This document shows, piece by piece, positions 1-33,043 of a stretch of DNA of 33,043 nucleotides (position 1 is its first letter; every line of letters begins with the position of its first letter). The stretch spans positions 1 through 33,043 of the forward strand of contig CANHSL010000020.1 in assembly GCA_947463385.1 (NCBI GenBank). The letters are read 5' to 3'. This DNA comes from Flavobacteriales bacterium. GTDB lineage: Bacteria; Bacteroidota; Bacteroidia; Flavobacteriales_D; Crocinitomicaceae. The translations under genes and the position numbers were made by a program. A model generated the notes under the pieces. That model worked only from the letters and a program-made list of their open reading frames with translations, ran no database searches and was not told where the DNA came from.

Positions 1-597
1 GCATACATTCAGAAATATTTGGATTGGGAAAAACTAACCTTTGGTGATATGATTGACCCACGAAGAGGGTTTATTTACCAAACAGGTGATGTACCGAGAG
101 GTGGTCGTAGAGGTCTTTTTGACGCAAGTGCAGGTGCAGTTATTTTCACAAAGTATTTTTATGGCGGAGTTGCATTGCATCACATCAATACGCCAGATGA
201 ATCAATGATTTTAGGTACAAGTAAGCTTCCAATGCGTATCACGGCTCACATGGGCGGAACGATACCTATCGGAAGAAGAGGACGCTACACCGATGGTACT
301 ACCATTAAGCCTGCTGTGATTTATCAATATCAGAATGGTTTCCAAGAACTTAACATTGGGGGTTACCTGAATTATGAACGTTTAAATATAGGCGTATGGT
401 ACCGCAATAGAGATGCAATGGTATTTATTGTAGGAGTTAAGGCAGATAAATTTCGTCTCGGGTACAGTTATGATTTGACAGTCTCTAGATTAGGGAATGG
501 ACTTACGGGTGGATCCCACGAAGTTTCATTCCAAATGGATATTAAGTGTAGAAGGAAACCTAAAAACTTTAGAAAAATTAGTTGCCCTTCATTTTAA
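1..597 (+). CDS. PorP/SprF family type IX secretion outer-membrane protein (5' end outside window)
   Basis: The reading frame is open from base 1, so only the C-terminal 198 residues are seen and the real start lies upstream. Alternating hydrophobic/polar strands rich in Gly, Tyr and Arg, and the closing stretch with LGYSYDLTVSRLG followed by a GGSHEVSF motif, match the end of PorP/SprF proteins. These are outer-membrane beta-barrels associated with type IX secretion and surface-adhesin delivery in gliding Bacteroidota. The short Cys-containing tail ending ISCPSF is also typical of the family. It sits 51 bases upstream of gldJ, which supports a secretion/gliding role. Family membership is fairly sure; which paralogue it is (porP, sprF or another) cannot be decided from this fragment. 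Confidence 0.85.
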   Translation, partial: AYIQKYLDWEKLTFGDMIDPRRGFIYQTGDVPRGGRRGLFDASAGAVIFTKYFYGGVALHHINTPDESMILGTSKLPMRITAHMGGTIPIGRRGRYTDGTTIKPAVIYQYQNGFQELNIGGYLNYERLNIGVWYRNRDAMVFIVGVKADKFRLGYSYDLTVSRLGNGLTGGSHEVSFQMDIKCRRKPKNFRKISCPSF

Positions 598-648
598 GTG
601 TAACGTTTAGATAAAATTGAATTTAAATTGAGCCAAATTAGCATACAT

Positions 649-3414
649 ATGAAACGTTCAATAATTACAAAAATCTCTTATGCCTTATTTGCAGCGGGAT
701 TATTGGCTAGTTGTCAAAAAGAGACTTCTACTTCAACCGGTTGGGAATATAACAACATTAACAACGGTGGTTTTGAGAAAGCTGACTTTGAAGAACAACG
801 TACTGGTCCTGGATTAGTAATGATTGAAGGTGGAACCTTCACTATGGGTAGAACGGAAGAAGACGTTTTCGACGATAACAATAACCGTCCAAACCGCTTT
901 ACCGTATCTTCCTTTTACATGGACCGTACAGAGGTAACCAATTTCCATTGGTTAGAATATGTATATTGGATGAAGCGCGTATATTACAAAACGTACCCGC
1001 ACATTTACAAGAAAGCGCTTCCGGATACGTTGTGTTGGAGAGATCCACTTTCTTACCGCGAGAAATTCGTTGAATATTATTTCCGTTACCCTGCGTACCG
1101 CGATTACCCAGTAGTTGGTGTTTCTTGGATTCAAGCCAATGATTTTTGTAAATGGAGAACTGATCGTGTTAACGAGTACATTCTTGTTGAACAAGGAATT
1201 ATCAAATGGCACTTTGCTGACAAAGTGGAAGACGGAGGTGATTTAGGTACTTTAGGACCAGAAAGTAAGGATGCTAAAAAATTTCAAAATGCTCCTGAAA
1301 ATATGTTTAATACAGAAAGCTATCTAGCTGGACAATACAACATAGAATCAGGTGCTGTCAAGAAAGATGATCCTAAAAACTATAAATATTCAGGAAAAGG
1401 TTACACCTTAACCGATGGAAAGGTAACTACACCGAAAGAGGGAGAATCTTATCCACGTGATCCGTATATGCTGAACAATTATGACCCAGTGTATGCTGTA
1501 AACGATGAAGATAACTATTACCAAGGAAAACGTTTAGTTCGATTGGAAGATGGAATCCTTCTTCCTAAATATCGTCTACCGACAGAAGCTGAATGGGAAT
1601 ATGCTGCGCTTGGCTTGCTTGGTAACTTAGATCCGAACTCTGAAAACATTGACGAACGAAGAATTTATCCATGGGATGGACATTATGTTCGGTATGATGA
1701 AGAGCAATTCCAAGGTACGATTCAAGCTAATTTCGTTCGTGGAACGGGTGACAATATGGGTGTTTCTGGTGCTCTGAATGATGGAGCGGATGCAACAACG
1801 TATGTTGATGCGTATTGGCCAAATGACTTTGGTTTATACAACATGGCTGGTAACGTTTCTGAGTGGGTTATGGATACGTATCGTCCAACTACAAGTGATT
1901 TGGCCGATGGGTTTATGCCTTTCCGTGGTAACGTATACCAAACGCCGCTTATGGTTCCAGACGGTCTTCATGACAAATATGTTAAAACGAAGGACAACAT
2001 TTATGATGTTCATGGTATGAAGGAATTTGTGAACGAGTATGCACGAGTTTTATACGCACGTCATGGAAACATCGAGCTTAATCTAGATAAGAACTATAAG
2101 GATAACTACATCACTCAACTTGAAAAAGAACGAAGAGATAAGGAAAGCGTGAGTGCTCCATTGTTTATCTCAGCAATTGACTTAGTTGAAACCGTTGACT
2201 CATTGCGTTTAATCAGTAAATTCAACGGGGCTGATTCAGTGGTATCCAGACAATGGAAAGTTGAAGGTCCGGGTAAAGTTACGTACGCATACGATTCGTT
2301 AACTAAAAAGAATTCGGATCAATCTGCATCTGCTTTAGTAAACTTTTCTACTCCTGGTAAATACACAGTAAGTTTAACCGTAACCACATCTAAAGGGGCG
2401 AAAGAATCTAAAGTTTTGACGGATTACATAACTGTCCTAGATAAATCGCAAAAAGCATATATCAATAGCCAACGTCAAAAAGCGATGATTAATTCGCGTC
2501 AGGACATGCGTAAATACCAATTCAACAGTCCGAGCAATTACTACACGTCTAATGGTCGTAAACTAACGTCGCAAGATAAAGCACAACTGGAAGTACTTGA
2601 TGAGCTGAATTCTTTAATCGATACAGCGATCTTCCTTTACAATAAAGGGAATACAGTAAAAGCTTCTGCATTCATTGAGAAAGCCTTATTTGGAAATACT
2701 CCAATGACCAAACTTTTAAATTCGGACTTCAGAAATGATGCAGATATGACCGAATTAAATAAAAATGGAGAGGAGGTTAAGAGCAATGATCAAGCTAAAG
2801 ATTTCGGTATCTACATGCAAAAACCAGTTGAAGGTGAAGAACCTGAATGTAAATGGACTTATGCGTTTGGAAACGATTATTTAGATTTTAAATTTCCTCA
2901 ATACAAAGATGATCAAACCATCACCACATGGTTGTTAAACCTTCGTAATGGCTTATCTGAATATACGATTGAAAGTCGTGGTAAGCAACGTTGGAGAAAC
3001 GTTACAGAAGAGGAGAACATTGGTCGTTTAAACTATCGAAAAGATGATTACATCGATTATTTGGACGGAGACCTCGAATCTTCTATCTATTACAACAATA
3101 CAAAACGTAAAGATGATATTAACTCTGGTCGTTTAAGTGCAAAGAATTCAGTTTATCAATCTCAACATGAGAATTTAGACTTAAACAACGACCGAATTAC
3201 TTCGAATTCTTCTGGATGGCCAACCACGCTAATTTCAGATCGTTCTAAAGTATATAAGGGAGGTTCTTGGGCTGATAGAGCGTATTGGTTGTCTGCTGGA
3301 AATCGTAGATTCCTAGATGAAGACAAATCCAGTGCAACCATTGGCTTCCGATGTGCCATGGATCGCTTAGGAGGACAACCCAATTTAAATTACAAAAAGA
3401 GAAAACGGAATTAA
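649..3414 (+). CDS. gldJ: Gliding motility / type IX secretion lipoprotein GldJ, with large internal insertion
   Basis: GldJ is an envelope lipoprotein with a formylglycine-generating-enzyme (FGE/SUMF1)-like fold, needed for gliding and type IX secretion in Flavobacteria. I start it at ATG 649 rather than an in-frame TTG at 628, because this gives a clean lipoprotein signal with lipobox LLASC near residue 20. The FGE-like fold begins near residue 55 (MIEGGTFTMG) and includes a RLPTEAEWEYA motif (near 310) and NMAGNVSEW (398-406). It resumes at the C-terminus with KVYKGGSW (867-874) and IGFRCAMDR. Between them lie about 360 residues that include a PKD-like beta domain (about 505-597, with PGKYTVSLTV) and a helical/charged region. 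The product is 921 residues, against roughly 560 that I recall for Flavobacterium GldJ. A hairpin terminator follows at 3439. Confidence 0.93.
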   Translation: MKRSIITKISYALFAAGLLASCQKETSTSTGWEYNNINNGGFEKADFEEQRTGPGLVMIEGGTFTMGRTEEDVFDDNNNRPNRFTVSSFYMDRTEVTNFHWLEYVYWMKRVYYKTYPHIYKKALPDTLCWRDPLSYREKFVEYYFRYPAYRDYPVVGVSWIQANDFCKWRTDRVNEYILVEQGIIKWHFADKVEDGGDLGTLGPESKDAKKFQNAPENMFNTESYLAGQYNIESGAVKKDDPKNYKYSGKGYTLTDGKVTTPKEGESYPRDPYMLNNYDPVYAVNDEDNYYQGKRLVRLEDGILLPKYRLPTEAEWEYAALGLLGNLDPNSENIDERRIYPWDGHYVRYDEEQFQGTIQANFVRGTGDNMGVSGALNDGADATTYVDAYWPNDFGLYNMAGNVSEWVMDTYRPTTSDLADGFMPFRGNVYQTPLMVPDGLHDKYVKTKDNIYDVHGMKEFVNEYARVLYARHGNIELNLDKNYKDNYITQLEKERRDKESVSAPLFISAIDLVETVDSLRLISKFNGADSVVSRQWKVEGPGKVTYAYDSLTKKNSDQSASALVNFSTPGKYTVSLTVTTSKGAKESKVLTDYITVLDKSQKAYINSQRQKAMINSRQDMRKYQFNSPSNYYTSNGRKLTSQDKAQLEVLDELNSLIDTAIFLYNKGNTVKASAFIEKALFGNTPMTKLLNSDFRNDADMTELNKNGEEVKSNDQAKDFGIYMQKPVEGEEPECKWTYAFGNDYLDFKFPQYKDDQTITTWLLNLRNGLSEYTIESRGKQRWRNVTEEENIGRLNYRKDDYIDYLDGDLESSIYYNNTKRKDDINSGRLSAKNSVYQSQHENLDLNNDRITSNSSGWPTTLISDRSKVYKGGSWADRAYWLSAGNRRFLDEDKSSATIGFRCAMDRLGGQPNLNYKKRKRN

Positions 3415-3430
3415 CATTCGTAACTTTAAT

Positions 3431-3438
3431 TATCTTTG
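3431..3438 (+). promoter_or_regulatory. Putative murF promoter -7 element
   Basis: TATCTTTG is a perfect match to the Bacteroidota -7 consensus TAnnTTTG. It lies between gldJ and murF and directly abuts the left arm of the terminator hairpin, so transcription would start inside that arm. No good -33 TTG is seen at the usual spacing. Confidence 0.55.
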
Positions 3439-3463
3439 AGTCCCGCACTAGCGGGACTTTTTT
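3439..3463 (+). terminator. Rho-independent terminator after gldJ
   Basis: Perfect 8-bp stem AGTCCCGC / GCGGGACT with loop ACTA, followed by six T. The T-run touches the ATG of murF at 3464. It probably ends gldJ transcripts. Confidence 0.85.
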
Positions 3464-4741
3464 ATGGAACAATATTTCAATTTATTCTATGAATGTTCGG
3501 GGGTCTCCACAGATACTCGAACGATTGCAAAAGGCAACCTCTTCATATGTCTTAAAGGAGATCGCTACGATGCCAATGAGTTTGCTGAAGAAGCAATAAC
3601 GCAAGGGGCAAGGTATGTAATCAGTTCTGACCAATCTAAGTGTAACGGTTTGAACATCTTTTTTGTAGCCGATACCCTATTATTTTTGCAAAAGCTAGCG
3701 AATCATCACAGAAATAAATTTAATATTCCAATCCTAGGCATCACCGGTAGTAACGGTAAAACCACTACAAAAGAGCTGATTAATGCGGTGCTTGAAACCG
3801 AACTTCAGGTTCTTTGTACCAAAGGCAACTTAAACAATCACATCGGTGTGCCCCTAACCCTACTTCGCCTAAATGCCACCCATGAAATTTCAATCATAGA
3901 AATGGGCGCAAATAAACCTGGAGACATTGAAGAACTGTGCAACATCACGGAACCCACACATGGTATCATTACGAATATTGGCCGTGCACACTTGGAAGGA
4001 TTTGGTAATTTTGAAGGAGTTTTAACTACCAAACTGGCACTTTATCGATCAATAAATGCACATCAAGGAACTATTTTTTATAACGGTGATGATCGCATCT
4101 TAAGCCAACAATTACCGCAAACCAAGACCATTGATTACAGTGTAGAAAACCCTTCATTTTGCAGGGGAAGGATTATTAGCTTAACACCGTATGTTTCATT
4201 TGAATACAGCATTGAAGATGTTATTTCCGCTGAAATTAAAACGCATTTAATCGGTGCATATAACCTATACAATTTCCTTGCAGCCGTATGCATCGGTACC
4301 TATTTTAATATCCCGGCGCATTCGATACGAAAGGGACTGGAAAATTATATCCCTTCTAACAATCGGTCTCAAGTGCTCCAAACGAAACGAAATACGTTAA
4401 TTTTAGATTGCTATAATGCGAATCCTTCAAGTATGAAGGCTGCCTTAACATCTTTTTCTCAAACAACTCACAATCATAAAGTTGCAATTCTTGGGGACAT
4501 GTTAGAATTAGGGACTGTTTCTGAAGAAGAGCATGAAGCGATCGTTGACGCATGTGCTGAATTAGCAATACCTGTAATAACGGTTGGAAAGGAATTTGAA
4601 CACATCACAACAGTTCGCACACACTTTCAAGATACGCAGCGCCTTATTTCATCTGGCATACTATCAACGTACGCGGATGCTTTAATTTTAATTAAAGGAT
4701 CAAGAGGTATTGGACTAGAGCAAATTGTACCCTTTCTTTAA
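3464..4741 (+). CDS. murF: UDP-N-acetylmuramoyl-tripeptide--D-alanyl-D-alanine ligase (MurF)
   Basis: MurF adds D-Ala-D-Ala to UDP-MurNAc-tripeptide, the last cytoplasmic step of peptidoglycan precursor synthesis. The 425-residue product has the Mur-ligase order: an N-terminal substrate domain beginning near residue 10 (GVSTDTRTI), the ATP-binding loop TGSNGKTTT at 94-102, the central domain with [11 protein letters not shown] and [13 protein letters not shown], and the C-terminal domain with [15 protein letters not shown] and ILGDMLELG. These last two motifs are characteristic of MurF rather than MurC/D/E. The length is normal for Bacteroidota. The start codon directly follows the T-run of the gldJ terminator; the gene probably has its own promoter at 3431. 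It overlaps the end of prfB tail-to-tail by 4 bases. Confidence 0.97.
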
Positions 4742-5820
4742 CCCCCATATTGCATTAAAAAGGCTTTTAAGAATTCATCCAATTCTCCATTCATAACGCC
4801 TTCCACATCTGAGGTTTCTATACCTGTACGAACATCCTTAACCAATTTATAGGGATGCATAACATAATTTCGAATTTGTGAACCCCATTCAATTTTCTTC
4901 TTACCCGCTTCAATCTCACTTCGTTTCTCCATGCGCTCACGCAAAACAAGTTCATATAATTGAGAGCGCAGCAATTGCATGGCTTTTTCCTTATTTGCTA
5001 ATTGGGACCGAGATTCTGAATTTTCAATAATGATTCCAGAAGGCGCATGCCGTAATCGAACTGCGGTTTCTACCTTATTTACATTTTGTCCACCGGCACC
5101 TCCAGAACGAAATGTTTCCCAAGAAATATCTGCTGGATTGATGTGTATTTCAATTTGATCATCCACGAGGGGATAAACATATACCGAAACAAACGACGTA
5201 TGCCGTTTGGCGTTGGAATCGAAGGGTGAAATTCGTACTAAACGATGCACTCCATTTTCTCCTTTCAAATAACCAAAAGCAAACTCTCCATCAAACTCGA
5301 GTGAAACGGTCTTTATTCCAGCCACATCACCTTCTTGATGATTCAGTTCGGTTACTTTATACCCTTGCTTTTGTGCCCACATAAGGTACATGCGCATAAG
5401 CATTGAAGCCCAATCACAACTTTCCGTACCTCCTGCACCTGCGGTTATTTGTATAACAGCACTCAAAGAATCTTCTTCATTCGACAACATGTTTTTAAGC
5501 TCTAGCTCCTCAACCATACTGCCTAACATTTGATACTGGTCTTCTACCTCAAGCGCCGTTGCGCCTCCCTCCTTCTCAAATTCAATTAAAACTTGTAAAT
5601 CATCATATCCCGATTGAATTTTCTTAAATCCCTCTACCCAATACTTTAACCCACGGATAATTTTCATCTGAGCTTCCGCTTTTTTTGGGTCATCCCAAAA
5701 GCTCGGGTCTTGTGTACGCAACTCTTCCTCACTTAACTGTTGCGATTTTTCAGCAATTTTTAAGTAATTATTAATGGAAAGAATCCGCTGCTCTAATTCT
5801 TTATTTTGTTCACCGGTCAT
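4738..5820 (-). CDS. prfB: Peptide chain release factor 2
   Basis: RF2 terminates translation at UGA and UAA. The product from ATG 5820 is 360 residues. It carries the tripeptide anticodon-like SPF (198-200), diagnostic of RF2 rather than RF1, and the peptidyl-hydrolysis motif GGQ (243-245) in [12 protein letters not shown] prefer ATG 5820 over an in-frame upstream start five codons earlier, because a perfect -7 element ends only 4 nt before it, which would place the upstream start outside the mRNA. The many RF2 genes regulated by a +1 programmed frameshift have an in-frame UGA near codon 25. Here the frame runs straight through (NNYLKIAEK, about 17-25) with no stop and no CTTTGA, so that autoregulation is absent. 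Confidence 0.97.
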
Positions 5821-5824
5821 GTTG

Positions 5825-5832
5825 CAAAAGTA
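5825..5832 (-). promoter_or_regulatory. Putative prfB promoter -7 element (leaderless configuration)
   Basis: On the minus strand this reads TACTTTTG, a perfect TAnnTTTG. Only four bases (CAAC) separate it from the prfB ATG at 5820, so transcription should start at or next to the start codon. No clear -33 TTG. Confidence 0.5.
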
Positions 5833-5853
5833 CAAAAGTTAAGTCCTAACCCG

Positions 5854-5881
5854 TTTGAATCACTTGAATATATTATTTTTG
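5854..5881 (+). promoter_or_regulatory. Putative gcvH promoter (-33 TTTG and -7 TATTTTTG)
   Basis: TTTG at 5854-5857 and TATTTTTG at 5874-5881 are separated by 16 bases, slightly short for the Bacteroidota -33/-7 architecture. The start codon of gcvH lies 16 bases after the -7 element. This promoter is back-to-back with that of prfB. Confidence 0.6.
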
Positions 5882-5897
5882 TAAAAAAACAAAAGCG

Positions 5898-6275
5898 ATG
5901 AATATACCTGCGAATTTAAAGTACACCAAAGAACACGAGTGGATAGCTATTGATGGAGATGTAGCTACCATTGGAATTACCGATTTTGCACAGAGCGAAC
6001 TTGGAGATATCGTTTACGTTGAAATCGAAACCGTTGGAGAAACCTTATCAAAGGATGAAGTATTTGGATCAGTTGAAGCGGTTAAGACCGTTTCAGATTT
6101 ATTTATGCCTGTTAGCGGTGAGATTCTTGAATTTAATGGTGAATTAGAAGCTAATCCAGAAGCTGTAAATAAAGATCCATACGGTTCAGGTTGGATGATT
6201 AAAGTTCAAGTTTCTGACATGGGTGAATTAGACGGTCTAATGGATGCGACTGCATACCAAGACTTAGTTGGATAA
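5898..6275 (+). CDS. gcvH: Glycine cleavage system H protein
   Basis: GcvH is the lipoyl-carrying shuttle of the glycine cleavage complex, passing the aminomethyl group between P, T and L proteins in the cytoplasm; in some bacteria it is also the first acceptor of newly made lipoyl groups. The 125-residue protein has the usual length and opens with the family hallmark KYTKEHEW. The lipoylation site is Lys63 in [11 protein letters not shown]. The lipoyl-domain strands around [14 protein letters not shown] and the C-terminal [13 protein letters not shown] are intact. No gcvP, gcvT or lipoate genes adjoin it. It has its own promoter and a strong terminator, so it is probably monocistronic. Confidence 0.97.
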
Positions 6276-6294
6276 AAACAATTCATTTAACCAT

Positions 6295-6328
6295 AAAAAA
6301 GCCCTGACGGTTTCGTCAGGGCTTTTTT
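6295..6328. terminator. Bidirectional rho-independent terminator between gcvH and gyrB
   Basis: A-run (6295-6300), 9-bp perfect stem GCCCTGACG / CGTCAGGGC with loop GTTT, T-run (6323-6328). The A/T flanks make it work for both converging genes. On the minus strand it begins one base after the gyrB stop codon. Confidence 0.93.
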
Positions 6329-6329
6329 G

Positions 6330-8309
<1,980 letters not shown>

Positions 8310-8323
8310 TTAAAAATACAGTA

Positions 8324-8331
8324 CAAAAATA
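8324..8331 (-). promoter_or_regulatory. Putative gyrB promoter -7 element
   Basis: On the minus strand this reads TATTTTTG, a perfect TAnnTTTG, 41 bases upstream of the gyrB ATG. It sits in the 121-base gap between gyrB and the peroxidase gene. No strong -33 motif. Confidence 0.5.
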
Positions 8332-8403
8332 CGTAAAAGCTAGGGCTAAAAAGGATTGTAAACTAGGTCAAACCCCTTAACTTTTCAACAAAATTTCAAC
8401 GAT

Positions 8404-8985
8404 TTACTTTGATTTAATCCAAGAAATGATTTCGGGATCGTTTGGAGCAGTTGTTGGTGAAATGACACGAACTAAAAATCCGTTTTCATCAATCAAATAC
8501 TTTTGAAAATTCCATTTAACCTCATTGTCCTCAAGTCCATTCTCGGACAAACTCGTTAAGAATTTATACACCGGGTGCATATCTTTACCTTTAACAGAAA
8601 TTTTAGACATCATTGGAAAGCTTACCCCATAATTTTTAGAACAAAAAGCAGCAATTTCGTCATCCGATCCTGGCTCTTGGGCCATGAAATTATTTGCAGG
8701 AAAGCCGATAATAACAAAATTCGAATCTTTAAATTCACGGTAAAGCGCCTCTAATTCTTTGTACTGAGGGGTAAGACCACATTTAGAAGCTGTATTCACA
8801 ATCATCATCTTCTTGCCTTTAAATTCTGACAAGTTTAAGCTGTCTCCATCAATGGAAATCACCGTGAATTCATGAATTGAATGTTTGTTCATCCCTGTAG
8901 CGTTTTTAGTTGAATTATTGACGTTACGTTGGCCCGTACTGCAAAATGACAGCCCCATCGCAACAAAAAGTAAACCGAGTATTTT
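8404..8985 (-). CDS. Glutathione peroxidase-family (thiol-dependent) peroxidase, probable lipoprotein
   Basis: GPx-family enzymes reduce hydroperoxides; bacterial Cys forms usually draw electrons from thioredoxin. The catalytic set is visible: peroxidatic Cys in NTASKCGLTPQY, Gln in NFMAQEPG, and Trp/Asn in VKWNFQKYL. The Cys in AAFCSKNYG is a candidate resolving residue, while the Cys often found in FPCNQF is Ala here (FPANNF). I start at ATG 8985 (193 residues), giving signal MKILGLLFVAMGLSFC with a lipobox-like end, so the protein is probably exported and lipidated; Phe before the Cys is atypical. An in-frame ATG at 9036 would add 17 residues and obscure the signal. It is divergent from the OmpA-family gene. 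Confidence 0.88.
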   Translation of the reverse strand, partial: KILGLLFVAMGLSFCSTGQRNVNNSTKNATGMNKHSIHEFTVISIDGDSLNLSEFKGKKMMIVNTASKCGLTPQYKELEALYREFKDSNFVIIGFPANNFMAQEPGSDDEIAAFCSKNYGVSFPMMSKISVKGKDMHPVYKFLTSLSENGLEDNEVKWNFQKYLIDENGFLVRVISPTTAPNDPEIISWIKSK

Positions 8986-9039
8986 CATGAAATTAATAAC
9001 AAAGAATAACCAAATTAGTTTAGTTGCGTTTAACATTTT

Positions 9040-9897
9040 ATGAGGCTTAGTTTTATTCTAGTACTTATTTTTATATCATTCCTTTCATTGTTTCACGCGC
9101 AGAAAATAAGCGGAAATTGGATTGGCATCTTAACAAACCCCTCCATAGACTCGAACCAAGCTATACCTGTCTTGCTTAGTCACCAAGTTGTAATGAACTT
9201 TTCAAACGGCACCTTTCGGATTGAAGATGCTGGTAAAATTCAACAATTTGAAGTGAGTGGTGCGATTAAAAATAAAAAGAACTTTAACTTAAGCTCAGGT
9301 AAAAGCCCCACAATAAAAAGCAAACAAAGCATAGCATATCCCTTTGATTTTCAATTTACGCTTAATGATTCGAGCGGATATATTGAATCAACATTTAATG
9401 CCCCTGGAAGTCCATACCATGGCTACCACCTATTCCTTGAGCGAGATTTGAAGACTTACGAGCCAAATAAGCTTCCAATCCTAGAACCAAGTGTAGCAAA
9501 ATCCATGTTAAACAACATTAAAAATGGGATTCCAGCCAAAGAAAAGCGCTACAAAGAATTACAACAATTCGAGTTTAATCCGGTATATTTTGGATACAAT
9601 GAATTTACTGTAGATAGCAGTTACAACGATTACTTAAAACGCATATGCCGCATATTAAAAAGCCATAGTGATTTACGAATCAAAATAATAGGCAATACGG
9701 ATGGCGACGGCAGCGAAGCATTCAATTTAGAATTATCTAAAAAGCGCAGCAACGAAATAAAACTCATCTTAATCAAGAATGGAATTCGTACGGATCGAAT
9801 GATCGAAGAATACAACGGAGAATTACACCCCATCGATTCAAACGAAACAGACGAAGGAAAGCGCAAAAATCGACGGGTGGATTTTCAGTTTATTTAA
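9040..9897 (+). CDS. OmpA-family envelope protein with C-terminal peptidoglycan-binding domain
   Basis: The 285-residue protein starts with a classical signal peptide ([20 protein letters not shown]). The N-terminal half, about residues 22-150, looks like a small beta-rich lipocalin-like domain ([10 protein letters not shown], with long polar strands), but I do not recognise its family. The C-terminal 105 residues form an OmpA/MotB-like domain: [41 protein letters not shown], and the closing [13 protein letters not shown]. This domain binds peptidoglycan, so the protein is probably periplasmic or outer-membrane associated. The stop overlaps the end of valS by 8 bases. Confidence 0.85.
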
Positions 9898-12508
9898 GCG
9901 CTGACAATCTAGATTCCAGTAAGGCCAATTTCTGCAAGGCATCTGCTTCTTTTTGGCGCTCTACTGCAACCACTTGCTCTGGTGCACCGGCTACAAATCG
10001 TTCATTTGACAATTTCCCTTGAACTGCAGCGAGAAAGCCTTTAGTATACTTAATCTCTTCCAGTATCTTATTGCGCTCACCCTCCACGTCAATTAACTCT
10101 CCAAAAGGAATGTAATATTCAATGCCTTTTACAATAAAGCAGTGAGCACCGTCAATTTTACTAGGTTGCCTTTTCAATTCAGACAAATTCCCCATCTTAA
10201 CAAGCACCGCATCCAATGCATTTGAAGCATCGGACACCACCACTAATGAAAGCTTCACCTTTTGGGCAATGTTTTGCGTCTTACGGAAATTTCTAATGCC
10301 AGAAATAACTTCAAATACCTCGCTCATGGAAGATAGCACGTGGGCATCAGGGGTTTGAATTAAGGGCCAATTCGATATAATAATGTCGTCGCTTTCACCG
10401 CGAGTTGTTAACGCATGCCAAAGTTCCTCGGTAATAAATGGCATAAACGGATGAAGCAATTGCATGAGTTTTTCAAAAAACTGGGTGGTTTGTTCCAGCG
10501 TTTTTGAATCAATAGGTTGCTCATAACCGGGTTTGATCATTTCTAAATACCACGAGCAGAAATCATCCCAAATCAACTTATAGATTTCCATCAAGGCATC
10601 TGAAATCCTGAACTTATCAAAATGCGAATTAATGGCTATTAAACTCTCGTTCATTTTAGATTCGAACCAAGTAACTGCTTGTTTTGAATGAACAGGTTGT
10701 TCAAACGCTCTCACTTCCCAACCTGAAACCAAGCGATACGCATTCCAGATTTTATTTGCGAAATTTCGACCTTGCTCGCACTGCGACGTATCAAAAGGCA
10801 GGTCATTTCCTGCCGGAGAAGAAATCAATATCCCCATGCGCACACCATCCGCACCAAATTGATTAATTAAATCAATAGGATCGGGAGAATTACCCAAGGA
10901 TTTGGACATTTTACGTCCTAATTTATCACGAACTATTCCCGTGTAATAGACATTTTTAAACGGGAGGTCTCCCAGATATTCGTATCCTGCAATGATCATT
11001 CGAGCCACCCAAAAGAACATAATTTCTGGGGCCGTCACCAAGTCATTAGTCGGATAATAATAACTGATTTCAGGATTTTTGGGTTGAGTTATTCCGTTAA
11101 AGACAGAAATTGGCCACAACCAGCTGGAGAACCATGTATCTAATACATCCTCATCTTGTGTGAGCTGGGAAACTTCTTTTTCAATCCCTTTAGATTTCAA
11201 GATTTCAATTGCTTCAACTGCGGTTTCCGCCACCACAAAATCATTGGTTCCAGGTCCAAAATACCATGCAGGTATTTGATGTCCCCACCACAATTGACGA
11301 GAAATACACCAATCCTTTACATTCTCCATCCAATGGCGATAGGTATTTTTAAATTTATCTGGGAAAAACTTGATGTCGTCATTCATTACATGAACAAGGG
11401 CCGGTTCAGCCAATTCCTTCATCGATAAGAACCACTGCAATGACAATTTAGGTTCAATCACAGCATTTGTTCGTTCAGAAAAACCAACTTTATTAATGTA
11501 ATCCTCTGTTTTTACAAGGTAGCCTTTTTCTTGAAGTTCACTTGCAATGCGTTTTCTGCATTCGAAACGATCTACTCCTTCATAGTGAAGGCCATGCGCA
11601 TTTAAGGTTCCATTCTCATTGAACAAATCAATTGAAGGAAGGTTAAATTTCTTACCAAGTTCATAATCGTTAATGTCATGTGCAGGCGTAATTTTTAGGC
11701 ATCCTGTACCAAAGGTTGGGTCGACATATTCATCGGCAATCACAGGAACTATTCGGCCGGAAATAGGAACTATAACGGATTTTCCAACGGCATGTGCATA
11801 CCTCAAATCCTCCGGGTGAACACAAATTGCTGTATCTCCAAGAATGGTCTCTGGTCGCGTAGTTGCAATCGTTAACCAATCGTCTTCTGAACCTTCAATT
11901 TTATAACGAACATGATACAACCGAGAGTTCACCTCCTTGTATAAGACCTCTTCATCAGAAACAGCCGTAAGGGCCTCCGGATCCCAATTCACCATGCGAA
12001 CCCCACGATAAATCTTACCTTTTTTATACAAATCAATAAAAACAGCAATCACTGATTTAGAATACTCAGCATCCATGGTAAAATGGGTGCGCTCCCAATC
12101 ACACGATGCGCCTAATTTCTTTAGTTGGTCAAGGATGATCCCTCCATGCTTATCTTTCCATTCGAACGCATGCCTCAAAAATTCCTCACGCGTCAAGTCC
12201 GTCTTGTTTATTCCTTCCAATTTGAGCTTCTGTACTACCTTAGCTTCTGTTGCAATCGAAGCGTGATCGGTTCCAGGCACCCAACAAGCATTCTTACCTA
12301 ACATGCGTGCTCTTCGAACCAATACATCTTGAATTGTATTGTTTAACATATGTCCCATGTGCAGGACACCGGTCACATTGGGCGGAGGTATGACAACCGT
12401 ATATGCCTCTCTATCATCAGGTGTTGAATGAAAGTAGTTTTTTGATAACCAATAGGAGTACCACTTATTTTCTACTTCACCGGGAACAAATGTTTTTGGA
12501 ATTTCCAT
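9890..12508 (-). CDS. valS: Valyl-tRNA synthetase
   Basis: ValS charges tRNA-Val and edits mischarged Thr. The 872-residue product has the class I signatures: the HIGH-like HMGH at 50-53 (after PPPNVTGVL) and KMSKS near residue 535 ([14 protein letters not shown]). The editing-domain stretch [17 protein letters not shown] is present, as is the [16 protein letters not shown] motif typical of ValS. The C-terminus carries the usual anticodon-binding domain and a helical arm from about residue 810 ([17 protein letters not shown]), the short coiled coil characteristic of ValS. The start ATG at 12508 fits the family N-terminus. A near-consensus -7 element (TATCTTCG, one mismatch) lies 15 bases upstream. 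Confidence 0.97.
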
Positions 12509-12568
12509 GTATAAACTTTGGCGCGAAGATAATCATTCCAAGAGAAACAACGCGCGAATGCTTCCCTG

Positions 12569-12949
12569 CTATTGTTTCTGAGGCAGGACATTTCCTCGAA
12601 TGGTTAAAACAACCGGAGGAGCTTTATCGGAGGTAACTGTTATGGTTTTCACAAATTCACCCACTCGTTTTGTGTCATATGAAACACTAATCTTTCCTCG
12701 CTTATTCTTCTTTATTGGATTCTCAGGTTTTTCAGCAGTCGTACACCCACAACTGGTTTGGACATTAGTAATCGTAACTGCTTGTCCTGTTTTATTTATG
12801 AAATTAAATTCGAATACCTCTTTTGCATCGTAAGGAATATCATTTCGCTGTATTTCCGCTTGGTCAAACAGTAGAATCTTTTTAGAAGTAGATTGGCTAA
12901 ATGCCCCGCTAAACAAAAGTAACATGAAGAAAAAAGCAAACAATTTCAT
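12569..12949 (-). CDS. DUF1573-family exported protein
   Basis: A 126-residue protein with a Sec signal peptide (MKLFAFFFMLLLFSGAFSQ) followed by one Ig-like beta-sandwich of the DUF1573 family. Visible hallmarks are FNFINKTGQAVTITNVQTSCGCT and the later strand region YDTKRVGEFVKTITVTSD. The invariant CGCT motif (two Cys separated by Gly) is intact. DUF1573 proteins are abundant in Bacteroidota and predicted to be periplasmic or surface exposed; their function is not established. It sits between valS and the NUDIX gene on the same strand, with its own candidate promoter. Confidence 0.88.
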   Translation of the reverse strand: MKLFAFFFMLLLFSGAFSQSTSKKILLFDQAEIQRNDIPYDAKEVFEFNFINKTGQAVTITNVQTSCGCTTAEKPENPIKKNKRGKISVSYDTKRVGEFVKTITVTSDKAPPVVLTIRGNVLPQKQ

Positions 12950-12963
12950 ACGCGATATTTTAA

Positions 12964-12971
12964 CAAATATA
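12964..12971 (-). promoter_or_regulatory. Putative promoter -7 element of the DUF1573 gene
   Basis: On the minus strand this reads TATATTTG, a perfect TAnnTTTG, ending 14 bases before the ATG at 12949. Confidence 0.5.
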
Positions 12972-13003
12972 GGAGATTCGAAGCAAACTAGGTAATTGTT
13001 TTT

Positions 13004-13591
13004 TTATTCTGAAATTTCATCCCAAATCCACCGAATCATTGGGTAGGCCTGTTGCATTAATTCATCAACCTCAGGATATGCTTTGAATGCAGCCTCTGTA
13101 ATGCCTTCCTTCCGTTGCGGAACTAAAGCAATTGGAGGCGCAGCTGTCATGAGATACCAATGCGTTTCTTTGAGTACAATCTCCCCTTTAAGCGGATACA
13201 AATGATAAGTCGTGATGGGTGTAATCGACTCCGCAACCAATTCCATTTGTCCGCATTCTTCTGCGACTTCCCTCAGGGCTGCTTGTAAGGGAAATTCATC
13301 CGCCTCAATCCAACCTTTAGGTAAATCCCACATGGCATTTCGATAAATCATTAAAAGTGAATTATTACATCGAACAATACCTCCTGCAGCGCGAATTAAT
13401 TTAAACTTTGATTTAAATGAACTAAAATCTATGTTAAAAAACAACTCCGTATTCGCCTGATCGTGAATGTGATTCCACCATTTTTTGGATGGGAAACCAA
13501 CCGCATCCGTAACTATTTCACAAGATTGATGTTCATAACTACCAACATGCAAGGTCTTTTTTTCAGTAAAAACAATATAATTTTGCGACAT
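13004..13591 (-). CDS. NUDIX hydrolase
   Basis: NUDIX enzymes cleave nucleoside-diphosphate-linked substrates. The Nudix box (G-x5-E-x7-REVAEECG) spans residues 93-114 of 195, with all metal-binding Glu residues intact. It is preceded by RAAGGIVRCNNSLLMIYR and MWDLPKGW, as in the family. The first 65 residues form an extra N-terminal region seen in Bacteroidota homologues, which I cannot assign; the substrate is unknown. Its start codon interlocks with that of divergent pyrE (shared CATG at 13589-13592), and its promoter lies inside pyrE. Pairing with pyrE might hint at nucleotide metabolism, but that is only context. Confidence 0.9.
   Translation of the reverse strand: MSQNYIVFTEKKTLHVGSYEHQSCEIVTDAVGFPSKKWWNHIHDQANTELFFNIDFSSFKSKFKLIRAAGGIVRCNNSLLMIYRNAMWDLPKGWIEADEFPLQAALREVAEECGQMELVAESITPITTYHLYPLKGEIVLKETHWYLMTAAPPIALVPQRKEGITEAAFKAYPEVDELMQQAYPMIRWIWDEISE
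13578..13585 (+). promoter_or_regulatory. Putative pyrE promoter -7 element (leaderless configuration)
   Basis: TAATTTTG, a perfect TAnnTTTG, located inside the first codons of the NUDIX gene. Only four bases (CGAC) separate it from the pyrE ATG at 13590. Confidence 0.55.
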
Positions 13592-14234
13592 GATTTATGA
13601 CAAAGATAGCGCGTTACGCATTGCGGGAGAATTATTACGAATTAAAGCTGTTAAACTTCAACCTCAAGAACCATTCACGTGGGCTTCGGGTTGGAAATCT
13701 CCGATTTATTGTGATAACAGAAAAACCTTGTCGTTCCCAACGGTTCGTACCTACATCCGCCAGCGATTTTCTGAGTTAGTAGAAAAAGAATTTGGCAAAC
13801 CGGATGTTATTGCTGGTATTGCTACGGGTGGAATCCCACAAGGAGTTTTAGTGGCTCAAGAATTGGGATTACCTTTTATTTACGTTAGAAGTAATGTCAA
13901 AGACCATGGATTGGGCAACTTAATTGAAGGAACATACGAAGCAGGACAAACCGTAATTGTAGTTGAAGATTTAATTTCTACGGGCGGCAGTAGTTTACAA
14001 GGGGTTCAAGCCTTGAAAGATGCGGGCATGAAAGTTAAAGGGTTAATCGCAATATTTTCCTACGGATTTGATACCGCGAAGGAAGCCTTTGACAAAGCGG
14101 AAGTTCCATTTACTGTGTTATCCGATTATGATCATTTGATTGAGCAAGCCGTTAATCTTGAATATATAAAAGAGGAAGAACTTGACCAGCTAAAGAAATG
14201 GCGAGAATTACCCTCTAACTGGACGCCATCTTAA
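13590..14234 (+). CDS. pyrE: Orotate phosphoribosyltransferase
   Basis: PyrE transfers phosphoribose from PRPP to orotate to give OMP in de novo pyrimidine synthesis. The 214-residue protein begins with the conserved KLQPQEPFTWASGWKSPIYCDNR region (about 22-44), which contacts orotate. It contains the flexible-loop KDHGLGN and the PRPP-binding motif VVEDLISTGGSS near 124-135. The start is confidently ATG 13590, because the -7 element and the family N-terminus leave no room for another. The downstream SRPBCC gene begins 3 bases after the stop, so the two are probably co-transcribed. Confidence 0.97.
   Translation: MIYDKDSALRIAGELLRIKAVKLQPQEPFTWASGWKSPIYCDNRKTLSFPTVRTYIRQRFSELVEKEFGKPDVIAGIATGGIPQGVLVAQELGLPFIYVRSNVKDHGLGNLIEGTYEAGQTVIVVEDLISTGGSSLQGVQALKDAGMKVKGLIAIFSYGFDTAKEAFDKAEVPFTVLSDYDHLIEQAVNLEYIKEEELDQLKKWRELPSNWTPS
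13601..13608 (-). promoter_or_regulatory. Putative NUDIX-gene promoter -7 element inside pyrE
   Basis: On the minus strand this reads TATCTTTG, a perfect TAnnTTTG, lying within pyrE codons 4-7 and ending 9 bases before the NUDIX ATG at 13591. It faces the pyrE -7 element across only 15 bases. Confidence 0.5.
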
Positions 14235-14237
14235 TTC

Positions 14238-14633
14238 ATGCAAATAGAAAGCAAGCAGTTTACAGTATCCTCGAGTTCAGATCACGTATTGAGCTTTTTA
14301 GCTGTTCCAGAAAATTTGAAAAAACTTCTCCCTGCTGAGCGGATTCAAGAATTTAGCGCTAATGAAAAACAATGCAGTTTCAAAGCACAAGGGGGAATTA
14401 TCATTAGTTTAGTTTTTAACGAAAGGACCGCATCCAGCGTGAGCTACAGCAGCGGGACAAACAGTCCATTTCCCTTTAACTTGTTGATTTCCGTTGAGGA
14501 AAACAAGCAAGTATGCACCGGTCAATTATTGTTTAAAGGAGAAGCCTCACCATTTATTGCAATGATGGCGAAAGGACCACTCACGGCCTTATTCAATGAC
14601 ATGGGAGAAAACCTTGTTAACGTATTTAAATAA
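14238..14633 (+). CDS. SRPBCC-superfamily-like small protein
   Basis: A 131-residue cytoplasmic protein without signal or membrane segments. The pattern of an N-terminal strand (IESKQFTVSSSSDHVLSFLAVPENLKKLLP), several beta strands and a long C-terminal helix (MMAKGPLTALFNDMGENLVNVF) resembles the SRPBCC/START helix-grip fold, which binds hydrophobic ligands. I recognise the fold only by pattern; no ligand or catalytic residue can be named. It follows pyrE by 3 bases and overlaps birA tail-to-tail by 8 bases. Its link to pyrimidine synthesis, if any, is unknown. Confidence 0.75.
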   Translation: MQIESKQFTVSSSSDHVLSFLAVPENLKKLLPAERIQEFSANEKQCSFKAQGGIIISLVFNERTASSVSYSSGTNSPFPFNLLISVEENKQVCTGQLLFKGEASPFIAMMAKGPLTALFNDMGENLVNVFK

Positions 14634-15354
14634 TAACCCGTATTTGTCCGTGATCAAATAATAGATCCTGATTATCGATTCGAACCTTGAGTTGCCCCGA
14701 TGAGCCAACCCCCTGAATTTCCCCAAATACAGCGTGATCAGCAACTAAAAATTTCTGTTTTACCCCTGCTCTGAACAAATGGGCTTCGTATGTTGATTTC
14801 AATAAATCCCGTTGACTAAGTAAAGGCATGTTTGATGAAAGTGAATCGCAAAGCGACCAGAGCATATCATCTATATTATGATGAATTCCACTTATTTTTT
14901 TTATTGACGTTGCTTGAATCGTATTGAAATCGAGTTGATTCACATTAATTCCTACACCAATAATTATGGATTTAATTTGACTACCTTGATTTACCGTTTC
15001 AATAAGTAAACCACCAACTTTCAAATCCTCAACAAAAATATCATTTGGCCATTTAATTCTGGCCTTCACAGAAAACTTATTTAATAATTCGATGACACTC
15101 AAGGAAACCCACCAATTGATTGTTATAAGGTCACTTAATGCCAAATTGGCAGGTAAATAAACAAATGAGGCACAAAGGTTCATCCCGGGGTCAGAATGCC
15201 ATACATTGCTGCGTTGTCCGCGGCCATTCGTCTGAAAATCTGCCATTACTACTGCTCCATTTTCAATTATCCCATCTTTGAGCAGATTGGCTGCATAATT
15301 GTTGGTAGAATCCACCGAATTCAGTTTGAAAACCTGTTTACCAAATTTTAGCAT
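14626..15354 (-). CDS. birA: Biotin--[acetyl-CoA-carboxylase] ligase
   Basis: BirA attaches biotin to the carrier protein of acetyl-CoA carboxylase and other biotin enzymes. The 242-residue product has the catalytic-domain motifs SVDSTNNYA, the biotinyl-AMP loop QTNGRGQRSNVWHS, KWPNDIFVEDLKVGGLLIE and GVGINVN. It lacks the N-terminal winged-helix DNA-binding domain of group II BirA, so it is a monofunctional enzyme and not a repressor. The C-terminal 50 residues form the usual small beta domain. A candidate promoter lies 26 bases upstream, back-to-back with the rsfS promoter. Confidence 0.95.
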   Translation of the reverse strand: MLKFGKQVFKLNSVDSTNNYAANLLKDGIIENGAVVMADFQTNGRGQRSNVWHSDPGMNLCASFVYLPANLALSDLITINWWVSLSVIELLNKFSVKARIKWPNDIFVEDLKVGGLLIETVNQGSQIKSIIIGVGINVNQLDFNTIQATSIKKISGIHHNIDDMLWSLCDSLSSNMPLLSQRDLLKSTYEAHLFRAGVKQKFLVADHAVFGEIQGVGSSGQLKVRIDNQDLLFDHGQIRVII

Positions 15355-15380
15355 AATTTATAGCTAGTCGGAGTAAAAAC

Positions 15381-15388
15381 CAAAGGTA
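15381..15388 (-). promoter_or_regulatory. Putative birA promoter -7 element
   Basis: On the minus strand this reads TACCTTTG, a perfect TAnnTTTG, 26 bases upstream of the birA ATG. Confidence 0.5.
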
Positions 15389-15405
15389 TATTTAAATTAA
15401 TGAAT

Positions 15406-15413
15406 TAGTTTTG
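15406..15413 (+). promoter_or_regulatory. Putative promoter -7 element of the rsfS-ftsH-cdsA-psd operon
   Basis: TAGTTTTG, a perfect TAnnTTTG, 17 bases upstream of the rsfS ATG. I see no other perfect element in the following inter-gene gaps, so this may drive the whole run down to psd. Confidence 0.55.
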
Positions 15414-15430
15414 CACCTGTATAAAAATTA

Positions 15431-15811
15431 ATGGCAAAGATTAAAAAAGAAATATCGCACTCCGAAATACTTAGCAAATGTATTGTGGAAGGGATGCAAG
15501 AAAACAAAGCAAAGGATATTGTGGTTATAGACCTTAGGGGTTTAGGTTCTGCAGTATGTGATTTCTTTGTGATTTGTTCTGGCGAATCAAGCACTCAGGT
15601 GGATGGTATAACCAATGCCATTATGCGTTTCACCCGCAAAACCATGAAAGAAAAACCATGGCATACCGAAGGGCAACGGAATAGTGAGTGGGTTTTGCTT
15701 GATTACGTTGACGTAGTCGCCCATGTGTTTTACAAGGATGCTCGTGGATTTTATGAAATTGAGGATTTGTGGGCGGATGGTATAAGAACAGACATCCCTA
15801 ACTTAAATTAA
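15431..15811 (+). CDS. rsfS: Ribosomal silencing factor RsfS
   Basis: RsfS binds ribosomal protein uL14 on the 50S subunit and blocks subunit joining under nutrient limitation. The 126-residue product has the family motifs KAKDIVVIDLRGL, DFFVICSGESSTQVDGI, WHTEGQRNSEWVLLDYVDVVAHVF and RGFYEIEDLW. Length and start fit. It is first in a run with ftsH (6-base gap), cdsA and psd, an order I recall from other Bacteroidota. That would join ribosome silencing, membrane proteolysis and phospholipid synthesis in one transcript. Confidence 0.95.
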   Translation: MAKIKKEISHSEILSKCIVEGMQENKAKDIVVIDLRGLGSAVCDFFVICSGESSTQVDGITNAIMRFTRKTMKEKPWHTEGQRNSEWVLLDYVDVVAHVFYKDARGFYEIEDLWADGIRTDIPNLN

Positions 15812-15817
15812 AACATT

Positions 15818-17887
15818 ATGTCAGAAGATAAAAAGAAAGGTGGTTTTTCAGTGTATTGGATCTATGCCATTGCTGGATTAGCCTTTATCGCAATTCAATT
15901 ATTTTATGGTGCTGAGTCACGCATAACCATTGAACGAAAGCAAACATTGTTTGAATTGGTAGATTCAAGTGGTGTTGATAAAATAACCATCATCAATGAT
16001 CAACGTGCTAATTTCACGTTGAATGGAAGAGGGATTGAATTGGTAAAAACCTTTAAGAAAGGAGAATACCCTAAAATCTGGAAGCAACTGAAAAAGGAAA
16101 AATCCCTTGAAAAACAGAAAAAAGCGGAGATCGTACTGGAAAACATTGGAGATCTTGGGAATTTTGAAAACAGCTTAGAAAAGGAACGAGGATTTGAATG
16201 CGCACGCGATACTGAAACCGATTATTTCGGTACCATTTTGGCTTACTTATTACCATTTGGAATCATATTCTTAATATGGTTTTTTGTAATGCGCAGAATG
16301 ACTGGAGGCGGCGGAAGCGGCGGCGGTGGCGGCCAAATTTTCAATATTGGAAAATCAAGAGCCCAATTGTACGACAAAGGGAAATCTACCAACGTAACAT
16401 TCAAAGATGTTGCAGGGTTGCAAGGAGCAAAGGAGGAAATTGTTGAAATCGTTGAATTCCTAAAGAACCCGAAAAAATATACGGACATTGGTGCAAAAAT
16501 TCCAAAAGGCGCCTTATTGGTGGGCCCTCCAGGAACAGGGAAGACCTTATTAGCAAAAGCAGTAGCTGGAGAGGCTAAAGTACCTTTCTTCTCACTATCT
16601 GGATCTGACTTTGTGGAAATGTTTGTTGGTGTTGGTGCATCACGGGTAAGGGATCTTTTCCGTCAGGCAAAAGAGAAAGCGCCGTCTATCATTTTTATTG
16701 ATGAGATTGATGCGATTGGTAGAGCCCGAGGTAAAAATAACGGGTTCAATTCTAACGATGAGCGCGAGAACACCTTGAACCAGTTACTAACAGAAATGGA
16801 TGGTTTTGGTACAAACAGTGGAGTGATTATTTTAGCGGCTACCAACCGGGCAGACGTACTAGATAGTGCGCTATTAAGAGCAGGGCGATTCGACCGACAG
16901 ATCTACGTGGATATGCCTGATTTAAATGAACGTAAAGAAATCTTCCAAGTACATTTAAAACCGTTGAAATTAGAAGAAGGTCTTGATATTGACTTTTTGG
17001 CTAAACAAACCCCTGGATTTAGCGGCGCCGATATTGCAAACTTATGTAATGAAGCTGCATTGATTGCTGCACGAAAAGAAAAGAAGAAAGTTGGCAAGCA
17101 AGATTTCCTTGATGCGGTGGATCGAATTGTTGGTGGCTTAGAAAAGAAAAACAAAATCATCACCAAAGATGAGAAAAAGGCAATCGCTATCCATGAAGCA
17201 GGTCATGCTACCATTTCATGGTTATTGGAATATGCAAATCCCTTGGTGAAAGTTACGATTGTCCCTCGTGGTCAGTCCTTGGGTGCTGCATGGTATTTAC
17301 CAGAAGAGCGCAGCATTACCACCACCGAGCAATTATTAGATGAAATGTGTTCCGCACTCGGAGGAAGAGCAGCAGAGGAGCTTGTATTTTCTAAAATCAG
17401 CACGGGTGCATTGAGTGATTTGGAGAAAATAACTAAACAAGCCTATGCGATGGTCTCGATTTATGGTTTAAATAAACGGGTAGGAAATATTTCATTTTAC
17501 GATTCGCAAGGAAGGGATGCATTCACAAAACCATATTCTGACGAGACTGCAAAAATAATTGATGAAGAAGTATCGAAATTAGTGGAAGGTCAATATCAAC
17601 GTGCGTTAAAAATCCTCACTGAAAATAAAGTAAAACTTGAGTTATTAGCCGAAAAACTTTTAATTGACGAGGTTATATTTAAAGAAAACTTGGAAGAAAT
17701 CTTCGGAAAACGCCCTTGGGATCCTGCGGAACTTATTGAAGATAAAGAAAGTTCATCGAAAGATTCAGCCTCAGAAAATGAACAAATTGTATCTTCTGAA
17801 GCATCGCCTTCCGAAGAAAATCAACCTGAAGACCCCACGGAAAATTCAACACCACCGAAGAACGAATCGGAAACAACTGAAGAATAG
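15818..17887 (+). CDS. ftsH: ATP-dependent zinc metalloprotease FtsH
   Basis: FtsH is a membrane-anchored AAA+ protease that degrades misfolded membrane proteins and regulators. The 689-residue product has two membrane segments (about 13-31 and 138-159) flanking an extracytoplasmic domain. A Gly-rich linker (163-172) follows, then Walker A GPPGTGKT (236-243), Walker [12 protein letters not shown], and the second region of homology ending [10 protein letters not shown]. The zinc-protease motif HEAGH is at 459-463. The C-terminal 55 residues form a Ser/Glu/Pro-rich acidic tail of low complexity, common in Bacteroidota FtsH. It lies 6 bases after rsfS and 12 bases before cdsA. Confidence 0.98.
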
Positions 17888-17899
17888 GCTTACTAGGGC

Positions 17900-18715
17900 A
17901 TGAGTAATTTAGTCCAACGAGTCATAACCGGAACAATCCTTGGGATTTTGATATTGGGATCTGTAATCGCAGGCCCTTGGATTCAAGGCGTAGTTTTTAG
18001 TGTATTTATGATTGTAGGATTGCTTGAATTCTATCGCATGTGTGATCGGTTATCGTTCATTCATGTTTCTAAGGAAATGGGGCTATTCATTGGTATTTTT
18101 ATTTATTTACTTCTGATCGGAATGAGTATAGAGGTGCTTCCCATTATTTCTATCACGGTAGTTTTTCCTTTGTTTTTTGGTTTGATTTTAACAGAGCTCT
18201 GGAAAAAGCATCCCCAACCACTTTTAAACATTGCAGTATTGGTTCTGGGGATAATTTACGTGGTTATTCCGTTCTATTTGAGCATCGATTTAAATATTCG
18301 AAACGGTCAATACTTACCCAATGTAGCGGGCATGTTAATTTTAATTTGGACCAATGATACCATGGCGTATTTCGTTGGGAAAAAATGGGGGAAACACAAG
18401 TTATTTGAGCGTATTTCTCCAAAGAAAACATGGGAAGGCACACTTGGTGGCATTGTATTTACCTTATTGTTTGGCTTTATTATTGGAACATACATTAACC
18501 AAGGATTGACCTTGTTTTGGGTTATTTCGGCAGTTATTATTGGCCCTTGCGCCATCTTTGGGGATTTATTAGAATCGCTATTCAAACGAAGCTTAGAAAT
18601 CAAGGACAGCGGAAGTATTTTACCAGGTCACGGCGGCGTGTTAGATCGCTTTGATGCTGCCTTATTTAGCATTCCCTTCTTCTATTGTTGGTACATGCTC
18701 TATTTTTATTGGTAA
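17900..18715 (+). CDS. cdsA: Phosphatidate cytidylyltransferase
   Basis: CdsA converts phosphatidic acid and CTP to CDP-diacylglycerol, the branch-point precursor of phospholipids. The 271-residue integral membrane protein has about 7-8 hydrophobic segments. It contains the substrate-binding region TNDTMAYFVGKKWGKHKLF, PKKTWEGTLGG, and the signature GDLLESLFKRSLEIKDSG followed by PGHGGVLDRFDA, with the metal-binding Asp residues. It lies 12 bases after ftsH and 9 before psd. CdsA and Psd are consecutive parts of the phosphatidylethanolamine route; the phosphatidylserine synthase gene is not in this window. Confidence 0.96.
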   Translation: MSNLVQRVITGTILGILILGSVIAGPWIQGVVFSVFMIVGLLEFYRMCDRLSFIHVSKEMGLFIGIFIYLLLIGMSIEVLPIISITVVFPLFFGLILTELWKKHPQPLLNIAVLVLGIIYVVIPFYLSIDLNIRNGQYLPNVAGMLILIWTNDTMAYFVGKKWGKHKLFERISPKKTWEGTLGGIVFTLLFGFIIGTYINQGLTLFWVISAVIIGPCAIFGDLLESLFKRSLEIKDSGSILPGHGGVLDRFDAALFSIPFFYCWYMLYFYW

Positions 18716-18724
18716 ATTTACCCC

Positions 18725-19384
18725 ATGCGATTTCATAAAGAAGGATACGTCATTATGACAACAGCCACGCTCATAACAGGTGTTATTGTGGCTTTCATTT
18801 GGGTGTTATTATGTAATTCAATGCTTTGGCTTAATGTATTACTTTCGATAATTCCTTTGATTTTTCTATATCTTATTATTCAATTCTTTAGGGTACCGAA
18901 TCGAACAACCGCGGGAAATTCCAGCGATGTGATTTGTCCCGCTGATGGAAAAGTTGTAGTAATCGAACGGGTATTTGAACCTGAGTTCATTAAACAAGAT
19001 TGCATACAAATTTCCATCTTTATGTCGCCATTAAACGTCCATGCGAACTATGTCCCAATCGCTGGAAACGTAGTATATACGAAATACCACGAAGGTTCAT
19101 ACTTGGTTGCTTGGCACCCGAAAAGCTCAACGGAGAATGAACGTTCAACGATGGTAATCGAAACTTCCTCAAAAAAACGTGTATTGATTCGCCAAATTGC
19201 TGGCGCGCTTGCACGAAGAATTTGTTTCTATGCACGTCCTGATCTTTCATATGAAAAAGGTGATGAATTTGGCTTCATAAAGTTCGGATCACGAGTGGAT
19301 GTATTTCTCCCTTTAGATGCACAAATCAAGGTTAGCATCGGACAAAAGGTTAAAAATCGTGAAGACATACTTGCAACTGTGTAA
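18725..19384 (+). CDS. psd: Phosphatidylserine decarboxylase proenzyme (short type)
   Basis: Psd decarboxylates phosphatidylserine to phosphatidylethanolamine. The 219-residue product matches the short Psd type used by Bacteroidota: an N-terminal hydrophobic hairpin (about 12-50), RVPNRTT, CPADGKVVVIERV, and the motif MSPLNVHANYVPIAG. The self-cleavage site is in IKFGSRVDVFLP, where the Ser becomes the pyruvoyl group of the alpha chain after cleavage at Gly-Ser. It follows cdsA by 9 bases, so PE synthesis is coupled to CDP-DAG synthesis. Length and start fit the family. Confidence 0.95.
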   Translation: MRFHKEGYVIMTTATLITGVIVAFIWVLLCNSMLWLNVLLSIIPLIFLYLIIQFFRVPNRTTAGNSSDVICPADGKVVVIERVFEPEFIKQDCIQISIFMSPLNVHANYVPIAGNVVYTKYHEGSYLVAWHPKSSTENERSTMVIETSSKKRVLIRQIAGALARRICFYARPDLSYEKGDEFGFIKFGSRVDVFLPLDAQIKVSIGQKVKNREDILATV

Positions 19385-19413
19385 ATCTTAGTACATTTAC
19401 AAAAAAATATACC

Positions 19414-19623
19414 ATGAAAAAATTAGTTTTAGCTGTTGCGTTGGTTACCATGAGTGGAACGATCGCTTCAAAAGTATACGCTGCTCAAACTGGCGTTAAA
19501 ATGGAACTTCGTGACGACGACAAAAAGAAAAAGAAAAAGAAAAAAGGAAGTTGTTCATCAACGGAACAAAAGAAATGTTGTTCTGGGTCAACCCAAAAAT
19601 CTGGGTGCAGCGATAAGCACTAA
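19414..19623 (+). CDS. Small exported Lys-tract / Cys-rich peptide, function unknown
   Basis: A 69-residue protein with a signal peptide (about 1-24, cleavage likely after VYAA). The mature part is about 45 residues: an acidic DDD followed by eight consecutive Lys, then a Ser/Cys-rich tail with four Cys (SCSS, KCCSG, SGCSD) and a final Asp-Lys-His. The codons of the Lys run are almost pure A with regular G. The Cys spacing and terminal His could bind metal or form disulfides, but no family function is known to me; similar Lys/Cys-rich exported peptides are common in Flavobacteria. It lies 30 bases after psd and is closed by a strong terminator. A weak -7-like TACATTTA lies just upstream. Confidence 0.8.
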   Translation: MKKLVLAVALVTMSGTIASKVYAAQTGVKMELRDDDKKKKKKKKGSCSSTEQKKCCSGSTQKSGCSDKH

Positions 19624-19639
19624 GAAAACAAATTTCAAT

Positions 19640-19665
19640 AAAAAAGGGGCCTCGGCCCCTTTTTT
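19640..19665. terminator. Bidirectional rho-independent terminator
   Basis: A-run (19640-19645), stem GGGGC / GCCCC extended by A-T pairs, tetraloop CTCG, T-run (19660-19665). It serves the small exported peptide gene and the converging acyl-CoA synthetase gene, whose stop codon is one base away. Confidence 0.9.
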
Positions 19666-19666
19666 A

Positions 19667-21424
19667 TTACTCAAAAATCTCATTGAATTGTTGATTGTAT
19701 TTTTCAAGAATCACCTTCCTTTTCAACTTTAGTGTTGGCGTTAATTCATTGCCTTCAATCGAAAATAAATTAGGCAAAAGTTTGATCTTTTTAATTTGCT
19801 CCCAATTTCCAAGGTGAGCATTTACTTTTTCTATCTCCTCAAACATCCGTTTATTTAGGGTTGGATCTGCGATGATTTCCTCATTGCTCAAGTTATCAAA
19901 AGATAGATCATGTCGTTTTGCCCAAGCCCGAACAAATGCATAATCTGGTATAATGAATGCTGCAGGAAACTTTTGATTCTCCCCAATGACCATAGCTTGC
20001 TCAATAAATCGAGACTCTTTCAAGGAATTCTCAATGGCCTGAGGTACAATATATTTACCCCCTGAGGTTTTAAAAATCTCCTTTTTACGGTCGGTTATTT
20101 TAAGGAACTTTTCTTCAATAAATTCACCAATATCACCCGTTTTCAACCACCCCTCTTCATTAAACACGTCTTTGGTCGCTTCCTCGTTGTTATAATATCC
20201 AATCATAACATTGGGACCTTTAACCAAAATCTCGCCGTCTGATGCAATCATTACCTGTACCTCATCAATTAAAGCGCCCACACTTCCAAAACGAATTCCA
20301 CGCTGAAATGAATTCACTGAAATAACAGGTGAGGTTTCAGTCATTCCATACCCTTCCAAAATCGGGATACCCGCGGCTAAAAATATTCGAGACAACCTAG
20401 GCTGTAAGGCCGCACTACCAGATGCAATAGCACGTACATTCCCACCCAAGGCTTCCTGCCATTTTGAAAAAATCAACTTTTTAGCGATGCCTAGCTTCAT
20501 ATAATACCAAGATCCTTTTCCTGTTTGCTCATATTCTTCTGCCAGTCCAACCGCCCAAAAGAAAAGCTTTTTCTTTACTCCTGTTAAATCTTCTCCTTTA
20601 GCAATAATCTTATCGTACACCTTTTCTATCAATCGTGGAACGGCGCTAAAGACATCGGGTTTTACTTCGCGTATGTTATCGCCAATGGTCTCCATAGACT
20701 CCGCGAAATATATCGAAGCGCCGATGTACATATACAAATAATGAAGCATTCGCTCATAAATATGGCACACCGGAAGAAAAGATAATACCTTCGAATGTTG
20801 ATCCGCTGGAATTGGCTCTTCACAGGCTAACACATTAGAAAGGACGTTTCCATGAGTTAGCATCACTCCTTTGGGGTTACCCGTTGTGCCTGAGGTATAG
20901 ATAATGGTTACCATGTCCTCTGACTTAACAGCATCCATGCGTTCTTGAACCATCAACTCCGAAATTTCATGCTGCAAGTCAAATAAGGTATTCCAAGAAC
21001 TTACATTTGGCAAGGAATCGAAAGAAAACACCTCTTTTAAGCGAGCCAATTGAGGTTTCACCTCATTGATTTTATCCGCGATTTCTTGATTTCCAACAAA
21101 CATATATTCAGCGGCACAATCGTTAAGAATGTAGGCATAATCCTTTGCTGAGATGGTCGGATATAAAGGTACGAGTATGGCACCCACCTGCTGCACAGCA
21201 ATATCTAGAATATTCCATTCATATCGGTTGCTAGAAGCCACTGCTATGCGATCACCTGCCACTACTCCCATGTGATACAACGCCTTAGACAAGCGCATGG
21301 CTTGCTGTAAAAACTCCTGCGTAGAAAGGGACTGCCATTGGCCATCCACCTTCGTATTGAACATAGTCGCTTGAGGAAAATTCTTTAATTGATGGTAAGG
21401 AACATCAAACAATCGATTTAACAT
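19667..21424 (-). CDS. Long-chain fatty acid--CoA ligase (AMP-forming)
   Basis: This ANL-superfamily enzyme activates long-chain fatty acids to acyl-CoA through an acyl-AMP. The 585-residue product has the P-loop IIYTSGTTGNPKGVMLTHG, the A5 motif LEGYGMTETSPV, the motif WLKTGDIGEF and the hinge DRKKEIFKTSGGKYI. It resembles the long-chain type (FadD15/ACSL-like) with the middle insert containing LPVCHIYERMLHYLYMYIG. No signal peptide; probably cytoplasmic or membrane-associated. It follows the 86-residue gene on the same strand with a 40-base gap and no perfect promoter element, so the two are probably co-transcribed. Confidence 0.94.
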   Translation of the reverse strand: MLNRLFDVPYHQLKNFPQATMFNTKVDGQWQSLSTQEFLQQAMRLSKALYHMGVVAGDRIAVASSNRYEWNILDIAVQQVGAILVPLYPTISAKDYAYILNDCAAEYMFVGNQEIADKINEVKPQLARLKEVFSFDSLPNVSSWNTLFDLQHEISELMVQERMDAVKSEDMVTIIYTSGTTGNPKGVMLTHGNVLSNVLACEEPIPADQHSKVLSFLPVCHIYERMLHYLYMYIGASIYFAESMETIGDNIREVKPDVFSAVPRLIEKVYDKIIAKGEDLTGVKKKLFFWAVGLAEEYEQTGKGSWYYMKLGIAKKLIFSKWQEALGGNVRAIASGSAALQPRLSRIFLAAGIPILEGYGMTETSPVISVNSFQRGIRFGSVGALIDEVQVMIASDGEILVKGPNVMIGYYNNEEATKDVFNEEGWLKTGDIGEFIEEKFLKITDRKKEIFKTSGGKYIVPQAIENSLKESRFIEQAMVIGENQKFPAAFIIPDYAFVRAWAKRHDLSFDNLSNEEIIADPTLNKRMFEEIEKVNAHLGNWEQIKKIKLLPNLFSIEGNELTPTLKLKRKVILEKYNQQFNEIFE

Positions 21425-21464
21425 AGCATTCGTATTTAGTAATCGGTTAATCAGTTTTTTTAAA

Positions 21465-21725
21465 TCAATGGTTTAAGCCATTCAATTTATCTAAGAGTTC
21501 ATCAGATTTCTGATCAAAATCAGACACAATCGATTTGAAATCTGCTTTTGTTTTCCCGGTATTGATACGAGACAACAATTCATTATAGGTAGAAATGACC
21601 TCCTCGATCAATCCTTCTGCTGCGTCAGCCTTATCGTCATTTACCTCTTGGATATAAATACACTCATCTATTACATCAATGATCATTGCATTGATTTGTT
21701 TCTTTAACATTCGTTTATTTGCCAT
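21465..21725 (-). CDS. Conserved small helical protein, function unknown
   Basis: An 86-residue, acidic, almost wholly helical cytoplasmic protein beginning MANKRMLKKQINAMIID. It has no Cys beyond one, no membrane segment and no recognisable domain. Proteins with this MANK...LKK start and length are, to my memory, widespread unnamed proteins in Flavobacteria, so it is likely real. A perfect -7 element lies 13 bases upstream. It is upstream of and probably co-transcribed with the acyl-CoA ligase, and divergent from rlmI. I cannot assign a function. Confidence 0.8.
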   Translation of the reverse strand: MANKRMLKKQINAMIIDVIDECIYIQEVNDDKADAAEGLIEEVISTYNELLSRINTGKTKADFKSIVSDFDQKSDELLDKLNGLNH

Positions 21726-21738
21726 CTTGTGTTTTTTC

Positions 21739-21746
21739 CAAATATA
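21739..21746 (-). promoter_or_regulatory. Putative promoter -7 element of the 86-residue protein / acyl-CoA ligase pair
   Basis: On the minus strand this reads TATATTTG, a perfect TAnnTTTG, ending 13 bases before the ATG at 21725. Confidence 0.5.
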
Positions 21747-21784
21747 TTCATTTTAATCATAACAAAGCGCCCAATGTAAATCGC

Positions 21785-21792
21785 TACTTTTG
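21785..21792 (+). promoter_or_regulatory. Putative rlmI promoter -7 element (leaderless configuration)
   Basis: TACTTTTG, a perfect TAnnTTTG, followed by four bases (TACT) and then a GTG codon at 21797 that I take as the rlmI start. Confidence 0.5.
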
Positions 21793-21796
21793 TACT

Positions 21797-22969
21797 GTGG
21801 TTCCAATAATTAAATTAAAGAAAGGGAAAGAAGCATCCCTGCACAGAAAACATCCTTGGGTTTTTTCAGGGGCAATTGCCAGTGACTGTACATCGCTTGA
21901 AGATGGTCAGTTAGTTACGGTTAACAGTTGGAACGGTACATTTTTAGCCTTAGGGCACTTTCAACACGGATCCATAGCGGTTCGAGTCATTTCATTTAGT
22001 GAGGTGGATCTCAATCAAGAATTTTGGAATACACGCATTGCCGAGATGGTGGAATTGCGAAAGAAATTAGGGCTATTATCTGCAACGAACTCCATTTTCC
22101 GAATCTGTCATGGGGAGGGAGATGAACTTCCCGGATTGGTAATAGATTACTATACGGGGGTAGCTGTAATACAATGCCACTCCATCGGAATGGTTCAGCA
22201 CCTTAGTGAAATCACCGATGCATTAACCTTAAGCCTTGGGCAGGACTTGCTTGCAGTATACCATAAATCCTCTGAAACCTTACCTAAACGACACGCCATT
22301 ACGGACGGTTATTTATATGGCGAGGTGCCCACACCGCATTATGCCAAAGAAGACGGAATAAGCTATGCCATAGATTGGATTAACGGGCAAAAAACCGGAT
22401 TCTTCATTGATCAGCGGGATAACCGAACCATGGTAGGCAAATTGTCACAAGGAAAGAAAGTACTAAATGCGTTCTGTTATTCGGGAGGCTTTAGTTTACA
22501 AGCATTAAAAAATAATGCGAGCGTTGTGTATTCTTTGGACAGCTCACAAAAAGCCATTGCGTTAGTAGAGCAAAACGTTCAATTAAATGGCATGGAAGAC
22601 CGTCATATATCGGTGGTAGCAGATGCCATGGAATTCATGAAGGAACTCCCAGAGGAATTCGATATCATAATTCTTGACCCACCAGCTTTTGCAAAACACC
22701 TTGACAAAAAGCACAAAGCGGTTCAAGGATATAAGCGCTTGAATGCGCATGCATTGCGACAAATAAAATCTGGTGGAATATTGATTACCTTTTCTTGTTC
22801 GCAAGTAATCGACAAATCGCTGTTTAATCATACCATTATTTCTGCAGCGATAGAATCGAACCGAAAAGTAAAAATACTTTATCAATTACATCAACCTGCC
22901 GACCATCCAATTGGTGCCTTTCATCCAGAAGGTGAATATTTAAAAGGTTTAGTTGTTTATGTCGAGTAA
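21797..22969 (+). CDS. rlmI: 23S rRNA (cytosine) methyltransferase RlmI-type
   Basis: RlmI-type enzymes make m5C in 23S rRNA using SAM. The order is an N-terminal PUA-like domain (KKGKEASLHRKHPWVFSGAI), the EEHUD-like middle region and a Rossmann methyltransferase domain. The last has FIDQRDNR, VLNAFCYSGGFSLQALKN and the catalytic-loop IILDPPAFAK, followed by FSCSQ. I choose GTG 21797 (390 residues). The open frame extends upstream to a TTG at 21719, but that stretch is intergenic in character and holds the promoter of both divergent genes. The end overlaps the MATE gene by 11 bases. Class is sure; exact target base is inferred from the family. Confidence 0.9.
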   Translation: MVPIIKLKKGKEASLHRKHPWVFSGAIASDCTSLEDGQLVTVNSWNGTFLALGHFQHGSIAVRVISFSEVDLNQEFWNTRIAEMVELRKKLGLLSATNSIFRICHGEGDELPGLVIDYYTGVAVIQCHSIGMVQHLSEITDALTLSLGQDLLAVYHKSSETLPKRHAITDGYLYGEVPTPHYAKEDGISYAIDWINGQKTGFFIDQRDNRTMVGKLSQGKKVLNAFCYSGGFSLQALKNNASVVYSLDSSQKAIALVEQNVQLNGMEDRHISVVADAMEFMKELPEEFDIIILDPPAFAKHLDKKHKAVQGYKRLNAHALRQIKSGGILITFSCSQVIDKSLFNHTIISAAIESNRKVKILYQLHQPADHPIGAFHPEGEYLKGLVVYVE

Positions 22970-24299
22970 ACTCTTACCCTTAACGTATAAGTCTATCCTT
23001 GGTGTAGCCTTACCGATGATGGTTTCCGGCTTCATACAATCCATCGTGCTGATTACGGATTCTGCATTCATAAGCAGGTATAGCATTGAAGGGTTTGATG
23101 CAGTAGGTAATGCAGGCTTGGCGTATATCACCTTTTACATGATGCTTCTAGGGATGTCCGATGGGGCCCAAATCCTCATGGCGAGGAGAATTGGTGAGTC
23201 CAGGGCAGACCAGCTGGGTAGAATTCTCAACGCGACATGGATTATACTTGGGATACTTGCCGTGATTTTTTACATTGTGCTTACCCTCTATATTCCCTCA
23301 TGGATTAGCGCGTATTCGCGAAATCAGGAGGTAGCCAGCTTACAAGGTGAATTCATTCAGCATAGGTCATTTGCCTTATTCTTTTGCATGATTACTTTAG
23401 GATTTCAGGCATTTTATCTAGCACGTGGTAAATCATGGGTGGTATTAATTGCTGCCATAATAACTGCCAGTACGAACATACTGTTTGATTATCTGCTCAT
23501 CTTTGGCATCGGAATATTTCCGGAAATGGGTGTTGCCGGTGCGGCGACCGCCTCGTCAATCGCGGATGGATTAGGAATGCTGTTTTTGGTGGTATTTACC
23601 ATTGGCTCAAAAGAAAACAAATCGTACAACTTATTTGGAAGCATAAAAGGGGTTTGGTTTGAGCTAAAGGAATTAATCAGTATTGGAACGCCCCTATTGC
23701 TTCAGGGGTTCTCTGCCCTATTCACGTGGACCTTGTTTTTCACGTGGATTGAACAAATGGGAAAATATCAGCTTACCGTATCACAAAACATCCGATCCAT
23801 TTACTTTTTGGCCTTTGTTCCAATCTGGGGATTTGCTGGAACTACCAAAACGTATATTTCTCAATACATAGGAGCGGCTAAGCAACAAGAGCTACCAAGA
23901 ATTCAACGCCGCATACAGCTGCTTACACTTCTCTTTATGTTGCTGACCTTTCATGGTGCCATTTTCTATCCGGAAACCTTGATATCTATCATCAACCCCC
24001 ACGAGCAATACCTTAAAGACAGCAGCGCTATACTTCGACTTGTTGCTGGTTCAATCTTGTTATATGCCTTAGTATCCGTTTATTTCCAAACCATTCATGG
24101 AAGTGGAAACACCGTGGCCTCAATGACCATTGAAATAATTTCTGTTGGGGTTTATACGCTGAGTGTTTATCTGTTTATTAAAGTTTGGGCCTTCGATATT
24201 TATCATGTTTGGACCGTTGAATATATATACTTTGGCACCATGGGACTATTGTCGTATTTATATTTAAACTTATTTTCTTGGAACAATAAACGCATTTAA
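22959..24299 (+). CDS. MATE-family efflux transporter
   Basis: Multidrug and toxin extrusion transporters export cationic compounds using Na+ or H+ gradients. The 446-residue protein has about 12 hydrophobic segments in two similar halves, with the MATE patterns LPMMVSGFIQSIVLITDSAFI near the start and GVAGAATASSIADGLGMLF in the fourth to sixth helices. The second half starts near ISIGTPLLLQGFSALF. I use ATG 22959 rather than an in-frame TTG two codons earlier. It overlaps rlmI by 11 bases and directly abuts fmt, so it is translated as part of an rlmI-MATE-fmt unit. Substrate unknown. Confidence 0.9.
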   Translation: MSSKLLPLTYKSILGVALPMMVSGFIQSIVLITDSAFISRYSIEGFDAVGNAGLAYITFYMMLLGMSDGAQILMARRIGESRADQLGRILNATWIILGILAVIFYIVLTLYIPSWISAYSRNQEVASLQGEFIQHRSFALFFCMITLGFQAFYLARGKSWVVLIAAIITASTNILFDYLLIFGIGIFPEMGVAGAATASSIADGLGMLFLVVFTIGSKENKSYNLFGSIKGVWFELKELISIGTPLLLQGFSALFTWTLFFTWIEQMGKYQLTVSQNIRSIYFLAFVPIWGFAGTTKTYISQYIGAAKQQELPRIQRRIQLLTLLFMLLTFHGAIFYPETLISIINPHEQYLKDSSAILRLVAGSILLYALVSVYFQTIHGSGNTVASMTIEIISVGVYTLSVYLFIKVWAFDIYHVWTVEYIYFGTMGLLSYLYLNLFSWNNKRI

Positions 24300-25244
24300 A
24301 TGGGATTGAAGATTGTTTTCATGGGAACCCCTAGCTTTGCTAGCCATATGCTTGAGGGGTTAATTTCATCTGCACACAAGGTGGTGGCTGTAGTAACGGT
24401 GGCCGATAAACCTGCAGGGAGGGGTCAGCAACTCAGAGAAAGTGCGGTTAAAGAAACAGCCAAACAAGCTGGCATCCCAATACTTCAACCAAGCTCGTTA
24501 AAAGATGAAGAATTTCTTTCGAAACTAAAAGCATTTGAGGCCGACGTATTTGTGGTTGTTGCATTCCGAATGTTACCCGAGGTGGTTTGGAAAATGCCGG
24601 CAAAGGGAACCATTAATCTTCACGCATCCTTACTGCCCAATTATCGGGGAGCGGCACCTATTAATTGGGCCATTATAAACGGTGAATCACGAACAGGCTT
24701 GACCACATTTTTTATCAATGAAGCCATTGACTGTGGGGCAATACTGAAGCAGCATCACATGGACATATTACCGGGTACCACCGCAGGTGAACTGCACGAC
24801 CAAATGCTTGATCCCGGAGCAGCGTTAATCCTTGATACCCTCAATGCAATAGAAAATAACCTTGCCGAATCAATCCCGCAATCAGCCACTGATTCCATAA
24901 AAGAAGCGCCCAAACTCACGAAGCTAAATACACGTGTTAATTTCAAGGCCACAGGATTAGAAATCACCAACCTAGTCAATGGCTTAAATCCATATCCTAG
25001 TGCCTATTGTTTGTTGCGCCACACCCCTACCCAACGCATCGTAAATTTCAAACTATTTAAGGGCATATTTTTAGCCGATGAGCATCCAACTGAAGGCCTG
25101 TCATCAACAAAAGATGGCATACTTATCCCTTGCAAGGATGGATACTTTTGTTTACAAATGTTACAAGCAGAGGGTAAACGCAGCATGAATCATAAGGAAT
25201 TCTTAGCAGGTAATGACATTACTCAATTTGAGGTGTGTGAATGA
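24300..25244 (+). CDS. fmt: Methionyl-tRNA formyltransferase
   Basis: Fmt formylates initiator Met-tRNA using 10-formyl-tetrahydrofolate. The 314-residue product has the N-terminal formyltransferase domain with IVFMGTPSFA, DKPAGRGQQL, and the catalytic NLHASLLPNYRGAAPINWAI (His108 region). The later Asp is in NEAIDCGAIL. The C-terminal OB-like domain begins near residue 205. The ATG immediately follows the TAA of the MATE gene (zero spacing), and no promoter element is seen, indicating translation coupling. Length and start match the family. Confidence 0.96.
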   Translation: MGLKIVFMGTPSFASHMLEGLISSAHKVVAVVTVADKPAGRGQQLRESAVKETAKQAGIPILQPSSLKDEEFLSKLKAFEADVFVVVAFRMLPEVVWKMPAKGTINLHASLLPNYRGAAPINWAIINGESRTGLTTFFINEAIDCGAILKQHHMDILPGTTAGELHDQMLDPGAALILDTLNAIENNLAESIPQSATDSIKEAPKLTKLNTRVNFKATGLEITNLVNGLNPYPSAYCLLRHTPTQRIVNFKLFKGIFLADEHPTEGLSSTKDGILIPCKDGYFCLQMLQAEGKRSMNHKEFLAGNDITQFEVCE

Positions 25245-25298
25245 TCTTTTTTATTCTTCGTGTGTTTTAAATTGAATTAATGCTATTTTTAACCCTGA

Positions 25299-25652
25299 AT
25301 GTCAGATTTCAAATCAAATAGAAAGGAACTTGATGAAGAGTTAGAAAAATTCATGCGCCTGCTTGAAGAACTTCTTCCTCATTATCATCATTTACTCAAA
25401 AAAGAACCCCTTTCATCGGATGAATTGAAGCGATTGGGAGAAATTGAACATTATTTAATCGGCGTTAATGCAAAAATCCTTGAAATCAAAAAACGCCTAG
25501 AGCAAGATTTATTTGGGCAATCGCTTGACGTATATTACAAAACTAAAAAGGATGCCATTGCTGGTAATCCGCACGCGAAGCTGAAATTAGAGCGTATGAG
25601 GGATTCATTTTCTGAAGCGCTTCAAGGGGGTGAAATCTTCAATTTCAATTGA
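25299..25652 (+). CDS. Small coiled-coil protein, function unknown
   Basis: A 117-residue charged protein with no signal or membrane segment. Residues 7-75 are strongly helical with heptad-like Leu/Ile (EELEKFMRLLEELLPHYHHLL, then LGEIEHYLIGVNAKILEIKKRLEQDL). A short conserved-looking segment follows (VYYKTKKDAIAGNPHAKLKLERM). I do not recognise a family. A near-consensus -7 element (TATTTTTA, one mismatch) ends 7 bases before the ATG. It sits between fmt and gpsA in a separate unit. The clean frame and base usage like its neighbours argue that it is expressed. Confidence 0.7.
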   Translation: MSDFKSNRKELDEELEKFMRLLEELLPHYHHLLKKEPLSSDELKRLGEIEHYLIGVNAKILEIKKRLEQDLFGQSLDVYYKTKKDAIAGNPHAKLKLERMRDSFSEALQGGEIFNFN

Positions 25653-25687
25653 TTAGCATCCTAATTATTTGATTTCTTGAGAATGAT

Positions 25688-25695
25688 TAACTTTG
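25688..25695 (+). promoter_or_regulatory. Putative gpsA promoter -7 element (near-leaderless)
   Basis: TAACTTTG, a perfect TAnnTTTG, ends 3 bases before ATG 25699. It makes the upstream in-frame TTG at 25693 an implausible start. Confidence 0.55.
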
Positions 25696-25698
25696 CAT

Positions 25699-26706
25699 AT
25701 GGTGAATAAAGCACAACCTATGCGTATTGGGGTTATTGGAAGTGGAAGTTGGGCAACAGCGCTTGTTAAACTCTTTTCAAACACTCAATCTCATGTGAAT
25801 TGGTGGGTGAGGTCGGAGGAATCTATTGCGCATATCCAAGCATACAAACACAATCCCAGGTATTTACAATCTGCAGAATTAGAAGTAAGTAAATTAAGAT
25901 TAAGTGCTTCGTTACATGAGGTGATATCTTCAAGTGATTATTTAATCGTAGCTGTTCCGGCGGCTTTTATTCATGAAATTTTTAAAGCAATAGACCCAGC
26001 TCTTTTTCAAGATAAAATAGTGATTTCAGCGGTCAAGGGCATCATACCGGAATTCAACGCAATTCCTGCGCGCTATTTTCATAAAACGTTTGGTATACCG
26101 TATTCATGCATTGGTATTATTTGTGGGCCTTGTCACGCCGAAGAAGTTGCACTGGAACGCCTCTCGTATTTAACCGTTGGTTGTGATGATATAGAGGTAG
26201 CCGAACAGGTGGCGAATGCCTTGCGATGTCGGTATATTAAAGTGACCGTGAGTGAAGATTTATTTGGTGCTGAAATTTCAGCGATTTTAAAGAATGTATA
26301 TGCCTTAGCCTCTGGTATATGTGCTGGTATTGGCTATGGGGACAATTTCCAGGCAGTACTCGTTTCAAATGCCATTCAAGAAATCGAACGCTTTATTGAT
26401 GTTGTAAATCCCGTGCATCGCGATGTGAAAAATAGCGCATATTTAGGTGATCTATTAGTGACGGCCTATTCGAAGTTTTCTAGAAACAGGACCTTTGGTT
26501 TTATGATTGGTAAAGGATATTCCGTGAAGGCCGCTACCCTAGAAATCGGTATGATTGCTGAAGGATATTACGCCACCAAAAGCCTCATGGAAATGAACGA
26601 AAAGTTTAAGGTAGATTTACCAATTTTAACGGCAGTTTATCAAATCATTTATGCAAACCGATCGGCTAAAAAAACGATGCAGGAATTAGCAGAAAATCTT
26701 AGTTAA
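25699..26706 (+). CDS. gpsA: NAD(P)-dependent glycerol-3-phosphate dehydrogenase
   Basis: GpsA reduces dihydroxyacetone phosphate to sn-glycerol-3-phosphate, the backbone for phospholipids. The 335-residue product has the nucleotide-binding IGVIGSGSWATALVK near residues 9-24. It also has AVPAAFIHEI, SAVKGIIPE, the GPCHAEEVALE motif and the catalytic Lys in EISAILKNVYALASGICAGIGYGDN. ATG 25699 is preferred; an internal ATG at 25720, directly before RIGVIG, remains possible. Aspartate kinase starts 3 bases after the stop, so these two are probably one transcript, joining lipid backbone and aspartate-family amino-acid synthesis. Confidence 0.95.
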   Translation: MVNKAQPMRIGVIGSGSWATALVKLFSNTQSHVNWWVRSEESIAHIQAYKHNPRYLQSAELEVSKLRLSASLHEVISSSDYLIVAVPAAFIHEIFKAIDPALFQDKIVISAVKGIIPEFNAIPARYFHKTFGIPYSCIGIICGPCHAEEVALERLSYLTVGCDDIEVAEQVANALRCRYIKVTVSEDLFGAEISAILKNVYALASGICAGIGYGDNFQAVLVSNAIQEIERFIDVVNPVHRDVKNSAYLGDLLVTAYSKFSRNRTFGFMIGKGYSVKAATLEIGMIAEGYYATKSLMEMNEKFKVDLPILTAVYQIIYANRSAKKTMQELAENLS

Positions 26707-26709
26707 GGT

Positions 26710-27975
26710 ATGAAGGTATTTAAATTTGGAGGTGCCTCCGTTAAGGATGCGGAAGCCATAAGAAATGTTGGCTCTATTCTCTTGCGTTTCGAGCATGAAC
26801 CGGTCCTTGTAGTAGTATCTGCCATGGGGAAAACCACCAACAAACTTGAAGCATGCCTAAGCTATTTACTCGCGCAGGATCAGCTGAATTATTACCATAC
26901 GGTTGATGAATTACGCGATTTTCATGTGGATATAGCCGGTGAGTTATTTCATGATGAACACCGTAAAGTATTCACATTTATTGACGATTTATTCGAACAG
27001 CTTAAAAATAAATTTGAAAAACCCCTTGCAGAACAGCGATCGTTCGAATATGACCAAGTAGTTTCCTTGGGCGAAGTACTTTCATCCTTCATAATTAACG
27101 AATATGTACTTGAACATGGGTTAAAGTCTGAATGGTTAGATGCCAGAAGGTTAATTCGAACTGATAATCACTATCAGGAAGCCAATGTAAACTGGGAGAA
27201 GAGTGAAGCGCTTATTACGGCGCGATTGGAGACATCAATTCACAACACCAATACCTATATCACGCAAGGTTTTATTGGTCATACTGCAGAAGGATTTACT
27301 ACCACCCTCGGAAGGGAGGGGTCTGATTATTCAGCCGCCATATTCGCATTTTGCACCAATGCCTCGGAAGTAACCATATGGAAGGATGTTCCCGGGATGT
27401 TAAATGCAGATCCTAAATATTTCGAGAACACCCAATTGTTATCACAAATCTCCTATCGAGAAGCTATAGAATTGGCATATTTTGGTGCAAGCGTAATTCA
27501 TCCAAAAACGATTAAACCGTTACAAAACAAAGGGATTCCACTGTTTGTAAAAAGTTTTCTTGCCCCAGATGAACCCGGAACGACAATTCAATCGGAAGGC
27601 GGTAACGACCACTTGATTCCATCGTTCATCGTAAAGAAAAATCAAGTGTTAATTACCATTAGTTCTGCTGATTTTTCCTTTATTAATGAAGACGCATTGG
27701 CAAAAATCTTTGAGATCTTTTACAGCAATCGAATCAAGATAAACCTCATGCAAAATTCAGCCTTGAATTTTTCAGTCTTGGTAGATGGGGATAAAGTACA
27801 CATGGAATCACTGCTCGGGAAACTTAGTCCAACCTTTAAATGTAAATACAACGAAGGGGTTGAATTGGTAACCATTCGACATTATAATCAATCCACGATT
27901 AATCAAATGATATCGGGTCGCGACGTATTACTAGAACAACGTTCTCGTCAAACTGCCCGCTTCGTGATTCGCTAG
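26710..27975 (+). CDS. lysC: Aspartate kinase (monofunctional)
   Basis: Aspartate kinase phosphorylates aspartate, opening synthesis of Lys, Met and Thr. The 421-residue product has the kinase N-terminus MKVFKFGGASVKD, VVSAMGKTTN, the catalytic region TLGREGSDYSAA, and EVTIWKDVPGMLNADPKYF. The sequence AYFGASVIHPKTIKPL is typical of the family. From about residue 310 it has a reduced regulatory part with one clear ACT-like segment (VLITISSADFSFINEDALAKIF) and a partial second. It is not fused to homoserine dehydrogenase. The short regulatory tail makes feedback specificity hard to predict. It follows gpsA by 3 bases. Confidence 0.92.
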   Translation: MKVFKFGGASVKDAEAIRNVGSILLRFEHEPVLVVVSAMGKTTNKLEACLSYLLAQDQLNYYHTVDELRDFHVDIAGELFHDEHRKVFTFIDDLFEQLKNKFEKPLAEQRSFEYDQVVSLGEVLSSFIINEYVLEHGLKSEWLDARRLIRTDNHYQEANVNWEKSEALITARLETSIHNTNTYITQGFIGHTAEGFTTTLGREGSDYSAAIFAFCTNASEVTIWKDVPGMLNADPKYFENTQLLSQISYREAIELAYFGASVIHPKTIKPLQNKGIPLFVKSFLAPDEPGTTIQSEGGNDHLIPSFIVKKNQVLITISSADFSFINEDALAKIFEIFYSNRIKINLMQNSALNFSVLVDGDKVHMESLLGKLSPTFKCKYNEGVELVTIRHYNQSTINQMISGRDVLLEQRSRQTARFVIR

Positions 27976-28018
27976 GTAAATACCTTGTTTGTGGTATCAT
28001 AAATTGAAATAGATAGGG

Positions 28019-28026
28019 TAACTTTG
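28019..28026 (+). promoter_or_regulatory. Putative feoAB promoter -7 element (leaderless configuration)
   Basis: TAACTTTG, a perfect TAnnTTTG, followed by four bases (TATC) and the feoA ATG at 28031. I could not recognise a Fur box. Confidence 0.55.
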
Positions 28027-28030
28027 TATC

Positions 28031-28264
28031 ATGTTGCTCAATGAACTCAAGGTAGGTGACCAAGCAAATATCATTCGCATAGCCGATGACGTTTTTCGTA
28101 CCAAATTGCTTGAGATGGGAATTATGCCAGGAACCTTAGTAACCTTAGTGTTAAAAGCTCCATTCAACGGACCAATCGCTTTTTCCTATGAAAACACGAT
28201 GTTATCCATTCGAAAAGAGGATGCAAACAACATATTCGTCGAAAAAATGATGAACCACGCATGA
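28031..28264 (+). CDS. feoA: Ferrous iron transport protein A
   Basis: FeoA is a small cytoplasmic SH3-like partner of the ferrous-iron transporter FeoB. The 77-residue protein shows the family pattern: LNELKVGDQANIIRI at the start, LLEMGIMPGTLVTLVLKAPF in the middle, and a final strand with ISIRKEDANNIFVE-like sequence. It overlaps feoB by 4 bases (ATGA), so translation is coupled. Its -7 promoter element ends 4 bases before the start, suggesting a leaderless mRNA for the iron operon. Confidence 0.93.
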   Translation: MLLNELKVGDQANIIRIADDVFRTKLLEMGIMPGTLVTLVLKAPFNGPIAFSYENTMLSIRKEDANNIFVEKMMNHA

Positions 28265-30204
28265 AAATTGCATTATTCGGAAACCCCAATACGGGCAAAA
28301 GCTCCATATTTAATCTACTTACCGGATTAAGGCAAAAAATCGGCAATTTTCCCGGTGTAACGGTAGAAAAGAAAAGTGGTGTGGTATCCGTAAATGGGGA
28401 AGCGCATGAACTTATCGATGTACCCGGAGTGTATAGTATTTATCCATCAAATAAAGAGGAAAAAGTGGTGTACGAACTGCTGCTGTCCTCCCCGATCAAT
28501 GAAAAACCCGACCTAGGCATTGTAGTTGCTGACGCTTCAAATTTATCGAGAGGTTTATTTTTATTTAGTCAACTTATCGATTGTGGTTTACCCCTGGTAT
28601 TGGTTATTAATATGAATGATATTGCCGAAAAGAAGGGAATAAGCATTGATATGAACGCGTTGAAAGGCACCTTTAGCAATACCCCAATTATCTTAATGAA
28701 TGCCCGTGTTGGCTTAGGAAAGGACCGCTTATTAAGTGCACTAAGTTTGCAAATCGACCAACTTAAGACCGAGCACAGAAAGGTGAGTAATATGCTGAAA
28801 TCTCTGAGTGATTTATCCGGACAAGAAGAGGAGGCTCGCCAAAGGCATAAACAGATCGGTGAAATCATGAAGGAATCTGTTCGCACGGCAGAAAAAAGTC
28901 CACGTTCGCATACCTTAGATCGTTGGCTAACCCATCCCGTCTTTGGTTACCTAATCTTCGCGGCGATTCTTTTTGTGATTTTTCAATTTGTATTTTCATT
29001 TGCATCCTACCCCATGGACGCTATTGAAACAGGGTTTGAGTGGCTAACAAAAGGAATCAAAGGCACCCTGTCCGACGGCCCTTTGTCGGCATTAATTTGT
29101 GATGGAATTATTCCAGGAATCAGCGGCGTACTGGTATTTATTCCGCAAATTGCCATCTTGTTTTTCTTTATTGCCTTATTGGAAGATTCAGGCTATCTGG
29201 CACGTGCCGTGTTCCTGATGGATCGGTTGGTTCGTCCGTTCGGATTAAATGGGAGAAGTGTTGTTCCTTTACTCTCAAGCATGGCCTGTGCCATCCCGGG
29301 TGTAATGGCCACACGGGGAATACCAAACTACAAAGAGCGAATAATCACCATTTTTGTGGCACCCTTAATGAGTTGCAGTGCCCGGATTCCAGTATTCACC
29401 TTACTCATCGGTTTAGTTATTCCAAAAATGAAATTGTTAGGATTCATACAATTGCAAGGGCTCGTATTGCTTGGCTTATATGTGTTAGGGATTGTCTCTG
29501 CCCTATTCATTGCATGGATTATGCATCTCCTGCTGAAACAAGAAAAACGCTCCTATTATTTAATGGAAATCCCCGAGTTCAAGCGTCCGTTATGGCGAAA
29601 CATTTTTCTCACCGTATTTGAAAAAATCAAGGTATTCACCACAGAGGCAGGAGGAATAATTCTTGCCATATCAATCGTTTTATGGGCCTTAGCGAGTTAT
29701 GGTCCTTCAGAACAACGAAGTGCAGCGATTCAATCTTTAAAAAAAACAATCGAGTATAAAACCAACGATAAGGTAGAGCGAGAAGGTTTGGTGAATGCAG
29801 TGCTTTTAGAGAACTCATACATCGGAATTTTAGGCAAGGGAATTGAGCCAATCATTAAACCCATTGGGTATGATTGGAAAATTGGAATCGCACTGATTAC
29901 GTCATTTGCCGCGCGAGAAGTTTTTGTAGGGTCCTTATCAACCATTTATGCAAATGGAGGAACAGGGAGTGAACTACGTCTTTCAGAACGATTGAAAAAT
30001 CAAAAAAATCCCGATGGAACCCTTGTCTTTTCATTGCGTACCGGTATTTCGTTAATGGTGTTTTATGTTTATGCCATGCAGTGCCTATCTACATTGGCCA
30101 TAGTAAAGCGCGAAACAAACTCATGGAAATGGCCGATGCTGCAACTCGTCTCTTTTGGATTTTTAGCATACCTTGGTGGATGGATTTGTTTCTCTTTATT
30201 TTAA
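28261..30204 (+). CDS. feoB: Ferrous iron transport protein B
   Basis: FeoB imports Fe2+ across the inner membrane and carries a cytosolic G domain. In the 647-residue product the G1 loop GNPNTGKS is at 7-14, G3 is DVPG and G4 is NMND. A helical guanine-dissociation-inhibitor-like segment follows to about residue 215. The membrane domain has Gate motifs with VLVFIPQIAILFF, PLLSSMACAIPGVMATRG and a second gate around SCSARIPVF and FAAREVFVG. It is shorter than many FeoB proteins and not fused to FeoA. A tiny Cys-rich membrane ORF follows 18 bases later. Confidence 0.96.
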   Translation: MKIALFGNPNTGKSSIFNLLTGLRQKIGNFPGVTVEKKSGVVSVNGEAHELIDVPGVYSIYPSNKEEKVVYELLLSSPINEKPDLGIVVADASNLSRGLFLFSQLIDCGLPLVLVINMNDIAEKKGISIDMNALKGTFSNTPIILMNARVGLGKDRLLSALSLQIDQLKTEHRKVSNMLKSLSDLSGQEEEARQRHKQIGEIMKESVRTAEKSPRSHTLDRWLTHPVFGYLIFAAILFVIFQFVFSFASYPMDAIETGFEWLTKGIKGTLSDGPLSALICDGIIPGISGVLVFIPQIAILFFFIALLEDSGYLARAVFLMDRLVRPFGLNGRSVVPLLSSMACAIPGVMATRGIPNYKERIITIFVAPLMSCSARIPVFTLLIGLVIPKMKLLGFIQLQGLVLLGLYVLGIVSALFIAWIMHLLLKQEKRSYYLMEIPEFKRPLWRNIFLTVFEKIKVFTTEAGGIILAISIVLWALASYGPSEQRSAAIQSLKKTIEYKTNDKVEREGLVNAVLLENSYIGILGKGIEPIIKPIGYDWKIGIALITSFAAREVFVGSLSTIYANGGTGSELRLSERLKNQKNPDGTLVFSLRTGISLMVFYVYAMQCLSTLAIVKRETNSWKWPMLQLVSFGFLAYLGGWICFSLF

Positions 30205-30222
30205 AAGTATTAATATTGATAA

Positions 30223-30363
30223 ATGATGCAAAACTTACTTGTTGGATTAATCATACTTAGTGCACTTGGATTTTTGGTAAATAAGTACGTTTTTACCTCC
30301 AAGAAATGTAGTTCTTGCGCCATTAATTCAAAACCAATACATACGGATGATAAACGAATGTGA
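30223..30363 (+). CDS. FeoB-associated Cys-rich membrane peptide
   Basis: A 46-residue ORF, easily missed. It begins MMQNLLVGLIILSALGFLVN (one membrane helix, about 4-21), followed by a basic stretch and a CxxC motif (KKCSSCAIN) with a short polar tail. This is the architecture of the FeoB-associated Cys-rich membrane protein family, found right after feoB in many bacteria. It is thought to assist iron uptake, though its mechanism is not settled. It sits 18 bases after feoB and its last 17 bases overlap corA. The start could be either of two adjacent ATGs (30223 or 30226). Confidence 0.8.
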   Translation: MMQNLLVGLIILSALGFLVNKYVFTSKKCSSCAINSKPIHTDDKRM

Positions 30364-31372
30364 ACTGTATAAATATAATAGTTGTTTTTACCTTATTAAA
30401 AATAATGACCTCAACTATTTTGCTACTGATTTTTTAGAAGAAGAATTAGATGATGATCATGTGTGCTGGCTTAATATCCATGATTTGTCAGACCATGAAT
30501 CGATAAAACAACTGTGTACCAAATTACATATTGACAAATTAAGCATTGAAAACATTTACATCCATCAACGGCGGCCTAAGGTGGAGGAGTATCCCAACTA
30601 CATTTATTTCAGTGTCACCTTAACGGATTTAACTGATCGTAAGAACGATATGTTTGGTGAAAATCAAATTACATTTTTTCTTGGTGATGCTTATTTAATA
30701 ACCATGCAAAATGGGTTAAAAGGTTACTTCGATAGCGTAAGGGACCGAATTGAATACTCGAAAGGTAAAATCAGAAGACAGAAGTCGGATTTCTTACTTT
30801 ATCGGTGCATGGAAGCCATCTTGGATAACTATTATCGAATTATTGATGACGTGTCGGAAAATTCTACGAAAATCGAAAATCGCTTACACCTGAATGAAGA
30901 CAAAGCCATTTTACATGACATAGAAACACAGAAGCGTAAATTAATTCAACTAAGAACCATCTCCCGCCCAATTCGAGACATAACAGAACAACTTTATAGC
31001 AGCGAAACCAAGTTAATTCATGAAGAAAATATGCGTTATTTTAAAACGCTGAACAGTAATTGCAACAATTTAATAACGGAGATTGATAGTCAAATTCAAA
31101 TTTTAGATGGATTAGCTAATTTTTATTATGCGGCCCAGGGACAACGCATGAATGAAATCATGAAAGTATTAACGATTGTGAGTGCGATTTTTATTCCCCT
31201 AACATTCATAGCAGGGGTTTATGGGATGAACTTCGAAAATATGCCTGAATTAAAAAAGAAAAATGCCTATTTTATTGTAGTGGGTGTAATGATATCATTA
31301 GGCATTATTTTATTTGTTTACTTCATTAAAAAAGGGTGGCTAAAAAAGAGTGATTACCACATCGATAAGTAA
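30347..31372 (+). CDS. corA: CorA-family magnesium/cobalt transporter
   Basis: CorA is a pentameric channel for Mg2+ (and Co2+/Ni2+). The 341-residue product has a large N-terminal cytoplasmic alpha/beta domain, a long stalk helix, and two C-terminal membrane helices (about 275-297 and 308-328). The diagnostic GMN motif is in GVYGMNFENMPEL. It overlaps the FeoB-associated peptide by 17 bases and shares one base with the trmH start (TAATG). It therefore appears to be in a metal-transport transcript from feoA to trmH. Confidence 0.94.
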   Translation: MINECELYKYNSCFYLIKNNDLNYFATDFLEEELDDDHVCWLNIHDLSDHESIKQLCTKLHIDKLSIENIYIHQRRPKVEEYPNYIYFSVTLTDLTDRKNDMFGENQITFFLGDAYLITMQNGLKGYFDSVRDRIEYSKGKIRRQKSDFLLYRCMEAILDNYYRIIDDVSENSTKIENRLHLNEDKAILHDIETQKRKLIQLRTISRPIRDITEQLYSSETKLIHEENMRYFKTLNSNCNNLITEIDSQIQILDGLANFYYAAQGQRMNEIMKVLTIVSAIFIPLTFIAGVYGMNFENMPELKKKNAYFIVVGVMISLGIILFVYFIKKGWLKKSDYHIDK

Positions 31373-32064
31373 TGAATACAGCAGAGAATACCTATGTTCT
31401 CCAACGTTTCCGGGAGATACTAACGCCGCATAAAGTAGCGCTTTTTAACCGCATCTCTGAAGAACGTACCCGACACATTAGTATCGTATTAGAAGACATT
31501 TTTCAAGAACATAATGCATCCGCTGTTATTCGCAGCTGCGACTGTTTTGGCATACAGGACCTATATACCATTGAAGATAAAAACAAATATGTATTGCAGC
31601 GCAACATTGCCTTAGGTTCTGGAAGATGGATCGATCTACACCGGTTTACGAATAAAGAAACAGCTTCTGAGGATTGTTTAAATCACCTGCGAGATAAAGG
31701 CTATAAAATAGTGGCGACATCCCCGCACGCTAATGCCTATACGCCTGAAACGCTTCCAATAGAAGAACCAATGGCTCTGATGTTCGGTACCGAGCGGCGA
31801 GGGTTAACCGAATCCATATTAGCAAATGCTGATTATCACCTTACGATACCGATGTATGGATTTACAGAGAGTTTCAACCTATCTGTCTCTGTGGCAATAA
31901 TTTTACAGACACTACGAAACCGCCTTGAAAAAGCTGCATTTCCTTGGAAACTAAGCATGGAGGAACAAGATGCATTACAAATAATTTGGAGTACACGCAT
32001 TCTAAATGGCGGGGAGGCCCTTGAAAAGCAATTTAGAACAGCTCATTTAGAAAAAGAATTTTAA
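31372..32064 (+). CDS. trmH: TrmH-type tRNA (guanosine-2'-O)-methyltransferase (SpoU family)
   Basis: This is a SPOUT-class methyltransferase, most likely making Gm18 in tRNA. The 230-residue product has the three SpoU motifs: NASAVIRSCDCFGIQDLY, LMFGTERRGLTESILANAD and IPMYGFTESFNLSVSVAIIL. The N-terminal ERTRHISIVLEDI is close to the TrmH start, and the C-terminal extension of about 40 residues also fits TrmH better than RlmB. The start overlaps the corA stop by one base. The stop codon is part of the -7 element of the next gene. Confidence 0.88.
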   Translation: MNTAENTYVLQRFREILTPHKVALFNRISEERTRHISIVLEDIFQEHNASAVIRSCDCFGIQDLYTIEDKNKYVLQRNIALGSGRWIDLHRFTNKETASEDCLNHLRDKGYKIVATSPHANAYTPETLPIEEPMALMFGTERRGLTESILANADYHLTIPMYGFTESFNLSVSVAIILQTLRNRLEKAAFPWKLSMEEQDALQIIWSTRILNGGEALEKQFRTAHLEKEF

Positions 32065-32069
32065 CTTTG
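32062..32069 (+). promoter_or_regulatory. Putative promoter -7 element of the bTHX-like gene
   Basis: TAACTTTG, a perfect TAnnTTTG. Its TAA is the trmH stop codon. The next start codon is 30 bases downstream. Confidence 0.5.
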
Positions 32070-32099
32070 CACATATAACTGAACTACAATACATAGAAC

Positions 32100-32315
32100 A
32101 TGGGAAAAGGAGATAAAAAAACGGCAAAAGGAAAGCGAGTAATTGGTTCATACGGAAACGTTCGCAAAAGAAAGTCAAGCACTACAGCTGCAGTTGTTAC
32201 TAAAACAACCAAAGAAAAAGCAGAAAAGCCAGCAACAGAGAAGAAACCTGCAGCTAAGAAAGCTAGTGCAACCAAGAAAACAACCACTAAGAAAGCTACA
32301 AGCGAAACTAAATAA
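32100..32315 (+). CDS. Ribosomal protein bTHX-like, with Lys/Ala/Thr-rich tail
   Basis: A 71-residue very basic protein. Residues 1-25 (MGKGDKKTAKGKRVIGSYG then NVRKRK) match the small 30S-associated protein THX, which sits in the head of the 30S subunit in Thermus and occurs in many Bacteroidota. Residues 26-71 form a low-complexity tail of Lys, Ala, Thr, Glu and Pro resembling histone H1-type repeats (KKPAAKKA, KKTTTKKA). THX proteins are usually shorter, so the tail is an addition, either RNA-binding or possibly nucleoid-binding. It is closed by a terminator that starts in its stop codon. Confidence 0.8.
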   Translation: MGKGDKKTAKGKRVIGSYGNVRKRKSSTTAAVVTKTTKEKAEKPATEKKPAAKKASATKKTTTKKATSETK

Positions 32316-32339
32316 GCTGTCTAACGACGGCTTTTTTTT
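32315..32339 (+). terminator. Rho-independent terminator after the bTHX-like gene
   Basis: Stem AGCTGTC / GACGGCT (7 bp with one T.G wobble), loop TAAC, followed by eight T. The first stem base is the last base of the stop codon. Confidence 0.75.
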
Positions 32340-32360
32340 ATTCATAAAATTCCATTCATC

Positions 32361-33043
32361 ATGAAACATAATTTTGGCGCAGGTCCCTGCATATTACCGC
32401 AAGATGTATTTAAAGAGGCCGCCGAGGCGGTGCTTGATTTTAATGGCTTGTCCATTCTCGAAGTCTCTCATAGACACAAAGATTTTGTGGCGGTGATGGA
32501 TGAAGCAATGGCCTTAACCAAAGAAGCATTGAATATCCCCGATGGGTACTCAGTTGCCTTTTTACAAGGAGGAGCAACCTTAGGTTTTACGATCGCTGCG
32601 CTGAATATGATGCGCGACACCAAACGCGCAGGATATATCAATACCGGTACTTGGGCTTCTGGTGCGATTAAAGAGGCGAAAAAAGTGGGCGTAACTGTAG
32701 ATGTTTTCGCGAGCTCTGAAGACCGTAATTTCACCTATATTCCAAAAAATTATCAAATTCCGTCCGATGTAGATTATATTCACTTTACATCGAATAACAC
32801 CATTTACGGAACCCAATTTCAGGATTTTCCCAAAACAACACTTCCACTGGTTTGTGATATGTCTTCTGATATATTTTCGAAAGAAATCAATGTGGCTGAT
32901 TTTGATTTGATTTATGCAGGCGCACAGAAGAACCTTGGTCCAGCCGGTGCGACCTTGTATATCGTAAAAGATGAAATTCTAGGTAAATCTACCTCGCCGT
33001 TCATGCCTACCTATTTAGATTTAAAACAACAAATAGATAAGGA
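32361..33043 (+). CDS. serC: Phosphoserine aminotransferase (3' end outside window)
   Basis: SerC is a PLP enzyme converting 3-phosphohydroxypyruvate to phosphoserine in serine synthesis. The visible 227 residues (of an expected 350-360) start MKHNFGAGPCILP and include SILEVSHRHKDF, FLQGGATLGF and the PLP-lysine motif GAQKNLGPAG. The frame is open to the last base. It starts 21 bases after the T-run of the bTHX terminator, and I see no TAnnTTTG in that gap, so its promoter is unclear. Confidence 0.95.
   Translation, partial: MKHNFGAGPCILPQDVFKEAAEAVLDFNGLSILEVSHRHKDFVAVMDEAMALTKEALNIPDGYSVAFLQGGATLGFTIAALNMMRDTKRAGYINTGTWASGAIKEAKKVGVTVDVFASSEDRNFTYIPKNYQIPSDVDYIHFTSNNTIYGTQFQDFPKTTLPLVCDMSSDIFSKEINVADFDLIYAGAQKNLGPAGATLYIVKDEILGKSTSPFMPTYLDLKQQIDK

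Follow-up and report, generated by a model that had tools for sequence, protein, structure and literature searches.

The GldJ protein encoded in the window, by which we mean the whole stretch of 33,043 nucleotides that was analysed, carries an exchangeable module of 144 residues (470-613) on an arm of its FGE-like fold, and a PKD-like domain is predicted within this module at residues 505-597. Among the GldJs compared, a long insert at this site occurs only in the host genus, and its content varies among the members of that genus. The unusual part of the protein is smaller than first thought (about 144 and not 360 residues) but more mobile, and represents new variation in a known protein. We are highly confident of the anatomy and the distribution of the PKD-like insert. 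The features concerned are the following:

1..597, plus strand: PorP/SprF-family barrel gene upstream of gldJ, truncated on its 5' side where the contig begins; the C-terminal tail has two cysteines and ends in SCPSF
649..3414, plus strand: gldJ, 921 aa from the ATG at 649, outer-membrane lipoprotein of the gliding/T9SS track (Pfam and family models)
649..714, plus strand: lipoprotein signal with Cys22 as last residue (LLASC), from the sequence and the invariance of Cys22 in 44 rows
808..1893, plus strand: N-terminal part of the FGE-like fold, spanning residues 54-415 (Pfam FGE-sulfatase stretch, PorK alignment)
1204..1518, plus strand: variable loop following the V-helix, residues 186-290, which evolves fast and is exchanged (alignment, dN/dS, pair identities)
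2008..2067, plus strand: predicted arm helix, residues 454-473, ahead of the insertion site (AlphaFold2 arm model)
2056..2487, plus strand: exchangeable module, residues 470-613, 144 aa (site contents, tree, pair identities)
2161..2439, plus strand: predicted PKD-like domain, residues 505-597 (Pfam, PDB profile search, AlphaFold2, Foldseek, VIA-align)
2569..2691, plus strand: predicted arm helices, residues 641-665 and 669-681 (AlphaFold2; a similar stretch was seen by eye in order-level GldJs)
2719..2868, plus strand: second variable loop of the arm, residues 691-740 (alignment, dN/dS, pair identities)
3241..3369, plus strand: C-terminal part of the FGE-like fold, residues 865-907, containing KVYKGGSW (PorK alignment)
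3464..4741, plus strand: murF, conserved downstream neighbour (Pfam and family models, related loci)

GldJ is a periplasmic protein. Among the family models, TIGR03524 (GldJ) ranked first for the window protein (441.5 bits, E 4.7e-132), while a short GldJ model scored 340.2 bits and the GldK model, at 211.9 bits, fell behind that of GldJ. The score misses the curated TIGR03524 cut-off of 458.2 bits, as do many GldJs of the class, the cut-off being passed by 79 of 197 genomes of the class. By close steps, the protein grouped with GldJs that score above the cut-off, and the host genome encodes a separate GldK at the end of contig C14, beside frames read as GldL, GldM and GldN. Pfam FGE-sulfatase matched the protein in two stretches (133 bits), and the same two-part FGE-like fold was found with the PorK alignment blocks. 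In addition, Cys22 of the lipoprotein signal was unchanged in all 44 aligned rows, and the insertions at the V-helix and the B-loop are present (segments 186-290 and 416-866, as matched by us). On the model ranking, the grouping, the separate GldK, the FGE-like fold, the lipoprotein cysteine and the insertion sites, the window protein is a GldJ orthologue. GldJ is required for gliding and for the stability of GldK and forms part of the track, and the filament model described combines GldJ, GldK and GldN (available part of PMC12635249).

The host assembly comprises 2.6 Mb in 171 contigs, one of which is the window, so that a fusion of frames or a misassembly had to be considered as the source of the unusual length. 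However, copies of this GldJ that are 98, 92 and 91% identical occur in other records (L035-L037), the frame is open without an internal stop, a beta module occupies the same site in 30 of the 56 GldJs of the genus, and the neighbours of gldJ are conserved, with a PorP/SprF gene immediately upstream in all 67 related loci that had room for it and with murF on the downstream side in 77 of 77. An artefact was therefore rejected and has a negligible probability. The named relatives belong mostly to Crocinitomicaceae, Cryomorphaceae and Flavobacteriales MAGs; the MAG names of the close relatives are disparate (Chryseobacterium gleum, Chitinophaga pinensis, Lishizhenia tianjinensis, Sphingomonadales) and look unreliable.

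The core motifs NMAGNVSEW (398-406) and KVYKGGSW (867-874) stand where the preliminary description had placed them. From 398 to 867 the window GldJ has 469 aligned residues (segment sums), compared to 363 in a genus member lacking the beta module (L013), 282 in a member of another genus of the same family (L023), 155 in the Flavobacteriaceae-type L115 and 123 in L144; this gradation indicates that the insert is layered, with helices in the outer layer. Compared with the Flavobacterium type, the window GldJ does have an excess, but of about 314 residues (469 versus 155) and not of the roughly 360 proposed before. GldJs of the Flavobacterium type (TIGR03524; L115-L120) have an FGE-like fold with V-helix and B-loop insertions like that of the window, whereas their module site is empty. 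Insertions of GldJ at both places were reported in 2025 (available part of PMC12421860). A helical stretch at the same place, ahead of a conserved EN..R.NYR-like block, was recognized by eye in seven GldJs from six other families of the order. For the window protein, the AlphaFold2 model of the arm predicts helices at 641-665, 669-681 and 756-770, in agreement with the helical segment previously assumed at about 598-795. The view that the whole insert of some 360 residues is unusual did not hold in light of the order-level helical stretch and the published B-loop insertion: the unusual part is the 144-residue module only, and the helical arm is not new.

As the AlphaFold2 model of the whole protein (44 sequences) was poor, with a pLDDT of 45.5, the arm was predicted alone (residues 430-806, 53 sequences, seven helix-rich rows omitted), with a mean pLDDT of 73. 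In this model, seven strands are predicted at 505-510, 518-525, 531-539, 544-546, 561-566, 570-580 and 585-596, and the ten-residue pLDDT means over 505-596 range from 61 to 90, with eight of the ten blocks at 75-90. PKD domains made up 11 of the best 20 Foldseek matches of the arm model, including the top one, the remaining nine being antibody- or CEACAM-type entries. The first 12 rows of VIA-align, which cover the PKD part only (about 504-598) and not the helical part, were PKD domains or PKD-bearing chains (Z 8.9-9.5, 16-27% identity). A PDB profile search with a four-row profile agreed, giving the PKD domain 6aem (E 1.1e-4) and nine weaker matches to KIAA0319-like, PrtV protease and Internalin K chains. 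The model thereby bears out the PKD-like domain suggested earlier at about 505-597, with a predicted PKD beta-sandwich fold, and places it as a separate domain between the two halves of the FGE-like fold. We call it PKD-like because the Pfam gathering scores are missed, by PKD_4 at 565-596 (21.7 bits, cut-off 27) and by PKD (12.9 versus 23.5 bits). PKD domains have a WDFGDG-type motif, which is absent from the window domain, where RQWKVEG is found instead. The PKD domains of KIAA1837, ColG, PrtV and AAVR belong to secreted or surface proteins; the window domain shares their sandwich fold but sits within a loop of a track protein. Other matches of the domain profile in the host genome were weak (best E 5e-5) and fell within frames 328-1603 residues long; a type B secretion signal is also present in two of these frames, on contigs C38 and C25. 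A limited literature search gave no paper that pairs GldJ with PKD and none that joins GldJ, an insertion and Crocinitomicaceae.

The module site is bounded by NEYARVLY and INSRQDMRK and holds 144 residues in the window GldJ. In a non-redundant set of 114 GldJs, the 62 from outside the host genus have 0-31 residues at this site, namely 21-31 in 13 from other genera of the family and 0-8 in 49 from other families and orders; the insert is hence not a property of every GldJ. Those of other genera of the same family (L023, L105) share the core-block order and the arm with the window protein and differ in having 21-31 residues in place of 144. Within the genus, 56 GldJs were compared (53 from 61 genomes searched, and G035, G093 and G143), and the site is occupied by a beta module in 30, a linker of 40-66 residues in 20 and a helix-rich segment in six. 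Five of the 61 genomes gave no match at the limit used, and G381, G386 and G408 were omitted for cut or partial frames; in G395, which has a TAA inside the match, the longest frame was taken, L091 was omitted from one comparison as its site consists of X, and the X-filled G406 was counted as a linker. The type labels derive from length and blastp, 'helical' being a reading of the sequence. After trimming, beta and helix-rich segments showed no link at E<0.01. Profile comparison joined most beta types in a chain that includes the window type and its L010 type, with weak links for types C (L042/L065) and D (the L020 clade). Six rows of these two types (G369, G393, G105, G376, G374, G143) are included in the count of 30 beta modules. 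The two main helix-rich types were linked to each other by profile at 73%, and the helix-rich segment of G383 matched another by blastp with flanks (E 1.1e-5), although not when trimmed profiles were compared. With Pfam at E 0.1, PKD_4 was called in six and PKD in four of 44 GldJs. When eight other beta-module proteins were scanned singly, neither model matched and two gave weak cadherin matches; the term PKD-like is therefore established for the window type only.

The insert was mapped on a tree of 67 rows built from core columns; two order-level outgroup rows, in which the site has 3 and 6 residues, were counted with its 'short' group. Within the genus, a beta clade of G105, G376, G143 and G374 branches off deepest (100/100; sister 100/99), followed by an all-beta clade of 15 rows (94/94) and by one of 37 rows (89/90), to which all linker and helix-rich rows belong. 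The whole tree shows six label changes. The PKD-like domain was probably gained once on the genus stem and later lost or replaced; with the status of types C and D in doubt, the single gain is what parsimony suggests, and if type D is unrelated, at least two gains would be needed.

Nei-Gojobori ratios were run for 24 pairs, and a module ratio was computable in 14, the remainder being identical or saturated. The module dN/dS ranged from 0.022 to 0.348 in these 14 pairs, against 0.002-0.026 for the core, with the reservation that dS was often near or past saturation and that pairs share sequences. From these values, the module is kept by purifying selection while evolving faster than the core. 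At the same time, its content changes abruptly between near-identical proteins. L057 and L059 are 99.0% identical in the core and 96.0% and 92.8% in the other two loops but 33.1% in the module, indicating a replacement limited to the module; the L059 module is nearest to that of L056, although the cores of these two are 11% apart. Similar jumps of loops 186-290 and 691-740 occurred in L052/L055 and L008/L047, and of loop 691-740 alone in L054/L062. Where dS was computable for both module and core (13 pairs), the module had the higher value in 11. This excess and the jumps fit an import of foreign alleles, although alignment error in fast regions can also inflate dS.

The likely position of the arm in the track can be deduced from PorK/GldK (TIGR03525; PDB 9mzu, 9ots), which has the same FGE-like fold and aligns with GldJ in four blocks. 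The solved structure of the PorKN ring shows VR4 (396-409 by the numbering of the paper) in contact with the next PorK and PorN (available part of PMC12421860). Matching the PorK helices to the alignment gave an offset of about 22 and placed VR4 between the two FGE motifs of PorK; as this is the place of the GldJ arm, the arm is probably near a subunit interface. By this residue mapping, it would leave the track near the interface, with the PKD-like domain farther out. In contrast to GldJ, PorK has about 27 residues between the two motifs, and its large insertion is InsH at the H-helix (available part of PMC12421860). The deepest clade of the genus (L020, L021, L102) has 51-63 extra residues after residue 110, near the H-helix, which corresponds to the place of PorK InsH; in L102, Pfam DUF4085 was called in this stretch right at the cut-off.

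GldK of the genus was compared in 45 of 48 proteins taken, after G398, G409 and G387 had been dropped as short or cut. Where uncut, the frames have 633-731 aa, except for G409 with 463, whereas GldK in the sampled other genera has mostly 516-548 aa. In a core-controlled Mantel comparison of 45 genomes, which removes ancestry incompletely, the module distance correlated with the distance in GldK variable columns (r 0.31, P 0.0005), as did loop 190-288 more weakly (r 0.18, P 0.0005, ancestry again incompletely removed); loop 694-738 yielded no value. The genus GldK (e.g., L165 6678-8588) is poorly conserved at about 140-220 and in parts of 300-380. A GldM-like frame at L165 3898-5739 has 613 residues; Flavobacterium GldM has about 513.

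The preliminary description had envisaged a possible docking arm. In an obligate form, the PKD domain would bind an invariable component of the machine (GldK/GldN or the adjacent PorP/SprF) and be needed for the machine. The equivalence of the insert with VR4, a loop of the subunit interface, and the greater length of GldK in the genus are in line with this, and so may be the Mantel correlation, from which shared ancestry is incompletely removed. However, 26 of the 56 genus GldJs lack the module or have another type of it, and GldK is equally long (685-727 aa) where GldJ has a linker as where it has a beta module. The C-terminal tail cysteines of SprF and PorG bond to Cys343 of GldK (available part of PMC12635249). 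All 45 genus GldKs have this client cysteine, with every module type, while the equivalent position in the 56 GldJs, which unlike GldK lack the cysteine, is A, S, T, K or D; likewise, the upstream PorP/SprF tails have two cysteines and a CPSF end in 77 of 77 cases, again with every module type. As tail and GldK cysteine are independent of module type, the module is less likely to be a dock for the upstream barrel. The part of GldJ that has been tied to GldK is its last eight residues and not the insert region (available part of PMC12239597). We consider an obligate docking arm unlikely.

Just as unlikely in our estimate is an exchange driven by diversification, in which the module and the two loops would be recombined under variable pressure from cargo, a competitor protein or phage, and variety itself would be selected. 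Three sites do change between near-identical proteins, not always jointly, and the dS excess of the module would be expected; against this, dN/dS stays well under 1 throughout the 14 computable pairs, a periplasmic location is given for the track (available part of PMC12635249), and the window domain had no match in phage records at E 0.01. Alternatively, the module may be a spacer that is neutral or tuned only slightly, the outer loop tolerating any folded or unfolded filler. The site does hold unrelated contents as well as plain linkers, but dN/dS is low in the beta (0.022-0.211, nine pairs) and helix-rich modules (0.065-0.161, three pairs) and reaches 0.129 and 0.348 in the linkers, and we rate a mere spacer as less probable still than the two preceding explanations.

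We rather read the module as an accessory, exchangeable contact or spacer and not as an obligate dock for GldK or PorP/SprF. The B-loop of GldJ bears a helical arm of a kind also found in other families of the order, and the PKD-like domain was probably gained on the genus stem at one point of this arm, between the helices at 454-473 and 641-665. Later, depending on the species, it gave way to other beta versions or a helix-rich segment, or was shortened to a linker. Since close relatives do without it, the PKD-like domain would be a non-essential addition to the track near a subunit interface, where it may tune track packing or periplasmic contacts. We give this account as a whole an even chance of being correct and are more tentative about the accessory-contact role. 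A bolder version, in which the B-loop of the genus is a cassette on the moving gliding/T9SS track, with different small domains traded between species by recombination and setting the periplasmic or outer-membrane partner, appears doubtful, if marginally less so than obligate docking. GldJ is a core part of the modelled gliding track. That a single site of this otherwise well-conserved component is free to change within a genus of aquatic bacteria is informative for structural work on track packing and contacts, as the PKD-like, helix-rich and linker alternatives in close relatives mark which surface of GldJ is free, and these natural variants could be used for testing track assembly and cargo contact.

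The surroundings of gldJ were also followed in 63 further loci from the family, order and class. An upstream frame was present in the flank in 42, identified by its tail alone, and each of the 42 tails ends in CP[STQ]F (CPSF in 36) after a more upstream cysteine. The 21 loci without such a frame mostly have a short flank, although L115-L120 and L131 had more than 1300 bases; the PorP/SprF neighbour was not seen in L115-L120 because no same-strand frame of at least 80 aa ends within 450 bases upstream of gldJ. The upstream PorP/SprF looks like a further client of the GldK cysteine, beside SprF and PorG. Its gene is apparently split between contig C5 of the host genome (G000; positions 87-506) and the window start, the ends of the two contigs overlapping in sequence. 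A second PorP/SprF paralogue in the host genome (L287, on contig C34) has nearly the same tail, CKKKPKNFRKISCPSF, and the remaining tails read differ from the tail type shared by the window and L287.
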